Shown here one piece after another: positions 1 through 64,000 of a stretch of 64,000 nucleotides of DNA. The stretch lies in NCBI RefSeq assembly GCF_004348985.1, contig NZ_SMKW01000007.1, positions 62,001 through 126,000 on the forward strand, given 5' to 3'. Each line of letters starts with the position of its first letter. The stretch's first letter is position 1. The position numbers and the translations under genes were made by a program. The notes beneath the pieces were generated by a model, which made no database searches, was not told the DNA's origin, and worked only from the letters and a program-made list of their open reading frames with translations. The stretch comes from Saccharopolyspora elongata (GTDB taxonomy: Bacteria; Actinomycetota; Actinomycetes; Mycobacteriales; Pseudonocardiaceae).

Positions 1-34
1 TTCGGGGCCGGCACCACCAGGTGCCGGCCCCGAA
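1..34. terminator. Perfect hairpin at the window start, probable terminator
   Basis: A perfect 15-bp stem (1-15 with 20-34) closes on the 4-base loop ACCA. There is no T-run, as is usual for actinobacterial terminators. It lies between whatever gene precedes the window and the start of the metallopeptidase gene, so it most likely ends the upstream transcript. Confidence 0.75.
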
Positions 35-66
35 CGCGCGTCGGGGGACCCGGGCGGGCCGCCGAT

Positions 67-1356
67 GTGATCGGGAATACCATGCGCCCCGTGCATGCAC
101 CGGGGGTGTTTCGGGCGTGGCTGGCGGTAGTCGCCGCCGGCGCCGTGCTGGCCGGGGTTTCCACGATTCCGCTTCCGTTGCCGGACCTTCCGCGCACCGC
201 GTCGGTGCGCGCCGGGTTCGCCGTGCCGGCGACGCCGGACGCGGCGGTGCGGGACCTGCTGGAGCGGCGGGCCGCCGCGGTCCGGGCCGGTGACGAGGCG
301 GCGTTCGCGACCACAGTGGACCCCCAGTCGCCGCCGGACTTCCAGCGGCGCCAGCACGAGCTCTTCCGCAACCTCACGACGATCCCGGCGACCGAGTGGA
401 CCTACGAGCTCGACGGCGCGGCCGGTGACCGGCCGCCGGTGCCCGCGGCGGACGAGACCTGGGCCCCGCGGGTGGTGCTGCGCTACGCGCTGACCGATGT
501 GGACGGTGCGCCGACCCAGCGGACGCTCGGCTACGTGTTCGCCCGGCGCGGCGGTTCCTGGTACCTCGCGGACGATGCCGGCGCCTGGCGGGGCCCGTGG
601 GACTTCGGGCTCTGCCACGTGCGCCGCACCGCCACCGGCATGGTCATCGGCCACGACCCGGAACCGGTGGAGCGGGTTTCCCGGCTGCTGGACGAAGCCG
701 TGGCGGACGTGACGGAGGTCTGGGGGCCGGACTGGCCCCGGCGCGTGGGCGTGCTGGTCCCGGCGTCCCAGGAGGAGCTGCGTTCGCTGGTGGGCCCGGA
801 GTTCGCGGTGGACGGCATCGCGGCCGTCGCGGTGGCCGACCGGGTGGACACCGACGCTCGCCGGGCGGAGGGCCAGCGGGTGGTGCTCAACCCCAAGGCT
901 GCCGACCGGCTCTCCGACCAGGCCCTGCGCGTGGTGCTGCGGCACGAGATCACCCACGTCGCGGCCCGCGCGGACACGGCGGCCGACGCTCCGATGTGGA
1001 TGCTGGAGGGCTTCGCCGACTACGTCGGCTACCGCAACAGCGGGGTGGCGCCGAAGGACATCGCCCCGGACCTCATCCGCAAGCTCCGCGAGGCCGGGCC
1101 GCCGGCGAGGCTGCCCGACGACCGCGAGTTCCACCAGGCCGGGCGTCGCTTGGACCTGGCCTACCAGCAGTCCTGGTCGGTGGTGAGCCACCTCGCCGAC
1201 CGGCTCGGCGAGCGACGCCTGGTGGACCTCTACCGCCGCGTGGCGGCCACCGGCTCACCGGCCGAAGTGGACGATGCCCTGCGCGAGGCGACGGGCGTCA
1301 CCCGCGCCCGGCTGGTGGCCGACTGGCGAGCCGACCTCCGTCACACCTTCGGTTGA
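67..1356 (+). CDS. Membrane-anchored or secreted gluzincin-type metallopeptidase (peptidase MA-like)
   Basis: The protein has 429 residues from GTG 67; ATG 82 is an equally plausible start. An N-terminal hydrophobic segment (about residues 14-32) looks like a signal peptide or signal anchor, so the catalytic part should act outside the membrane. The zinc motif HEITH is at residues 293-297. A downstream Glu in MWMLEGFADYVG (E314), about 20 residues later, fits the third ligand of gluzincins. The region before it (about 45-130) resembles a small NTF2/SnoaL-like module, which is inference. The natural substrate cannot be read from the sequence. It stands alone, followed by a gene remnant and a strong bidirectional terminator. 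Confidence 0.8.
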   Translation: MIGNTMRPVHAPGVFRAWLAVVAAGAVLAGVSTIPLPLPDLPRTASVRAGFAVPATPDAAVRDLLERRAAAVRAGDEAAFATTVDPQSPPDFQRRQHELFRNLTTIPATEWTYELDGAAGDRPPVPAADETWAPRVVLRYALTDVDGAPTQRTLGYVFARRGGSWYLADDAGAWRGPWDFGLCHVRRTATGMVIGHDPEPVERVSRLLDEAVADVTEVWGPDWPRRVGVLVPASQEELRSLVGPEFAVDGIAAVAVADRVDTDARRAEGQRVVLNPKAADRLSDQALRVVLRHEITHVAARADTAADAPMWMLEGFADYVGYRNSGVAPKDIAPDLIRKLREAGPPARLPDDREFHQAGRRLDLAYQQSWSVVSHLADRLGERRLVDLYRRVAATGSPAEVDDALREATGVTRARLVADWRADLRHTFG

Positions 1357-1371
1357 TCTCCTGGGCTGTCG

Positions 1372-1473
1372 GACGACCTCTGGGAGGTCGACACGGCGGG
1401 GCTGAAGGACCTCGCGGTGGGCGCCACCGTCGTCGGCGGCGTTCCGGAGTACGACGACGGAGCACTCGCCTAG
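1372..1473 (+). pseudogene. C-terminal remnant of a YtcJ-like amidohydrolase
   Basis: The reading frame that starts right after the metallopeptidase stop encodes a tail of 33 residues, including LKDLAVGATVVGGVPEYDDG and ending at TAG 1471-1473. Its pattern (Glu-Leu-Lys-Asp-hydrophobic-x-Ala-Thr-Val-Val-Gly-Gly) is the last strand of Amidohydro_3 family enzymes, where it normally follows some 500 residues. Nothing upstream in this frame belongs to that family, and the metallopeptidase occupies the space. I read it as the surviving 3' end of a deleted amidohydrolase gene. The family assignment rests on a short segment. Confidence 0.5.
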
Positions 1474-1485
1474 CCGGGCCAGGAA

Positions 1486-1529
1486 CACTGAGGGCCGCCG
1501 ATTTCGCGGGAAATCGGCGGCCCTCAGTG
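1486..1529. terminator. Bidirectional terminator, perfect 20-bp stem
   Basis: Arms 1486-1505 and 1510-1529 pair perfectly around the loop GCGG. It separates the rightward metallopeptidase/remnant from the leftward acyl-CoA synthetase and can serve both. Its tip (GATTTCGCGGGAAATC) belongs to the same palindrome family as the array at 10273-10380. Confidence 0.85.
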
Positions 1530-1543
1530 CTGCAACGAGCCTG

Positions 1544-3352
1544 CTACGAGTAGATCGCCTCGATGGTGGCCGCGTGGTTCTCGGCGACCTTGTTCCGCTT
1601 GAGCTTCATGCTCGGCGTCAGCTCGCCGGTGGCCTCGGTGAAGTCCTCCGGCAGGATCCGGAACTGCTTGATCTGCTCCGCCCGGGACACCGCCTTGTTG
1701 GCCTCGTCGACGGCCTTCTGCACCTCGGCGCGCAGGTCCGGGTCGTCGACCAGCTCGGTCGCCGGGGTGTTCTCCGGCCGCGAGTTGTTCGCCAGCCAGG
1801 ACGGCAGGAACTCCGGGTCGAGGGTGATCAGCGCGCCGATGAACGGCTTCTGGTCGCCGACCACCATGCACTGGCTGATCAGCGGGTGCGCCCGCAGCGC
1901 GTCCTCCAGCATCGCCGGGGCGACGTTCTTGCCGCCCGCGGTGACGATGATCTCCTTCTTCCGGCCGGTGATCTTCAGGAAGCCCTCGTCGTCCAGCGAA
2001 CCGAGGTCGCCGGTGTGGAACCAGCCGTCCTCGAGGGACTCCTTGGTGGCGGTCGGGTTGTTCCAGTACTCCTTGAACACCACGTCGCCCTTGATCAGCA
2101 CCTCGCCGTCCTCGGCGATGCGCACCGACGTGCCCGCCACCGGCTTGCCGACGGTGCCGACCTTGAACGCGCTCTCCACGTTCACCGCGGCCGCGGCGGT
2201 CGTCTCGGTGAGCCCGTAGCCCTCCAGCACCGGCACGCCGACGCCGCGGAAGAAGTGCGCGAGTCGCTCGCCCAGCGGCGCGCCGCCGGATACCGCCGCG
2301 ATGCAGCGACCGCCGAGTGCCGCCCGGAGCTTGCCGTACACGAGCTTGTCGAACAGCGCGTGCTTGAGCTTCAGCCCCAGGCCCGGGCCGCCCTCCTCCT
2401 GGGCGCGGCTGAACGCGACCGCGGTGTCCTCGGCGACGTCGAAGATCCGGCCCTTGCCGCTGCCGTGCGCCTTCTGCTTGGCGGTGTTGTAGACCTTCTC
2501 GAACACCCGCGGCACCGCCAGCACGAACGTCGGCCGGAACGAGCCGAGGTCGGTGACGAGGTCCTTGATGTCGCTGGTGTGGCCGAGGGTGACCCTGCCG
2601 TACACGCACATCACGGTGATCGCGCGGGCCAGCACGTGCGCCATCGGCAGGAACATCAGCATCGAGTTGCCAGGCCGGGTCAGCTGCGGGAAGGCCTCGA
2701 TGTCCGCACGCACCTCGGCGAGCATGTTGCGGTGCGTGAGCACGCAGCCCTTGGGGCGGCCGGTGGTGCCCGACGTGTAGATCAGCGTCGCGACGTCCTC
2801 GGCGCGCACCGCGCGGCGGCGCAGGTGCACGTCGCGGTCCTCGACCTCCGCTCCGAGCGCGGTCAGCTCGTCGATCGCGCCGGCGGCTCCGCCGCTGGTC
2901 GGGCCGTCGATCTGCCAGACGTGGGAGACCTCGGAGAGTCGGCCCACGACCTTGTCCACTTCGGCACGGTGCGCCTCGCTCTCCACGATCACGGCCTTGG
3001 CCGCGGAGTCGGTGAGGATCCACTCGACCTGGTCGGCCGCGGACGTCTCGTAAATCGGCACCGTGACGCAGCCGGCCGTCCAGATCGCGAAGTCCAGCAG
3101 GCTCCACTCGTACCGGGTCCGCGACATCAGGCCGACCCGGTCACCCGGCCCCAGGCCTGCGGCGAGCAGGCCCTTGGACACGGTCAGCACCTGCGCGGCG
3201 AAGTCGGCGGCGGTGACGTCGACCCAGGTGCCGTCCACCCGGCGCCGGAAGCTCACCGTGCTCCCGAAGCGCTCCGCGTTGGCCCACACCATGTCGGTGA
3301 GGTTCTCGTCCTCGGCCACGGTCGTTGTGGCGGGTGCGCTGAACTCTCGCAC
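1544..3352 (-). CDS. fadD15: Long-chain fatty-acid--CoA ligase (FadD15-like)
   Basis: This 602-residue acyl-activating enzyme makes acyl-AMP and then acyl-CoA from a fatty acid, ATP and CoA. All ANL superfamily core motifs are present in order: the P-loop IYTSGTTGRPKG, GYGLTET, WFHTGDLG and the hinge GRKKEI with the catalytic-Lys region near the C-terminus. I chose GTG 3352 because GGAGG lies 7 bases upstream of it; the frame stays open to 3391 without a better ribosome site. The position beside the SRPBCC and ArsA genes equals Rv2187 (fadD15) in M. tuberculosis. It is a stand-alone leftward gene, divergent from the phosphoesterase gene. Confidence 0.93.
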   Translation of the reverse strand: MREFSAPATTTVAEDENLTDMVWANAERFGSTVSFRRRVDGTWVDVTAADFAAQVLTVSKGLLAAGLGPGDRVGLMSRTRYEWSLLDFAIWTAGCVTVPIYETSAADQVEWILTDSAAKAVIVESEAHRAEVDKVVGRLSEVSHVWQIDGPTSGGAAGAIDELTALGAEVEDRDVHLRRRAVRAEDVATLIYTSGTTGRPKGCVLTHRNMLAEVRADIEAFPQLTRPGNSMLMFLPMAHVLARAITVMCVYGRVTLGHTSDIKDLVTDLGSFRPTFVLAVPRVFEKVYNTAKQKAHGSGKGRIFDVAEDTAVAFSRAQEEGGPGLGLKLKHALFDKLVYGKLRAALGGRCIAAVSGGAPLGERLAHFFRGVGVPVLEGYGLTETTAAAAVNVESAFKVGTVGKPVAGTSVRIAEDGEVLIKGDVVFKEYWNNPTATKESLEDGWFHTGDLGSLDDEGFLKITGRKKEIIVTAGGKNVAPAMLEDALRAHPLISQCMVVGDQKPFIGALITLDPEFLPSWLANNSRPENTPATELVDDPDLRAEVQKAVDEANKAVSRAEQIKQFRILPEDFTEATGELTPSMKLKRNKVAENHAATIEAIYS

Positions 3353-3542
3353 GTCGAAACCTCCGAAAACACACCAGTCAGTGGGGCACAACCTAACGCT
3401 GATAGTTACTGAGCGGTAGTCCCCGTTGTGCGCCCGCTCCAGTCAACACAGCGTAGTTGCCCCGATGATCGGCATGGTGCCGCCGGTTGGCGGCTTGCGC
3501 CCCTCGAACGGTGCAGGTGGGCATCGGGTGCTCCCAAAGCGG

Positions 3543-3567
3543 CCCTCGAACGGATTAGGTTCGAGGG
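3543..3567. repeat. Inverted repeat in the fadD15/phosphoesterase divergent region
   Basis: CCCTCGAAC at 3543-3551 pairs with GTTCGAGGG at 3559-3567 across a 7-base gap. A further CCCTCGAACGG copy lies about 40 bases upstream, near 3502. It could be an operator for the rightward gene. It resembles a LexA box, but the spacer is 7 rather than 4 bases, so I do not call it one. Confidence 0.4.
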
Positions 3568-3596
3568 GAGGAGTTGTCGGCGGAGGGGAGTTGGAC

Positions 3597-4385
3597 TTGC
3601 GCGTCCACGTCGTTTCGGACGTCCACGGCAACGTCGAGGACCTCAAGCGGGCCGGGGACGGCGCCGACGCGCTGGTGGTGCTCGGTGACCTGATCGACTT
3701 CGTCGACTACCACGACCACGGCAAGGGCATCCTCGGGCGGGTGTTCGGCCCGGAGAAGGTGGCCCGGTTCGCCGAGCTGCGGCGCAGCCAGCGCGGCCCG
3801 GAGTTCGGCGCCTACGTGCGCTCGCTGTGGGCCGGGCTGACCGATCCGGCGGCGGTGGTCGAGGAAGCCGTGCGCGAGCAGTACGCCGAGCTGTTCGCGG
3901 CGCTGACGGCGCCCACCTACGCCACCCCGGGCAACGTCGACGCTCCGCACCTCTGGCCGGAGTTCGTCCGCGAAGGCATCCGGGTGCTCGACGGGGAGAG
4001 CGCCGAAATCGGCGGCCTGACCTTCGGTTTCGTCGGCGGCACCGTGCTGCCGGCGGGTGCGACGCTGCGCCGCCACGCCGCCTGGGTGCCGTACCTGCGG
4101 CCGGAGGACGAGTACGACGCGGCCGTCGCGGCGCTGCCCGAAGTGGACGTGCTGTGCACCCACCTCCCGCCCGCCGTGGCGGAGCTGACCTACGACGTGG
4201 TGGCGCGGCGGCCGGAGAGCGGCTCGGCCGCGCTGGTCCGGCGGATCGCCGCCGACCAGCCGCGGTGGTCGCTGTTCGGGCACGTGCACCAGCCGCTGGC
4301 GCGGCGCATGCGGATCGGGCGCACCGAGTGCGTCAACGTCGGGCATTTCCAGCGCACCGGGCGGCCCTACGTGCTCCGCTGGTGA
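3597..4385 (+). CDS. Calcineurin-like metallophosphoesterase
   Basis: The protein has 262 residues and the dinuclear-metal signature in order: DVHGN near residue 8, GDLIDF, a central GNVD, and the closing GHVHQP near the C-terminus. The fold is therefore that of the calcineurin-like phosphoesterases; the substrate is unknown. The frame is open from 3426, but the part before 3591 is low-complexity and not protein-like. TTG 3597 is preceded by GGAG 6 bases upstream and puts the first beta strand right at the N-terminus, as in the family; TTG 3591 is an alternative. It occupies the place of Rv2186c in the mycobacterial gene order but need not be its orthologue. Confidence 0.82.
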   Translation: MRVHVVSDVHGNVEDLKRAGDGADALVVLGDLIDFVDYHDHGKGILGRVFGPEKVARFAELRRSQRGPEFGAYVRSLWAGLTDPAAVVEEAVREQYAELFAALTAPTYATPGNVDAPHLWPEFVREGIRVLDGESAEIGGLTFGFVGGTVLPAGATLRRHAAWVPYLRPEDEYDAAVAALPEVDVLCTHLPPAVAELTYDVVARRPESGSAALVRRIAADQPRWSLFGHVHQPLARRMRIGRTECVNVGHFQRTGRPYVLRW

Positions 4386-4436
4386 AGGTGAGCAAAAACC
4401 CTGCTCCTCCACGCCGCCACCGCTGCCCGCACCCGG

Positions 4437-4442
4437 TAACCT
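4437..4442 (+). promoter_or_regulatory. Probable -10 box of a leaderless promoter
   Basis: TAACCT ends 7 bases before the ATG at 4450, the spacing expected if transcription starts at the start codon. No ribosome-binding site is visible. Confidence 0.5.
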
Positions 4443-4449
4443 GCGGCGC

Positions 4450-4893
4450 ATGGTCGATCAGTCCACCCAGTCCATCGTGATCGAGGCGCCGGCCGCGCAG
4501 ATCATGGCAGCCATCGCGGATTTCGGCGCCTACCCGGAGTGGGCGGAAGCGGTGAAGGAGACCGAGGTGCTCTCGCAGACCTCGGGCGGTGACGCGGAGC
4601 GGGTGCGCTTCGTGCTGGACGCCGGAGTGGTCAAGGACACCTACGTCAACGTCTACGACTGGGCGGGCGACGGGCTGTCGGTGAGCTGGAACCTCGTCGA
4701 GGGCCAGGTGCAGAAGGCGCAGCGCGGCAGCTACCGGCTCAACCCGCTGTCCGGCGACCGCACCGAGGTGACCTACAGCCTGGCGGTGGACCTGGCGATC
4801 CCGATGATCGGCCTGTTCAAGCGCAAGGCCGAGAAGATGATCATGGATACGGCGCTGAAGGAGCTCAAGCGCCGCGTCGAAGGCGCGAAGTAA
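4450..4893 (+). CDS. SRPBCC (START-like) lipid-binding family protein
   Basis: The protein has 147 residues spanning one SRPBCC/polyketide-cyclase-type domain: an N-terminal strand (SIVIEAPAAQI), two short helices with DFGAYPEWAEAV, a run of beta strands, and a long C-terminal helix rich in Lys/Arg. Such folds make a hydrophobic pocket; no catalytic residues can be pointed to. It corresponds to Rv2185c by position and size. It lies 11 bases ahead of the ArsA-type ATPase gene, so the two and the next genes probably form one transcript starting at a leaderless promoter. Confidence 0.85.
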   Translation: MVDQSTQSIVIEAPAAQIMAAIADFGAYPEWAEAVKETEVLSQTSGGDAERVRFVLDAGVVKDTYVNVYDWAGDGLSVSWNLVEGQVQKAQRGSYRLNPLSGDRTEVTYSLAVDLAIPMIGLFKRKAEKMIMDTALKELKRRVEGAK

Positions 4894-4904
4894 GCAAGCA
4901 TCCG

Positions 4905-6122
4905 TTGCGAATCCTGCTGTTCACCGGAAAAGGCGGGGTGGGCAAGACCACCCTCGCCGCTGCCACCGCCGCCCGCGTCGCCGGGCACGGCGGCAAGGTG
5001 CTCGTCGTCTCCACCGACCCGGCGCACTCGCTGGGCGACGCGCTCGACGTCGAACTCGCCGCGTTGCCGCGCGAGGTGCGGCTGGACGGTTCGCGCGCGG
5101 TGCTGCACGCCGCCGAGGTGCAGACCCGCGGGCTGGTCGACGGCGCTTGGCGCGAGCTGCGCGAACACCTGCGGACGATGCTGCAGGGAGCCGGTGTCGA
5201 CGAGGTCGACGCGGAAGAGCTCACGGTGCTGCCCGGTGTGGAGGACCTGCTCGCGCTGTCCGAGGTGCACCGACTGGCGGTGAGCGGGCCGTGGGACACC
5301 GTGATCGTCGACTGCGGGCCGACCGCCGAAACGCTGCGCCTGCTCGCGCTGCCCGAATCGCTCGCCGGCTACCTGGAGCGGCTGTTCCCGGCGCACCGCC
5401 GGGCCGTGCGCGGCTTGCTCGCCGGCATCGCCGGTAGCGAGCAGGTGGAGCGCTGGGACTCCGTCGCCGACGGGCTGGGTCGGCTCGCGGAGCGGCTCGC
5501 GGCCCTCAAGGACATGCTCGGCGACGCCGGGACCAGCGTCCGGCTGGTGCTCACCCCGGAGACGGTGGTGGCCGCCGAAACCCGCCGGACGCTCACCGCC
5601 CTGGCGCTCCAGCAGATCCGGGTGGACGGCCTGGTGGCCAACCGCGTGGTGCCGCACCCCGGATCGGCACGCGGCGCCGCGGCGGGCTGGTTGCGCACCC
5701 GCCGCCACGAGCAGGAGAAGGTGCTCGACACGTTGCGGACGGCGACGGATCTGCCGCTGCGCGTGGTCGAGCACCGCGCCGCCGAACCGGTCGGCGCGGA
5801 CGAGCTGCTGGCGCTCGGCGACGAGCTCTACGCCGACGCCGATCCGCTGGAGAACCCGTCGAACCAGCCGTCCATGCAGGTCACCGGCGGTGGGCGCACG
5901 CTGGACGCGGAGTACTCCCTAAGGATCGCACTGCCGCTGCACCCGGCGGCGGAGCTGGACTTGGCGCGAATCGGTGACGAGCTGGCGATCACGGTCGACG
6001 GCCGCCGCAGGCTGATCGCCCTGCCCGCGGTGCTCCAGCGGTGCGCCGTGGAATCGGCTGTCGCCGGCGACGACGGGCTGACGGTGCGGTTCCGGCCCGA
6101 CCCAGAGTTGTGGATGCGGTGA
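4905..6122 (+). CDS. ArsA/GET3-type anion-transporting ATPase (Rv2184c-like)
   Basis: The protein has 405 residues. The deviant Walker A GKGGVGKTT is at residues 8-16, STDPAHSLGDAL follows (ArsA signature), and DCGPTAETLRLLALP matches the switch region. Family members couple ATP hydrolysis to delivery of an anion pump or tail-anchored cargo; in actinobacteria the role is not settled. Translation starts at TTG 4905, which places the P-loop at the usual position near the N-terminus. There is no clear Shine-Dalgarno, so reinitiation after the SRPBCC gene is likely. Its stop overlaps the next start as GTGA. Confidence 0.88.
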   Translation: MRILLFTGKGGVGKTTLAAATAARVAGHGGKVLVVSTDPAHSLGDALDVELAALPREVRLDGSRAVLHAAEVQTRGLVDGAWRELREHLRTMLQGAGVDEVDAEELTVLPGVEDLLALSEVHRLAVSGPWDTVIVDCGPTAETLRLLALPESLAGYLERLFPAHRRAVRGLLAGIAGSEQVERWDSVADGLGRLAERLAALKDMLGDAGTSVRLVLTPETVVAAETRRTLTALALQQIRVDGLVANRVVPHPGSARGAAAGWLRTRRHEQEKVLDTLRTATDLPLRVVEHRAAEPVGADELLALGDELYADADPLENPSNQPSMQVTGGGRTLDAEYSLRIALPLHPAAELDLARIGDELAITVDGRRRLIALPAVLQRCAVESAVAGDDGLTVRFRPDPELWMR

Positions 6123-6505
6123 GACCGGTGGACGAGATGCGCGACGAATCCGGGTACGACCAGCTCCTCGACGAGCTCCGGCAGCTGCTCGACGTGATCG
6201 CGGGCAAGGCGGAGGACTACCTGAGCAGCTGCGACGAGGGTGCCGAGCCCGGCAGCGGAACGGGCTGCGGCTGGTGCCCGCTGTGCGCGGCGGTGGCGCT
6301 GCTGCGCGGTCGCCGCCCGGAGCTCGACGACCAGCTCCTCGGGATCGTCCAGTCGCTGCGGCAGATGCTGTCCGATCAGCGCCCGGCCGAAGCGCCCGAG
6401 GAGTCCGAAGAGGACGTTCCGGCGCCGTCGAAGGTGCAGCGGATCGCGGTGCGGCGGGTCGCCGGCCCGGTGCTGGCGGACGGCGAGGCCGCGTCGAGGT
6501 GCTGA
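6119..6505 (+). CDS. Small conserved Cys-rich protein (Rv2183c-like)
   Basis: The protein has 128 residues from GTG 6119, which overlaps the ArsA stop by 4 bases (GTGA) and so is probably translationally coupled. The N-terminal half is a helix (DQLLDELRQLLDVIAGKAED). Then comes SCDEGAEPGSGTGCGWCPLC, whose Cys-x2-Cys and extra Cys could hold a metal ion. A second amphipathic helix and an acidic, disordered tail follow. It matches Rv2183c by position. The function is unknown; conservation beside the ArsA ATPase hints at a partner role, which is inference. Confidence 0.75.
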   Translation: MRPVDEMRDESGYDQLLDELRQLLDVIAGKAEDYLSSCDEGAEPGSGTGCGWCPLCAAVALLRGRRPELDDQLLGIVQSLRQMLSDQRPAEAPEESEEDVPAPSKVQRIAVRRVAGPVLADGEAASRC

Positions 6506-7434
6506 CCATCGGAGTGGACGTCGGCGGGACCAGCGTGCGGGCCGGCGTGGTGGATCAGCACGGCGAGATCCTGGAAACCCACCGCGTGCCGACGCCGGCC
6601 ACCGGGCCAGAGCTGAACGCGGCGATCGCGGACACGGTTCGCGCGCTCGCCGACCGGTACCCGGTCGCCGGGGTCGGCCTGGCCGTCGCCGGCTTCGTCA
6701 GCGAGGACCGCAGGGTGGTGCGCTTCGCACCGCACCTGGCCTGGCGGCACGTCGCGGTCGCCGACGAGCTCGCCGAACGGCTTGGGCTGCCGGTCGTCCT
6801 GGAGCACGACGCGAACGCCGCGGCCGTCGCGGAGCAGCGCTTCGGCGCGGCCGTCGGTGCGCGGGTGGCCGCGCTGGTGGCCATCGGCACCGGCATCGGC
6901 GGCGCGCTGGTGATCGGCGGCGAGGTGTTCCGCGGGGCCTACGGCGTCGCCCCGGAACTGGGGCACCTGCGGGTCGTCCCGGACGGCAGGCCGTGCTCCT
7001 GCGGCAAACGAGGCTGCTGGGAGCGGTACTGCAGCGGCACCGCACTGGCGGCCACCGCGGTGGAGCTCCGCCGGGAGGCGGGGGAGCCGGTGCTGGTCGA
7101 GCCGACCGGCGTCGACGTCGCGCACGCGGCGGAAGCGGGCGACCCGTTAGCCCTCCGCGCGGTCGCGGACCTGGCCCGCTGGCTCGGCGAAGGCCTGGCG
7201 CTCGTCGCGGACGTCTACGACCCGGAGTTCGTGGTGATCGCGGGCGGGGTCTCGGACTCGGCCCACCTGTTCCTCGACGCCGCCCGAGAGCACTACGCCC
7301 AGGCGGTCACGGGAGCCGGCCACCGCCCGCTGGCGCGGATCGCGGTGGCCCACTACGGGGATTCGGCGGCCATGATCGGCTCGGCTGCCCTGGCCCGAGA
7401 ACACGTCCTCACCGAAGCCCCGCACCTCACCTGA
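6499..7434 (+). CDS. ROK-family sugar kinase, probable glucokinase
   Basis: The protein has 311 residues from GTG 6499, overlapping the previous gene by 7 bases. The phosphate-binding DVGGT is at residues 7-11. The sugar-binding AGFVSEDRRVVRFAPHLAW and the EHDANAAAV motif follow. The zinc site typical of ROK kinases is C-x-C-G-x2-G-C-W-E (CSCGKRGCWE). The usual reaction is ATP-dependent phosphorylation of glucose, but ROK members also use other hexoses. It has no counterpart at this place in M. tuberculosis. It is the last gene of the rightward SRPBCC-ArsA operon, with a terminator starting one base after its stop. Confidence 0.88.
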   Translation: MLTIGVDVGGTSVRAGVVDQHGEILETHRVPTPATGPELNAAIADTVRALADRYPVAGVGLAVAGFVSEDRRVVRFAPHLAWRHVAVADELAERLGLPVVLEHDANAAAVAEQRFGAAVGARVAALVAIGTGIGGALVIGGEVFRGAYGVAPELGHLRVVPDGRPCSCGKRGCWERYCSGTALAATAVELRREAGEPVLVEPTGVDVAHAAEAGDPLALRAVADLARWLGEGLALVADVYDPEFVVIAGGVSDSAHLFLDAAREHYAQAVTGAGHRPLARIAVAHYGDSAAMIGSAALAREHVLTEAPHLT

Positions 7435-7480
7435 CGCAATTTCAATGGAAATCGAAGGTCCGATTTCCATTGAAATTGCG
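7435..7480. terminator. AT-rich perfect 20-bp hairpin, bidirectional terminator
   Basis: Arms 7435-7454 and 7461-7480 match perfectly around the loop AAGGTC. The stem is about 65% A+T, far below the surroundings. It starts immediately after the TGA of the ROK gene and faces the 3' end of the leftward operon ending at 7530. Confidence 0.85.
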
Positions 7481-7529
7481 GAAGTTGTCCACAGGATCCG
7501 GTGTGTCGGGCCCCGACACGCCGGACGCC

Positions 7530-8009
7530 TCAGACCTGGGCGCCGTCGTCGTTGCCGGTGTTCGGCGGCGGGCCCTGCCGCAGCCTCAGCAGGAGCCAGC
7601 CGATGCCCGCGCTGATCAGCACCAGGCCCAGCGGCATCGAGAGCGAACTCGACATCCCGGCGAGGCCGGGCACCAGCAGCACCAGCACCCCGACCGCGAT
7701 CACCGCGATCCCGAGCAGCGTCGTCGGTCGCGGCGTGGGCAGCGGCGGCGGCTCCGGCGGGACGAAGTGCTCTTCCTCCTCCTCGGGCCCCGGCGCCCAG
7801 TCCCGCGGCCCCGCGTCGCGCGCGGCCTTCGGCTCGACCTCGGCGACGTCGGCGACCGCGCTCGCGGTGCCCGCGGTCTCGGTGGTCTCCCCGGGGGCGT
7901 CCTCGGGCCACCGCGCGAACGTCGAGTCCCGCTCCAGATCGGCGACGATCTCGGCGAATGCGGCGTCGATGTCCTCCGGCCCGTCGGGGTTGTCGCGGCG
8001 CGTGTTCAT
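7530..8009 (-). CDS. Small membrane protein with acidic N-terminal region
   Basis: The protein has 159 residues. The first 85 residues are acidic and Pro/Glu-rich, including a Glu run, and are probably disordered in the cytoplasm. Two hydrophobic helices follow (about 95-117 and 120-140), then a short polar tail. Its ATG 8009 overlaps the hydrolase stop as ATGA, so it is the second gene of a two-gene leftward operon. I do not recognise a defined family beyond a DUF308-like look of the helix pair. Confidence 0.75.
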   Translation of the reverse strand: MNTRRDNPDGPEDIDAAFAEIVADLERDSTFARWPEDAPGETTETAGTASAVADVAEVEPKAARDAGPRDWAPGPEEEEEHFVPPEPPPLPTPRPTTLLGIAVIAVGVLVLLVPGLAGMSSSLSMPLGLVLISAGIGWLLLRLRQGPPPNTGNDDGAQV

Positions 8010-8773
8010 ACGACTTCCTCGGCCAGTTCGCTGTGGATGCGTTGCAGGAATTCGGCGCTGCCGCTGAAGATCGCGGGCGCGTCGTGGTCCAGCGTCGCCA
8101 CGTGGAAGCTGTCGGCCAGCACGACCTCCGCGAGATCGCTGCTGGCGACCCCGTCCAGCACGAGCGCGGAGTTGACCGGCTCCACGATGTGGTCGACGGC
8201 CGACCGGAACAGCAGCAGCGGCTGGTGCACCCGGCCGAGGTCGGCGCGCACGAGGCCCCAGAACTCCTGCAGGCTTGCCATCGCGCGCAGCGGCAACCGC
8301 TGGTAGGCGAGCTCGAACCCGCCGGGCTGGGCGATGTCGCCGGGGATCCCGCCGATCGCGGGCCACACCCGGCTCAGCAGCGGCAGCAGCCGGGCACCCC
8401 TGCGCAGCGTCGTCACCGACGGGTTGACCAGCACGATCCCGGCGATGTCGGGATGCTGCTCGGCCAGCCGCAAGGTGAGCGTGCCGCCCATGGACTGGCC
8501 GAACACGAACACCGACCGGCAGCGCCCGCGCAGTTCGGCGAGCTCGGCCTCCGCCGCGGTGTACCAGTCCCGCCAGCTCGTCCGGTTCAGGTCCGGCCAC
8601 CGGGTGCCGTGGCCGGGAAGCAGCGGGCAGCGGACCGTGAACCCCTCCGCCGCCAGGTGCTCGCCCCAGGCGCGCATGCTCTGCGGGGTGCTGGTGAACC
8701 CGTGGCAGAGCAGCACGCCGATGTCCTCCGATCCGTTGTGCGTGAACGGTTCGGCACCGGGGAGCACGGGCAC
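8006..8773 (-). CDS. Alpha/beta hydrolase (carboxylesterase / monoacylglycerol-lipase-like)
   Basis: The protein has 255 residues. The oxyanion segment CHGFTSTP comes early, the nucleophile elbow is GQSMGGT, and Asp (SAVDHIV) and His (DSFHVATLD) complete a Ser-Asp-His triad in the right order. The size and the short cap match bacterial carboxylesterases of the Est30 kind; the substrate is not known. I chose GTG 8773 because GGAGG lies 5 bases upstream; the frame runs on to 8995 without protein-like sequence. It is divergent from the plsC-like gene, with about 200 bases between. Confidence 0.85.
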   Translation of the reverse strand: MPVLPGAEPFTHNGSEDIGVLLCHGFTSTPQSMRAWGEHLAAEGFTVRCPLLPGHGTRWPDLNRTSWRDWYTAAEAELAELRGRCRSVFVFGQSMGGTLTLRLAEQHPDIAGIVLVNPSVTTLRRGARLLPLLSRVWPAIGGIPGDIAQPGGFELAYQRLPLRAMASLQEFWGLVRADLGRVHQPLLLFRSAVDHIVEPVNSALVLDGVASSDLAEVVLADSFHVATLDHDAPAIFSGSAEFLQRIHSELAEEVV

Positions 8774-8971
8774 CGCGGCCTCCCAACAGCATCGGCGAGC
8801 CAGTACCTTTTCATCGTCGCATGAGCGGCCGACATGTGGGGCGGATTGGCGGTGCCGTCGTGATCGCTCCGGGGAAAGCGCGAGATCGCCACTTAGAGCC
8901 CGCATTGTGCCCGATGTCGCGGCTCCGTAGGCTGAGCAGGGAAGTCGGCGGGGCAAGGAGGCGGCAGCGCG

Positions 8972-9721
8972 GTGTTGTACTGGGTGATGAAGCACTTACT
9001 GCTCGGGCCCTTGATGAAGCTGTTCTGCCGTCCGAAGGTCGAAGGCGTCGAGCACGTGCCGGCCGCCGGCGGCGCGATCCTGGTCAGCAACCACCTCGCG
9101 GTCGCCGACTCGTTCTTCATGCCGCTGATGATGCCGCGCCGGGTGACGTTCCTGGCCAAGCGCGAGTACTTCACGGGCAAGGGCGTCAAGGGCAAGTTCA
9201 AGAAGTACTTCTTCTCCGGCGTCGGGCAGGTGCCGATCGACCGCTCCAGCGGCGCCGCCGCGCAGGCCGCGCTGGACACCGGCGTCCGCCTGCTGCGCGA
9301 GGGCAAGCTGCTGGGCGTCTACCCGGAGGGCACCCGGTCGCCGGACGGCCGGCTGTACAAGGGCAAGACCGGGGTCGCGCGGATGGCGCTGGAGTCGAAG
9401 GCGCCGGTGATCCCGATCGCGATGTTCGGCACCGACCGGGTCAACCCCATCGGGTCGAAGATGTGGTACCCGCACAAGGTCGTGGTGAAGGTCGGGCCGC
9501 CGCTGGACTTCTCCCGCTACGAGGGCATGGCGGGCGACCGGTTCGTGGAGCGGTCCATCACCGACGAGATCATGTACGCCCTGATGGAGCTCTCCGGTCA
9601 GGAGTACGTCGACGTCTACGCCGCCAAGGTGAAGGACGACCTCGCCGCGCAGGGCAAGCACGTCGCGGGCTGGAAGGAGCCGAAGCCCGCCGAGCGGCTC
9701 CCGGAGTCCAAGGCCGGCTGA
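8972..9721 (+). CDS. plsC: 1-acyl-sn-glycerol-3-phosphate acyltransferase (Rv2182c-like)
   Basis: The protein has 249 residues. It adds a second acyl chain in phosphatidic acid synthesis or acylates a related lipid at the membrane. The catalytic H-x4-D is at H41/D46 (NHLAVAD), and the substrate-binding EGTR is at residues 119-122 within YPEGTRSPDG. Further PlsC blocks (GTDRVNP, VKVGPPLDF) are present. GTG 8972 has GGAGG 10 bases upstream. The gene position equals Rv2182c. The C-terminal 35 residues are basic and hydrophilic. Confidence 0.9.
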   Translation: MLYWVMKHLLLGPLMKLFCRPKVEGVEHVPAAGGAILVSNHLAVADSFFMPLMMPRRVTFLAKREYFTGKGVKGKFKKYFFSGVGQVPIDRSSGAAAQAALDTGVRLLREGKLLGVYPEGTRSPDGRLYKGKTGVARMALESKAPVIPIAMFGTDRVNPIGSKMWYPHKVVVKVGPPLDFSRYEGMAGDRFVERSITDEIMYALMELSGQEYVDVYAAKVKDDLAAQGKHVAGWKEPKPAERLPESKAG

Positions 9722-9754
9722 CGGCCCGCATACGCTGCTGGAACGGCGGGCACC

Positions 9755-9760
9755 TACCCT
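9755..9760 (+). promoter_or_regulatory. Probable -10 box of a leaderless promoter
   Basis: TACCCT ends 6 bases before GTG 9767, with no ribosome-binding site between. This implies a separate transcript start for the exoribonuclease gene despite the short distance to the acyltransferase. Confidence 0.5.
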
Positions 9761-9766
9761 TGCCCG

Positions 9767-10267
9767 GTGCGGTACTTCTACGACTGCGAGTTCATTGAGG
9801 ACGGACACACCATCGAGCTGGTGTCGATCGGGATGGTCGACGAGTCCGGCCGCGAATTCTACGCGGTGTCCACCGAGTTCGACGCGTCTCGGGCCGGTGC
9901 CTGGGTGCGGCAGCACGTGCTGCCGCAATTGCCGCCGCCCGCCGATCCGTGCTGGCGCTCCCGCGCCAGGATCCGCGAGGACCTGTACTCCTTCCTGACC
10001 GCCCGCAACGGGAACGTCGAGCTGTGGGCCTGGTACGCCGCCTACGACCACGTGGCGCTGGCGCAGCTGTGGGGCGCGATGCCGATGCTGCCGTCGCGGA
10101 TCCCGAAGTTCACCCGCGACCTGCGGCAGCGCTGGGAGGACGTCGGTAAGCCCAAGCTGCCGTCCGCGCCGGACAACGCCCACGACGCCCTGGCCGACGC
10201 CAAGCACAACCTCGAGCGCTGGAAGGTGATCGAGGAGGTCCGCCGCAAGCGCGGCTTCGTCTGGTAA
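9767..10267 (+). CDS. DEDDh-type 3'-5' exoribonuclease (Rv2179c-like, polyadenylate-specific)
   Basis: The protein has 166 residues, a single RNase-T-like fold. Acidic residues D6 and E8 (YDCEF) form motif I, D94 in YAAYDHVAL motif II, and H139/D144 in HDALADAK motif III, so it is a two-metal-ion DEDDh exonuclease. The M. tuberculosis orthologue Rv2179c is the founding member of the RNase AS class with preference for adenylate-rich RNA. The length is normal. It is followed by three palindromes that could end its transcript. Confidence 0.92.
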   Translation: MRYFYDCEFIEDGHTIELVSIGMVDESGREFYAVSTEFDASRAGAWVRQHVLPQLPPPADPCWRSRARIREDLYSFLTARNGNVELWAWYAAYDHVALAQLWGAMPMLPSRIPKFTRDLRQRWEDVGKPKLPSAPDNAHDALADAKHNLERWKVIEEVRRKRGFVW

Positions 10268-10272
10268 CGAGC

Positions 10273-10380
10273 GCGGCGATTTCGCGCGAAATCGCCGCCC
10301 CGTGTGAGGGAGAGTCGCCGATTTCGCGCGAAATCGGCGTTGGCCACGCGTGGCAGGTGCCGGTTTCGCGCGAAATCGGC
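10273..10380. repeat. Array of three near-identical palindromes
   Basis: Perfect palindromes lie at 10273-10298 (26 bp) and 10316-10339 (24 bp), and a third with one G-T mismatch lies at 10359-10380. All share the centre GATTTCGCGCGAAATC, and the centres are 42-43 bp apart. A relative forms the tip of the terminator at 1486-1529. The array fills the gap between the exoribonuclease and phosphofructokinase genes. It may act as a multiple terminator, a protein-binding array or a REP-like element. Confidence 0.85.
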
Positions 10381-10550
10381 GGGTGACTCGCGCCCGGCCT
10401 GTGCTTTCCCAGCCCGTTCATCGCGACCGGTAACTTCCCGGATACTTGCTGCAACGATCCAGTTCGTGCCACGCTGTGGCCAGGGGGAGATGCAGATCAC
10501 GTCCTTTCTGGGCTGAATTCGAGGAGGCGGCGAAAGCGATGCCGGCTGGA

Positions 10551-11576
10551 ATGCGTGTCGGAGTGCTCACCGGTGGCGGCGACTGCCCCGGGCTCAACGC
10601 GGTGCTCCGCGCGGTGACCCGCAAGGGGATTTCGGTGCACCAGCACGAGATCCTGGGGTTCCGCAGCGGGTGGCTGGGCCCGGTGGAGGGCCTGACCATG
10701 CCGCTGACCCTCGACAAGGTGGAGGAGATCCTCAGCCGGGGCGGCACCATCCTGGGCTCGTCGCGCACCAACCCGTACAAGGTCGACGACGGGGTCGCCC
10801 GGCTCAAGGCGACCCTGGAGGAGAACCGGGTGGACGCGCTGATCGCGATCGGCGGCGAGGACACCCTCGGCGTCGCCGAGCAGCTCACCCACGACGGCGT
10901 GCCGGTGGTCGGCGTGCCCAAGACGATCGACAACGACCTCGATGCCACGGATTACACATTCGGCTTCGACACGGCGGTGCACATCGCCACGGAGGCCATC
11001 GACCGGCTGCGCACCACGGCGGAGTCGCACCACCGGGCGCTGGTGGTCGAGGTGATGGGCCGGCACGCCGGGTGGATCGCGCTGCACTCCGGGCTGGCGG
11101 GCGGCGCGAACGTCATCCTCGTGCCGGAACAGCCGTTCAGCGTCGAGAAGGTCTGCACCTGGGTGGAGCAGCGCTTCGAGCGCCAGTACGCGCCGATCAT
11201 CGTGGTGGCCGAGGGAGCGGTCCCGGAGGGCGGCAAGGAACTGCTGCTGACCGGCGAGAAGGACGCCTTCGGCCACGTCCGGCTGGGCGGTGTCGGCACC
11301 TGGCTGGCGGAGGAGATCGCGGCGCGGACGGGCAAGGAGTCGCGCGCGGTGGTCCTCGGCCACGTGCAGCGCGGCGGCACGCCGACGGCCTACGACCGGG
11401 TGCTGGCGACCCGCTTCGGCTTGCACGCGATCGACGCGATCACGGAAGGCGACTACGGCAAGATGGTGGCGCTGCGCGGCACGGACATCGTGCGGGTGCC
11501 CCTGAGCGAAGCGACGGCATCCCTGAAGACGGTGCCCCTGGAGCGCTACGCAGAAGCCGAAGTCCTCTTCGGCTGA
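10551..11576 (+). CDS. pfp: 6-phosphofructokinase, probably pyrophosphate-dependent
   Basis: The protein has 341 residues from ATG 10551, which gives the family's usual MRVGVLTGGGDCPG start. ATG 10539 is an alternative with GGAGG 11 bases upstream. It phosphorylates fructose 6-phosphate at C1. GGGDCPGLN, GGEDT, PKTIDND and MGRHAGWIAL are intact. In standard numbering residue 104 is Asp and residue 124 is Lys. These two residues distinguish PPi-using enzymes such as that of Amycolatopsis methanolica from ATP-using ones, which have Gly at both. I therefore infer reversible, PPi-dependent activity. It is a single gene with its own terminator. Confidence 0.9.
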   Translation: MRVGVLTGGGDCPGLNAVLRAVTRKGISVHQHEILGFRSGWLGPVEGLTMPLTLDKVEEILSRGGTILGSSRTNPYKVDDGVARLKATLEENRVDALIAIGGEDTLGVAEQLTHDGVPVVGVPKTIDNDLDATDYTFGFDTAVHIATEAIDRLRTTAESHHRALVVEVMGRHAGWIALHSGLAGGANVILVPEQPFSVEKVCTWVEQRFERQYAPIIVVAEGAVPEGGKELLLTGEKDAFGHVRLGGVGTWLAEEIAARTGKESRAVVLGHVQRGGTPTAYDRVLATRFGLHAIDAITEGDYGKMVALRGTDIVRVPLSEATASLKTVPLERYAEAEVLFG

Positions 11577-11584
11577 AGCCCGGA

Positions 11585-11630
11585 GAAGGAGCGCCGCCCA
11601 GCCTGAACTGGTCCTCGGCGGCGCCCCTTC
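11585..11630 (+). terminator. Terminator after the phosphofructokinase gene
   Basis: A 14-bp stem (11585-11598 with 11617-11630, one mismatch) and an 18-base loop begin 8 bases after the stop codon. Confidence 0.6.
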
Positions 11631-11903
11631 GTCCATGAGGTGGTCGAGAGTTCTTCCCCTGGCTGTGCGCGATCCTCGCCCGAGTCAGCACTCGTATATT
11701 CCACTCTGGACACCCTGGTTCCGGCGTACCGGGATCCCGCCGATATCTGGCGCGAAGGCGTGCGCATCGGCCGATCGTCGACCGGCCGGCCGCTGCCGTA
11801 CGCTGGAGGTGTTCCAGCATGTGGACGTACTCGTTCCACCGGTTAGGCTAACCCCTCGCTCGCGCCTGCGGGCACGACCCAAGAACTTCGGAGGGGTGCA
11901 GCC
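11631..11903. other. Intergenic region before the MFS gene
   Basis: No coding sequence is evident. GGAGG at 11891-11895 is the ribosome site of the MFS gene. A TAGGCT hexamer near 11847 could be a -10 box, which would give a 5' leader of about 50 bases. Confidence 0.4.
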
Positions 11904-13364
11904 GTGTCCACGCAGCCGGTCGCCGAGCGGGAGCCCGTGCTCATTCGCTCGGCTCGGGACGTCACCGAACTGGTCAACTCGGGTGCGGCGCGCGGCAGCC
12001 ACGCGAAGATGATCGTGCTGCTGGCCCTCGGCGGGATCTTCCTGGACGCCTACGACCTCACTTCGCTGGCCTACGGCATCACCGACATCAAGCAGCAGTT
12101 CGGGCTCTCACCGGCCGGGGCCGGCGCCGTCACCGCCTCCATCAGCGTCGGCGCGATCTTCGGTGCGTGGCTCGGCGGCCTGCTGGTGGACCGGCTCGGC
12201 CGCTACCGCGTGTTCATGGCCGACATGCTGTTCTTCGTGGTCTCCGCGCTCGGCTGCGCGCTCGCGCCGAACATGGAGGTCCTGATCTTCTTCCGGTTCC
12301 TGATGGGCTTCGGCGTCGGCATGGACATCCCGGTCGCGATGGCCTTCCTGGCCGAGTTCTCCCGGTTGAAGGGCAAGGGCAGCAAGGGCTCCCGCACCGC
12401 GGCGTGGTCGCCCGCCTGGTACGTGGCCACCAGCGGTTGCTACCTGGTGATCATGGCGCTGTACTTCGTGCTGCCCGACGAGCACCACGGCCTGCTGTGG
12501 CGGTTCACCGTCGGCTTCGGCGCGGTGCCCGCGCTGGTGATCCTGCTGGTGCGCAACAAGTACATGAACGAGTCGCCGTCCTGGGCGGCCAACCAGGGCG
12601 ACCTGGAGCGGGCCGCGAAGATCCTGCGCAAGTCCTACGGCGTCAACGCCGTGGTGGCGCCGGACGCGGAGGTGGTGAAGCCCCAGGCCGAGCGCCGCGG
12701 GCTGCGGGACTTCGCGCAACTGTTCCAGCGCCGCTACCGCGCCCGGACGTTCCAGGCGCTGGCCATCGGCCTCGCCCAGACCTTCGGCTACAACGCGGTC
12801 GCCTACGGGCTGCCGATCATCATCGCGAGCATCCTCGCCCAGGGCGCGCTGAACACGATCACCGCCTCGCTGGTGCTCAACCTGGTCTTCGCGGTCACCG
12901 GTGGCCTGCTCGGCATCCGGCTGGCCAACACGGCGGGCGCCTGGAAGATGACGTTCATCGGGTTCGCCGTGCAGCTGGCGTCGATGGTGGTGCTGGCGCT
13001 GATCGGCAAGCCGTCGGCGACCGCGTACGTGCTGTTCGCGATCTTCGCGCTGGGCGCGTTCATGTTCGCGCAGGCCTCCGGGCCGGGCGCGCACTTCATG
13101 AGCTTCGCGTCCCTGAGCTACCCGACGACGATGCGCGGCACCGGGATCGGCTTCAACCAGGGCACCCTGCGGGTCGGCTCCACGCTGGCGCTGTTCTTCT
13201 TCCCGGTGCTCAGCGCGGCGCTGGGCAGCGGCGTGTTCTGGGTGATCGCGCTCGCCCCGCTGATGGGCCTGGTGGCGCTGCTCGCCAAGCGTTGGGAGCC
13301 GGTGGGCTACGACGCCGACGCGGCCGAGGCCGAGTGGCAGCAGGAGAAGGTCGCGACGAGCTAG
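11904..13364 (+). CDS. MFS transporter (metabolite:proton symporter type)
   Basis: The protein has 486 residues with 12 predicted membrane helices. The loop motif between helices 2 and 3 reads GGLLVDRLGRYR, and a cytoplasmic basic loop follows helix 6. The layout, with a long N-terminal polar stretch and the MFS duplication, fits the metabolite/sugar symporter branch; the substrate cannot be told. GTG 11904 has GGAGG 8 bases upstream. The last codon TAG overlaps the stop of the convergent gene, the two stops sharing one CTAG. Confidence 0.85.
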   Translation: MSTQPVAEREPVLIRSARDVTELVNSGAARGSHAKMIVLLALGGIFLDAYDLTSLAYGITDIKQQFGLSPAGAGAVTASISVGAIFGAWLGGLLVDRLGRYRVFMADMLFFVVSALGCALAPNMEVLIFFRFLMGFGVGMDIPVAMAFLAEFSRLKGKGSKGSRTAAWSPAWYVATSGCYLVIMALYFVLPDEHHGLLWRFTVGFGAVPALVILLVRNKYMNESPSWAANQGDLERAAKILRKSYGVNAVVAPDAEVVKPQAERRGLRDFAQLFQRRYRARTFQALAIGLAQTFGYNAVAYGLPIIIASILAQGALNTITASLVLNLVFAVTGGLLGIRLANTAGAWKMTFIGFAVQLASMVVLALIGKPSATAYVLFAIFALGAFMFAQASGPGAHFMSFASLSYPTTMRGTGIGFNQGTLRVGSTLALFFFPVLSAALGSGVFWVIALAPLMGLVALLAKRWEPVGYDADAAEAEWQQEKVATS

Positions 13365-13783
13365 CTCGGCATCTTCCAGACGACGACGTCCAGTGTCAGC
13401 TGCTGCGATTCCTGGTTGTCGCGGACGACGATCCGCGCGTAGTTGCCGTCGCTCGTCTTCACGCAGAACGCGGCTCCAGTGACGAGGTAGTTCGAGTTGA
13501 CGTAGCTGTGGTAGCCGGCCCGCACGCAGTCTTCGAACGTCGCCTTAGCAGTAGCTGGCGCGACGTGCCAGTCCGCGTAGAGGTAGCCGCTGCTGTATTC
13601 GAGGTCCTGCCCGGAGTAGTCCTTCGTCGGCTTGGTGACCCACAGCGGGTCGCTGGAGTCCAGATCCAAGGCGTAGCCGCCGGTCAGCACGATCGGCTGG
13701 TGCATCGGCTTGCGCCCCGGCTGCGGTTCCTGCGGTGGCTGCTGGCCCGGTCCCCACGTCACCGGCGGCTCCTCTCGCGTCAT
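13361..13783 (-). CDS. Small protein resembling the extracellular domain of actinobacterial Ser/Thr kinases
   Basis: The protein has 140 residues. The first 25 are Pro/Gln-rich; then comes one compact domain with VLTGGYALDLDS, an SGYLYADWH segment, two Cys (in FEDCVRAG and AAFCVKT, a likely disulfide pair), and the closing TLDVVVWK. The pattern 'YALDLDS...C...CV.T.DG..A.I.V...........LDV.VW' is one I associate with C-terminal sensor parts of actinobacterial kinases. Here it stands alone, without kinase or membrane helix. The assignment is by pattern memory, so the function is open. No ribosome site is obvious before ATG 13783. Confidence 0.7.
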   Translation of the reverse strand: MTREEPPVTWGPGQQPPQEPQPGRKPMHQPIVLTGGYALDLDSSDPLWVTKPTKDYSGQDLEYSSGYLYADWHVAPATAKATFEDCVRAGYHSYVNSNYLVTGAAFCVKTSDGNYARIVVRDNQESQQLTLDVVVWKMPS

Positions 13784-13925
13784 CGACGGGGCGAGAGCCT
13801 AGCGCCGGCGGTGTCGTGTCGGGGCCGGTTCGGATGATCGTCGGCGACCGGTCTTCCGTTGACGCGGTGGGGTGTTCCGGAACAAGATCGGCACACCACC
13901 GGCCCAGCGGAAACGGAGCGCTGCA

Positions 13926-14402
13926 ATGTCGCGTCGCGGCCAGATCACCATGTCCGAGGACGAGATCGTCGACTTCATCGCCCAGCGCCGGGTCGTCGTG
14001 CTGGCGACGCTGAAGGCCGACGGGCGACCGCACCTGGTGCCGATGTGGTTCGTGCACGACGGCCCGGTGATCGAGGTGTGGTCCTACGGCCGGTCGCAGA
14101 AGACGCTGAACCTGCGTCGCGATCCGCGGGCCACGCTGCTGGTGGAGACCGGCACGGAGTACGGCGAGCTGCGCGGCGTCTCGCTGGAGTGCGACGTGCA
14201 GCTACTGGACGCGCCGGAGGACGTCGAGCGCATCGGACTGGGTCTGGCGGAGCGCTACGGCACGGCGGCTCCGGGCGAGCTGGCGGCGAGCGAGGAGGCC
14301 CGGGCCGTCCTGCGCGCCAAGGCCGCGAAGCGGGTCGGGCTGCGTTTCACCCCCACCCGGACGATCACCTGGGACCACCGCAAGCTCGGCGGCGGCTACT
14401 GA
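13926..14402 (+). CDS. Pyridoxamine 5'-phosphate oxidase-like flavin/F420-binding protein
   Basis: The protein has 158 residues, a single split-barrel domain. The hallmark strand pair VVVLATLKADGRPHLVPMWF is followed by IEVWSYGRSQKTLNLRRDPRATLLVE, the usual phosphate- and flavin-contacting region of the PNPOx/FDOR superfamily. In actinobacteria most such proteins bind F420 or heme; which cofactor applies here cannot be read. ATG 13926 is preceded by CGGAG 7 bases upstream; the frame is open to 13872. It is a stand-alone gene ahead of aroG. Confidence 0.8.
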   Translation: MSRRGQITMSEDEIVDFIAQRRVVVLATLKADGRPHLVPMWFVHDGPVIEVWSYGRSQKTLNLRRDPRATLLVETGTEYGELRGVSLECDVQLLDAPEDVERIGLGLAERYGTAAPGELAASEEARAVLRAKAAKRVGLRFTPTRTITWDHRKLGGGY

Positions 14403-15872
<1,470 letters not shown>

Positions 15873-15890
15873 ACCAGCGGAAAGCATGCG

Positions 15891-15925
15891 GGAGGGCCCG
15901 GAACCCAAGCGGTTCCGGGCCCTCC
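15891..15925. terminator. Bidirectional terminator between aroG and the racemase gene
   Basis: A perfect 15-bp GC-rich stem (15891-15905 with 15911-15925) has the loop CAAGC. It separates two convergent genes, 19 bases after aroG and 6 bases before the racemase stop. Confidence 0.85.
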
Positions 15926-15930
15926 TTCGA

Positions 15931-16626
15931 TTACTCGGCGAGTGCGATGTCGAGTGCGTGCGCGACGTGCAGGCGGGTGGAGTCGAACAGCGGCAGCGGG
16001 CTGTCGTCCGGGCCGAGCAGCAGCGTGATCTCGGTGCAGCCGAGGATCACGGCCTCGGCGCCGCGCTCCGCCAAGCCCCGCACGATCCGCACGTACTGCT
16101 CGCGTGAGCTGTCCTCGACGCGGTTGCGGGTCAGCTCCCGGTAGATCACGTCGTGCACCACGGTGCGGTCGGGTTCCTCCGGGACGATCACGTCGATGCC
16201 GTGCTGGTCGCGCATCCGCGCCCGGTAGAAGTCGAGTTCCATCGTGTAGCGCGTGCCCAGGAGGCCGACCCGGGTGAGGCCGGCGGCCGCGATCCGCGCG
16301 CCGGTGGCGTCGACGATGTGCACGAACGGCACGTCGATCGCCGCCTCGATCTCCTCGGCGACCTGGTGCATCGTGTTGGTGCAGAGCAGGACCAAATCCG
16401 CCCCGGCGCGGCGCACCTGGCGCGCGGCGTCTGCCAGGCGCCGGCCCGCCGCTGCCCAGTCCCCGGCCTCCTGCATGGCCACGATCTCGGCGAAGTCCAC
16501 GCTGTACAGCACGCTCGGCACGGTGTTGTAGCCACCGAGTCGAGCGCGGCTCTCCTCGTTCAGCAGCCTGTAGTACTCGGCGGAGGATTCCCAGCTCATC
16601 CCGCCGAGCATCCCGATCGTGCGCAT
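15931..16626 (-). CDS. Aspartate/glutamate racemase family protein
   Basis: The protein has 231 residues. The two catalytic cysteines of the PLP-independent racemases lie in LLCTNTMH and ILGCTEI. The N-terminal GMLGGMSWESSAEYY is the substrate-binding start of the aspartate racemase (YgeA-like) branch. ATG 16626 has a GAGGAGG site about 5 bases upstream. Neighbours give no amino-acid pathway context, so Asp versus other substrates cannot be decided. Confidence 0.88.
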   Translation of the reverse strand: MRTIGMLGGMSWESSAEYYRLLNEESRARLGGYNTVPSVLYSVDFAEIVAMQEAGDWAAAGRRLADAARQVRRAGADLVLLCTNTMHQVAEEIEAAIDVPFVHIVDATGARIAAAGLTRVGLLGTRYTMELDFYRARMRDQHGIDVIVPEEPDRTVVHDVIYRELTRNRVEDSSREQYVRIVRGLAERGAEAVILGCTEITLLLGPDDSPLPLFDSTRLHVAHALDIALAE

Positions 16627-16754
16627 GCGTCCTCCTCGTCGAACGGCGTCGTGCCGGACAGCCTCGCCTGCGGCAGCCGGTGCCGGTGAGCCGGGTCTGG
16701 CTCGTCGCGGCCTGACGAGCCACGAGGAACGACGCCTAGCGCGGGGTGAACGGG

Positions 16755-18344
16755 TCAGGGCCGTGATTCGTGCACTTCGCGCGGCAGGTGGGCGGTCGTG
16801 ACCGTGCGCGAGAACTTGCCGAAGGTGCTGCTCAAGCCCAGCGGGTCGAAGCGGACCAGGGACAGCGCGCCGAGCACCGCGGCGCCGATGCCGACCGCGA
16901 CGAACGGCCAGTTGTACATCGCCTGCTCGCCGTCGGGGTAGTAGGCCAGGACCAGTGCGATCGAGGCGCCGACCACGTAGGACAGCGCGCGCGGCGTCCA
17001 GGCGAAGGCCGCGCCCAGCGCCAAGCCCCACGTCGTGTACCACGGCAGCAGGACCGGCGACAGGAACGCGCCGAAGCACAGCACGATCGCCGCGCGGCGC
17101 ACCGCCTCGGGCCCGCCGTCCCGCGCCTGCCACCAGTTCCAGGCCAGGATCGCCACCAGCAGCACCGAGCCGAGCGTGCGCGTGGTGCCCACGAACGGCC
17201 AGATGTTGGTCTCGCCGAACATCTGCACCAGGCTGTGCACCGCTTGTCCGACGGCGGTCGGCGCGGAGAGGTAGTTGACGATCATGCCGGGCGCCGACAG
17301 CGCGGAAAGCCACCCGAACCCGACCTTGGCGAGCGCCGTGCAGGCCCCGAAGACCACCACGAACACGCCCACCGCCGGGAACACGGCGCGGACGAACCGC
17401 CGCCACAGCGGTCCCTCCAGGCGAGACGCCCAGATCCACACCAGGAACGGCAGCGCGAGCCCGGCGGTCGCCTTGATCGCCATCGCCGCCGACACCAGCG
17501 CGATCCCGGTGACGTTCTTGCCCTCGAGCACCAGCAGCGTGCCGACCGCGAGCAGCCCGATCATGAGCATGTCGTTGTGCGGGCCGCCGACGAGGTGCAC
17601 CACCGTCATCGGGCTGGCCGCGACCAGCCAGAGCGCGACCGGCAGCCGACCGCCGAGGTGCCGGACCAGGCCGGGGAGGGCGCAGATCAGCAGCACCAGA
17701 CCGCCCAGCAGCACCAGCCGCATCACGATGACGCTGGCGATGACGTCGTGGCCGGCCAGCAGGATCACGCCCTTGGCCACGCCCATGAACAGCGGGCCGT
17801 ACGGCGCCGGCGTGGTCTGCCAGGTGGGGTGCACGTTCTCCGGGATCGGCCCGGTCAGCGCGGACGGGCCGACGCCGTAGGGGTCGAGGCCGTTGAGCGC
17901 GAGCAGGCCCTGGCCCAGGTAGCTGTAGACGTCGCGGGTGAACAACGGCGGCGCGACGAGCATCGGGCCGAGCCAGGCGGCGGTCGCCCACAGCACGCCG
18001 CGGGAGGTCACCAGGTTCGCGATGACCCCGCGGCCGAGCCGCACCCACGCCCACACCAGCAGCGCGAAGCCGACGTAGACGACCGTGACCGCGACGTCGC
18101 GCCCGTGCCCGTAGCGCAGCACCGAAAGCGGCCCGGAGCCGAGGACGGGATCGTGGACGAGCGTGCCGGCGGCGCCGAAGGATCCGATCAGCAGCAGCAC
18201 GGACCCGATCGCGCCCAGTGCGATGGTGCGCAGGGGCAGCGGGCGCCGAGGCCGGCGTCCGCCGAGACTGGGCTGGCCGGCTGTGGTGTTGGTGGTCCGT
18301 TCGGACCAGTCGGGAGCCGACTCGATCGAAACACTCGGGGGCAT
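16755..18344 (-). CDS. mptA: Polyprenol-phosphomannose-dependent alpha-1,6-mannosyltransferase (MptA/MptB type)
   Basis: The protein has 529 residues, a GT-C glycosyltransferase with about 12-13 membrane helices. The first extracytoplasmic loop carries the acidic motif FTRDVYSYLGQG (D138), where the family has its catalytic Asp. The N-terminal 35 residues are polar and cytoplasmic. In mycobacteria the orthologue Rv2174 (MptA) extends the mannan core of lipomannan on the outer face of the membrane, using polyprenol-phosphate mannose. It sits next to pknL as in M. tuberculosis but on the same strand as the kinase here. It is downstream of the pknL terminator, so it likely has its own promoter. 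Confidence 0.87.
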   Translation of the reverse strand: MPPSVSIESAPDWSERTTNTTAGQPSLGGRRPRRPLPLRTIALGAIGSVLLLIGSFGAAGTLVHDPVLGSGPLSVLRYGHGRDVAVTVVYVGFALLVWAWVRLGRGVIANLVTSRGVLWATAAWLGPMLVAPPLFTRDVYSYLGQGLLALNGLDPYGVGPSALTGPIPENVHPTWQTTPAPYGPLFMGVAKGVILLAGHDVIASVIVMRLVLLGGLVLLICALPGLVRHLGGRLPVALWLVAASPMTVVHLVGGPHNDMLMIGLLAVGTLLVLEGKNVTGIALVSAAMAIKATAGLALPFLVWIWASRLEGPLWRRFVRAVFPAVGVFVVVFGACTALAKVGFGWLSALSAPGMIVNYLSAPTAVGQAVHSLVQMFGETNIWPFVGTTRTLGSVLLVAILAWNWWQARDGGPEAVRRAAIVLCFGAFLSPVLLPWYTTWGLALGAAFAWTPRALSYVVGASIALVLAYYPDGEQAMYNWPFVAVGIGAAVLGALSLVRFDPLGLSSTFGKFSRTVTTAHLPREVHESRP

Positions 18345-18534
18345 TGTGCTGCCAATAATTCCACAACCGGCCGATCGAGCCGCTGTGACCAGGCGAGATC
18401 CGTCGTGTCGTGGGCAACGCTCCCGCTTTTCGGTGATCGCCGGGCGCCGAGTACGCGCTGGTAGACACCGGCGGCGGGCAAACGTTACACCGCCGAGAAG
18501 AGATCAGGATCACATTGCGGATCGTGCGGTTCTG

Positions 18535-18564
18535 CCGGGTCGTGGGCGCGGACCCACGACCCGG
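18535..18564 (-). terminator. Terminator after pknL
   Basis: A perfect 12-bp stem (18535-18546 with 18553-18564) has a 6-base loop, 4 bases beyond the pknL stop on the minus strand. It separates pknL from mptA. Confidence 0.75.
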
Positions 18565-18568
18565 TGGC

Positions 18569-20551
18569 TCAGAACGCGGTCACGTGGATCGTCGACCCGG
18601 GCTCGACCTTGCTGCCGGGGAGCGGCAGCTGCCCCAGGATCATCATGCCGTCGCGCTCGAAGAACGCCTGCACGTCCAGCTGCAGGCCCAGCGCGGCGAC
18701 CTGCTGCTTCGCCTCGTCGACCCGGACGCCGTTGAGGCTGGGCACCTCTACCGCGTTGGACAGCACCACGCCGATCCGAGGCTTGCCGACCAGCCGGATC
18801 TCGCTGCCGATGGCCGGATCGGTGCTGATGACGTGGTCGCCGGCGATGTCGGAGTCGAACTGGCGACCCGCCTCGTAGGGATCGAACCCGGAGTTGCGCA
18901 GCGTGGTGAACGCGTCGTCCTTGCTCATCCCGCGCACGTCGGGCACCTTCACCGGCGGCGGGCCCTTGCTGACGATCACGGTGACCTCGGCGCTGATGTT
19001 CAGCGGCGTACCGGGGCCGGGGTTCACGCTGATGACCCGGCCTTCGGGCACCGTCGTGTGGAACTGGTCGGCGGACTCGTCGTGCTTGGGTTGCAGCTTG
19101 ACGTTGCGGATCGCGCTCTCCGCCTCGGCGAGCGTGGTGCCCTCGGCGATCTCCGGGACCTTGGGCTCGCCCAGCGAGACGACGAGGTCCACGGTGCTGC
19201 CGCTGCGCGCCTTGCTGCCCTCGTTCGGGTTGGAGCTGATCACCACGCCTTCCGCGACGGTGTTGTCGTAGGTCTTGGTGACGTTGCCGGTCAGTCCGGC
19301 GCCTTCCAGCGCCTGCTGCGCGACGGCCTCCTGCTCGCCGACGAGGCGCGGCACCTGGACCGAACTGCCGAGGCCCAGCCAGAACGCGGCGCCGCCGACC
19401 AGCGCGGCCAGCGCCAGGACCACGACGGTCCACACCAGCACCGTCCGCCTGCCGCGACGCCGGTCCCGCTGCGGGCCGGTGGCCGGGGCGGCGACGGCGG
19501 AGAACTCCTGGGTGTGGTCTCCGGTAGCGGGGCGGGCCATCGCGCGGGTGCGCTGCGGCCCGACGGGGGGCGTCTCGCGGACGGCCGGGATCTGCTCCGT
19601 CGGCGGGTCCTCGGCCGCGGGCGCCATCTGCGTGGTGCGCTCCTCGGACGCCGGGACCGGCACGGCGACCGGGGCGATGCCGAGGTCGGTGCGGACCTGC
19701 TGCAGCTCGGCGAGGAACACCTCGGCGTTCTCCGGGCGCTGCGCGGGGTCGCGGCGCGTCGCGCGGAACACGAGGTCGTCGATGGCCTGCGGGATCTCGG
19801 GCACCAGCTCGCTCGGCGGCGGGACGTCGTCGTTGACGTGCCGGTACGCCACCGACAGCGCGGTGTCGCCCACGTAGGGCGGGCGGCCGGTCAGCATTTC
19901 GAAGAGCACGATCCCGGCGGCGTAGACGTCGGAGCGCGCGTCGGCGGCCCCGGTGGTCACCTGCTCCGGCGACAGGTACGCGACGGTGCCCAGGATGATG
20001 CTGCCGCTGGTCGTGCCGGCCTCCGCCGCGGCCCTGACCAGCCCGAAGTCGGCGACCATGACCGAGCCGCCCCGGCCGATCAGCACGTTCTCCGGCTTGA
20101 CGTCGCGGTGCACCATGCCCGCCTGGTGCGCGGCGCCCAGCGCCGAGAGCACCGGCGCCATGACGCTCAGCGCCATCGCCAGCGGCAGGCGGCCGCCGCG
20201 GTCCAGGATCAGGTCCCGCAGCGTGCAGCCCTCGACGAGCTGCATCACCAGGAACACGTGGTCGCCGTCGGGGCGGTGGTCCACGCCCTGGTCGTAGACG
20301 GCGACGACGTCGGGGTGGTGCAGCCGGGCAGCGGCGCGCGCCTCGCGCTCGAAGCGGTCGACGAACGACCGGTCGCCGGAGTACTGCGCGTCCATCACCT
20401 TGATCGCCACCGGCCGGTCCAGCCGGGTGTCCAGGCCGCGGTAGACCGTGGACATGCCGCCGCGAGCGATCAGCGAATCGACCCGGTAGCGGCGTTCGAG
20501 CATGGCTCCGACGAGGCTCGCGCCACCGCCAGAACGTGTCTCAGGAGTCAT
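18569..20551 (-). CDS. pknL: Ser/Thr protein kinase with four extracellular PASTA domains (PknL-like)
   Basis: The protein has 660 residues from ATG 20551. The kinase domain occupies about 20-290, with the catalytic Lys in VAIKVM (K51), HRDVKPEN with D150, DFG at 168-170 and an SPEQ P+1 loop. A disordered juxtamembrane stretch with several Thr (RTTQM, DHTQEF) precedes one membrane helix (371-393). Four PASTA repeats follow, starting with VPRLVG, VPEIAE, VPDVRG and VPSLNG, and these bind peptidoglycan fragments in the family. M. tuberculosis PknL lacks PASTA repeats, whereas the corynebacterial one has them. The Rv2175c-like gene, whose mycobacterial orthologue is a PknL substrate, is divergent. 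Confidence 0.93.
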   Translation of the reverse strand: MTPETRSGGGASLVGAMLERRYRVDSLIARGGMSTVYRGLDTRLDRPVAIKVMDAQYSGDRSFVDRFEREARAAARLHHPDVVAVYDQGVDHRPDGDHVFLVMQLVEGCTLRDLILDRGGRLPLAMALSVMAPVLSALGAAHQAGMVHRDVKPENVLIGRGGSVMVADFGLVRAAAEAGTTSGSIILGTVAYLSPEQVTTGAADARSDVYAAGIVLFEMLTGRPPYVGDTALSVAYRHVNDDVPPPSELVPEIPQAIDDLVFRATRRDPAQRPENAEVFLAELQQVRTDLGIAPVAVPVPASEERTTQMAPAAEDPPTEQIPAVRETPPVGPQRTRAMARPATGDHTQEFSAVAAPATGPQRDRRRGRRTVLVWTVVVLALAALVGGAAFWLGLGSSVQVPRLVGEQEAVAQQALEGAGLTGNVTKTYDNTVAEGVVISSNPNEGSKARSGSTVDLVVSLGEPKVPEIAEGTTLAEAESAIRNVKLQPKHDESADQFHTTVPEGRVISVNPGPGTPLNISAEVTVIVSKGPPPVKVPDVRGMSKDDAFTTLRNSGFDPYEAGRQFDSDIAGDHVISTDPAIGSEIRLVGKPRIGVVLSNAVEVPSLNGVRVDEAKQQVAALGLQLDVQAFFERDGMMILGQLPLPGSKVEPGSTIHVTAF

Positions 20552-20722
20552 CTTCCGCCCACCGCCGGGAACCTTTCCGCCCCCGATTGTGGCAGGCCGC
20601 GCGGGCGGCACCGGGGATGGCTCCGCGGTCGGGCTCGGGATCGATCACGATCATGATGGTATGCCGGGCGTGACCCGTGCGGTGTGCGGCATCGCGGTCG
20701 GTCATGTGGCAAGGTGTGCAGC

Positions 20723-21088
20723 GTGAGTGCGATCCCTGCTGCCCCGGATGTGCTCGCTCCCGATGTGGAGGTCGTCCCGCTGCCCGACGTCGCCGAGCGA
20801 CTCGGTCAGCCAGTGACCCGGGTGCACCAACTGATCCGTGATGGACATCTGCTCGCCCTGCGCAGGAACGGAGTGCTGGGCGTGCCCACCGCGTTCCTCG
20901 TCGACACCGAAGTGGTGAAGGGCCTGGCGGGCACGATCACCCTGCTCCGGGACAACGGCTACCAGGAGGACGAGATCCTCCGGTGGCTGTTCACCCCGGA
21001 CGACTCGTTGCCAGGCACGCCGATCGACGCGTTGCGCGGCGACCGCGGTCGCGAGGTGAAGCGGAGGGCTCAGGCGATGGGCTTCTGA
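20723..21088 (+). CDS. Rv2175c-like winged-helix DNA-binding protein
   Basis: The protein has 121 residues from GTG 20723. A MerR/excisionase-like winged helix-turn-helix is visible in LPDVAERLGQPVTRVHQLIRDGHLLALRRNGVLGVP. The C-terminal half (NGYQEDEILRWLFTPDDSLPG) is the conserved tail of the family. In M. tuberculosis Rv2175c binds DNA and is phosphorylated on an N-terminal Thr by PknL. No Thr occurs before the helix-turn-helix here except in PVTRV, so the phosphosite would have to differ. Divergent from pknL across about 170 bases. Confidence 0.88.
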   Translation: MSAIPAAPDVLAPDVEVVPLPDVAERLGQPVTRVHQLIRDGHLLALRRNGVLGVPTAFLVDTEVVKGLAGTITLLRDNGYQEDEILRWLFTPDDSLPGTPIDALRGDRGREVKRRAQAMGF

Positions 21089-21133
21089 GGTCCGGCCGAC
21101 CGGACGACGAAACGCTGCTCAGCCTGTTCGGGG

Positions 21134-21179
21134 CTCGTGAGCACTTTGGTCCGTCATAGCGATCCAAAGTGCTTACGAG
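21134..21179. terminator. 46-bp hairpin of a dispersed family, convergent terminator
   Basis: Sixteen-base arms (one G-T pair) enclose a 14-base loop containing GTCATAGC. It lies between the convergent Rv2175c-like gene and crtI. It aligns without gaps to the hairpin at 43988-44033 (32 of 46 identical, with the TAGC of the loop kept), so both belong to one repeat family. Confidence 0.75.
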
Positions 21180-21215
21180 GCCGTCGAGCTGCGCGAACGC
21201 GGCAGTCGGCGCCGG

Positions 21216-22679
21216 TCAGCCGGTGATGCGCCGGGCGGCGAGCTTGCCGGACAGCAAGACCGGCGGGACGCCCACGCCCGGCGTCGTGCCCGAGCCGGCG
21301 AGCACCGCGTTGGCCAGGCCGCGCACCAGGTTGCGCGGCCGGAACGGACCTGTCTGCGCGAACGTGTGCGCGGCCGAGAACGGTGTTCCGGCGGCGTGGC
21401 CCTGCGCCGCCCAGTCCGCCGGGGTGATCAGCTGCTGCTCCTCGATCGCCGCGCCGAAGCCGGCGAACCCGCGCCGCTCCAGCTCGCCCAGCAACTCGTC
21501 GCGGTAGGCGGGGCCGATCCGGTCCCAGTCGATCGGCCCGGTGCGCAGGTTCGGGCAGGGCGCGAGCACGTAGTGCAGCTCGCGGCCGTCGGGCGCCAGC
21601 GACGGATCGGTCGCGGTCGGCCGGGTGATCAGCAGCGACGGATCGGTCATCAGCCTGCCGTCGCGGATGATCTCGGTGAACGTGCTGTGCCAGGCCGCGC
21701 CGAAGGAGATCGTGTGGTGCGCGTCGGACCAGCCGCGGGTGGTCCCGGCGTGCAGCACCACCGCCGACGGCGACCAGCGCAACCGCCGCCGCGGACGGCG
21801 GCCGAGGAGCTCGTGCACGACCGGTAGGTCGGGCGTGAGCACGAACGCGTCGGCCTCGATGCGGGTGCCGTCTGACGTGCGGACCGCGGTGATCCGGTCG
21901 CCGCGCCGCTCCAGTGCCGTGACTTCGGCGTTGTAGTGGAACGCGACGCCCGCGCCCGCTGCCGCGTCGGCGAGCGCGGTCGGGACCGCGTGCATGCCGC
22001 CGCGCGGGAACCACACCCCGTTGACGGTGTCCATGTACGAGATGACGGCGTACAGGGCGAGCGCTCGGCGCGGGTCCAGGCCGGCGTAGAGCGCCTGGAA
22101 GGAGAAGACCCGGCGCAGCCGCTCGTCGGCCAGGAACCGGCCGATCGCCGGGCCGAGCCGGCCGAAGCCGCCGAGCGCCGCGAGGCGCGCCAGCTCGGGC
22201 GAGAGCAGGTCCAGCGGCGAGTCGAAGTTCGCGTCGATGAAGCGGTGCATCTCCGCCCGGTAGACCTCGGTCAGCCAGCGCCGCAGCCGCCGGTACCCGG
22301 CCGCTTCCGCAGGCCCGGCGAACCGCCGCACCTCCTCCTCCATCGCGGCGGCGTCGGTGTGCACGTCGAGCGCCGAGCCGTCCGCGAACCGCGCCCGGTA
22401 GGCCGGGTGCAGTGGGATCAGGTCGAGGCGGTCGGCCACCGATTCGCCGACCGCGTGCAGTGCCTCGTCGACGAGCTCGGGCATGGTCAGCACGGTCGGG
22501 CCGGTGTCCATCCGGTACCCGGCGACCTCGTGCAACCCGGCCCGCCCGCCAGGCAGGCCCGCCCGTTCTACGACCGTCACCCGCCGCCCGGCGCCCGCGA
22601 GGTGCAGGGCCGCGGTCAGCCCGGCCAGGCCCGCACCGACGACCACGACGTGATCGGTGCGTCCGGCGACGGTGCGCAT
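21216..22679 (-). CDS. crtI: Phytoene desaturase-family FAD oxidoreductase (CrtI-like)
   Basis: The protein has 487 residues. The N-terminal dinucleotide site is VVVGAGLAGLTAALHLAGAG followed by the acidic strand end VVERAGLPGGRAG. The C-terminal FAD signature GSGTTPGVGVPPVLLSGKLA is the bacterial CrtI hallmark. CrtI enzymes desaturate phytoene to lycopene or intermediates; related CrtN/CrtD enzymes cannot be excluded. Its ATG shares one base with the idsA2 stop (TGATG), so the pair is translationally coupled and plausibly makes a carotenoid precursor. No phytoene synthase is in the window. Confidence 0.88.
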   Translation of the reverse strand: MRTVAGRTDHVVVVGAGLAGLTAALHLAGAGRRVTVVERAGLPGGRAGLHEVAGYRMDTGPTVLTMPELVDEALHAVGESVADRLDLIPLHPAYRARFADGSALDVHTDAAAMEEEVRRFAGPAEAAGYRRLRRWLTEVYRAEMHRFIDANFDSPLDLLSPELARLAALGGFGRLGPAIGRFLADERLRRVFSFQALYAGLDPRRALALYAVISYMDTVNGVWFPRGGMHAVPTALADAAAGAGVAFHYNAEVTALERRGDRITAVRTSDGTRIEADAFVLTPDLPVVHELLGRRPRRRLRWSPSAVVLHAGTTRGWSDAHHTISFGAAWHSTFTEIIRDGRLMTDPSLLITRPTATDPSLAPDGRELHYVLAPCPNLRTGPIDWDRIGPAYRDELLGELERRGFAGFGAAIEEQQLITPADWAAQGHAAGTPFSAAHTFAQTGPFRPRNLVRGLANAVLAGSGTTPGVGVPPVLLSGKLAARRITG

Positions 22680-23809
22680 CAGTGGCTGCGGTCGGTGACG
22701 GCGATTGCGAGCTCCGCCAGCCGCGACGCGGCCGGTTCGGCCAGTCCCGCGGTGTGCAGCGCCAGCATCGCAGAGCCGGTCAGGTCGGTGATCCGCTTCT
22801 CGACGGCCGCGACCGCGCCGAGCCTCGTCAGCACCTGCCGGGCCTGCTCGACGCGGTCCGCGTCCAGTTCGGGATCGCCGAGCACGTCGCGCAGCAGGTC
22901 CAGGGCGGGCTGGTCGGCCTGCTCGCGGGCCGTCGCCACGGCCTCGGCGATCAGCACCGTCCGCTTGCCTTCGCGCAGGTCGTCCCCGGCGGGCTTGCCG
23001 GTCACCCCGGGGTCGCCGAAGACGCCGAGCAGGTCGTCGCGGAGCTGGAAGGCGACGCCGATGTCGGAGCCGAACCGGCGCAGTGCCTCCAGCGCGTCCG
23101 GGCCGGCCCCGGCGGCCTCCGCGCCGAGCTCCAGCGGCCGCTGGACGGTGTAGGACGCGGCCTTGAGCTGGCAGATCTGCAGCGCGGCCTGCGGCGTCTC
23201 GTCGCCGCGGAACTGGCCGAGCACGTCGAGGTACTGGCCGGCGAGCACCTCGGTGCGCATCGCGCGCCACGGGCGCAGCGCCCGGGCCAGCGCCTCCGGC
23301 GGGATACCGGCGCTGTGCAGCAGGTCGTCGGCCCAGGACAGCGCCAGGTCGCCGAGCAGCACCGCGGCGGCGCGCCCGAACTGGATGCCGGCGCCGGAGA
23401 ACCCGGACTCGCGGTGGATCTGCTCGAACTTGCGGTGCACGGTCGGGTTGCCGCGGCGGGTGTCCGATTCGTCGATCAAGTCGTCGTGCACCAGCGCGCA
23501 GGCCTGCAGCAGCTCCAAGGCGCTCGCGGCCCGCAGCATCGCCTGCGCCGCGGGGCCCTCGGCGGGCCCGCCGGCCGCGCGCCAGCCCCACCAGGCGAAG
23601 GTGGGGCGGATCCGCTTCCCACCGCCGAGGACGAACCCGGCCAGCTCGGCCACCGCGGTCGCGAACGCCGGGTCGAGGTCGGCTGCCTCGGCGCTGCGGG
23701 TCTGCAGGTAGTCGGTCAGCGTCCGCTGGACCTGACCGGGGAGGTCGGTTTCCACGACGACGGTGTCCTTGCCGGTCGCTTGCAGGGTGGTCGAATTCGA
23801 TGGGGGCAC
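22679..23809 (-). CDS. idsA2: Polyprenyl (geranylgeranyl) diphosphate synthase
   Basis: The protein has 376 residues. GGGKRIRP (62-69) binds diphosphate. The first aspartate-rich motif is DDLID (109-113), and the second is QLRDDLLGVFGD. This is the FPP/GGPP synthase pattern for condensing isopentenyl diphosphate with an allylic diphosphate. It corresponds to Rv2173 (IdsA2) by position. GTG 23809 is chosen because GGAGG lies 8 bases upstream; the frame runs open to 24016 through the metF promoter region. Coupling to crtI suggests a C20 product, but chain length is inference. Confidence 0.92.
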   Translation of the reverse strand: MPPSNSTTLQATGKDTVVVETDLPGQVQRTLTDYLQTRSAEAADLDPAFATAVAELAGFVLGGGKRIRPTFAWWGWRAAGGPAEGPAAQAMLRAASALELLQACALVHDDLIDESDTRRGNPTVHRKFEQIHRESGFSGAGIQFGRAAAVLLGDLALSWADDLLHSAGIPPEALARALRPWRAMRTEVLAGQYLDVLGQFRGDETPQAALQICQLKAASYTVQRPLELGAEAAGAGPDALEALRRFGSDIGVAFQLRDDLLGVFGDPGVTGKPAGDDLREGKRTVLIAEAVATAREQADQPALDLLRDVLGDPELDADRVEQARQVLTRLGAVAAVEKRITDLTGSAMLALHTAGLAEPAASRLAELAIAVTDRSH

Positions 23810-23899
23810 ACCTCCATCCTCCGCGACGCCATCGGGTGACGGCCGCCGGGGCCGCTCCCAGCCGCTGGGACGATGCCGGAGGAGTCCGGGAACCGTCCT

Positions 23900-23905
23900 T
23901 ATCCT
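23900..23905 (+). promoter_or_regulatory. -10 box of the metF promoter, probably leaderless
   Basis: TATCCT ends 7 bases before ATG 23913. No ribosome-binding site precedes the start. Confidence 0.55.
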
Positions 23906-23912
23906 GTTCGGC

Positions 23913-24791
23913 ATGACGGCGGTGGTGGATCGGTTGCGGACCGAGAAGACGACTTTCTCGGTGGAGTTCTTCCCGCCGCGGGGCGACGACGAGGAGCGCA
24001 TCCTCTGGCGGGCCATCCGCGAGCTGGAGCCGCTGGACCCCGCCTTCGTCTCGGTGACCTACGGCGCGGGCGGCTCCAACCGGGACCGCACCATCCGGAC
24101 CACCGGCCGCATCGCGCAGGAGACCACCCTGACGCCGATGGCGCACCTGACGGCAGTGGACCACTCCGTCGCCGAACTGCGCAACGTCATCGGCTGGTAC
24201 GCCGCGTCCGGCGTGCAGAACGTGCTGGCCGTGCGCGGTGATCCGCCGGGGGACCCCAACGGCGAATGGCTCCGGCACCCCGAGGGCCTGACCTACGCGG
24301 AGGACCTCGTCCGGCTGGTGCGGGAGCTCGGCGAGTTCTGCGTCGGCGTCGCGGCCTTCCCGCACGGCCACCCGCGCTCCTCGGACCTGGAAACCGACGC
24401 CGACCACCTGGTGCGCAAGATCCGCGCGGGCGCGGGCTTCGCCATCGCCCAGCTGTTCCTGGAGCCGGAGTACTTCCTGCGGCTGCGCGACCGGATGGCC
24501 GCCCGCGGCTGCGACGTGCCGCTGCTGCCGGGCATCATGCCGATCACCACGCCGCGGGTGCTGGGCAAGTTCGGCGAGCTCGCCGGGGTGCCGGTGCCTA
24601 CCGAGGTGTCGGAGCAGCTGCTGCCGCTGGCGGAGGATCCGGCGGGGTTCCGCGCCGCAGGCGTGGATCTGGCGACGCGGCTGTGCGAGCGGCTGATCGC
24701 CGAGGGCGTCCCGGCGCTGCACTTCTACACCCTCAACCGCTCGAAGGCGACGCGCCAGGTGGTCGCGAACCTCGGCCTGGGAGCCGGTTAG
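23913..24791 (+). CDS. metF: Methylenetetrahydrofolate reductase (Rv2172c-like)
   Basis: The protein has 292 residues, a TIM barrel of the MetF family. It begins with TTFSVEFFPPRGDDEE, which holds the conserved catalytic-type Glu, and continues with VSVTYGAGGSNRDRT, HLTAVDHS, VLAVRGDPPGD, AQLFLEPEYF and PGIMPITTP. It reduces 5,10-methylene- to 5-methyl-tetrahydrofolate for methionine synthesis. The gene corresponds to Rv2172c. It overlaps the convergent lppM gene by 4 bases. Confidence 0.92.
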   Translation: MTAVVDRLRTEKTTFSVEFFPPRGDDEERILWRAIRELEPLDPAFVSVTYGAGGSNRDRTIRTTGRIAQETTLTPMAHLTAVDHSVAELRNVIGWYAASGVQNVLAVRGDPPGDPNGEWLRHPEGLTYAEDLVRLVRELGEFCVGVAAFPHGHPRSSDLETDADHLVRKIRAGAGFAIAQLFLEPEYFLRLRDRMAARGCDVPLLPGIMPITTPRVLGKFGELAGVPVPTEVSEQLLPLAEDPAGFRAAGVDLATRLCERLIAEGVPALHFYTLNRSKATRQVVANLGLGAG

Positions 24792-25453
24792 GCGTTCTGG
24801 TCCGCCCGGCTGCGCACGTGGGCGCGCAGCGCGAGCACCGCCACGACGGCCGCGGCGCAGAACGTGAGCCCGCCGACCAGCAGCGCCCAGCCGATCCAGT
24901 CCATCCCGGTGGAGTTGGAGAACTGGTAGGTGGCCGACATCTCGCTGACCGCGCCGGGCTGCAGCGACCAGGAGATCGTGCCGGCGCTCTCCTGGCCGTT
25001 GGTGTTGGTGATCTCGCCGGGCGCGCTGATCTTCAGGTCGACGCCGGAGTCGGTGTCGGCCAGCGGCGTCAGGTCCGCCGAGCCCTCGAAGATCACCAGC
25101 GAGCCGGACCGGGACAGGTGCAGCCGGTAGCGGGCATCGGGGCTCATCGCCTCGGCGAGCTGCTCGACCTCCGGGAAGGTCAGGTCGCGGAACGACAGGT
25201 GCGAGCCGACGCGGGGGCCGTCGCGGAACGGCGTGATCTGCACCCGGTCGGCGACGTTCTCGGGCGGCTGCAGGCGGAGCGGGGCCTGCCCGTCGGCGAC
25301 CTGGGTGGCGAGCACGACCTCGCCGGACACCTGGTCCTCGCCGGAGATGTTCAGCGAGGCGTTGGCGTGCAGGCACCCGCTGAGCAGCGCGCCGAGCACG
25401 GTGATCAGGACCAGCAGGAGCGCGGTGCGGCCGCGCGGGGTCTTGTCCTCCAC
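24788..25453 (-). CDS. lppM: LppM-family lipoprotein
   Basis: The protein has 221 residues. The signal peptide ends in the lipobox LLSGC. A beta-rich LppM domain (NISGEDQVSGEVVLATQVAD onward) follows, and a C-terminal membrane helix (WIGWALLVGGLTFCAAAVVAVLAL) precedes a short basic tail. Size and topology match M. tuberculosis LppM (Rv2171), a surface protein implicated in phagosome maturation arrest there. In a free-living relative it must serve envelope biology instead, which is inference. GTG 25453 is the start; the open frame to 25585 adds only Arg-rich sequence. Confidence 0.88.
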   Translation of the reverse strand: MEDKTPRGRTALLLVLITVLGALLSGCLHANASLNISGEDQVSGEVVLATQVADGQAPLRLQPPENVADRVQITPFRDGPRVGSHLSFRDLTFPEVEQLAEAMSPDARYRLHLSRSGSLVIFEGSADLTPLADTDSGVDLKISAPGEITNTNGQESAGTISWSLQPGAVSEMSATYQFSNSTGMDWIGWALLVGGLTFCAAAVVAVLALRAHVRSRADQNA

Positions 25454-25759
25454 CCGGGCGATCTTCCCATCCGGCGGGCCTTTTCGCCGCCTGCGAACGC
25501 TCACTTTCGTCGAGGCGCGTGACCGCGTCGCCGTTCGATAGCGGGTTCTTGTTCTTGAAGCGGCGCAGCCGCTTGGCCCACGCACTCAGCGTCCGCCGCC
25601 GCGGGTTCACGGTGCCCACCCGCCCGGGGTTCTCCCAGCGACGAGAGCCCCGACGTGGTGAATCGGTCGGGGATCCCACAGCGAGAAGGCGTCTGGGGTT
25701 CCGCTACCCGCGCCGTTAATCGAGATGAGTTCTCCGACAGGTTCGATAGCGTGGCGGGC
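25454..25759. other. Divergent intergenic region lppM / DUF885 hydrolase
   Basis: About 300 bases without a gene I can defend. The minus-strand stretch 25454-25610 looks protein-like in one frame, starting NPRRRTLSAWAKRLRRF, but that frame has no stop and runs on as a shadow through lppM. TAGCGT at 25747-25752 is the likely -10 box of the rightward gene. Confidence 0.5.
25747..25752 (+). promoter_or_regulatory. Probable -10 box of a leaderless promoter
   Basis: TAGCGT ends 7 bases before ATG 25760, and no Shine-Dalgarno lies between them. Confidence 0.45.
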
Positions 25760-27442
25760 ATGGGAGTTGACCACAGCGGTGTGCACGAAATCAGCGACCA
25801 GTTCGTATCCGAGCTGGTCGCGCTCGACCCGGTCGCCGGAACCTACCTGGGCGTGCCCGGCCGGGACGAGGAGCTGACCGACTACTCGCCGGACGGGCAC
25901 CGGGCCCGCGCGGAACTCGCCCGCCGCAGCCTCGCGGCGGTGCAGGCGGCCGATCCCGCCGACGATTCCGAGCGGGTCGCGCAGGCGGTGTTCGCCGAGC
26001 GCGTCGGTTTGGACCTGGAGCTGCACGAGATCGGCGCGGACATGGCCGCGCTGAACGTGATCGCCAGCCCGGTGCAGGAACTCCGGCAGGTCTTCGACCT
26101 GATGCCGACCGACACCCCGGAGCAGTGGCGCACCATCGCCCGCCGCCTGTCGGTGATGCCCGAAGCGGTGCTGGGCCTGCGCGCCGGGCTGCTGGCGGCG
26201 GCCGCGGACGGCAACGTGTCGGCGGCCCGGCAGGTCCGCAAGGTCGCGGAGCAGTGCGACACCTGGTCCGGGCGCGGCGGGCAGTCGTCGTTCTTCGCGG
26301 CGATGGTCGGGCGCGCCGAGGGCGTGGACGAATCGCTGCGCCGCGACCTGGACACCGCAGCCGAATCGGCCGCCGAGGCGTACGCCGGACTCGCCGACTT
26401 CCTCCGCGGCGAGCTGCTGCCGAAGGCCCCGGAGAAGGACGCCGTGGGCGAGCAGCGGTACCGGTTGTGGTCGCGCTACTTCACCGGAGCCCGGCTCGAC
26501 CTGCGGGAAGCGTACGAGTGGGGCTGGCAGGAGTTCTCCGGCATCGAGGCGGAGATGAAGCAGATCGCGAACCGGATCAAGCCGGGGGCGACGCTGGCCG
26601 AGGCCGCGGCCGTGCTGGACGCCGATCCGCGCTACCAGGTGCACGGGCAGGACCGGTTCGAGGAGTGGATGCAGCAGCTGTCCGACCAGGCGCTGCAGGA
26701 CCTGCGCGGCACGCACTTCGAGATCCCGGACCCGCTGATGCGGCTGGAGTGCCGGATCGCCCCGCCGGGCGGCGGCGTCGGCGCCTACTACACCGGCCCG
26801 ACCGACGACTTCTCGCGGCCCGGCCGGATGTGGTGGTCGGTGCCCGCCGACCGGCAGGACTTCCCGACCTGGCGCGAAGTTTCCACCGTGTACCACGAGG
26901 GCGTGCCGGGACACCACCTGCAGGTCGCGACCGCGGTGCACGAGGCGCAGCGGCTCAACAAGTTCCAGCGGCTGGCCTGCTTCGTCTCCGGGCACGGCGA
27001 GGGCTGGGCGCTGTACGCCGAGCGCCTGATGCGCGAGCTCGGCTACCTCGAGGACGACGGCGACCTGCTCGGCATGCTCAACGACCAGCTCTTCCGCGCG
27101 GCGCGCGTGGTGGTCGACATCGGCATGCACCTGGAGCTGGAGATCCCGGCGGGTACCGGCTTCCACGAGGGCGAGCGCTGGACGCCGGAGCTGGGCCTGG
27201 AGTTCATGCTGAGCCGGACCATCACCGACCCGGCGCAGGTCCGCGACGAGATCGACCGCTACCTGGGCTGGCCGGGCCAGGCGCCGTCGTACAAGCTCGG
27301 CGAGCGGCTGTGGCGGGCGGCCCGCGACGAGGCCAAGCAGCGCCACGGCGCGGCCTTCGACGTGAAGGAGTTCCACACGCAGGCCCTGCGGATGGGCGGC
27401 ATGGGCCTCGACACCCTCCGCGAGCAGCTGGCCCTGCTGTAA
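25760..27442 (+). CDS. DUF885-family metallohydrolase
   Basis: The protein has 560 residues, the usual size for DUF885. The zinc motif appears as YHEGVPGHHLQ (H-E-x3-G-H) with a later Glu in SGHGEGWALYAE, the arrangement seen across the family and reminiscent of M32/M3-like peptidases. No signal peptide is seen, so it is probably cytoplasmic. The GGGVGAYYTGP and QAPSYKLGE blocks are further DUF885 landmarks. The substrate is unknown; dipeptidase-like activity is an inference from the fold. It is a stand-alone gene with its own terminator. Confidence 0.87.
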   Translation: MGVDHSGVHEISDQFVSELVALDPVAGTYLGVPGRDEELTDYSPDGHRARAELARRSLAAVQAADPADDSERVAQAVFAERVGLDLELHEIGADMAALNVIASPVQELRQVFDLMPTDTPEQWRTIARRLSVMPEAVLGLRAGLLAAAADGNVSAARQVRKVAEQCDTWSGRGGQSSFFAAMVGRAEGVDESLRRDLDTAAESAAEAYAGLADFLRGELLPKAPEKDAVGEQRYRLWSRYFTGARLDLREAYEWGWQEFSGIEAEMKQIANRIKPGATLAEAAAVLDADPRYQVHGQDRFEEWMQQLSDQALQDLRGTHFEIPDPLMRLECRIAPPGGGVGAYYTGPTDDFSRPGRMWWSVPADRQDFPTWREVSTVYHEGVPGHHLQVATAVHEAQRLNKFQRLACFVSGHGEGWALYAERLMRELGYLEDDGDLLGMLNDQLFRAARVVVDIGMHLELEIPAGTGFHEGERWTPELGLEFMLSRTITDPAQVRDEIDRYLGWPGQAPSYKLGERLWRAARDEAKQRHGAAFDVKEFHTQALRMGGMGLDTLREQLALL

Positions 27443-27463
27443 CGGGCTCGGCATCGACCCGGG

Positions 27464-27497
27464 CCGTGGGTCTTCCGGGGTACCGGGAGACCCACGG
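27464..27497 (+). terminator. Terminator after the DUF885 gene
   Basis: A 15-bp stem (27464-27478 with 27483-27497, one G-T pair) with a 4-base loop lies 21 bases after the stop. Confidence 0.75.
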
Positions 27498-27562
27498 CGC
27501 CGTGGTCGGAAATCGAACCCTGCTCCGACGTCAGCCGCGGGCCACGTCGCCCACCGGCGCGA

Positions 27563-28132
27563 TCAGCTGGGTTCCAGGGGGAGCGAGCGCCCCAGGACCG
27601 CGAAGGGGCGCGGGTCGCCCGTGAAGCGGTAGTTGCGCAGGACGTCCGCGAAGCCCACCCGGCGGTACAGCTTCCAGGCGCGGGTCGGGCCTTCCGGCGT
27701 GGAGAGCAGGACCTTGCCGCCCTGCGCGCCGGAGAGCAGGCGGCGCAGGATCTCCTCGCCGAGGCCGCCGCCCTGGCTTCCCGGGTGCACGTGCAGCTCG
27801 GTGAGCTCGAAGTAGTCGTCCAGCCAGCTGTCGGCGTCGCCGCCGCTGCTCAGCAGCCCGCGGCGGACCTGCTCGTGCCACCACTGCCCGGGGGCGCCCA
27901 GATAGCCGTAGCCGATGCCGATGAGCTCGTCGTGGTCGCTGAACGCGCCGATGCAGCGCCAGCCCGCGCGCAGCATGTGCGCCGACCACATCGGGGCGCG
28001 CTGCTGGGCGGTCGTGGGCGGGTAGTTCATCGCGGTCACGTAGATCTGCAGGGCCTCGGGCAGCCGGGCCCGGAGCTGCTCCGTGGTCAGCTCGGTGATC
28101 CGGTCACAACGGGGGGATGGCGCGGCGGTCAC
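27563..28132 (-). CDS. GNAT-family N-acetyltransferase (Rv2170-like)
   Basis: The protein has 189 residues. The acetyl-CoA motif is seen as VHPGSQGGGLGEEILRRLL, preceded by the central strand with ELTELHV and followed by the C-terminal block LYRRVGFADVLRNYRF. The acceptor is not identifiable. It closes the run of genes syntenic with Rv2187-Rv2170. GTG 28132 is preceded by a -10-like box at leaderless spacing. Confidence 0.85.
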   Translation of the reverse strand: MTAAPSPRCDRITELTTEQLRARLPEALQIYVTAMNYPPTTAQQRAPMWSAHMLRAGWRCIGAFSDHDELIGIGYGYLGAPGQWWHEQVRRGLLSSGGDADSWLDDYFELTELHVHPGSQGGGLGEEILRRLLSGAQGGKVLLSTPEGPTRAWKLYRRVGFADVLRNYRFTGDPRPFAVLGRSLPLEPS

Positions 28133-28139
28133 GGGCCGA

Positions 28140-28145
28140 ACATTA
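28140..28145 (-). promoter_or_regulatory. Probable -10 box of a leaderless promoter
   Basis: On the minus strand TAATGT ends 7 bases before GTG 28132. Confidence 0.5.
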
Positions 28146-28278
28146 GACCCTCCGCGGCGTGCGGTCCTTTCCGCGGCCGATCCTGCCGCTGCGGCGTCCC
28201 GGCCGGGTGCCTGATTCGGCCACTCGGGTGATCATCTTGGCTGGTCATGACTCGAACAGGTGAGCTAGGGCTCATTGC

Positions 28279-28346
28279 TTGAGTCCGTCGGTGGTGCGCG
28301 CTAATCTGAAGATGTTCGAACGGAAGTTCGATGAACGTTTGTTCGA
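28279..28346 (+). promoter_or_regulatory. SOS promoter with two adjoining LexA boxes
   Basis: A -35 box TTGAGT (28279-28284), a 17-base spacer and a -10 box TAATCT (28302-28307) form a good promoter. Just downstream lies TCGAAC-GGAA-GTTCGA (28316-28331), a perfect match to the actinobacterial SOS box TCGAAC-N4-GTTCGA. Adjoining it is ATGAAC-GTTT-GTTCGA (28331-28346), with two mismatches in the left half. Both sit where bound LexA would block transcription start. The transcript would have a leader of about 135 bases before the HEPN gene. Confidence 0.8.
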
Positions 28347-28448
28347 ACATCGAGTCCGGCGGTGGGGTGGGGGAAGCACCCCGCCGCCGGACCTGCCGGC
28401 TCCCCACGGCAGGCGTGGACGGCTTCGTCGTGCAGAGGAGATACGCCG

Positions 28449-28895
28449 ATGTCTTTTTCCACTGACTTCTCGATTCCGGCTCCGCGGCATTCCGTGGAGA
28501 ACCACGAACCGACGCCCGAGGCGGACACGCCGGCCGGTTCCCTGTCGTTGCTGCTCGACGCCCGCAGCCGCCTGCACGAAGCGGAGGAGGCGGACCGGCC
28601 GAGCGAGCGGTACGTGGCCGCGCACGTGGCGGCGTTACGTGCCGCGACGGCGGTGGTGGTGGCGCGTTCCTGGCGGCGCGAGAACAGCCGCCCGGCCAGC
28701 GTGTGGACGATGCTGACCGCCGCCGCCCCCGAATTCCGGGAGTGGGCGGCCTACTTCGCGGCGCGCTCGGACCGGCGGGCCGCGGCGGAGGCGGGGGTGC
28801 CGACCATCACCAGGCTGGATGCCGACGGGCTGTTGGCGCGCAGCCGCGAATTCCTCGAAATCGTGGGCCGGAGCCTGCTGGGGGTGGCTCGATGA
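28449..28895 (+). CDS. SAV_6107-family HEPN-domain protein, SOS-regulated
   Basis: The protein has 148 residues. A polar N-terminal segment (1-30) is followed by a helical bundle with AGSLSLLLDARSRLHEAEEA, ERYVAAHVAALRAATAVVVA and a C-terminal helix pair, matching the SAV_6107-like HEPN family. An R-x4-H (R54, H59) is present; R-x4-6-H is the nuclease motif in HEPN toxins, but here it falls in the second helix, so activity is uncertain. GAGGAG lies 8 bases before ATG 28449. The upstream promoter has two LexA boxes. Its stop overlaps the next start as ATGA, so the two are one translation-coupled operon. Confidence 0.82.
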   Translation: MSFSTDFSIPAPRHSVENHEPTPEADTPAGSLSLLLDARSRLHEAEEADRPSERYVAAHVAALRAATAVVVARSWRRENSRPASVWTMLTAAAPEFREWAAYFAARSDRRAAAEAGVPTITRLDADGLLARSREFLEIVGRSLLGVAR

Positions 28896-29662
28896 ACGGA
28901 ACCGAACTGGGGCTCGACTACGGGCGGATGCTCGATCTGCTCGGCATCGAGGCGCAGCTGCTCACGGCGGCGACCCACGACGCGCACGTCGACGCGCCGG
29001 TGTGGGGCGCGTCCGGGCGGACCTTGGGGCAGACGATCCGGCACCTGGGCGATCTGTGCGAGGACACGCTGTCCTGGCTGGGCGCGACGGCGGCCGAACA
29101 GCGCTGGGATCTGCCGGATCGGCCCGCGCTGCGCGAGGTGACCAGCAGGTTCGCCGTTCGCCTTGCCGACCTGCTCGCCGAGTTCGGCTCCCGGCCGCCG
29201 CACGACCGGTGTCCGACGTGGTGGCCCGAGCAGCACACCGTGCGGTTCTGGCTGCGTCGAATGCTGCACGCCACGACGGTGCACCGGGTGGACGTGCAGG
29301 CCGCGGCGGGAGTGCTGCCGACGCCGATCGAGCCGGATGTGGCCACCGACGGCGTTGACGAGGTGCTGCGGCTTTGGTTCGGCTACCGGCTGCACGCGCT
29401 CGGCATCACCGCGACGCGGCCCTGTTCGGTCGGGGTGTACGTGGCCGACCGCAACTGGCTGGTCACCGCGGACCAGAACGGGGCCGCGGTGGTGAGTTCG
29501 GGGGACGTGTCGACCACGACGCCCGACGCGGTCGTCGGCGGTGATGCGCCCGCCGTCTACCTGTGGATGTGGGGCCGGCTGCCCGATCGAGCGGTGGAGA
29601 CCAGTGGCGATCTCGATGCGATCGCGCAGCTCTGGGGCCTGCTGCAACTCGCCACCCGCTGA
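28892..29662 (+). CDS. DinB/MDMPI-fold protein (maleylpyruvate isomerase N-terminal family)
   Basis: The protein has 256 residues. The first 150 form the four-helix DinB/YfiT-like bundle of mycothiol-dependent maleylpyruvate isomerases, and the rest matches the MDMPI C-terminal domain. Two of the three metal ligands fit (H51 in QTIRHLGD, H131 in HATTVHRVD). The Glu usually found four residues before the second His (E-x3-H) is Ala127. A classical isomerase activity is therefore doubtful; mycothiol-related transferase or a non-enzymatic role are alternatives. It is coupled to the SOS-regulated HEPN gene by ATGA overlap. Confidence 0.82.
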   Translation: MNGTELGLDYGRMLDLLGIEAQLLTAATHDAHVDAPVWGASGRTLGQTIRHLGDLCEDTLSWLGATAAEQRWDLPDRPALREVTSRFAVRLADLLAEFGSRPPHDRCPTWWPEQHTVRFWLRRMLHATTVHRVDVQAAAGVLPTPIEPDVATDGVDEVLRLWFGYRLHALGITATRPCSVGVYVADRNWLVTADQNGAAVVSSGDVSTTTPDAVVGGDAPAVYLWMWGRLPDRAVETSGDLDAIAQLWGLLQLATR

Positions 29663-29740
29663 GCCCTCGAAGCTCGTTCTGGGTGGCGGCGCGGACCTCG
29701 TCGCGGAGGGAGTCTCGCCGATGGGCGTTGGCGAACGGAG

Positions 29741-32700
29741 TCAGGCGCGTAGCCGCAAACCCTTCGGCGTGGCGCGGAATCCTGCTTCGGTGAGCACGTC
29801 GGCCAGGCGGGATCCCCAAGCGCCCTCGCCGTCGGCGCGCTGCACTGCGAGCTGCTCCAACCAGCCGTCCCGGACAACGCGGGCCAACCCCGCCGCAGCG
29901 CTGCGCAACGCGGATTCGTCGTCGGTGAAGGACAACAACGACTTTCCGCCGCGCTCGACGTAGAACACCGCTTCGCCGGACACGAGGACCACGAGCGCTC
30001 CGGCCTTGCGCCCGGGCCGATGCCGGGTTTCGCCCATCACCGCAGGCCATTCCAGCGCGCCCCCGTAGGGCTGCGCCGGGTCGGCGGCCGCCAGCACCAC
30101 AGCCTCGTCGTCGCCATCCTCGCGGGACAGCGCGCGCAGGCGATCGATCGCGCCGGGCACCGCGAACTGCGCGGCCCCGAGCCCCTCGACGACGTATCCA
30201 CGCCTGCAGCGCCCGGATTCCTCCATCGCCCGAAGCACCTTGTACACGGCGGAAAATCCGCCCGTGACGCGCTCGATGTCCAGCGCTCCGCGCGTCAGCA
30301 CCCCGTGCCGTTCCAAGAACGCTTCGGCCCGCGCGTGCGCCCGTCGCGTCGGTTCGCTGGACGGCTGCGGCGCCAGCGACCAACGCCCCGACACCGTCGG
30401 CGGTCCGCTGCGGCTGGGCATCGAAGGCCGCCCCGCGCGCAACCTCGCGTAGCGGCCACGAGGCGCGCTGCGGCGCGGCTTGTGCGCTGCGCCGCGTCCG
30501 GACACCAACGCTCGCAACGGCGCCAGGGTGTCGTTCGTGACCGCGCCGGACCAGACCAGATCCCACAACGCCGAAGTGACCGCATCGTCGGCTGGCGCGC
30601 TCTCGCCCTGCTCCAGCAGCAGCGCCGCCGACCGATCCGCCAGCTGGCGGAAGAACAGCGCGCCACCGTCCAATGCGGACACAACAGCGCGGTGCAACGG
30701 GGAATCGGCGGTGGCCTCCTCCGGCAGGTCGGGCAACAGCAGGTCGGCGACATCGGTGGGCGCCAGCGCGATCCAGCCGTCGCCGCCGGCCAGCGAGCCC
30801 GAGCCGACCCAACTGACCTCGCCGGTCGCGGTCAGCTCGTCGAGCAGCGCGGGGGAATAGCCGGGCAGCCGGGCGGGCAGGATCAGCGACTCCAGGCCGC
30901 TCGCCGGAACCGGCGCGCCCGCGAGCTGTTCGACCACGGCGTACACGTCGTCGACCGTCGGCGCGCTGCGCAGCCGCGCCCCGATGCCGTGCCACGCGGG
31001 CAGGAAACGGCCCAGCGCGGCCGGTTCCACCGGCTCGACCTCGGCGCGCAGCCGGGCCAGCGACGCCCGGCGAAGCCGCCGCAGCACGTCGGCGTCGCAG
31101 TACTCCAGCACGCCGCCGCCACCGGCCTCCAGCGGCCGCAGCTCGCCGCGGACCAGCCGCCCGGTGCCGGTCAACCGGTACAGCACGCCGTGCACCACGG
31201 CCACGCCCAACCCGAATCGCTGCGCCGCGGCGTCGGCGGTGAACGGCCCGCGGCAGCGCGCGTAGCGGATCAGCAGGTTGCCCAGCGGGTCGGCGACAGG
31301 CTCGGTGAACGCCTCCGGCACGCCGACCGGTAGCGCGACGCCCAACGCATCGCGGACCTTGCCCGCGTCCTCGATCGCGATCCAGCGCTCGTCGCCCGCG
31401 ATGCGGACCCGCAGCACCCGGCGCTGTTCCGCCAGGTCCGCCAGCCACTCCGGACGCACGCCTCGTGCCTCGGCTTCGGCGGTGGACAGATCTCCCAGGA
31501 ACCGCAGCAGGTCCACCGCGGACTCGGCGTCGCGGGCTTGCCGATCCGGGGCGAGCCGCTGCAGCTGCTGCTCGATCTCGTCGAGCGCCTCGGGATCGAG
31601 CAGCTCCCGCATCGCCTCCGAACCGAGCAGCTCCGCCAGCAGCGTCGAATCCAGGCTCAACGCGGCCGATCGGCGCTCCGCCAGCGGCGCATCGGTCTCG
31701 TACAGGAACATGCCGATGTAGCCGAACAGCAGGCTGCGTGCGAACGGCGACGGCGTCGGCGTCTCGACCTCGACCACCCGCACCTTGCGCGCCGCGACCT
31801 GCGACATCAGCTCGGTCAGCCCGGGCAGGTCGTAGACGTCCTGAAGGCATTCCCGCATCGCTTCGAGCACGATCGGGAACTGCTCGTACTGCGCAGCCAC
31901 CGTCAGCAGCTGCGCGGCCCGTTGCCGCTGCTGCCACAACGGCGTGCGGCGACGCGGATCCCGGCGCGGCAGCAGCAGCGCCCGCGCCGCGCACTCCCGG
32001 AACCGGGCCGCGAACAGTGCCGAACCGCCGACCTCGTCGGTCACCACCTGCTGCACCTCATCCGGCGGCAGCAGGACGTCTTCGGCGGTCGGCAGGACCT
32101 CCGCGCCGGACTCGTCCAGCGCGTCGGCCAGCCGCAGCACGATCCCGTCGTCGGAGGAGGCCACCTGTGGCTCGATCCCGCGCCGCTCGCGGATCCGGGC
32201 GCCGATGGCCAGCGCCCACGGGCCGTTGACCTTGGCGCCGAACGGCGAGTGCACCACCATCCGCCAGTCGCCGAGCTCGTCGCGGAACCGCTCCACCACG
32301 ATCGTGCGGTCGTCCGGGACGTGCCGGGTCGCCTGACGCTGTTCGTCCAAATAGGACAGCAGGTTGTCGCGGGCCCACTCGTCCAGCCCGGCGGCCGTCA
32401 CACGGGACCGCGCCGCCTGGGTGTCCGCGCTGGTCAGCTCCCGGACGAAGGCGCCCAGCGCGCGCCCGAGCTCCAGCGGCCGCCCCGGCGAATCGCCCTT
32501 CCAGAACGGCATCCGGCCCGGCTCGCCCGGCGCGGGAACCACCACTACCCGGTCGTGGGTGATGTCCTCCACCCGCCACGCCGAGGTGCCCAGCAGGAAG
32601 GTGTCGCCCACCCGCGACTCGTAGACCATCTCCTCGTCGAGCTCGCCGACCCGCACCCCGCCCTTGCCCGCCTCGTCGGCGGGCGTGGTCACCACGAACA

Positions 32701-34309
32701 GGCCGCGGTCCGGGATCGTGCCGCCGGAGGTCACCGCGAGCCGCTGCGCACCCGGCCGCGCGCGCAGCTCGTCGTTCACCCGGTCCCAGACGATGCGAGC
32801 CCGCAGCTCGCCGAACTCCTCGCTGGGGTAGCGGCCCGCCAGCATGTCCAGCACCGCGTGCAGCGCCGAATCCGGCAGCCCCGCGTAGGGCGCGGCGCGC
32901 CGCAGCAGCGCCGCCAGCTGCGGCACCGGCCAGGTGTCCATCGCGACCATCGCCACGACGTGCTGGGCCAGCACGTCCAGCGGGTTGCGCGGGAACGACA
33001 GCGACTCGATCAGCCCGTCCGCCATCCGCTCGGACACCACGGCGCAGCCGACGAGATCGCCCCGGAACTTCGGGAACACCACGCCCCGCGACACCGCGCC
33101 GACCTGGTGCCCGCCGCGCCCGATGCGCTGCAGCCCGGATGCCACGCTCGGCGGCGTCTCCACTTGGATCACCAGGTCCACCGCGCCCATGTCGATGCCC
33201 AGCTCCAGCGACGAGGTGGCCACCACGCAGGCCAGCCGCCCGGACTTCAGCTCCTCCTCGACCACCGCCCGCTGTTCCTTCGACATCGAGCCGTGGTGCG
33301 CCTTCGCGACGATCGGCGGGGCGCCGCCGCCGATCCCGGAGCCGCCCACCGCCTCGGCGGGGAACCGCTCCAGGGGCACCGGCTCCTCGGCCGCGAGCTC
33401 GTTGATCCCGGCGGTGAGCCGCTCGGCCAGCCGCCGGGAATTGGTGAACACGATGGTCGAGCGGTGCTCGCGGATCAGCTCCAGGATCCGCTCCTGAACC
33501 GACGGCCAGATCGACGTGCGCTGCTCCGCGCCCGCCGCCGGGCCCTCGACCTCGCCGGTCGGCGCGCCCAGCTCGGCCATGTCCGGCACCGGCACCTCGA
33601 CCCGGACCTCGACCTGCTTGGCGTTCGCGGGCTGGATGGTGCGCACCGGCCGGCCGCCGGCCAGGAACGTCCGCACCTCCTCCACCGGGCGGACCGTCGC
33701 GGACAGCCCGATGCGCTGCGCCGGCTTCGGCAGCAGCTCGTCCAGCCGTTCCAGGGAAAGCGCCAGGTGCGCTCCGCGCTTGGTGGCGGCCACCGCGTGC
33801 ACCTCGTCGACGATCACCGTCTCGACGCCGCGCAGCGACTCCCGGGCCGCCGAGGTCAGCAGCAGGAACAGCGACTCGGGCGTGGTGACCAGCACGTCCG
33901 GCGGCGTGCGGGCGAACGAACGGCGTTGGTCGGCCGGGGTGTCCCCGGTGCGGATGCCGACCCGGATGTCCGGCGGGGCGCTGCCGAGGCGCTGCGCGGC
34001 CTGCCGGATCCCGGCCAGTGGCGCGCGCAGGTTCCGCTCCACGTCGACGACCAGCGCCTTCATCGGCGACACGTAGAGCACCCGGCAGCGCTGCTTCGCG
34101 TCGGCGGGCGTGCCTTCCGCGGCCAGCTTGTCCAGGGCGGAGAGGAACGCCGCGAGCGTCTTGCCGGAGCCGGTCGGCGCGACGACCAAGGCGTGCTCGC
34201 CCCCGGCGATCGCCTCCCACGCGCCGCGCTGTGCCTCGGTGGGCGCGGCGAAGGCCCCGCGGAACCAGTCGCGGGTCGCCGCGGAGAAGCCGTCCAGCAC
34301 ATCGCTCAC
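29741..34309 (-). CDS. lhr: Lhr-type ATP-dependent helicase, long form
   Basis: The protein has 1522 residues, the length of mycobacterial Lhr. Motif I APTGSGKT, DEVH as motif II (DEVHAVAATKRGAH), LSATVRP as motif III and the second RecA-fold motifs (IGRGGHQVG) occupy the first 450 residues. Lhr-core winged helix and DNA-binding modules follow, then the long C-terminal region of the Lhr family. Lhr translocates 3'-5' on single-stranded DNA and prefers RNA:DNA hybrids; its mycobacterial gene is induced by DNA damage. GTG 34309 or 34312 is the likely start; the frame runs open to 34903 through an unrelated promoter region. It is convergent with the SOS operon. Confidence 0.94.
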   Translation of the reverse strand: MSDVLDGFSAATRDWFRGAFAAPTEAQRGAWEAIAGGEHALVVAPTGSGKTLAAFLSALDKLAAEGTPADAKQRCRVLYVSPMKALVVDVERNLRAPLAGIRQAAQRLGSAPPDIRVGIRTGDTPADQRRSFARTPPDVLVTTPESLFLLLTSAARESLRGVETVIVDEVHAVAATKRGAHLALSLERLDELLPKPAQRIGLSATVRPVEEVRTFLAGGRPVRTIQPANAKQVEVRVEVPVPDMAELGAPTGEVEGPAAGAEQRTSIWPSVQERILELIREHRSTIVFTNSRRLAERLTAGINELAAEEPVPLERFPAEAVGGSGIGGGAPPIVAKAHHGSMSKEQRAVVEEELKSGRLACVVATSSLELGIDMGAVDLVIQVETPPSVASGLQRIGRGGHQVGAVSRGVVFPKFRGDLVGCAVVSERMADGLIESLSFPRNPLDVLAQHVVAMVAMDTWPVPQLAALLRRAAPYAGLPDSALHAVLDMLAGRYPSEEFGELRARIVWDRVNDELRARPGAQRLAVTSGGTIPDRGLFVVTTPADEAGKGGVRVGELDEEMVYESRVGDTFLLGTSAWRVEDITHDRVVVVPAPGEPGRMPFWKGDSPGRPLELGRALGAFVRELTSADTQAARSRVTAAGLDEWARDNLLSYLDEQRQATRHVPDDRTIVVERFRDELGDWRMVVHSPFGAKVNGPWALAIGARIRERRGIEPQVASSDDGIVLRLADALDESGAEVLPTAEDVLLPPDEVQQVVTDEVGGSALFAARFRECAARALLLPRRDPRRRTPLWQQRQRAAQLLTVAAQYEQFPIVLEAMRECLQDVYDLPGLTELMSQVAARKVRVVEVETPTPSPFARSLLFGYIGMFLYETDAPLAERRSAALSLDSTLLAELLGSEAMRELLDPEALDEIEQQLQRLAPDRQARDAESAVDLLRFLGDLSTAEAEARGVRPEWLADLAEQRRVLRVRIAGDERWIAIEDAGKVRDALGVALPVGVPEAFTEPVADPLGNLLIRYARCRGPFTADAAAQRFGLGVAVVHGVLYRLTGTGRLVRGELRPLEAGGGGVLEYCDADVLRRLRRASLARLRAEVEPVEPAALGRFLPAWHGIGARLRSAPTVDDVYAVVEQLAGAPVPASGLESLILPARLPGYSPALLDELTATGEVSWVGSGSLAGGDGWIALAPTDVADLLLPDLPEEATADSPLHRAVVSALDGGALFFRQLADRSAALLLEQGESAPADDAVTSALWDLVWSGAVTNDTLAPLRALVSGRGAAHKPRRSAPRGRYARLRAGRPSMPSRSGPPTVSGRWSLAPQPSSEPTRRAHARAEAFLERHGVLTRGALDIERVTGGFSAVYKVLRAMEESGRCRRGYVVEGLGAAQFAVPGAIDRLRALSREDGDDEAVVLAAADPAQPYGGALEWPAVMGETRHRPGRKAGALVVLVSGEAVFYVERGGKSLLSFTDDESALRSAAAGLARVVRDGWLEQLAVQRADGEGAWGSRLADVLTEAGFRATPKGLRLRA

Positions 34310-34481
34310 CACTACATGCTGGACCAACGCCCTGACACCGACACCCGCGACCGGCAGTGGCCGACCGTCCACAAGGGCCTGCCGGGATGTGATTCGGCAC
34401 GAATGCGGGGGATCGGTGCTTCCCGCCGCCGCTGACGTGGCAGCATTCGAGCCCGGAAGCTTCAGCGTGGGAGGGGGACGG

Positions 34482-36305
34482 GTGCGCGTCCTGTCAGTGG
34501 ATCTCGGCACCTCGAACACCGTCGCGGTCCTGTCCGCGCACGGTCGGCCGCCGCGGGTGGTCGAGGTCGACGGCTCTGCGACCATGCCGTCCGCGGTGTT
34601 CGCCACCGAGGACGGCGGGATCATCGTCGGCCGCGACGCCGAACGCCGCGCCCGGCTCGACCCGTCCCGGTTCGAGCCGAACCCGAAGCGCCGGGTCGAC
34701 GAGAGCACCCTGCTGCTCGGGGACAACGTCATCACCGTCACCGACGCGCTGGCCGCGGTGCTGCACCGGGTCGCCGAGGAGACCACCCGGCAGCTAGGCG
34801 GCGCCCAGCCCGACGAGGTCCGGCTTACCCACCCCGCGCAGTGGGGCACGGTCCGCCGCAACGTGCTGCTGTCCGCCGCCCGGTTGGCCGGTTTCACCTG
34901 CAACCTGGTGCTGATCCCGGAACCGGTGGCCGCGGCCGCGCACTTCGCGTCCTTCCCGGACCGCGCCCTCGGCGCCGGCCAGGCGCTCGCCGTCTACGAC
35001 CTGGGCGCGGGCACTTTCGACTGCGCGATCGTCGGCGCCACGCAGAACGGGTTCGCGGTGCTGGCCGAGGACGGCCTGGCCGACCTCGGCGGGTTGGACG
35101 TCGACCAGGCGCTGCTGGAGCACGTCGGGCGACAGGTCTCCAACAAGGACCCGCAGCGCTGGCAGCGGCTGCTGCGCCCGGAGAGCACCGGCGACCGGCG
35201 GGCCCAGCGTGCCCTGCGTGAAGACGTCCGCGCCGCGAAGGAAGCGCTCTCCCGGCACCCGCAGACCGAGGTGCCGATGCCGGAGCCCTTCGAGGACGTG
35301 CTGGTCACCCGCGCGGAGCTGGAAGCGCTGGTGCGGCCGAGCATGCTGCGCAGCGTCGAGCTGCTGGCCGCCGTGCTGCGCTCCAACGCGATGAACCCGG
35401 AGCACCTCGCCGGCGTGTACCTGGTGGGCGGTTCCAGCCGGTTGCCGCTGGTCGCCAGCCTGATCGGCGAACAACTGCGGATCGTGCCGACGACGCTCGA
35501 CCAGCCGGAGACGGCCGTCGCGCTCGGGGCGCACCACGTGTCCCGCGACGGTGCCGCGATGTGGACCCAGGACATCCGGTCCAGCCCGCAGTCGGGCCCG
35601 GTCGCCATCCCGCAGACCGGTCAGCCGCAGGCGCCGTACCGGGAGCCCGACACGGTCCGCACGTACCCCGTCGCGCCGCCCCAGCAGCAGCCCCACCCCC
35701 AGCCGCCCGCGGACGTGTCCCGGCGCAACCGCAACATGCTGATCGGCCTCGGCGCGGTCGCGGCCGTCGCGGTGATCGTCGCGGTCGTGGCGATCGTGTT
35801 CCGCGCCACCAACGGCTCCAGCGCGCCCAGCGCGGCGGACTGCTTCCAGCCCGGCACCGTCAACGCCGAGGGCTTCACCGCCTGCCTGGGCAACCTCGCC
35901 GGTACCGTTCCGGAGCACGCCAACTGCGCGCCGGGCTGGCAGCGGATCATGCCCGGCCTGCGGGAGCTCGACGGCACCGTGGTGTCCTGCTCGATCGGCA
36001 ATCCCAACGAGGGCACCCAGATCGTCTACACCCAGCTGGACACGATGGAGGCCGCGCAGCGGCGCGCCGACCTGCTGCTGGAGTTCAACGGCGTGACCAG
36101 CGACCAGGTCGAGGCGGACTGGAGCGGCAACGGCCTGACCGGCACCTACCGCGCGGTCACCAGCGACACCTTCGGCACCCTGGTGTTCACGGTCGACGAC
36201 CGCCCGCTGGTCGGCATGGTGCTCAAGCCCAACGGCGACAAGCAGCTCGACCCGAACAAGCTGGCCGACGAGTTCGAGAAGTCGGTCCAGCCGGGCACGG
36301 CCTGA
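34482..36305 (+). CDS. Membrane-anchored Hsp70-like ATPase with extracytoplasmic domain
   Basis: The protein has 607 residues. The N-terminal 350 residues are an actin-like Hsp70 nucleotide-binding domain: DLGTSNTVAVL (phosphate 1, D7), YDLGAGTFD at 172-180 (phosphate 2) and GGSSRLP at 316-322 (adenosine). No Hsp70 substrate-binding domain follows. Instead come a Pro/Gln-rich linker (about 365-415), one membrane helix (419-442) and a 165-residue exported domain with four Cys. The chaperone ATPase would thus sit inside and a sensor or binding domain outside. GTG 34482 follows a GGGAGGGGG ribosome site. The function is unknown. Confidence 0.85.
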   Translation: MRVLSVDLGTSNTVAVLSAHGRPPRVVEVDGSATMPSAVFATEDGGIIVGRDAERRARLDPSRFEPNPKRRVDESTLLLGDNVITVTDALAAVLHRVAEETTRQLGGAQPDEVRLTHPAQWGTVRRNVLLSAARLAGFTCNLVLIPEPVAAAAHFASFPDRALGAGQALAVYDLGAGTFDCAIVGATQNGFAVLAEDGLADLGGLDVDQALLEHVGRQVSNKDPQRWQRLLRPESTGDRRAQRALREDVRAAKEALSRHPQTEVPMPEPFEDVLVTRAELEALVRPSMLRSVELLAAVLRSNAMNPEHLAGVYLVGGSSRLPLVASLIGEQLRIVPTTLDQPETAVALGAHHVSRDGAAMWTQDIRSSPQSGPVAIPQTGQPQAPYREPDTVRTYPVAPPQQQPHPQPPADVSRRNRNMLIGLGAVAAVAVIVAVVAIVFRATNGSSAPSAADCFQPGTVNAEGFTACLGNLAGTVPEHANCAPGWQRIMPGLRELDGTVVSCSIGNPNEGTQIVYTQLDTMEAAQRRADLLLEFNGVTSDQVEADWSGNGLTGTYRAVTSDTFGTLVFTVDDRPLVGMVLKPNGDKQLDPNKLADEFEKSVQPGTA

Positions 36306-36318
36306 TCCAGCGCCTGGT

Positions 36319-36450
36319 TCAGCGCCGGTTGCGGTGCTCCCACAGGAAGCGCACCGCGAGCACGATGACCGCCAGCAATACGGCGCCGATCACCACCTGG
36401 CCCAGCGGCGTCGACAACCCGGTCGGATCGGCCTGCAGCAAGAGCAGCAC
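36319..36450 (-). CDS. Small single-helix membrane protein
   Basis: The protein has 43 residues from GTG 36450: a short hydrophobic start, then PLGQVVIGAVLLAVIVLAVR as one membrane helix and a basic end HRNRR. It is below the size at which codon usage helps. I call it real because the frame is confined between the Hsp70-like gene and DUF3046 and encodes a coherent membrane segment. The frame extends upstream to 36627 over DUF3046, which is not protein-like. Confidence 0.5.
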   Translation of the reverse strand: MLLLLQADPTGLSTPLGQVVIGAVLLAVIVLAVRFLWEHRNRR

Positions 36451-36473
36451 ACCACCAGGGTACGGCCGCCGCG

Positions 36474-36479
36474 TAGGCT
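36474..36479 (+). promoter_or_regulatory. Probable -10 box of a leaderless promoter
   Basis: TAGGCT ends 8 bases before ATG 36488, without a ribosome site. Confidence 0.5.
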
Positions 36480-36487
36480 GGCGGGCG

Positions 36488-36682
36488 ATGCGCCACACTG
36501 CTTTCCGCCAACGCATGGCCGACGAATTCGGCCGGGTCCGCGCCGAGATGCTGGCCCAGGACCACGTGTTCTCGTCCCTCGACGGGCGGACCGTCGACCA
36601 GGCGCTCGAGGCCGGGCTGTCGACCAAGGAGGTCTGGCAGGCGGTCTGCGACGCCTTCGAGGTGCCCGCCGAACGGCGCTAG
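36488..36682 (+). CDS. DUF3046 protein
   Basis: The protein has 64 residues spanning the whole DUF3046 domain (TAFRQRMADEFG, DHVFSSLDGRTVDQALEAG, KEVWQAVCDAFEVP). These small proteins of unknown function are typically encoded upstream of recA in actinobacteria, as here. Its stop TAG overlaps the stop of the convergent DUF4383 gene, sharing one CTAG. Confidence 0.88.
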   Translation: MRHTAFRQRMADEFGRVRAEMLAQDHVFSSLDGRTVDQALEAGLSTKEVWQAVCDAFEVPAERR

Positions 36683-37449
36683 GACTCCGCTTCCTCCTTG
36701 CGCTCCGCGGCGCGGGGCGCCGCGGGCCGGCGTTCCGGGACCTCGAAGTCGGCCCACAGGTTCTGCGCGCTGATCTGCTGCTCGGCGCTGCGCCCGGCTT
36801 CCAGGTAGTGCTGGTAGGCGCGGCGCCGCTCCTCCTGCATGTGCCGCCACGTCTCGGCCTGCACCAACCGGTTCTGCTCCGGCGTGGGGTTGCCGTCGGC
36901 CACGGCCTTTTCGGCCTGGCAGAGCGGTTCGATCTCGGCGATCCGCCGCTCGTCGGCGAGTCGCTGCTCGGGGACCTCCTCGGCGGGCGGTTCGTGGTGC
37001 CGGTAGCGGACGTAGGGGTTGTCCTGCGGCAGTCCGCCGCTGACCCGGCCGTAGAACCCGAGGAACATCAGCAGCATGCCCGCGATCAGGCTGAACACCA
37101 CGTTCTGCAGCTTGAAGGCGAACACGTTCCAGGGCGTGTTCAGCAGGCCCAGGTTGATCAGCCCGGACAGGAAGAACAGCACCCCGACCGCGGCGGTGGT
37201 GGTGGAGGCGACCGGTCCGCCCCAGGCGGCGGCGCCGACCAGGATCGCGCCGACCACCACCGAGACCACGGCCAGCAGGCCGTTGCTGGACAGGCCGATG
37301 ACGTCGATGCCCCTGGTGGTGAACAGCGGCACCTGGTTGGCCAGCCCGAGCACGCCGAAGGCGAGCAGGAACGCGCCGAAGATGGCCGCCCCGACCCGGT
37401 AGAACCGGCTCAGCGGGTGGTCTGGTGGCAGGTAGCGGTCCATTCGCAT
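36679..37449 (-). CDS. DUF4383-family membrane protein with charged C-terminal tail
   Basis: The protein has 256 residues. Four membrane helices lie within residues 18-140 (FGAFLLAFGVLGLANQVPLF, LLAVVSVVVGAILVGAAAW, AAVGVLFFLSGLINLGLLN, NVVFSLIAGMLLMFLGFYG). The remaining 110 residues are rich in Glu, Arg and Gln and probably form a cytoplasmic helical or coiled-coil tail. ATG 37449 has GAGGAGG 8 bases upstream. It is divergent from recA. The function is unknown. Confidence 0.82.
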   Translation of the reverse strand: MRMDRYLPPDHPLSRFYRVGAAIFGAFLLAFGVLGLANQVPLFTTRGIDVIGLSSNGLLAVVSVVVGAILVGAAAWGGPVASTTTAAVGVLFFLSGLINLGLLNTPWNVFAFKLQNVVFSLIAGMLLMFLGFYGRVSGGLPQDNPYVRYRHHEPPAEEVPEQRLADERRIAEIEPLCQAEKAVADGNPTPEQNRLVQAETWRHMQEERRRAYQHYLEAGRSAEQQISAQNLWADFEVPERRPAAPRAAERKEEAES

Positions 37450-37568
37450 GGTCGGCACCTCCTCGGAGCCCGGGCGGCCGGTTCGCCAGTTGGTCTTCCG
37501 AGTGTCCGCCTCGAACACGGTGATCGCACTGTCACACGGTCGGGTGACGTCGCTGGCGTGTCGGGAAG

Positions 37569-37595
37569 TTGATCGAACATCCGTTCGTCTAAGAT
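37569..37595 (+). promoter_or_regulatory. recA promoter with LexA box
   Basis: TCGAAC-ATCC-GTTCGT (37573-37588) matches the SOS box at 11 of 12 defined positions. It adjoins a -10 box TAAGAT (37590-37595), and TTGATC at 37569 may serve as -35. LexA bound here would cover the promoter. The leader to the recA ATG is about 110 bases. Confidence 0.8.
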
Positions 37596-37710
37596 GGGGC
37601 GCGTGGGATCGGACCGTCGGCGCACCCCGCGACGGAATTGTCGGTCCCTGCCCGTAGCGTCTGATCTGACACACGACGACGAAGTTCGACTCGACCGAGG
37701 TGGACCCCCG

Positions 37711-38751
<1,041 letters not shown>

Positions 38752-38789
38752 TCCGGCCGACCGCCTGTTGATCGCCTTTTGGCCATTGG

Positions 38790-39398
38790 GTGCAGATGAA
38801 CGGTGACGGTACGCGTCGGGGGAGCGGTGCGCGGCGCCGCTCTTCTGACGACGCCCCGCCGGAAGCCGCGGCCGACGAGAAGCCGCGGCGCATGCCGGAC
38901 GATCCGGAGCAGTTGGCTCGGGACACGGTGTACCGGCTGCTTGCGGCCCGCGCGCGCAGTCGCTCGGAGCTGCGAAAGGCCTTGCTGCGCAAGGAGATCG
39001 ACGAGGAAGTCGCCGACGCCGTGCTGCAGAAGTTCGTCGACGCGGGCCTGGTCGACGACGCCTCGTTCGCCGAGGAGTGGGTGCATTCACGGCAGCGGTA
39101 CCAGGGGTTGGGGCGCAAGGCGCTGGGCTTCGAGCTGCGCCGCAAGGGCGTCGACGAGCACCTGGTCGACGCGGCATTGTCCACTGTGGATGGCGACGCG
39201 GAGGTGGAGCGCGCGCGGGAGCTGGTGCAGCGCAAGCTCCGGACGATGGCGAACCTGGACCACGCGGCGAAGATGCGCCGCCTGGTCGGGATGCTGGCCC
39301 GCAAGGGCTATTCCGAAGGCCTCGCGTTCCGCGTGGTGCGGGAGGAAATCGAGCGCTCCGGCGACGACGCTCCGGACCCGGACCTCGAATCCCCGTGA
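38790..39398 (+). CDS. recX: RecA regulatory protein RecX
   Basis: The protein has 202 residues from GTG 38790 (ATG 38796 is equally possible). After a 35-residue polar leader come the three-helix RecX repeats: DTVYRLLAARARSRSELRKALL, GLVDDASFAEEWVHSRQ and LRRKGVDEHLVDAALS. RecX inhibits RecA filaments. It is co-transcribed with recA and followed by a terminator. Confidence 0.95.
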   Translation: MQMNGDGTRRGSGARRRSSDDAPPEAAADEKPRRMPDDPEQLARDTVYRLLAARARSRSELRKALLRKEIDEEVADAVLQKFVDAGLVDDASFAEEWVHSRQRYQGLGRKALGFELRRKGVDEHLVDAALSTVDGDAEVERARELVQRKLRTMANLDHAAKMRRLVGMLARKGYSEGLAFRVVREEIERSGDDAPDPDLESP

Positions 39399-39444
39399 CC
39401 GACAGCGTCGCGGCTTCGTCCGCCCGCTGAGCGAGCAGACCTGC

Positions 39445-39491
39445 CGGGCGGCCGGTGCGCGATGGCGCGCCGCCCGCTCGGCTTTGCTTTT
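39445..39491 (+). terminator. Terminator of the recA-recX unit
   Basis: An 8-bp stem (39445-39452 with 39469-39476) is followed by CTCGGCTTTGCTTTT, one of the few T-rich tails in the window. Confidence 0.6.
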
Positions 39492-39617
39492 GCCGGCACG
39501 GCGAGAAGTACTGCGGCGTGGAGTCGGAACGCAACGGCGCCGCGCTTCGTCCGATGAGGGGTCGCTGATCCACCGAACCCACATCGGCCGGCGCCCCGCC
39601 GTCGCAGGAGGAGTCGA

Positions 39618-40208
39618 ATGCCCTTCTCGCTCGTCCACCAAGGCCTTCGGTTCATCCTGCGGGAGAGCGAACCTGAATCCCGGCTCGATTCCTTCGCCGC
39701 GGAGTTCGGCTGGGAGAAAGCGGTGCGCCCGGAGCGGGACGGCATGCTCCGCGAGGTGGTGTGGAGCGGTTACAACGTCGACCTCCGCTTCGTCGTCGAC
39801 GACGTCACCGGCTGCCCGTACTTCTTCTTCACCACGGGAATGTGGAACTCCTGCCTCTCGCTGACCAAGCTCGCTGCGGGCCGGCTCGACGTCTACTCGC
39901 GCGAGGAGCTCTTCGCCGCTCTGGAATCCGCGCGAAGCGTCGCCGAGCGCCGGCATGCGCTTCTGATGGTGGCGCTCGGCGGCCCGCACGGATTCGACGA
40001 GGACGTCTTCGAGGTGATCCGGGACGCGCTTGGTGCACCGGAAGCCGAGATCAGAAAGGCTGCGGTCTACGCGATGAGCTACACGCCGTCCGTCCGGTAC
40101 AAGCCGATGCTGGGCTCGCTGCGCGAGCGGGACCCCGATCCCGGCGTCCGGGCCGATGCCGACCCGCTGCTGGAGGTCATGGCCGAGGTCGGCACGGGCG
40201 GGGTGTGA
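39618..40208 (+). CDS. HEAT-like repeat protein of unknown function
   Basis: The protein has 196 residues. The first half is an alpha/beta stretch (HQGLRFILRESEPESRLDSF, then VDLRFVVDDVTGCPYFFFTTG). The second half is helical, with two repeat-like units (SVAERRHALLMVALGGP and AEIRKAAVYAMSYTPS) of HEAT type. GGAGGAG lies 7 bases before ATG 39618. I do not recognise a named family. It is the first gene of the accessory segment after recX. Confidence 0.7.
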   Translation: MPFSLVHQGLRFILRESEPESRLDSFAAEFGWEKAVRPERDGMLREVVWSGYNVDLRFVVDDVTGCPYFFFTTGMWNSCLSLTKLAAGRLDVYSREELFAALESARSVAERRHALLMVALGGPHGFDEDVFEVIRDALGAPEAEIRKAAVYAMSYTPSVRYKPMLGSLRERDPDPGVRADADPLLEVMAEVGTGGV

Positions 40209-40281
40209 TCCAGCCGGGCCGGTCGAGTGTGGGCCGCCTCTCAGAATGGGACGGCGGTACCGGAATGTCGCCGCCGGCTCG

Positions 40282-40287
40282 TAGAGT
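40282..40287 (+). promoter_or_regulatory. Probable -10 box of a leaderless promoter
   Basis: TAGAGT ends 8 bases before ATG 40296, and no ribosome site is visible. Confidence 0.5.
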
Positions 40288-40295
40288 CGCCAGCC

Positions 40296-40955
40296 ATGAC
40301 GACCTTCGCCGACGTGCGGCACATCGTGTGGGACTGGAACGGCACGCTCCTCGCGGACAACGACGCAGTGGTGGCGGCGGTGAACGCGGTCTGCACGGCC
40401 TACGACCGCGAGCACATCGACATCGACGAGTGGCGGTCGGTGTTCAGCCGCCCGCTGCTGCAGTGCTACGAGCGGCTGCTGCGGCGATCGCTCGGCGAAC
40501 AGGACTGGGCGCGCATCGACGTGCTCTACCACGAGGCCTACCGGGAACTGCTGCACACCTGCGGACTCGCGCAGGGCGTGCCGCACGCGCTGAAGGACTG
40601 GGCGACCGCCGGCCGCACCCAGTCGCTGCTTTCGATGTGGTTCCACGACGAACTGGTCCCGCTGGTGACCGATATGGGCCTGCACCCGCTCTTCGAGCGC
40701 GTCGACGGGCTCCGCGACGACATCGGCGGCGGGTCCAAGGCCGAGCACCTGCGCCGCCACCTCGCGGCGCAGGAAATCGACGCGCGCGACGTGGTGCTCA
40801 TCGGCGACGTGCTGGACGACGCGCACGCGGCGGAGCAGGCCGGCACCAAGTGCGTCCTGGTGACCACCGGTGTGATGAGCCGGGCGGCGCTGGAGACGTC
40901 CGGATTCCCCGTGGTGGACTCGATTCCCGAGGCGCTGACCACCATCGCCGCCTGA
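40296..40955 (+). CDS. HAD-family phosphatase with DxN catalytic motif
   Basis: The protein has 219 residues. Motif I reads WDWNGTLL: the nucleophile D13 is present, but the general acid/base Asp two residues later is Asn15. The conserved Lys (GGSKAEHL) and motif IV GDVLDDAHAA follow in order, with a helical cap between. The DWNGT variant recurs in actinobacterial HAD proteins and may mark a slow phosphatase or a phosphotransferase. The substrate is not known. ATG 40296 is leaderless. Confidence 0.85.
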   Translation: MTTFADVRHIVWDWNGTLLADNDAVVAAVNAVCTAYDREHIDIDEWRSVFSRPLLQCYERLLRRSLGEQDWARIDVLYHEAYRELLHTCGLAQGVPHALKDWATAGRTQSLLSMWFHDELVPLVTDMGLHPLFERVDGLRDDIGGGSKAEHLRRHLAAQEIDARDVVLIGDVLDDAHAAEQAGTKCVLVTTGVMSRAALETSGFPVVDSIPEALTTIAA

Positions 40956-40958
40956 TCC

Positions 40959-41699
40959 TCACCAGGGCGACGGCGGGCTCGTCGTGACGATCCGGGTCCA
41001 CGGTCCCGGCGGCACGTCGACGTCGTCGACGAACCGCCAGTCGACGACGTCGTGCTGCCCATCGAGCTCGCGCAGGCCGAGGCAGCCGTTCAGCGCGGGC
41101 GACACGTCCATGCCCGCGCCGTTGAACCGGGTGTTGGCGGGTCGGCGGTCGTCGGTACCGAACACGTAAGCCACGTCGTCGTATTCGCCCGGCCCGGCGT
41201 CCTCGATCTGCCCGTAGCAGACCGCGGCGCCGTGCTGGATCCGAACCCAGCGGTTCTTCATGAAGCTGGTGGAGCGGTCCGCGGCGCGGCCCGCGTAGCC
41301 CGGATCGCTGGCCCACGGCACCACCCGGCCGCGCTGCTCGAACGCGGCCGGATCGTTTCGGTCGTCGAAGGGCAGGTCCAGGTAGAACGGGTTCTGCCGC
41401 GGCGTCATCCTGGTGGGGAAGAAGTCGTTGGCGGCGGTGCGCCGTTCGGTGTCGCACCGGCCGTCCCGCTCCACGCCGTCGCAACCGCCGTAACTCGCCA
41501 GCCAGTCGGCGTCGTAGGCCGACAACCGCTGGCTGCCATCCGGCGAGTCCGGGTCGAGCACCTCGCCGACCCAGAACGTGGTGGCCACGATGCCGGTGTG
41601 CGGCGGATACGCCCGGCCGTCCGGTTCCGCGGCGTCTCCGCCGCAGGCTGCCGCGATCAGGATGGCGACCGCGACCATGCTCGCCGTCAGCAGAGCCAT
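40959..41699 (-). CDS. Exported lipoprotein, unknown family
   Basis: The protein has 246 residues. The N-terminus is hydrophobic and ends in a lipobox-like IAAAC (about residue 19), but it lacks the usual positive charges. The mature part has six Cys including YGGCDGVERDGRCDTE, many Trp/Asp and the blocks NPFYLDLPFDD, KNRWVRI and YNGAG-like FNGAGMDVSPALNGCLGL. I recall similar proteins in Streptomyces but no defined activity. Its ATG lies inside the end of the polysaccharide deacetylase gene (13-base overlap), so both are coupled and probably act together on the cell surface. Confidence 0.72.
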   Translation of the reverse strand: MALLTASMVAVAILIAAACGGDAAEPDGRAYPPHTGIVATTFWVGEVLDPDSPDGSQRLSAYDADWLASYGGCDGVERDGRCDTERRTAANDFFPTRMTPRQNPFYLDLPFDDRNDPAAFEQRGRVVPWASDPGYAGRAADRSTSFMKNRWVRIQHGAAVCYGQIEDAGPGEYDDVAYVFGTDDRRPANTRFNGAGMDVSPALNGCLGLRELDGQHDVVDWRFVDDVDVPPGPWTRIVTTSPPSPW

Positions 41700-43051
41700 C
41701 TCAACAGGTAGGTCCACGGCAGGCGGGCGCAGACGGCCTCGGCCTTCGGCCTGACGTTCTCCTGCAGCCGGTAGTCGTCCGTGGTCAGCGAACCGGCGCG
41801 GGCCAGGGTGAGCCCAAAGCTCAGCCCGGTCGTGCCGTCCGGGGCCGCCGGTGTCGTCCACGCCGCGGACGCCCAGTTCGCCGAGGCGGCGAACCACGGG
41901 CTGGTCGTCCAGTAGCGCCAGATGCCGTCCTGATCGCGGCGGTAGACGGCGAGCTGGGTGGGCGCGGTCGACTTGTACCAGGTGCTGAGTTCGTAGGTGT
42001 TGTTCGGGTGCGCGGTCGGCGCGGCCTCGCCCATGTCGAGCTGCTGCAGGAGTTTCGCCTCGCCGCTGGCGTATTCGGTGATGTCCAGCCGCTGCGCCCA
42101 ATGCCCGTCGTGCGCGTCGGCGCTGCGGGTCCATTGTGGATTGTTCTGGCCCCAGCTGCTCTGCACCCAGCCGCGCGGGCCCGGCTCTTCCAGCGACGCG
42201 TTGACCAGCCCGTCGCGCGGCGCGGGCGCCGGCGGGCGGACCAGCGGGCGGAACCCGCCGCCGATCACCTGGTCGACCGTGCGCACCACCGTGCCGTTCG
42301 CCTGCCGCTGCGCCAGCCAGGACGCGAACTGGTCCAGCACAGCCGGGCTGATCGACAGCGACCCACAGAAGTCGCAGGTCTGGTGCAGCACCAGCGGAAC
42401 CCAGCCGCCGCCGGAGGCTTCGGCCCGCAGCACCACCTGCTGCAGGTCCGCCAGCGTCCAGTCGGGGGTGACGGTGTCGGTGCCGCGCACCACCAGCGGG
42501 TTCACCGGCGGTATCGACTCGGCCGGGGCGCAGTCCGAGCAGCTTTTCTTGGTCCGGAGGCTGCCGATGACCCGCGCGCTGTTGTAACCGCAGTCCGCGG
42601 CCGCCTGCTCGGCCTCGCGGCTGAAGCTGCCGTACGGGTAGGCGAACGAGGTCGGCCGGAAGCCCCAGCCGACGAGGTTGGCCCGGTCCTGGCAGATCTC
42701 CCGGCGGGCTTCGTCCGGTGCGCCCTCGGCGAGGTCGGGGTGGTTGACGGTGTGCCCGCCGATCTCGTGCCCGGCCGCGGCGAGCGAGCGAAGGTCGTCG
42801 AGGCTCAGGTAGCCGCGCGTGCCGATCGATCCGGACACGACGTAGAAGGTGCCGCGCATCCCGTGCTTCCTGAGGATCCGGGCGCCGGAGGTCTGCGAGA
42901 CGCTCCCGTCGTCCACGGTGAAGGTGACCACGGTGTGCGGCGTCTGGGCGTCGGCATCCCCTGGCATGCCGAGGAAAACGGCCAGCAGGGTGGCGCTGGC
43001 GCAGGCGAGGGTTCTGCTCAAGCCTCTGCGAGCCGGGCGTGTTCCGTCCAT
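41687..43051 (-). CDS. Secreted polysaccharide deacetylase (NodB domain) with C-terminal binding module
   Basis: The protein has 454 residues. A signal peptide (about 1-36, cleavage near DADA) precedes a NodB domain. Metal/catalytic motifs are TVDDGS (D47/D48), HTVNH (H101, H105) and RPTSFAYPYG. The remaining 200 residues, after a Pro-rich linker, form a Trp/Thr-rich beta domain (GWVQSSWGQNNPQW, YELSTWYKST) like a carbohydrate-binding module. It should remove acetyl groups from an extracellular glycan (chitin, peptidoglycan or exopolysaccharide). It is the first gene of a two-gene operon. Confidence 0.87.
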   Translation of the reverse strand: MDGTRPARRGLSRTLACASATLLAVFLGMPGDADAQTPHTVVTFTVDDGSVSQTSGARILRKHGMRGTFYVVSGSIGTRGYLSLDDLRSLAAAGHEIGGHTVNHPDLAEGAPDEARREICQDRANLVGWGFRPTSFAYPYGSFSREAEQAAADCGYNSARVIGSLRTKKSCSDCAPAESIPPVNPLVVRGTDTVTPDWTLADLQQVVLRAEASGGGWVPLVLHQTCDFCGSLSISPAVLDQFASWLAQRQANGTVVRTVDQVIGGGFRPLVRPPAPAPRDGLVNASLEEPGPRGWVQSSWGQNNPQWTRSADAHDGHWAQRLDITEYASGEAKLLQQLDMGEAAPTAHPNNTYELSTWYKSTAPTQLAVYRRDQDGIWRYWTTSPWFAASANWASAAWTTPAAPDGTTGLSFGLTLARAGSLTTDDYRLQENVRPKAEAVCARLPWTYLLRWLC

Positions 43052-43242
43052 CGCACCTGACCGCCAACCGGTCGACGGATACTGACCGGCATCACGCTAC
43101 GGACGGCACAGGCGGAGGCGGAACCAGTCGCTGCGGGGCGCCGGTTACCGCGTTTGACGGAGGCGGTGAGACTTTTCGGGCTGCTGCAGCGGATGTTCAC
43201 AACTCGCCTCGCGCCTGCGGAGGCTGTGCCACGGCTTGACGT

Positions 43243-43285
43243 GAACGGCCTGTTCACCTCGATAGACGAGGTGAACAGGCCGTTC
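43243..43285 (-). terminator. Perfect 19-bp hairpin after eda
   Basis: Arms 43243-43261 and 43267-43285 match perfectly around the loop ATAGA. It ends the leftward edd-eda unit, 31 bases past the eda stop. Confidence 0.85.
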
Positions 43286-43316
43286 GCGCCATCCGTTCGA
43301 CGCGGCCTGGGCCCGG

Positions 43317-43943
43317 CTAGGGGCGCAGCGCGGCCGCGTCGCGGGCGAGCTGCTCGATCTGCGCCCAGTCGCCGGCGGCCAGCACGTCCTTCGGCGCCAG
43401 CCACGAGCCGCCGACGCAGCCCACGTTGGGCAGCGCGAGGTAGTTCGGCGCGGTCTGCGGGCTGATCCCGCCGGTCGGGCAGAACCGCAGGTCCGGCAAC
43501 GGTCCGGCGATCGCCTTGAGGAACGGCACGCCGCCGCTGGGCTCGGCGGGGAAGAACTTCATCGCAGTGGCCCCGCGCTCGGCCAGCCGCATCGCCTCCG
43601 ACACGGTGCTCGCACCGGCCAGGAACGGCACCCCGGATGCCTCGACGTCGTCGAGCAGCCGGTCCGTGGTGCCCGGCGTGACGAGGTAGCGGGCGCCGGC
43701 GTCGGCGGCCCGCTTGGCCTGCCCGGGTTCGGTGATCGTGCCGGCCCCGGCGACCATCTCGGGCACCTCGGCGGCGATGCGCTCGATCGCGGGCAGCCCG
43801 GCAGGGGTGCGCAAGGTGACCTCGATGGTGCGGATTCCGCCGCGCAGCAGCGCCTCGGCCAGCGGCACCGCGTGCGCGACGTCGTCCAGCGCCACGACCG
43901 GCACCACGGGGGCGAGTTCCAGCACGTCAGCTGCAGTGTTCAT
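43317..43943 (-). CDS. eda: 2-dehydro-3-deoxy-phosphogluconate aldolase
   Basis: The protein has 208 residues, a class I aldolase barrel. The catalytic Glu lies in [12 protein letters not shown], the Schiff-base Lys in [10 protein letters not shown] and the phosphate-binding loop in RFCPTGGIS. It splits KDPG into pyruvate and glyceraldehyde 3-phosphate. Together with edd upstream it makes a complete Entner-Doudoroff branch. ATG 43943 is the start in line with family length; the frame is open to 44030 over the intergenic hairpin. Confidence 0.94.
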
Positions 43944-43987
43944 GGGTGGTTCATCCGTTCCTAGTGCGTGTGACGCTCCGCCGGGGA

Positions 43988-44033
43988 CCCGTGCGTACTT
44001 CGTGTCGCCATAGCAACTCAAAGTACTCACGGG
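43988..44033. repeat. 46-bp hairpin between edd and eda, second copy of a dispersed family
   Basis: Imperfect arms (extended pairing 43985-44036) surround a loop with GCCATAGC. It aligns ungapped with the hairpin at 21134-21179. Placed inside an operon, it could lower eda expression relative to edd, or act as a processing site. Confidence 0.7.
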
Positions 44034-44048
44034 TCCTGAGCAGCGCTG

Positions 44049-45896
44049 TCATGCTGTCACGTCGACGGGCTGCGCCGTCGGCGGCGCGAACACGCTGGCA
44101 CCGCGATCGGCCCGCCCCACGGCCTGCCGGAACGCCGCGAACAGCTCCCGGCCGGTGCCGTACTGCGCCCCGGGCGCGGCCGGGGCGTTGTCGCGCGCGG
44201 CGAGTTCGTCGTCGGGCACCAGCACCTCCAGGGTGCCGCGGTCGGCGTCGAGCCGGACCACGTCGCCGTCGCGGACGCGGGCCAGCGGCCCACCCGCGCT
44301 GGCCTCCGGGGTCAGCTGGATCGCCGCCGGGATCTTGCCGGAGGCGCCGGACATCCGGCCGTCGGTGACCAGCGCGACCTGGTGGCCGCGGTCCATCAGC
44401 ACGCCCAGCGCGGGCGTCAGCCCGTGCAGCTCCGGCATCCCGTTGGCCTGCGGACCCTGGTTGCGGATCACCACCACGACGTCGTGGTCCAGCTCGCCGG
44501 CCTGGAACGCGGCCGTGAAGCCGTGCTGGTCGTCGAAGACCCGGGCCGGGGCGGTGACGGCGCGGTGTTCCGCGCTGACCGCGGAAACCTTGATCACCGA
44601 CCGCCCGAGGTTGCCGTCGAGCACCCGCAGCCCGCCGTCGGGGGCGAACGGCTCGTCGACGCCGCGCAGCACGTCCGGGTCCAGGCTCTTCGCGGGCGCG
44701 TCCCGCCAGACGAGCTCGCCGTCCTCCAGGAACGGCTGCTGCCGGTAGCGGTCAAGCCCGGGGCCGGCGACCGTCTTGACGTCGGGGTGCAGCAGGCCGG
44801 CGTCGAGCAGCTCGCCGACGAGCGTCTGCACGCCTCCGGCGGCGGCGAAGTGGTTGATGTCGGCCGAACCGTTGGGGTAGACCTTCGCCAGCGACGGCAC
44901 GACGGCGGACAGGTCGGAGAAGTCGTCCCAGGTCAGCTCGATGCCGGCCGCGGCGGCGATGGCCACCAGGTGCAGCGTGTGGTTGGTCGAACCGCCGGTG
45001 GCCAGCAGCGCGACGACACCGTTGACGATGGCCCGCTCGTCGATGATCTCGCCGATCGGCGCGCGGTCGGCGTCGCGGCCGAGCTGCACGACGCGGCGGG
45101 CGGCCTCCTCGGTGAGCGCCTTGCGCAGCGGGGTGCCCGGCGGCACGAAGCTCGACCCCGGCAGGTGCAGGCCCATGACCTCGACGACGAGCTGGTTGGA
45201 GTTGGCGGTGCCGTAGAACGTGCAGGTCCCGGGCGAGTGGTACGACGCCGACTCCGCTTCCAGCAGGTCCTCGCGGCTGGCCTTGCCCTCGGCGAACAGC
45301 TGCCGGATGCGGCTCTTCTCCCCGTTGGGCAGCCCGGAGGGCATCGGCCCGGCGGGCACCAACACGGTCGGCAGGTGGCCGAACGACAGCGCGCCGATGA
45401 GCAGGCCCGGCACGATCTTGTCGCACACCCCGAGCAGCAGGGCGCCGTCGAACATCTCGTGGGAGAGCGCGACGCCGGTGGCCATCGCGATGACGTCGCG
45501 GGAGAACAGCGACAGCTCCATGCCGGTGCGGCCCTGGGTGATGCCGTCGCACATGGCGGGCACACCGCCCGCGAACTGCGCCACGCCGCCGGCGTCGCGG
45601 ACCGCGTCCTTCAGCCACGCCGGGTATTCGGCGTACGGCTGGTGCGCGGAGAGCATGTCGTTGTAGGCGGAAACGATCGCGATGCCGGGCTTGACCGCTC
45701 CGCGCACCGCGAGCCGGTCCGGGCCGCTGCACGCGGCGAAGCCGTGCGCGAGGTTGCTGCAGGGCAGCTCGGTGCGGGCCGGACCGACGGCCCCGGCCGC
45801 GCGGATGCGCTCCAGGTACGCGGCGCGGGACGCGGAGCTGCGGTCCGCGATCCGCTGGGTGACCTGTTCGACGACGTGCTGCATTGGCGGCGCCAT
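44049..45896 (-). CDS. edd: Phosphogluconate dehydratase
   Basis: The protein has 615 residues, an IlvD/Edd-family iron-sulfur dehydratase. Cluster cysteines are seen in [23 protein letters not shown] and [22 protein letters not shown] and [16 protein letters not shown] are Edd-type blocks. It converts 6-phosphogluconate to KDPG. ATG 45896 has GGAGG 6 bases upstream; ATG 45884 is a less likely start. It is the first gene of edd-eda. A 35-bp element shared with another promoter lies 74 bases upstream. Confidence 0.95.
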
Positions 45897-45969
45897 TGAT
45901 CGCCTCCGGAAGAATTGCGAAATGCGGGGCGGCGACGACGGTGGCGCCTCATGACGGCCATCACACTAA

Positions 45970-46004
45970 CGGGTGTGGCCTGCATTTCACAATCGATACA
46001 GCTT
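45970..46004. repeat. 35-bp element upstream of edd (copy 1)
   Basis: It matches 51559-51593 at 31 of 35 positions in the same orientation; the last 24 bases (TGCATTTCAC and onward) differ at one. It ends 74 bases upstream of the edd start codon on the edd side and lies between edd and the MFS gene. Possible operator or recombined duplicate. Confidence 0.7.
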
Positions 46005-46031
46005 GTTCACCTGCGGCGACCTCGACGACTC

Positions 46032-47543
46032 CTAGCCGGCTCGGCGCCGTTGGACGCTCCACACCCCGACCGCGGCCGCGGCGAGGATCACGGCTCCGAT
46101 AGCGGTGCTGACGTGCAATGCATCGGTCCACGCCTGGCGGGCTTGGTCGAGCAGCTCAGTGCCCTGCTCCCCGGGTAACCGGGCGGCCAGCCCGACCGCA
46201 GCGCCGATGCCACCGCGGGCGGCTTCGGCGGCTTCCGGTGCCACCGAGCCGGGGATCGCCCCGCCCAACCCGGCGCGGTAAACGGCGGTGCAGATGCTGC
46301 CGAGCACGGTGACCCCGAGCGCCAGCCCGAGCTCGCCGCAGGTTTCCTGGAGCGCGGTGGCCGAACCGGCGCGCTCCGGCGGCGCCGCGCCGACGATCGC
46401 GTCCGTGCTCGAGATCATCACCGGAACCACTCCGACGCGGAGCACGATCGTGCCGGTGACCAGGACCGCGAGCGCGGCCGGGCCGTCGGCCTGGGTGAGC
46501 GCGCCGGTTCCGGCGGCGGCGATGACGAGGCCGGTGGTCAGCAGGACCGATGGCCGGAACCGGCGGGCGAAGGTGGCGGAGCAGGCGGACAGCGCGATTC
46601 CGGCCACTGTGGACGGAAGCAGCCAGAGCGCGGCCTCCAGCGGTGGCAGCGCGAGCACGCCCTGCAGGTGCTGGGCGAGGACGAAAGTGGTGCCGGCGTT
46701 GGTGAAAACGGTGAGCGTCACCGCGACCAGCGGAACGGCGAACGCGCGGTCGGCCAGCAATCCCAGGTCGAGCATCGGATGTGCCGACCGGCCTTGGCGG
46801 CGGATGAAGGCGTAACCGAGCACCAGCCCGCCGACGATCGCGAGTCCCGGCACCAGCTGCTCGTTTCCGGCCGACAGCTCCTTGAGCCCGTGGACGAGGA
46901 CCAGCACGGCACCTGCCGACAGCAGTGCGCTGGCGAAGTCCGGGCGGCCGCCGGCGCGGTCGCGGTGGGCGGGGAGCAGGAACGGGCCGATGATCAGCAG
47001 CAGCGCCATCACCGGGATGCCCAGCAGGAAAACCGAGCCCCAGTCGGCGAATTCCAGCACCAGCCCGCCGGCGACCGGGCCGAGCACGTTGCCCGCGGTG
47101 AAGCTGGTGACCCACCAGCCGATCGCGACCGTGCGCTGCTCGGGCAGCGGGAACATGGCGCGCAGCAGCGCGAGGGTCGCCGGCATCAAGGTCGCGCCGA
47201 CCGCGCCGAGCAGCGCCCGCGCCAGGACCAGCACCTCGGCGCTGGGGGCGAACGCGGCGAGCAGCGAGGCCGCGCCGAAGGCCACGGCGCCCGTGAGCAG
47301 CAAGCGGCGGTGCCCGATCCGATCGCCGAGCGATCCCATCGAGATCAGCAGCGCGGCCATGACGAATCCGTAGACGTCGACGATCCACAGCAATTGCGGC
47401 CCGGTGGCGGTGAGGTCGGCGCTCAGCGTCGGCAACGCCAGGTGCAGCGCGGAGTTGTTGATGGCCACCAGGGCGGTCGGCAGGGCGAGTACGGCCAGCC
47501 CCGCCCACTCCCGCCGCCCGGCTGCCCGTCTCGGCTGATCCAT
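46032..47543 (-). CDS. DHA2-type MFS drug exporter
   Basis: The protein has 503 residues with 14 predicted membrane helices. Motif A between helices 2 and 3 reads SLGDRIGHRRLL, and the antiporter motif C region is WVTSFTAGNVLGPVAGG in helix 5. This is the QacA/SmvA branch of proton-coupled multidrug exporters. ATG 47543 is the start. It is divergent from the questin-oxidase-like gene and close to a LuxR regulator, consistent with a small natural-product or resistance cluster, which is inference. Confidence 0.87.
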   Translation of the reverse strand: MDQPRRAAGRREWAGLAVLALPTALVAINNSALHLALPTLSADLTATGPQLLWIVDVYGFVMAALLISMGSLGDRIGHRRLLLTGAVAFGAASLLAAFAPSAEVLVLARALLGAVGATLMPATLALLRAMFPLPEQRTVAIGWWVTSFTAGNVLGPVAGGLVLEFADWGSVFLLGIPVMALLLIIGPFLLPAHRDRAGGRPDFASALLSAGAVLVLVHGLKELSAGNEQLVPGLAIVGGLVLGYAFIRRQGRSAHPMLDLGLLADRAFAVPLVAVTLTVFTNAGTTFVLAQHLQGVLALPPLEAALWLLPSTVAGIALSACSATFARRFRPSVLLTTGLVIAAAGTGALTQADGPAALAVLVTGTIVLRVGVVPVMISSTDAIVGAAPPERAGSATALQETCGELGLALGVTVLGSICTAVYRAGLGGAIPGSVAPEAAEAARGGIGAAVGLAARLPGEQGTELLDQARQAWTDALHVSTAIGAVILAAAAVGVWSVQRRRAG

Positions 47544-47715
47544 GGGCCTGCACGCTAGGAAGCGCGGCCGGTCGAGCGCCTCTGCCGACCGACCGGGATG
47601 CGCGGGCCGGCGAAACCAGGTCGCTTGACAGAGGCAGTCGTGCGACGCGCATCCATAGCGTTGGCGGCGTCGGATCGAATGCCGGACCGCGACGGGACGG
47701 CGCAGCGGAAGGCTC

Positions 47716-48840
47716 GTGGACGTGGACCGATACGCGGACATCCTCAACAGCGCGCTGGAGCGCGTGGCCGACCTCGGTTTCGAGCGCACCGGCGGTGAGC
47801 TGGCGAACCACGCGCCGATGGGGGCCGAGGCGATCGCCGTGCTCGGCTACTTCGACGAGGTCGCCCCGTGGATCGAGCGGTACCGCACGGGGCAGGAGCA
47901 CTACGACCCGCCGGAGGGCTCGAACCGGATCGATGCGGCGGACGAGTCGTCGTGGCGATCGGCGCTGGGGTCGTTCGGGCAGGTGGGGGACTGGGAGCAG
48001 CTGTTCCGGCGGGAGCTGGCCGACGAACCGTGGCGCGCGGTGCTCGCCCGGTGGTGGCCGAGGCTGACCCCGGGGATCTTCGCCGGGATGACCCACGGCG
48101 TGATCCGCACCGCGCACGCCGTGCGCGGGCTGGCGTCCGTGGACGAGCCGAGCAGCCTGCAGCTGGACGAGCTCGCGCGGGGCATGGCCTACTGGGCGGC
48201 CCGCTTCGTGCACCTGCCGGGGCGTGTCGGCTTCGACGGCACGGCGGCGTTGTCCGACGCCATCGCGACCCTTCCGCGGCGTGGCCTGCCGGAGGCGCGC
48301 AACGTCGAGGAGTTCCAACGCGCCTGGGCCCGGATGGACCAGATCCCCGGATACGACGCGGCGTTGCGCGCCCCGGCGTCGGCCGATCCGCAGCGGCTGC
48401 TGAGCGAGATGACCGCTGAGTTCGCGGGGGTCTTCCTCGCCCACCCCGACTTCGTCCCGGCGCCCGCGCTGGTCCACGCCGTCACCGCTCCGGCCGCGGT
48501 CCGGCTCGTCCTGCCGCACCTCCCGGCGGAGCAGCACCTGCCGTCGGTGGGCGAGCTGTGGAAGATGCAGGCAGCCCTGCTGACCACGTTTTCCGTCGGG
48601 CGCAACGAGAGGGAGGCTTCGCGGACGCTGGCCGCCGAGGTCGAGACGCCCGGTTTCGGCGAACTCGCGGCCAGGGCGGTCGAGCACGGCGACGAGCACG
48701 TCATCAAGTTCACCGAGGCATGCATGCGAGAAAACGCGTTGCGGCCCGATGACCGCTATGCCGCGGCCGCCGCTTCTGCACTGCAGCGCACGCCGCGCGG
48801 AGCCGGAGTCACCGCTCGTCGAATCGTCACGGGCAACTGA
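47716..48840 (+). CDS. Questin oxidase-family protein (DUF4243)
   Basis: The protein has 374 residues. The conserved pattern of the fungal questin oxidase (GedK) family is visible: GELANHAPMGAEAIAVLG with a His, then WRAVLARWWPRLTPGIFAGMTHGVIRTAHAVRGL, and later ALVHAVTAPAAVRLVLPHL. The fungal enzyme is an unusual Baeyer-Villiger-type oxygenase without known cofactor; bacterial homologues are uncharacterised. GTG 47716 follows GGAAGG. It stands between an efflux pump and a LuxR regulator. Confidence 0.75.
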   Translation: MDVDRYADILNSALERVADLGFERTGGELANHAPMGAEAIAVLGYFDEVAPWIERYRTGQEHYDPPEGSNRIDAADESSWRSALGSFGQVGDWEQLFRRELADEPWRAVLARWWPRLTPGIFAGMTHGVIRTAHAVRGLASVDEPSSLQLDELARGMAYWAARFVHLPGRVGFDGTAALSDAIATLPRRGLPEARNVEEFQRAWARMDQIPGYDAALRAPASADPQRLLSEMTAEFAGVFLAHPDFVPAPALVHAVTAPAAVRLVLPHLPAEQHLPSVGELWKMQAALLTTFSVGRNEREASRTLAAEVETPGFGELAARAVEHGDEHVIKFTEACMRENALRPDDRYAAAAASALQRTPRGAGVTARRIVTGN

Positions 48841-48850
48841 CGGTCCGGGC

Positions 48851-48856
48851 TAGCCT
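48851..48856 (+). promoter_or_regulatory. Probable -10 box of a leaderless promoter
   Basis: TAGCCT ends 6 bases before ATG 48863. The box starts only 10 bases after the stop of the preceding gene. Confidence 0.45.
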
Positions 48857-48862
48857 GCGAAC

Positions 48863-51529
48863 ATGATCGTGGGACGAGCGGACGAGCTGGCTCGCATCGA
48901 CGAGCTGCTGGTCGCCGCCCGGGCCGGCCGCGGCGGCGCCCTGGTGATCAGGGGCGAGGCGGGCATCGGCAAGACAGCGCTGCTCACCCATGCCGATACC
49001 GGCGGCATGCAGGTGCTGCGCATCGCTTGCGTGGACGGCGAAGCCGAGCTGCCGCACGCCGGGCTGCACCTGCTGTTGCGGGGCCAGCGCACGGATGAGC
49101 TGCCCGCCGAGCAAGCCGGCGCGCTGCGCAGCGCCTTCGGGCTGGAACCAGCGCGCGATCCCGATCGCTTCCTGGTGGGAATGGCGGTGCTGACCCTGCT
49201 GGGGCGGCTGGCGGCGCATCGCCCTTTGTTGTGCGTGATCGACGACGCCCACTGGCTCGATGGCGCTTCCGCGGAGGCGCTGCTGTTCGCCGCCCGCCGA
49301 TTGGACGGCGAACGCGTCGCCGTGCTGTTCGCGGCCCGCGACTCCTTCGCTCCGGACTTCCCGGCCCCGGGCGTGCCCGAGCTGCGGCTCGGAGGGCTGG
49401 ACGAGGCGGCGGCCGCCGACCTGCTCGCCGCCGACCTGCCCGGCCTCGCCCGCGCCGCGATCCTGCGCGAAGCCCGGGGAAATCCGTTGGCGCTGCTGGA
49501 AATCCGGCGCACGGGCCTGGGCTACGACCCGGGTGCGCCGCCGCTGCGACATCCGGTCCAGCGCGGCTTCGCCGCCCGGCTCGCCGAGCTGCCGCCCCGC
49601 ACGCGGACCCTGCTGCTGATCGCGGCCGCCGCCGACGCCGGTGAGGCCGAAGCGGTGCTCGACGCGGCGAGCCGACTCGATTCGTCCATAGTGGATCTCG
49701 CGTCCGCCGAGAACGCCGGGCTGATCAGGCTTTCCGGCGGGGTGTTCGTCTTCGGCCACCCGTTGCTCCAGGCCACCGCCTACCAGAGCGCCGAGCTGGT
49801 CCAGCGGCTCGCGGCGCACCGAGCCCTCGCCGCCGCCTTCGCCGATCGGGCGGATCCGGGCCGCCGGGCCTGGCACCTGGCCGCCGCCACCCTCGAACCG
49901 GACGAGGACATCGCGGCGGAGCTCCAACGGATCGCGGCCGACGTGCGCGGATGCGGTGGCTACGCGGTGGCCGCCGAGCTCCACCGGCGATCCGCCGCGC
50001 TGACGCCCGATCCGCGTCGGCGGGGCCGTCGGCTGCTCGCGGCGGCGCGGGCAGCGGCCAACGCGGGCCGGCTCCAGCTGGCGTCCGGCCTGGTGGAGGA
50101 GACCGGCAGGTTCCTCACCGACCCCGTCGATCTGGCCGAGGCGGTCGACGTGGCCGCAGTACTTGCCCACGAACAGGGCCGCCGCCCGTACCGCGAGCTG
50201 GTCGATGCGGCGGCCGACATCGCGGCACGGGCCCCGGAGCTGGCCGGGCGCCTGCTGTTCCGCGCCGCCAAGAACGCCTGGGAATCCGGTGATCTGGCTG
50301 CCGTCGTCGACGCCGCGGGCAGCGCGGACGCGCTCGGCCGGAGCAATTCCGCGCTGGTCGGCGCGTTGGCCCGGACGGCGACCGGGTTCGGCAGGCTCAC
50401 CACCGGCGGAGCCGTGGACGGGATGGCCGCGCTGCGGGAGATGCGCACCGAGCTCGGGGTGATGTCCGGTTCCCTGCGCAAGCGCGCGGTCATCGTGTGG
50501 TCGCACGTGCTGCTCGGGGACTTCCGCACCGCGCGCGAGCTCGCCACCGCGTTGGAGACCGGCTGCCGGACGGACGGCGCGATCGGGCTGCTGCCCAACG
50601 TGCTGGCGCTCTCGGCGATGGCCAACCTGCAGCTCGGGGATCTCCAGGAGGTGCGGAACAGCAGCGGCGAGGGGCTTCGGCTGGCCGAGGAGATGGGGCA
50701 GACCGAGGTCGCGAGCACGCTGGCGGTCGTCCTCGCGCACCTGGCGGCGCTGGAAGGGGACGACGTCCGGTGCCGGGAACTGCTCGACGTCGCGTTGCGC
50801 GACGGCGCGCCGGCGGCCGCGATCCGGGCGACCCGCGCGCTGGCCCTCGCCGATCTCGCGGCGGGCCGACCGGAGTCCGTCCTGGACCGAGCGGATGACA
50901 TCGCCGCCGGCTTGACCAGGATGGATGCCCGCAACGGCCTGCCCGAACTGATCGAAGCGGCAGCGCGGGTCGGGCAACCGGAACGTGCGCAGGGCCCCTG
51001 CGACTGGTACTCGGACTGGGCGGCCAACCTCGGGCGTCCCTGGGCCGAGGCGGTCGCCCTGCGCTGCCGGGCCCTGCTCAGCGAGGGCGACGTCGCCGAA
51101 CGGCAGTACGCGGCAGCCGTGCACCTGCACCGGGAGGGCGACGAGTTGCCGTTCGAGCGAGCCCGCACCGAACTGCTCTACGGCGAGTGGCTGCGCCGCC
51201 GGCACCGCCGCACCGACTCCCGGCCGCACCTCCGCTCGGCCCTGGACACCTTCGACCGCCTCGGCACCCGGCCGTGGGCGGAGCGCGCCCGCGACGAACT
51301 GCGCGCCTCCGGCGAAAGCCGCGGCGCGTCGGCCGACCCCGCGGCCCGCCTCACCCCGCAGGAACGCCAGGTCGCCCGCCTGGCCGCGACGGGCCTGACC
51401 AACCGGGACATCGCGGCCCGCCTGTTCCTCAGCCCGCGAACGGTCGGCTACCACCTGTCCAACGCCTACCCGAAGCTGGGCGTCGCCTCCCGCCTCGAAC
51501 TCGCCCGCCTCCCCGGCCTTCCCGAATGA
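48863..51529 (+). CDS. Large ATP-binding LuxR-family regulator (LAL/MalT-like)
   Basis: The protein has 888 residues. An N-terminal STAND-type ATPase has Walker A GEAGIGKT (31-38) and Walker B LLCVIDDAHWLDG (about 120-130). A long helical TPR-like middle follows, then a C-terminal LuxR helix-turn-helix (about 830-885): LTPQERQVARLAATGLTNRDIAARLFLS. Such LAL regulators activate secondary-metabolite or sugar operons after ligand binding. No target site can be read. It is the last gene before the second copy of the 35-bp element. Confidence 0.92.
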   Translation: MIVGRADELARIDELLVAARAGRGGALVIRGEAGIGKTALLTHADTGGMQVLRIACVDGEAELPHAGLHLLLRGQRTDELPAEQAGALRSAFGLEPARDPDRFLVGMAVLTLLGRLAAHRPLLCVIDDAHWLDGASAEALLFAARRLDGERVAVLFAARDSFAPDFPAPGVPELRLGGLDEAAAADLLAADLPGLARAAILREARGNPLALLEIRRTGLGYDPGAPPLRHPVQRGFAARLAELPPRTRTLLLIAAAADAGEAEAVLDAASRLDSSIVDLASAENAGLIRLSGGVFVFGHPLLQATAYQSAELVQRLAAHRALAAAFADRADPGRRAWHLAAATLEPDEDIAAELQRIAADVRGCGGYAVAAELHRRSAALTPDPRRRGRRLLAAARAAANAGRLQLASGLVEETGRFLTDPVDLAEAVDVAAVLAHEQGRRPYRELVDAAADIAARAPELAGRLLFRAAKNAWESGDLAAVVDAAGSADALGRSNSALVGALARTATGFGRLTTGGAVDGMAALREMRTELGVMSGSLRKRAVIVWSHVLLGDFRTARELATALETGCRTDGAIGLLPNVLALSAMANLQLGDLQEVRNSSGEGLRLAEEMGQTEVASTLAVVLAHLAALEGDDVRCRELLDVALRDGAPAAAIRATRALALADLAAGRPESVLDRADDIAAGLTRMDARNGLPELIEAAARVGQPERAQGPCDWYSDWAANLGRPWAEAVALRCRALLSEGDVAERQYAAAVHLHREGDELPFERARTELLYGEWLRRRHRRTDSRPHLRSALDTFDRLGTRPWAERARDELRASGESRGASADPAARLTPQERQVARLAATGLTNRDIAARLFLSPRTVGYHLSNAYPKLGVASRLELARLPGLPE

Positions 51530-51558
51530 CTGCGGTGCTCGTGATGACGATCACGCCG

Positions 51559-51593
51559 CGGATGTGGTGTGCATTTCACGATCGATACAGCTT
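51559..51593. repeat. 35-bp element (copy 2) upstream of the truncated binding protein
   Basis: Same orientation as copy 1 at 45970-46004, 31 of 35 identical. It ends 77 bases before ATG 51670. Together the copies flank the 5.5-kb block with the efflux pump, questin-oxidase-like and LuxR genes. Confidence 0.7.
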
Positions 51594-51669
51594 CCCGGAA
51601 ATCCGGCCACGAGCACCCCGCCGCGTGCGGGATCATGGGTGGGGGAGTCGAGGAGTGAGGAGCGGGCCC

Positions 51670-52284
51670 ATGCGGATTCGCGTGCTCGCCGCGGTGGTCG
51701 CCGCGGCCGCGGTGCTGTCGGGCTGCGGGCAGGACGTGCCGGTCGAGCCGAACGCACTGCCCGGGCCGAAGCCGCCCGCCCCGACCACGGCGCCGACGAG
51801 CCAGGCCCCGTCGGCCGGCAACTCGGTCGAACTCGACACCTCCCCGACCCTCGCGCGGATCAAGCAGCGGCGCTTGCTCCTGGTCGGTGTGCGGGACGAC
51901 GCGCCCCAGTTCGCCACCCGGGACGGGGCGGGCGAATACCGGGGATTCGACGTCGAAATGGCCCGCGACCTGGCGAAACGCATCGGCCTTGACCCGACGC
52001 AGGTGCAGTTCCGGCGGCTGCCGTCGACCCTGCTGCTCGACGGCGTGGCCGCGGGCAACGTGGACGTCCTGTTCGGCGGGACCGCCGACAACCCGCAGCT
52101 GGCCCAGGTCGGGCCGTACGTGATCACCGGCAGCGAACGCTACCTCGTGGTCAAGTCCGACGACCGTAAGCTGGTCGAGGAGCTGCAGCGGATGCTCGAC
52201 GAGGCGGTCGCGGACGGCAGTTGGCAACGCGCCTACGACGCGACCCTCGGCGCGGCCGGGATCCAGGCCCGGCCGGGCTCGTGA
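51670..52284 (+). CDS. Solute-binding lipoprotein lacking lobe II (GluB paralogue)
   Basis: The protein has 204 residues. The signal peptide ends in the lipobox VLSGC (Cys19), and a Pro/Thr-rich linker follows. Then comes lobe I of family-3 amino-acid binding proteins: LARIKQRRLLLVGVRDDAPQ, YRGFDVEMARDLAKR and VGPYVITGSERYLVVKSDD. At the point where lobe II should begin, the chain jumps straight to the terminal helix LVEELQRMLDEAVADGSWQR and YDATLG. GluB in this window, otherwise alignable end to end, has about 95 more residues here. The frame is intact, so this is either a decayed paralogue from an in-frame deletion or a new one-lobe protein. No permease is next to it. Confidence 0.82.
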   Translation: MRIRVLAAVVAAAAVLSGCGQDVPVEPNALPGPKPPAPTTAPTSQAPSAGNSVELDTSPTLARIKQRRLLLVGVRDDAPQFATRDGAGEYRGFDVEMARDLAKRIGLDPTQVQFRRLPSTLLLDGVAAGNVDVLFGGTADNPQLAQVGPYVITGSERYLVVKSDDRKLVEELQRMLDEAVADGSWQRAYDATLGAAGIQARPGS

Positions 52285-52493
52285 CAGGGATTCCCGAAGT
52301 GCGCTGACCACCACGACGCGACCGGGTTCGGGGACGAGGCCCCGGAGCCGCCTGCTCTCCGGAAAAGGACGTGCCGATTCGTCGGCGGATGAGCAGACTC
52401 GTAGTCCACACCTCGTGCTCGTTGCCGGGCATGGCCAACGGCGGCCGTGCCCGCGGTCGAGCGCGACCCGACTTCAGTGAGGTGCCCCCAACG

Positions 52494-53978
52494 ATGATCG
52501 ACTCCGCGAGCGCTACGACCGCGGATGCCGGCCGCGAAACGACGCCACCGCGCGCCCCAGTGCTGATAGCCGTGTTGGTGGCCTCGGCGTTCGTGATGAT
52601 CCTCAACGAGACGATCCTGAGCGTCGCGCTGCGCGAGCTCACCATCGATCTCGATGTCACCACCACGACGGTGCAGTGGCTGACCAGCGGCTTCCTGCTG
52701 ACGATGGCCGTGGTCATCCCGACCACGGGCTTCCTGCTCGAACGCTTCACGCCGCGCCAGGTGTTCCTGGCCGCGCTGACGCTGTTCAGCGTGGGCACGC
52801 TGCTCAGCGCGCTCGCCCCGGGCTTCGCGGTCCTGCTGGTCGGGCGCGTCGTGCAGGCGTGCGGCACAGCGGTGATGATCCCGCTGCTGATGACCTCGGT
52901 GATGCGCCTCGTGCCGCCGGAGAAGCGCGGCGCGACGATGGGCACGATCAGCATCGTCATCGCCGTCGCGCCCGCGGTGGGGCCGACGATCGGCGGCGCG
53001 GTGCTGGCCTCGCTGGGCTGGCGCTGGATGTTCTGGATCGTGCTGCCGCTGGCGGTGCTCGCGCTGGTCATGGGCGCGGTCTGGATGCGGTTGGACACCG
53101 AAACGCGGTCGGTGCCGCTGGACCTGCCCTCGGTCGTGCTGTCGGCCATCGGCTTCGGCGGCGTCCTCTACGGGCTGTCCTCCATCGGGGAGTCCAGCGG
53201 TGAGCCGCACCTGGTGGCGCCGTGGATCCCGATCGCGGTCGGCGCCGTCTCGCTCGCGGCGTTCGTGGCGCGCCAGATCCGCCTGCAGCGCGACGACCGG
53301 GCCCTGCTCGACCTGCGCCCGTTCACCAACCGCGCGTTCTTGGTGGCCCTGGTCCTGAGCATCCTGCTGTTCATCTGCCTGCTGGGCGCTGGGGCGATCC
53401 TGCTGCCGATGTACCTGCAGGCGGTCCTGCATGCCAGCACCTTCGTCAGCGGGCTGGCCGTGCTCCCAGGCGGGCTGGTCCTCGGCCTGCTCGGGCGTCC
53501 GGTGGGCCGGCTGTTCGACCGCCTGGGCGCCCGGCCGCTGGTGATCCCCGGCGCGCTGGCCATGGCGTTGTCGCTGTGCCTGTTCGCCGTCCTCGGACCG
53601 GGTTCGCCGGTGATCGCGGTTGTGGGCATCCACATCGTGCTCATGGCCGGGCTCGGGCTGATGATGACTCCGCTGATGACCGAGTCCCTCAGCGTGCTGC
53701 CCGATCACCTCTACTCGCACGGCAGCGCGATCCTGGCCACCCTCCAGCAGGTCGCGGGCGCGTTCGGCATCGCGGTGTTCATCACCATCGCCTCCGTGTC
53801 GACCACCGACCCCTCCGGCGCGCCCGACGCGGTCGGCCTGCGCACGGCGTTCATCGCCGCCGCCTGCATCGGCGTGCTCGCGTTCGTCGCGTCGCTGTTC
53901 CTCCACCGCGCGCCGAAGCCTGCTCCGGCGGATCACGAGGAGGCGCGGGAAGAAAGCCGAGCGGTGTCCAAGTCGTGA
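52494..53978 (+). CDS. DHA2-type MFS drug exporter
   Basis: The protein has 494 residues with 14 membrane helices. It starts APVLIAVLVASAFVMILNET, has the family's MNxT-like helix 1 variant (LNETILSVAL), and motif C-like SIVIAVAPAVGPTIGGAVL in helix 5. This is the EmrB/LfrA branch. ATG 52494 has GAGGTG 9 bases upstream; the open frame to 52371 is not protein-like. It is convergent with a TetR gene and shares a terminator with it; control by that TetR is possible but the operator lies on the other side. Confidence 0.88.
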   Translation: MIDSASATTADAGRETTPPRAPVLIAVLVASAFVMILNETILSVALRELTIDLDVTTTTVQWLTSGFLLTMAVVIPTTGFLLERFTPRQVFLAALTLFSVGTLLSALAPGFAVLLVGRVVQACGTAVMIPLLMTSVMRLVPPEKRGATMGTISIVIAVAPAVGPTIGGAVLASLGWRWMFWIVLPLAVLALVMGAVWMRLDTETRSVPLDLPSVVLSAIGFGGVLYGLSSIGESSGEPHLVAPWIPIAVGAVSLAAFVARQIRLQRDDRALLDLRPFTNRAFLVALVLSILLFICLLGAGAILLPMYLQAVLHASTFVSGLAVLPGGLVLGLLGRPVGRLFDRLGARPLVIPGALAMALSLCLFAVLGPGSPVIAVVGIHIVLMAGLGLMMTPLMTESLSVLPDHLYSHGSAILATLQQVAGAFGIAVFITIASVSTTDPSGAPDAVGLRTAFIAAACIGVLAFVASLFLHRAPKPAPADHEEAREESRAVSKS

Positions 53979-53985
53979 CGCTCGC

Positions 53986-54017
53986 CGTGCCCGGCCGGTG
54001 ACTGCCGGCCGGGCACG
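53986..54017. terminator. Bidirectional terminator
   Basis: A perfect 13-bp stem (53986-53998 with 54005-54017) with a 6-base loop lies between the convergent MFS and TetR genes. Confidence 0.8.
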
Positions 54018-54025
54018 ACTCACCG

Positions 54026-54637
54026 CTACCGGGCCGCCGTCGGGATGGCTGCGTCGAGCAGCGATTCCGCGGCGGCCCTCGCGTATCGACCGCAGCCGGC
54101 ATCGTTGAGCACCATCGAACGGCTGGCGGCGCCGTCGGCGAGGATCGCGAGCTGTTCGACCAGGACCTCGGGTTCGGCGACCCCGAGCGCGCCGACCAGC
54201 TCGGCCAGCCGGTCGGCGAGCCGCCGCTTCTGCTCGGCCGCGTACCGGTGCACCGGGCTCTGCGGGTCCGGGAACTCGGCCGCCGCGTCGATGAAGGGGC
54301 AGCCCCGGATCGGGCCATCGCCCTCGTCCGGCACCGCGAACAGCGCGAGGAGCCGCTCTCGTGGTGCGAGATCTTCGCGCTCCAGCACGGATTCCATCGT
54401 GCGCCCGGACTCCACGAGGTGCCGGAGGTAGCCCACGACCAGCTCGTCCTTGGTGGGGAAGTGCGCGTACAAGGTGCGCTTGGAGACCGGGGCGGCGGCC
54501 GCCACCTGTTCCATGCCCGTCGCGATGATCCCCTGGCTCTCGAAGAGCGCGGTGGCCGCGGCGATGATGCGCTCGCGCCCGCCCCGGCCTCGGCGGCGCT
54601 GGACTGTCTGTTGCTCACCCACCCGCAAAGTGTACAC
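54026..54637 (-). CDS. TetR-family repressor
   Basis: The protein has 203 residues. The helix-turn-helix is within GRERIIAAATALFESQGIIATGMEQVAAAAPVSKRTLYAHFPTKDELVVGYL. The C-terminal ligand domain has a Cys pair region (RGCPFIDAAAEF), as in TetR proteins of the AcrR/YcdC-like kind. GTG 54637 is the longest start; GTG 54622 is possible. It is divergent from a nitroreductase gene with a clear palindromic operator between. Confidence 0.88.
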   Translation of the reverse strand: MYTLRVGEQQTVQRRRGRGGRERIIAAATALFESQGIIATGMEQVAAAAPVSKRTLYAHFPTKDELVVGYLRHLVESGRTMESVLEREDLAPRERLLALFAVPDEGDGPIRGCPFIDAAAEFPDPQSPVHRYAAEQKRRLADRLAELVGALGVAEPEVLVEQLAILADGAASRSMVLNDAGCGRYARAAAESLLDAAIPTAAR

Positions 54638-54640
54638 ATC

Positions 54641-54704
54641 CGTTTACTTTAAGCGGGTTCTGCGTGGTAGCCTCACGGCGCGTTATGTAAACGTTTCCGT
54701 TTAC
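54641..54704. promoter_or_regulatory. TetR operator region between repressor and nitroreductase
   Basis: GTAAACG-TTTC-CGTTTAC (54687-54704) is a perfect inverted repeat. A single CGTTTAC half-site lies at 54641-54647 beside the repressor start. The palindrome overlaps a TATGTA that could be the -10 box of the nitroreductase gene. The site is likely bound by the adjacent TetR, controlling both genes. Confidence 0.7.
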
Positions 54705-54727
54705 CGCGATCGAAGGGGAGAGCCTTG

Positions 54728-55417
54728 GTGGGCACCGCGATGGGGAACTACTCGCCCGATCACGCCGAGGAGCTGATCCGCGGCCGGCGAGCCGTCCGCT
54801 CCTTCCGGCCGGATCCGGTCCCGGACGCGACGATGCGCGCCGTCTTCTCGCTGGCGAGCGCGGCTCCGTCGAACTCCAACACCCAGCCCTGGAGTGTCGA
54901 AGTCGTCAGCGGGGCGGCGCGCGACCGGCTGAGCGAAGCGCTGCTGGCGGCGCACGCGCAGCAACGCCTCTCCGTGGACTTCCCGTTCCGGGAGGATCTC
55001 TACGACGAGGTGCACCAGCGGCGGCGCAAGGACTTCGGCGAAGCGATGTACGGGGCGCTCGGCATCGGTCGCGAAGACCGGGAAGCCCGCGACGCCTACA
55101 ACGCGGAGAGTTTGCGGTTCTACGGCGCGCCGCACGTCGCGTTGGTGTTCGCACCGTCCAATGCGGACGCTCGGATGGCCGCGGACGTCGGCATGTACGG
55201 GCAGACGCTGCTCCTGGCCATGACCGCGTACGGGATCGCCAGCTGCCCGCAGGGTTTGCTGGGCTTCTACGGGGACGCGATTCGCGAGTCGCTGGAAATC
55301 CGGGGCGGCAAGGTGCTTTTCGGCGTCTCCTTCGGATACGCCCGCGAATCCGCTCCGGTGAACCACATCGCGGTCGGCCGCGCGGAACTCGGCGAGACGA
55401 CGAGGTTCCGCGCGTAG
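54728..55417 (+). CDS. Nitroreductase-family flavoprotein
   Basis: The protein has 229 residues from GTG 54728; TTG 54725 and ATG 54740 are alternatives, and GGGGAG lies about 6 bases upstream. FMN contacts are seen in RGRRAVRSFRPDPV and APSNSNTQPW (the Ser-Asn-Ser-Asn phosphate loop), and the C-terminal FGVSFGYARES closes the fold. Family members reduce nitro groups, quinones or enones with NAD(P)H. The substrate is unknown; the divergent TetR suggests induction by a small aromatic molecule, which is inference. Confidence 0.87.
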   Translation: MGTAMGNYSPDHAEELIRGRRAVRSFRPDPVPDATMRAVFSLASAAPSNSNTQPWSVEVVSGAARDRLSEALLAAHAQQRLSVDFPFREDLYDEVHQRRRKDFGEAMYGALGIGREDREARDAYNAESLRFYGAPHVALVFAPSNADARMAADVGMYGQTLLLAMTAYGIASCPQGLLGFYGDAIRESLEIRGGKVLFGVSFGYARESAPVNHIAVGRAELGETTRFRA

Positions 55418-55429
55418 CCGCCGGCCGGA

Positions 55430-56161
55430 TCAGGTGGCGGTGCGCCGGGCTTCGGCGAGGCGCTGCAGGCCGTCCAGCTGCCACTCCAGGTGCTGCTCGG
55501 AGGACACCACGTCGGCCAGGCAGTCCGGTTCGCCGAGCCACCGGATGTAGTGCGGGTACTTGCCTTCCGCCCTGATCCGCTCCAGGTAGGGGTGTGCCGC
55601 CTCGGCGAGCTGGGCATCGGACACCAGCCCGGTCCGTTCCCGCATCGCGCGTTCTTCCAGCAGCGCGAGCCCGGACTTCAGGGCTTGTCCGAGCACCGTG
55701 TTGACGAAGCTGATGCGGGTCGCGGCGTCCAGGTCCAGCTCGTCGACGGCGGCGAGGGCTGCGTCGTAGAGGCGCAGCGCGTTCGGTCCCAGCGGCGGCC
55801 GGCTGAACGACATCCGCGCGAACCAGGGGTGCCGCTGCACCGCCGCCCATGCGGAGTGGCCCATTTCGCGCAGGCAGGCCCGCCAGTCGCCGGGCGGCGG
55901 GACGGTGATCTCGCCGTAGACCTCGTCGGCCATCAGGTCCGTCAGGCCGTCCTTGCTGCCGACGTAGCGGTACAGCGCCATCGGGCTGCGCGTGCCGAGG
56001 CGGCTCGCGATCGCCCGCATCGTGATCTCGCCGGTCGGGCTTTCGTCGGCGAGCGCGATCGCCGCGGCGACGATCCGCTCGCGGCTGAGCTGCGTGGTGG
56101 CCGGCGGGGGCGGCGGCTCGTCGAACCAGACCAGGCCGCCCGGAGGTTTCGCAGAAGTCAT
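55430..56161 (-). CDS. TetR-family repressor (long form)
   Basis: The protein has 243 residues. A Pro-rich N-terminal arm (1-25) precedes the helix-turn-helix LSRERIVAAAIALADESPTGEITMRAIASRLGTRSPMALYRYVGSK. The C-terminal domain resembles the actinobacterial tetracycline-repressor-like type with WAAVQRHPWFARM. It is divergent from the FAD monooxygenase gene and separated from it by two tandem palindromes. Confidence 0.88.
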   Translation of the reverse strand: MTSAKPPGGLVWFDEPPPPPATTQLSRERIVAAAIALADESPTGEITMRAIASRLGTRSPMALYRYVGSKDGLTDLMADEVYGEITVPPPGDWRACLREMGHSAWAAVQRHPWFARMSFSRPPLGPNALRLYDAALAAVDELDLDAATRISFVNTVLGQALKSGLALLEERAMRERTGLVSDAQLAEAAHPYLERIRAEGKYPHYIRWLGEPDCLADVVSSEQHLEWQLDGLQRLAEARRTAT

Positions 56162-56183
56162 TTGCCTCGGATACTAACTCGCG

Positions 56184-56216
56184 TGTACAACGTACATCGT
56201 GAATGTACAACGTACA
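56184..56216. promoter_or_regulatory. Tandem TetR operator, two identical palindromes
   Basis: TGTAC-AAC-GTACA occurs at 56184-56196 and again at 56204-56216, 20 bp apart centre to centre and so on the same DNA face. Outer bases extend the symmetry to GTGTAC...GTACAC over 35 bp. The second copy overlaps the first codons of the monooxygenase if it starts at GTG 56199. TACTAA at about 56172 could be its -10 box. Confidence 0.8.
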
Positions 56217-57665
56217 CAGACTCAGGTGTTGATCGTCGGCGGTGGACTCGTCGGGCTGACGACGGCGTTGGTGCTGCGCCACCATGGCGTGGACGTGACG
56301 CTCGTCGAGAAGCGCGCGACGACCTCGCCGCAGCCCAAGGCGCGCCGCTTCCACGTGCGCAGCCTGGAGATCTTCCGGGAACTGGGGCTGGCCGAGACCG
56401 TCCACGAGGCCGCACGAGGGCTCGCCGACCACGACTGCATGGCCGTCGGGCGGACCCTGGCGGAGGCCGAGCAGTTGCCGCCGTGGCGGCCGTCCGGGCC
56501 GGGCGAGTCGCTGGACGTCAGCCCGGAACTGCCCTGCCTGGTGGCGCAGAACGTGCTTGAGCCGGTGCTGCGCCGGGCGGCCCAGGACGCGGGCGCGGAC
56601 ATCCGGTTCTCGACCGCTCTCGCGTCATTCGAGCAGGACACCGATGGAGTCGTCGCCGAGTTCGCGGGATCCCGGCTGCACGCGGCGCACCTGGTCGCCG
56701 CCGACGGGGCGCGCAGCCCGGTGCGCTCGGCGCTGGGCATCGGCCGCTCCGGGCGCGGTGCCATCGGCGAGGACAACGTGAACGTCTACTTCCGCGCCGA
56801 TCTGGCGGATGTCGTGCGCGGCCGGGAGTTCAACATCTGCCAGATCCAGCACCCCGAAGCGCCCGGCGGGCTGCTCTCGGTGGACGGCCGGCTGGACTGG
56901 GTGTTCATGACCCCGGGCGGCGAGGTCGACCGCGACTGGCCGGCGTTGGTGCGCACCGCGCTCGGCGTGCCCGCGCCGGACCTCGAAGTCATGAGCGTGC
57001 TGCCCTGGCGGCCCGAGATGCTCGTCGCCGACCGCTACTCGTCGGGGCGGGTGCACCTGGCCGGCGACGCTGCGCACGTCATGCCCCCGTACGCCGCAGT
57101 CGGTGCCAACACCGGCATCGCCGACGCGCACAACCTCGGCTGGAAGCTCGCGGCGGTGCTCTCCGGCGCCGCGGCGCCGTCGCTGCTGGACAGCTACGAC
57201 GCGGAGCGCCGTCCGGCGGGCTGGTTCGCCGCGGACCAGTCGAGCAGGCGCTCGACGGACCTGACGGCCGCCCCCGATCCGACGCTGGCGCATCCGTTCG
57301 TGCTGGTGGCGGGCGGGTTCCAGTACTCGGCCGGGGCGATCTCCGGAGGCCCGGCGGAGGGCGGCGAGGCGGAACCGGTCACCGAGTTCGCGCCGGCGGG
57401 ACGGGTCGGCACCCGGATCCCGCACCGCTGGCTGGACACCGCCCGCACCAGGTCCACAGTGGACCTCGCCGGTCCCGGGTGGGCGCTGGCCGTGGCCGAC
57501 GATCCGCAGCGCTGGCAGCCCGCCGGGATCCCGGTCCACCGCCTCGACGTCGATTTCCTGCGAGCGGGCGAGGGCGTCCTGATCCGCCCCGACGACGTGG
57601 TCGCCTGGCGCGGTACCGATCCCACCGCGCCCGCGAACGTCCTGGAGAAGCTGCTCCGCGCCTGA
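56199..57665 (+). CDS. FAD-dependent aromatic monooxygenase (PheA/TfdB type)
   Basis: The protein has 488 residues from GTG 56199; GTG 56226 is an alternative. The ADP-binding fold is VLIVGGGLVGLTTALVLRHH with the Glu-Lys-Arg strand end, and the second FAD motif is LAGDAAHVMPPYAAVGANTG. A C-terminal thioredoxin-like domain (about 390-488) completes the class A hydroxylase layout used by rifampicin and phenol monooxygenases. It hydroxylates an aromatic or polyketide substrate with NAD(P)H and O2. Divergent TetR with tandem operators suggests substrate induction. Confidence 0.88.
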   Translation: MNVQRTQTQVLIVGGGLVGLTTALVLRHHGVDVTLVEKRATTSPQPKARRFHVRSLEIFRELGLAETVHEAARGLADHDCMAVGRTLAEAEQLPPWRPSGPGESLDVSPELPCLVAQNVLEPVLRRAAQDAGADIRFSTALASFEQDTDGVVAEFAGSRLHAAHLVAADGARSPVRSALGIGRSGRGAIGEDNVNVYFRADLADVVRGREFNICQIQHPEAPGGLLSVDGRLDWVFMTPGGEVDRDWPALVRTALGVPAPDLEVMSVLPWRPEMLVADRYSSGRVHLAGDAAHVMPPYAAVGANTGIADAHNLGWKLAAVLSGAAAPSLLDSYDAERRPAGWFAADQSSRRSTDLTAAPDPTLAHPFVLVAGGFQYSAGAISGGPAEGGEAEPVTEFAPAGRVGTRIPHRWLDTARTRSTVDLAGPGWALAVADDPQRWQPAGIPVHRLDVDFLRAGEGVLIRPDDVVAWRGTDPTAPANVLEKLLRA

Positions 57666-57673
57666 CGAAGCGA

Positions 57674-57708
57674 AGGGCGCCTCCGACCGGCCCGGTCGAA
57701 GGCGCCCT
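57674..57708. terminator. Bidirectional terminator before gluD
   Basis: A 16-bp stem with one mismatch (57674-57689 with 57693-57708) and a 3-base loop lies between the convergent monooxygenase and gluD genes. Confidence 0.75.
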
Positions 57709-57724
57709 CCACTCGGCGCGGTGC

Positions 57725-58588
57725 TCAGTCGCCTGCCGTGGCCTCGGCCAGCGGCTTGGCGGCCGGAGCGAGCTGCCTGGTCTTCTTGGTCCGGCGGTTG
57801 CGCCGGTCCAGGTACGTGGCGAACCACGTGAGCAGCAGGCACATCGTGATATAGATCGCCGCCACCACCAGGCTGACCGGGATGATCGGGCGGTCCAGCG
57901 TGGGGATGCCGCCGAGGTAGCGAGCGTAGTACAGCAGCTCCTGGTAGGTGATCAGGAAGCCGAGCGCGCTGTCCTTGAGCAGCACCACGAGCTGGCTGAT
58001 GATCGCGGGCAGCATCATCCGGATCGCCTGCGGCAGCACCACGGTCCGCATGACCTGGTTCTTGCGCATCCCGATCGAGTACGCGGCCTCGCTCTGCCCC
58101 TTGGGGAGCGCGGCGACGCCGGCCCGGAACACCTCGGCCAGCACCGAGCCGTTGTAGAGCGTCAGACCGAGCACGACCGACCAGTACTGGCCGAAGTTCA
58201 CGCCCAGCCCCGGCGCCGCGTAGTACAGGAAGAAGATCAGGATGACCAGCGGGATCGCGCGGAAGACCTCCACGACCGCCGTGCACGGCACCCGGATCCA
58301 GGCATGGTCGGAGAGCCGACCGAGCGCGAACACCGCGCCGAACGCCAGCGCGAGCACGGCGCCCATGAGGAACGCGCGGACGGTGTTCCACAGCGCCCCG
58401 AACAGTTCCAGCTGGATCTGCTCGTAGAGCAGCCATTCCCACTTGCTCGCGTCGAACTGCCCCGTCTCGTAGAAGCGGAACACCACGTAGCCGAGCAGGC
58501 CCAGCACCACGACGGTGCTGACGACGCTGATGAGCCGGTTGCGCATGCGGGCGCGCGGTCCGGGGGTGTCGAACAGGACGCTGCTCAT
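57725..58588 (-). CDS. gluD: Glutamate ABC transporter permease GluD
   Basis: The protein has 287 residues with five membrane helices and a long N-terminal part. The EAA loop reads EAAYSIGMRKNQVMRTVVLPQAIR, the contact site for the ATPase. The C-terminus is basic and Ala-rich. It pairs with GluC to form the channel for glutamate or related amino acids. ATG 58588 overlaps the gluC stop as ATGA. Last gene of gluABCD. Confidence 0.92.
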   Translation of the reverse strand: MSSVLFDTPGPRARMRNRLISVVSTVVVLGLLGYVVFRFYETGQFDASKWEWLLYEQIQLELFGALWNTVRAFLMGAVLALAFGAVFALGRLSDHAWIRVPCTAVVEVFRAIPLVILIFFLYYAAPGLGVNFGQYWSVVLGLTLYNGSVLAEVFRAGVAALPKGQSEAAYSIGMRKNQVMRTVVLPQAIRMMLPAIISQLVVLLKDSALGFLITYQELLYYARYLGGIPTLDRPIIPVSLVVAAIYITMCLLLTWFATYLDRRNRRTKKTRQLAPAAKPLAEATAGD

Positions 58589-59235
58589 CGGGCCACGCTC
58601 CACCGCTTCTCGAAGCTCCGCTGGACCAGGGTCAGCGGGATGACCAGGATCATGAAGCCGACTGCGATCCAGATGAATGCGTTCAGCGTCGGCTCACCCT
58701 GCTCGTTGAGGTAGGGGATGACCGAGCCGACCTCGGCCACGCTGAACCCGGCCGCGACGGTCGTGTTCTTCAGCAGCGCGATCAGCACGCTGACCAGTGG
58801 CGGGACCACGGCGCGGAAGGCTTGGGGAAGGATCACGTTGGTCAGCGACTGGGCGAACCCGAGCCCGATGGAGCGCGCCGCCTCGGCCTGCCCGACCGGC
58901 ACCGTGTTGATCCCCGACCGCAACACCTCGCAGACGAACGCGGAGGTGTAGATGGTCAGGGCGATCACCGCGGCGGTGAAGAATGGGAACTGGATCAGCT
59001 CCAGCTTGGGGTAGGCGAAGACGAAGAAGAAGAAGATCAGCGTCAGCGGCGTGTTGCGGAGCAGGGTCACGTAGCCGGCGCCGGCCGCCCGCAGCGCGGG
59101 GATGGGGCTGACCCGCAGCGTCGCCAGGATCGTGCCCAGCACCAGCGAACCGGCGGCCGCCAGCAGGAAGAGCTCGATCGTCCGCAGGAAACCCCTGGCG
59201 AGGACGTCGCCGTACTCCACCAAGATGTCGATCAA
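58585..59235 (-). CDS. gluC: Glutamate ABC transporter permease GluC
   Basis: The protein has 216 residues. The EAA motif is EAARSIGLGFAQSLTNVILPQAFR, and about five membrane helices are present (LLAAAGSLVLGTILATL and others). TTG 59235 is chosen because AGGAG lies 6 bases upstream; the frame is open to 59286 through the preceding hairpin. Transcribed after gluB with a strong stem-loop between. Confidence 0.92.
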   Translation of the reverse strand: MIDILVEYGDVLARGFLRTIELFLLAAAGSLVLGTILATLRVSPIPALRAAGAGYVTLLRNTPLTLIFFFFVFAYPKLELIQFPFFTAAVIALTIYTSAFVCEVLRSGINTVPVGQAEAARSIGLGFAQSLTNVILPQAFRAVVPPLVSVLIALLKNTTVAAGFSVAEVGSVIPYLNEQGEPTLNAFIWIAVGFMILVIPLTLVQRSFEKRWSVAR

Positions 59236-59253
59236 TGAGTACTCCTGAAGTAA

Positions 59254-59290
59254 TCGGATGCCCAGGGCGCGGTCGGCCCTGGGCATCCGA
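59254..59290 (-). terminator. Intra-operon hairpin between gluB and gluC
   Basis: A perfect 15-bp stem (59254-59268 with 59276-59290) with a 7-base loop starts 8 bases after the gluB stop. It likely acts as a partial terminator or mRNA stabiliser so that binding protein exceeds permease. Confidence 0.75.
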
Positions 59291-59298
59291 TGACGGGA

Positions 59299-60198
59299 TC
59301 AGTAGCGGTCCACCTTGGGCGGCTCGGCGGTCGAGCCGGACTTGCCGAGGGTGGCGTCGTAGACGCGCTTCCACTCTCCGTTGGTCGCGGCCTGCTCCAG
59401 GATGTCGTTGATCTTGTTGCGCAGGGCGCTGTCGTCGTGCGCGAGGCCGACGCCGTAGGGCTCCTCGGAGAACGGCTTGCCGACGACCTTCAGCTTGTCC
59501 GGGTCCTGCGCGGCGTAGCCCTTGAGGATGGCGTCGTCCGTGGTGACCGCCTCGACCTGGCGGTCGAGCAGCTGCTGCACGCACTCCGAGTAGCGCTGGA
59601 ACTCGACGATGTTCTGCGGCTCGGTGAGCTGGTCCTGCTTGACCCGCTGGATCGGCGTCGAGCCGGTCGCGGAGCAGACCTTCTTGCCCTTGATCGACTC
59701 CTTGCCGGTGATGTCCGTGTTGTCCGAGCGGACCAGCAGGTCCTGCCCGGCCATGAAGTACGGCCCGGCGAAGCTGATCTGCTCCTTGCGCTTGTCGTTG
59801 ATCGTGTAGGTGCCGACGTAGTAGTCGACCTCACCGGTGGAGATCGCCTGCTCGCGCGCGGTGGACGGGATCGGCTTGTAGTCGATCTGCGTGTTCGGGT
59901 CGAACCCGAGCTGCGCGGCGATCAGCCGGGCGACCTCGATGTCGAAACCGGAGTACTGGTTGGTGACCGGGTCGCGGAAGCCCAGGCCCGGCTGGTCCTC
60001 CTTGACGCCGATCGTGACGCGGCCCTTCTGCTTCATCCGGTCGAACGTCGGAGAACCCTGGACCTGCACGTTCTGGGCGACGTCCTGCTGGACCTGCGGT
60101 TCGCCCCCGCCGGGACCGCCTTCGCGCCCGCAACCGGTCAGCGCCAGCGCCAGCGACGCCGCCAGCACCGTCACCAGCCGCATTTTCTTGGCTCGCAT
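59299..60198 (-). CDS. gluB: Glutamate-binding lipoprotein GluB
   Basis: The protein has 299 residues. A signal peptide with lipobox ALTGC (Cys23) and a Gly/Gln-rich linker precede a two-lobe family-3 binding protein: RMKQKGRVTIGVKEDQPGLG, YSGFDIEVARLIAAQLG, then lobe II with KVCSATGSTPIQRV, and the return helix ending WKRVYDATLG. It captures glutamate (or a close amino acid) outside and hands it to GluCD. ATG 60198 is the start; ATG 60183 is possible. Confidence 0.93.
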   Translation of the reverse strand: MRAKKMRLVTVLAASLALALTGCGREGGPGGGEPQVQQDVAQNVQVQGSPTFDRMKQKGRVTIGVKEDQPGLGFRDPVTNQYSGFDIEVARLIAAQLGFDPNTQIDYKPIPSTAREQAISTGEVDYYVGTYTINDKRKEQISFAGPYFMAGQDLLVRSDNTDITGKESIKGKKVCSATGSTPIQRVKQDQLTEPQNIVEFQRYSECVQQLLDRQVEAVTTDDAILKGYAAQDPDKLKVVGKPFSEEPYGVGLAHDDSALRNKINDILEQAATNGEWKRVYDATLGKSGSTAEPPKVDRY

Positions 60199-60229
60199 TT
60201 CGTTCGCTGCCTCTCTGTGCAGTGGTCGG

Positions 60230-60985
60230 TCAGTGGGTGAGGATCTTGCCGAGGAAGTCCTTGGCGCGGTCGCTCTTCGGCGCGCCGAAGAACGATGCCG
60301 GCTCGGCGTCCTCGACGACCTCGCCGTCGGCCATGAAGAGCACGCGGTGCGCGGCGCGGCGCGCGAAACCCATCTCGTGGGTGACGACCACCATCGTCAT
60401 GCCCTCGGCGGCGAGGCCGGTCATGACCTCCAGGACCTCGTTGACCATCTCCGGGTCCAGCGCCGAGGTCGGCTCGTCGAACAGCATCACCTTCGGCTTC
60501 ATCGCCAGCGCGCGGGCGATCGCCGCACGCTGCTGCTGCCCACCGGAGAGCTGCGCCGGGTACTTGTCGGCCTGGTCGGCGATGCCGACGCGCTCCAGCA
60601 GCTCCATGGCGGTCTCCCGGGCGGCGTCCTTGGCCTGCTTGCGCACCTTGATCGGACCCAGCGTGACGTTCTCCAGGATCGTCTTGTGGGCGAAGAGGTT
60701 GAACTGCTGGAACACCATGCCGACGTCGGCGCGCAGTTCGGCCAGGGAACGCCCCTCGGCGGGCAGCGGAACCCCGTCGATCTCGATGCGGCCGGAATTG
60801 ATCGGTTCCAGTCGGTTGATCGCGCGGCACAGCGTCGACTTGCCCGAGCCCGACGGCCCGAGCACGACGACGACCTGCCCTCGAGGCACCTCGAGATCGA
60901 TCGCCCGCAGCACGTGCAAGGAACCGAAGTACTTGTCGACCGCGGACATCCGGATCATCGGGGAGTCCGTGGAAGCTGCGGCCAT
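60230..60985 (-). CDS. gluA: Glutamate ABC transporter ATPase GluA
   Basis: The protein has 251 residues. Walker A GPSGSGKS is at 43-50, the Q-loop is [11 protein letters not shown], the signature LSGGQQQR, Walker [13 protein letters not shown] and the switch His lies in VVTHEMGF. It is the polar amino-acid class ATPase that drives GluCD. ATG 60985 has AGGAG 5 bases upstream. First gene of the operon, divergent from miaB across about 215 bases. Confidence 0.95.
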
Positions 60986-61189
60986 TCGTTCTCCTGAACG
61001 CATCGGAATTGGATTCGTTGGCCGAAACTTAAGCCTCTGCTGGGGGATAGTCCAGACAGAACGGGCCAGGTGAGATTGCAACTCGGTTACGCTCCGAAGT
61101 CGCCAGTCGTGCGTGATACCTCACTTGCAGTAATCGCGTCGCGCGCGCCGAGGCCGCCGGGCGGGTGAATCTGCGATCTGACCAGGCGC

Positions 61190-61195
61190 TACGGT
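61190..61195 (+). promoter_or_regulatory. Probable -10 box of a leaderless promoter (miaB)
   Basis: TACGGT ends 6 bases before GTG 61202, with no ribosome site. Confidence 0.5.
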
Positions 61196-61201
61196 GGAAC
61201 G

Positions 61202-62677
61202 GTGAGCACGAGGACCTACGAGATCCGAACCTTCGGCTGCCAGATGAACGTGCACGACTCCGAGCGGCTCGCCGGCATGCTGGAGGACGCCGGATACGTG
61301 CGCGCGGATTCAGATGCCGCTGACGTGGTCGTGTTCAACACCTGCGCGGTCCGCGAGAACGCCGACAACCGCCTCTACGGCACTCTCGGTCACATGCGGC
61401 CGGCCAAGGACCGCAACCCGGACATGCAAATCGCCGTCGGCGGCTGCCTGGCGCAGAAGGACCGCGACACGATCGTCAAGCGGGCCCCCTGGGTGGACGT
61501 CGTGTTCGGCACGCACAACCTCGGCTCGCTGCCGACCCTGCTGGAACGCGCCCGGCACAACCACGAGGCCGAGGTCGAGATCCTCGAGTCGCTGGACGTC
61601 TTCCCGTCCACGCTGCCCGCGCGCCGCGAGTCGGCCTACTCGGGCTGGGTGTCGGTCTCGGTCGGCTGCAACAACACCTGCACGTTCTGCATCGTGCCCG
61701 CGCTGCGCGGCAAGGAGAAGGACCGCCGCCCCGGCGAGATCCTGGCCGAGGTGCAGGCGCTGGTGTCCGAAGGCGTGCTCGAAGTGACGCTGCTGGGCCA
61801 GAACGTCAACGCCTACGGCGTCGAGTTCGGGGACCGCTTCGCGTTCGGCAAGCTGCTGCGCTCCTGCGGGGAGATCGAAGGGCTGGAGCGGGTCCGCTTC
61901 ACCTCGCCGCACCCGCGCGACTTCACCGATGACGTGATCGAGGCGATGGCCGAGACGCCGAACGTGTGCCCGCAGCTGCACATGCCGCTGCAGTCCGGCT
62001 CGGACCGGATCCTCAAGGCGATGCGCCGCTCCTACCGCTCCGAGCGGTACCTGAACATCGTGCGGAACGTGCGCGAGGCGATGCCGGACGCGGCGATCAC
62101 CACCGACATCATCGTGGGCTTCCCCGGCGAGACCGAGGAGGACTTCGAGCAGACGCTGGAGGTCGTGCGGCAGGCGCGGTTCTCCAGCGCGTTCACCTTC
62201 CAGTACTCCAAGCGGCCCGGTACGCCCGCCGCGGACATGCCCGACCAGCTGCCGAAGGAGGTCGTGCAGCAACGCTACGACCGGCTGATCGAGCTGCAGA
62301 ACGAGATCTCCTGGGACGAGAACAAGAAGCTGGTCGGCCGCCCGGTGGAACTGCTGGTCGCCGAGGGCGAGGGCCGCAAGGACTCGGAGACCCACCGGCT
62401 CTCCGGCCGGGCCCGCGACGGGCGGCTGGTGCACTTCACGCCGACCGGCGCCATCGACGGCGAGGTCCGGCCCGGCGACGTCGTGCACACCACGATCACC
62501 CGCGCCGCGCCGCACCACCTGGTCGCGGACGCGGACATCACCGGACACCGGCGGACCACCGCCGGCGACCACTGGGAGGCGGGCGTGCGGCCCAAGACCT
62601 CCGGAGTCAGCCTCGGGCTGCCGTCGTTCGGAACCCCGCCGCCGCAGCCCGCCGAACAGCAGGGATGTGCGTGTTGA
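61202..62677 (+). CDS. miaB: tRNA-2-methylthio-N6-(dimethylallyl)adenosine synthase
   Basis: The protein has 491 residues. The N-terminal MTTase cluster cysteines are C13 (FGCQMN), C48 (NTCAVREN) and C82 (GGCLAQ). The radical-SAM cluster is C156-x3-C160-x2-C163 (CNNTCTFC). A C-terminal TRAM domain (about 370-440) binds tRNA. The enzyme methylthiolates A37 of tRNAs reading UNN codons. An extra 45-residue tail ends in a Cys-Ala-Cys. Position matches Rv2733c. Confidence 0.96.
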
Positions 62678-63141
62678 GCAAGCCGGAAGGTGCGGACGAG
62701 TCGCGCCACGAGCCGACCAAGTCGGAGCGCGAGGTCCTGCGCCGCATCGACCCCGGCTCGCGCGCGCTGGTGATCGCGTCGGTGATGCTCGTGCTCGTCC
62801 TGTGCTCGCTGCTGCCGTGGGCCGGCGGTGCCGCGGGCTGGCAGGTGCTGATGGGGCAGACCGACCCGGCGCTCAAGGTCGGCCTGCTGCCGCGGCTGTT
62901 CGCGATCAACTCGACGATCGTCGGGATCGGCCTGGGCGCCCTGGCGCTGATCACGCGGCGGTGGATCGTCGCGTTCCTGGCCGGGCTTGCCGGCGTGGTG
63001 GTGACCTTCGAAGGCGTGATCGCGATCTGGTCGCGTCAGACCAGCGGCGTGGAGAGCCCGTCGATCGGCCTGCTGCTCGCGGTGGCCTGCATGGCGATCC
63101 TGGCGGTCCAGTGGATGCGGATCGTCTGGTCCCGCGACTGA
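62671..63141 (+). CDS. Rv2732c-like membrane protein
   Basis: The protein has 156 residues from GTG 62671; ATG 62665 and TTG 62674 are alternatives. It overlaps the end of miaB, so it is probably coupled. A charged N-terminal part ([13 protein letters not shown]) is followed by four membrane helices ([75 protein letters not shown]). It corresponds to Rv2732c downstream of miaB in M. tuberculosis. The function is unknown. Confidence 0.82.
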
Positions 63142-63217
63142 CCTCCCGATTTCAGGCGGGATCGGGATTCCGCCGAGGTTTCCGGCCGGGACCGCGATGA
63201 TCGTCTGATCCGGCTCA

Positions 63218-63223
63218 TAGCCT
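63218..63223 (+). promoter_or_regulatory. Probable -10 box of a leaderless promoter
   Basis: TAGCCT ends 7 bases before ATG 63231. Confidence 0.5.
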
Positions 63224-63230
63224 CAGCGGC

Positions 63231-63950
63231 ATGCCACGAGACCTCGCCTGGGACGGCGGCTACAACATCCGCGATCTCGGCGGGCTACCCGCCGCGGCGG
63301 GTAGCAAGATCCGCCGGGGCGCGGTCGTGCGCTCTGCCAGCCCGGCGTTCCTGACCGAAGCGGGCTGGGCGCAGCTGCGGGAGCACGGCGTCCGCACCGT
63401 CGTGGACCTGACCGACGACGGCGAGTCGTTGCCCGAGATCGCGGCGAGGCCACCGGGGCTGAACAGCCTGAAGATGCCGCTGAACCCGGTGCACGACACC
63501 GAGTTCTGGGGGAACTGGGGCAACCGGCTGCACGGCACGCCGCTGTACTACCGGCCGTTCCTCGACCGCTTCCCGGACCGCACGGCCAAGGTCGTCAGCG
63601 CGATCGCGCACGCCGAACCCGGTGGGGTGCTCGTGCACTGCACTGCGGGCCGCGACCGCACCGGGATCATCGCGCTGGTGCTGCTCGCGTTCGCGGGGGT
63701 GGCGACCGACGACATCGTCGCCGACCACCAGCTCAGCCACGACCGGCTGCGGCCGATGTTCCACCGGCTCGGCAAGCCCGACCAGGAACCGTTCATCGAC
63801 GAAGCGCTCGCTGAACACGGCACCACCAAGCACGAGGTCCTGCACTCGGCGCTCGACGCCTTCGACGCCGAGCAGCACCTGCGCGCCGGCGGCTGCGCCG
63901 ACGCCGACCTCGACGCCCTCTGGGCGAGGCTGCTCGCGCCGCCCGCCTGA
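63231..63950 (+). CDS. Tyrosine / dual-specificity protein phosphatase (PtpB-like)
   Basis: The protein has 239 residues. The signature HCTAGRDRTG (Cys-x5-Arg, with Asp after the Gly-Arg) and the N-terminal NIRDLGGLPAAAG are the marks of the Y_phosphatase3 / PtpB family, some of which act on phosphoinositides as well as phosphotyrosine. There is no signal peptide. ATG 63231 is leaderless. Confidence 0.88.
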   Translation: MPRDLAWDGGYNIRDLGGLPAAAGSKIRRGAVVRSASPAFLTEAGWAQLREHGVRTVVDLTDDGESLPEIAARPPGLNSLKMPLNPVHDTEFWGNWGNRLHGTPLYYRPFLDRFPDRTAKVVSAIAHAEPGGVLVHCTAGRDRTGIIALVLLAFAGVATDDIVADHQLSHDRLRPMFHRLGKPDQEPFIDEALAEHGTTKHEVLHSALDAFDAEQHLRAGGCADADLDALWARLLAPPA

Positions 63951-63967
63951 CGGCGCGAGCGAAACGC

Positions 63968-64000
63968 CTACCGGCTGGCGATCGCGTGCTCCGCAGCCTC
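63968..64000 (-). CDS. 3' end of a leftward gene cut by the window edge
   Basis: The last ten codons before a TAG at 63970-63968 read EAAEHAIASR on the minus strand. Ten residues are too few to identify the product. In mycobacteria a DUF349 gene lies near here, but this cannot be verified. Confidence 0.3.
   Translation of the reverse strand, partial: EAAEHAIASR

Follow-up and report, generated by a model that had tools for sequence, protein, structure and literature searches.

The window, meaning the whole stretch of 64,000 nt analysed here, comes from Saccharopolyspora elongata (GCF_004348985.1, contig NZ_SMKW01000007.1, positions 62,001-126,000), whose genome of 10.3 Mb is assembled in 277 contigs and whose family we take to be the Pseudonocardiaceae (code f1). 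It contains an operon of two genes, encoding a small HEPN_SAV_6107 protein and a protein of the MDMPI/DinB fold, the stop codon of the former overlapping the start codon of the latter in the sequence ATGA (Table 1). A preliminary description, made from the DNA letters, had placed this pair behind a promoter and two LexA-type boxes; all of these parts were located and the observation is confirmed. Between the operator and the HEPN start codon lies a structured leader, which is absent from that description and new here. On the other side of the operator, a relative of the divergent GNAT-type gene is present at 103 of 108 family loci and at the 30 Corynebacterium loci compared (30/30).

Table 1. 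Features of the HEPN-MDMPI operon and its surroundings (window coordinates).
Feature	Position	Strand	Basis
GNAT-type acetyltransferase gene, divergent from HEPN	27563..28132	-	
Sigma70-like promoter, TTGAGT-17-TAATCT	-35 28279..28284, -10 28302..28307	+	sequence
LexA (SOS) box 1, perfect TCGAAC-N4-GTTCGA = TCGAACGGAAGTTCGA	28316..28331		pattern scan and conservation
Second LexA-like box ATGAACGTTTGTTCGA, 2 mismatches, weaker	28331..28346		pattern scan
5' leader hairpin 1, 16 bp stem, loop GGGGAAG at 28370-28376	28354..28392	+	covariation, 78 leaders
5' leader hairpin 2, loop GCUCCCCA, complementary to loop 1 save one missing U here	28393..28412	+	
Shine-Dalgarno-like GAGGAG	28435..28440	+	sequence
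HEPN_SAV_6107 gene, 148 aa (P0002), without HEPN RNase motif	28449..28895	+	PF18726
MDMPI/DinB-fold gene, 256 aa (P0001), Ala127 for presumed-triad Glu	28892..29662	+	PF11716, PF07398, 99-orthologue alignment
Long ORF facing the gene pair, putative lhr (name from the preliminary description)	29741..34903	-	ORF list
recA LexA box, 1 mismatch, internal reference	37573..37588		recA start 37711 (named from sequence)

The PF18726 profile detects one copy each in 108 of the 120 family genomes, and all 108 loci were compared. Within 700 bp upstream of the HEPN domain, the best LexA box is perfect at 100 loci, carries one mismatch at 5 and is worse at 3; with a search span of 1200 bp, a box with at most one mismatch is found at 108/108. 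A reversed control pattern reaches at best two mismatches at these loci, in one case. In 98 of 105 relatives, the start of the box is preceded, at a distance of 13-16 bases, by the best sigma70-like -10 hexamer, directed towards HEPN, against 2/105 for hexamers facing away and 5/105 for a site 200 bp off, which identifies a directional operator-promoter unit. SOS control, as proposed in the preliminary description, is thereby favoured by comparison of the family loci (105/108 with at most one mismatch), and LexA would be expected to bind upstream of the HEPN operon and DNA damage to induce it. The tight repression attributed to a double operator fares less well: the second box does exist, but it departs from the consensus at two positions, and a second site with at most two mismatches within 80 bp of box 1 occurs in 23 of the 105 relatives. 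In the window's own genus, three of five genomes have a second box at +15.

TCGAAC-N4-GTTCGA is the LexA site of actinobacteria. The window harbors nine sites with at most two mismatches, where 2.5 are expected by chance, and the perfect box is present in three copies in the 10.3 Mb genome: at the HEPN operon, at the imuA'-imuB-dnaE2 locus, which is located on another contig, and in the gap separating a transaldolase gene from a phosphoglucose isomerase gene. This last location (L002, C209:29971-29986) is surprising, and chance is a possible explanation. Genome-wide, sites with at most one mismatch number 47 versus 16 for the reversed control pattern; isolated one-mismatch sites therefore carry little meaning and conservation weighs more. 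The recA gene, 9 kb downstream of the HEPN operon, has its own box, and lexA (also named from sequence) is located on the same contig, ~43 kb past the operon and outside the window, with three one-mismatch boxes next to it (L293 1479-1576, C240). The box of the HEPN operon is thus of the type used by the SOS genes of its own genome. Two of the lexA boxes adjoin each other, resembling the adjoining boxes of the HEPN operon, and a divergent LysM-like gene was seen there by eye.

The HEPN protein (P0002) scores 95.6 bits against PF18726 (E 2.8e-27, curated cut-off 27.2), which assigns it to the HEPN_SAV_6107 family. From an alignment of two sequences, AlphaFold2 predicts an all-helical structure with a disordered N-terminus (mean pLDDT of 79 for the best model, 54-76 for the other four). 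In a set of 203 HEPN sequences, in which some genomes are included twice, R64, W86, P94, E95, W99, F103, G116 and F135 each reach a conservation of 95% or more, counted over the letters present. An N-terminal F-P-like motif was dropped as a candidate signature: it is found in 39 of 107 sequences by a loose pattern and is thus not general. A sequence search of the PDB returned no significant relative of either the HEPN or the MDMPI protein (best E 0.1 and 0.18, respectively).

According to PMC3710099, RNases and toxins are numerous among HEPN proteins, and the ATGA overlap of the two genes would suit a system in which DNA damage induces HEPN as an RNase toxin, with the MDMPI protein serving as antitoxin or modifier. 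In HEPN RNases, helix 3 ends with the Rx4-6H motif (PMC3710099). At this position the motif is missing from the window protein, which has no His past residue 59. An R54-x4-H59 arrangement belongs to the second predicted helix, and residue 59 is a His in 106 and a Tyr in 92 of the 203 sequences. The same source lists SAV_6107 (HEPN-M), a member of the Pfam family PF18726 like the window protein, as motif-less; its SAV_6107 row gives no operon, architecture or RNase motif, to which the present analysis adds the SOS box, the polymerase linkage and the leader RNA. The active HEPN RNase considered in the preliminary description is hence unsupported, the motif being absent.

The distribution of the two genes bears on the same question. 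An MDMPI-type gene follows HEPN at 99 of the 108 family loci, in line with the conserved pairing anticipated in the preliminary description, and the HEPN stop codon is embedded in ATGA or GTGA at 75 of 107; L144, a locus with a half-length HEPN match, is counted in the 108 and the 99 and excluded from the HEPN alignment of 107 sequences. Nine genomes (four g5, four g42 and G062) have HEPN without MDMPI, and no close MDMPI copy is found anywhere in these nine (best E 7e-12). Among the 12 family genomes without a HEPN hit, a close MDMPI gene persists in seven, always downstream of a box with at most one mismatch (five perfect), and one of these seven shows an apparent HEPN remnant with an internal deletion; the remaining five possess remote MDMPI relatives or none. 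Over the 120 family genomes, both genes are found in 99, HEPN alone in 9, MDMPI alone in 7 and neither in 5. Either gene is thus dispensable to the other, and the survivor keeps the box. The existence of HEPN-only and MDMPI-only genomes makes an obligate toxin-antitoxin pair unlikely. A further hallmark, the obligate nucleotidyltransferase partner of MNT-HEPN toxin-antitoxin systems, is not seen here: the neighbour is MDMPI, missing at 9 of the 108 loci. With the RNase motif absent and the genes lost independently, the RNase and toxin-antitoxin readings were rejected, a toxin function being very improbable, and the earlier statement that this is not a known toxin-antitoxin pair stands. Judging from the length of the HEPN frame, no fusion of HEPN to a polymerase or to MDMPI is evident at 207 oriented loci, a set in which some genomes occur twice and from which eight badly framed loci are excluded.

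The MDMPI-type protein (P0001) is only slightly above the cut-offs of both of its Pfam domains (29.4 bits for MDMPI_N, cut-off 24.2; 31.2 bits for MDMPI_C, cut-off 29.5), and its 35.4 bits against NCBIfam TIGR03083 fall under the cut-off of 50. Residues 51, 127 and 131 are presumably the metal ligands of this protein. In the window they are H51, A127 and H131, and the presumed His-Glu-His triad is incomplete, while 76 of 99 orthologues have it complete. Residue 127 is a Glu in 85 orthologues, an Asp in 3 and an Ala in 11. The 11 Ala127 sequences are spread over four genera, the window's own plus g13, g14 and g46; Cys56-Glu57 replaces the usual pair in all 11, and H51 is lost as well in 3. Judging from the alignment, this co-change may reflect a rebuilt site or a single event in one clade. 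Outside the family, no LexA box with at most one mismatch was found at any of 26 loci with MDMPI relatives (26 loci out of 29 matches).

Thiol S-transferases and proteins induced by genotoxic stress are among the members of the DinB superfamily (PMC10693628). The MDMPI_N domain is shared with this DinB/YfiT/MDMPI superfamily, Bacillus dinB and the mycobacterial SiwR-controlled DinB genes, among which damage-inducible members are known; compared with those genes, as described in PMC10693628, the window operon has a LexA box, begins with HEPN and belongs to a clade that has lost the triad Glu. The MDMPI protein could therefore be imagined as an ordinary mycothiol-dependent metalloenzyme that conjugates or detoxifies electrophiles arising under damage stress and is the main effector of the operon, HEPN being a helper or a bystander. 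The thiol chemistry and stress induction of its superfamily, the intact triad of most orthologues and the SOS box retained by MDMPI in seven genomes without a HEPN hit all agree with such a role. The window's own clade fits it poorly, as Ala127 and Cys56-Glu57 are found in 11/11 sequences and H51 is missing from 3/11, and so does the sub-threshold TIGR03083 score; we regard this alternative as possible without considering it probable.

HEPN_SAV_6107 extends well beyond the family. In an order sample that includes family members, 197 of 249 genomes have PF18726; a phylum sample has it in 22 of 246 genomes, with 16 scoring over the cut-off. The analysis of its neighbours relies on 37 non-family loci with at least 4 kb downstream, spread over 15 families, among which f77 is over-represented (9/37). 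A box with at most one mismatch is present within 1.2 kb upstream at 32 of these 37 loci, and is perfect at 25. At 30/37, in 11 of the 15 families, a translesion polymerase gene lies within 5 kb downstream of HEPN on the same strand. The neighbour is of the DnaE2 type in f77 (8/9), f6, f7 and f72, the ImuA'-ImuB-DnaE2 set in f3, f68 and f75, and a methyltransferase followed by Pol IV in f65, f67, f70 and f71. As to the 7/37 loci without a same-strand polymerase, L223 has DnaE2 and ImuB on the strand opposite to HEPN, two f74 loci (L201, L230) have an NAD-dependent DNA ligase directly after a HEPN gene with a LexA box, and the last four (two from f2 and one each from f5 and f77) have no polymerase or ligase. 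The same polymerase queries give no match at the 108 family loci, within flanks of 1.5-3 kb. The preliminary description had called the response neither canonical repair nor a known toxin-antitoxin pair; the first half of this statement is unsupported, HEPN being upstream of translesion polymerase genes in 11 of 15 other families.

The polymerase next to HEPN is not the replicative one. In 8/8 genomes tested, the replicative DnaE (1408-1530 bits) is encoded away from HEPN, and the DnaE abutting HEPN in six of the eight is a second DnaE of 493-702 bits, the replicative enzyme scoring about twice as high or more. HEPN does not neighbour the second DnaE in the two f74 genomes. A DUF6504 gene is inserted between the box and HEPN at 10 of the 37 loci (tblastn); its product probably corresponds to the ImuB-C protein of PMC12926913, a paper that links DnaE2B to a standalone ImuB-C in Arthrobacter and Tessaracoccus. 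Relative to the ImuA'-ImuB-DnaE2 and DnaE2B-ImuB-C operons of that report, the loci described here have HEPN_SAV_6107 upstream, a LexA box and often DUF6504, in several families, whereas in the window's family HEPN stands apart from the polymerases and is paired with MDMPI. The word HEPN does not occur in the main text of PMC12926913.

The expectation that LexA boxes precede the orthologues is thus borne out for most loci, in the family (105/108) and elsewhere (32/37), but not for f5 and for g48 of f2: the best box has at least two mismatches at 7/7 f5 loci and at the four f2 g48 loci seen. No polymerase is located near HEPN at the long-flank loci of these two groups. In g47, HEPN is found in 0/4 genomes.

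Corynebacterium, which belongs to the same order as the source genome, has HEPN in 80 of 81 genomes. At the best 30 of the 80 loci by score, a GNAT gene is found upstream (30) and a DUF3040 gene downstream (30), with mraZ within reach at 21; the box before HEPN has at most two mismatches at 23 and at most one at 12 of these best 30, compared with 0/30 for the reversed control. In C. glutamicum, cg2381 is annotated as a 'conserved hypothetical protein' and reported as a gene of the LexA regulon (PMC5055667, citing Jochmann 2009). Ciprofloxacin raised its expression by log2 3.86, the same value as for recA, and mraZ is cg2378, three numbers away (PMC5055667). Gene order suggests that cg2381 is the HEPN_SAV_6107 gene; a LexA-regulon gene strongly induced by ciprofloxacin would then occupy the HEPN position of Corynebacterium, and SOS control of one presumed HEPN orthologue is already in print. 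The main text of a S. venezuelae LexA study (PMC9380542) does not contain the word HEPN. The HEPN-polymerase link, the pairing with MDMPI and the leader RNA were not found in the main texts of one open-access library, among the matches listed.

The diversity of these neighbourhoods invites another explanation, the strongest of the rivals, which we consider conceivable if on balance doubtful. HEPN and its neighbours might be a bundle of unrelated SOS genes sharing only a strong LexA promoter and no common pathway, the downstream genes varying by lineage since any damage gene profits from such a promoter. The variety of partners (MDMPI, DnaE2, ImuA'-ImuB-DnaE2, methyltransferase with Pol IV, DNA ligase) is what would be expected of such a bundle, as is the loss of HEPN and MDMPI each without the other. 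However, neighbours that synthesize or seal DNA are found at 32 of the 37 non-family loci, a bias that a random pool of SOS genes would presumably not show to this extent.

The octamer GGGGGAAG occurs between box and start codon in 85 of the 108 family leaders, with GGGGAAG in 11 more; on each strand, 4 of 3151 control windows taken from these loci contain it, and it is found once in the 64-kb window, at 28369. Alignment A3 comprises 78 octamer-containing leaders, after exclusion of two near duplicates from 80 distinct leaders. As these were picked for GGGGGAAG, the invariance of their loop is by construction, and 85/108 versus 4/3151 is the fair figure. Of the 14 pairs in the consensus stem of hairpin 1, 13 have changed on both sides among the 78 leaders. 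Double-change cells number 187, compared to 45.8 +/- 10.5 in shuffles and 7-44 in slid alignments, and 97.1% of the cells are paired versus 36-55% in the slid ones. The fold of the window leader has a z of -5.2.

A palindrome just downstream of an operator could also act as DNA, as an inverted repeat bound by a protein. Its position would suit this function; G-U pairs are common in the stems (one A3 pair has them in 33 of 78 rows, and in 19 of 39 rows they occupy one pair of A4, an alignment of 39 leaders chosen by eye for a second hairpin), and these fit RNA and would be mismatches in DNA, which renders the DNA reading improbable. As an RNA, the leader is captured by a covariance model, R1, that matches the window at 28347-28419 with 69.9 bits, the window leader being among the model's own sequences. 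The model also matches, with 41-78 bits, the leaders of 7/7 MDMPI loci from the genomes lacking a HEPN hit, all independent of the sequences from which it was built, and 10 of the 23 family loci (out of 108) that are without the octamer. The leader thus persists after the loss of HEPN, which is probably not its sole reader. At 20 other loci of the window's own genome, mostly LexA-like sites or SOS genes, R1 gives no match at E up to 0.1, and elsewhere in the window there is none either, a weak minus-strand match over hairpin 1 being a shadow. Outside the family, weak matches occur in 4 of 62 sources and fall, by coordinate reckoning, in HEPN leaders. A search of 12 loci against Rfam gave no match at E 0.5. 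A single sub-threshold match was seen on the opposite strand (14.5 bits vs 65.3, E 0.44), and the leader thus matches no Rfam family over threshold.

In hairpin 2, four of six pairs show double changes among the 39 leaders of A4. Its loop, CUUCCCC, is the exact complement of GGGGAAG in 29 of the 39, as read from A4, and the rest, window included, are one U short; CTT?CCCC follows the octamer in 45 of the 108 leaders. The pairing between loop 1 and loop 2 shows no covariation, for which reason a loop-loop contact is put forward as a proposal.

Taken together, these data lead to a joint reading that we hold with slightly better than even confidence: a LexA-repressed damage-tolerance operon with a non-catalytic HEPN adaptor, a protective MDMPI protein and control by the leader. 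RecA would trigger the self-cleavage of LexA, the operon would be derepressed and its single promoter would fire. The transcript would start with the structured leader, consisting of the GGGGAAG hairpin and, in some relatives, of a second hairpin with the loop CUUCCCC. For the release of LexA and the structured transcript, the comparative evidence is strong: operator, promoter geometry, gene pairing, leader hairpin 1 and, in other families, polymerase linkage are all documented at the sequence level. The leader may then add a second layer of control, after transcription. HEPN would be translated, followed by the MDMPI-type protein through translational coupling. The HEPN protein is envisaged as a catalytically dead helical adaptor that most likely aids the assembly of a translesion polymerase or its access to DNA. 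Since the polymerases lie elsewhere in the window's family, this adaptor role is transferred from what is seen in other families, and the adjacency of HEPN and polymerase genes indicates co-regulation at most, not contact. The MDMPI protein would be a separate damage-protection factor that, like other DinB-fold proteins, scavenges a compound of reactive or genotoxic nature.

In actinobacteria, ImuA', ImuB, DnaE2 and Pol IV are credited with damage-induced mutagenesis. Given its presence, once per genome, in 197/249 order-sample genomes, its strong LexA box and its vicinity to polymerases in many families, HEPN could be a missing player in this process. A more far-reaching version, which we advance only tentatively, holds that HEPN_SAV_6107 is an unrecognised non-catalytic subunit of the translesion-synthesis machines of actinobacteria, that a new kind of leader, with two hairpins whose loops are complementary, supplements LexA control by gating at the RNA level, and that the polymerase partner was swapped for a DinB-fold protein in the window's family. 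Conservation of an RNA leader on a transcript of the SOS response would imply that LexA release is followed by further tuning of this branch.

The leaders of other families were inspected by eye. GGGAAG-type loops appear in some f2 leaders, and nothing clear is seen in most. In four f77 leaders (L191, L211, L212 and L214), CUUCCCC is located upstream of GGGGAG-type possible ribosome-binding sites, which it may sequester.
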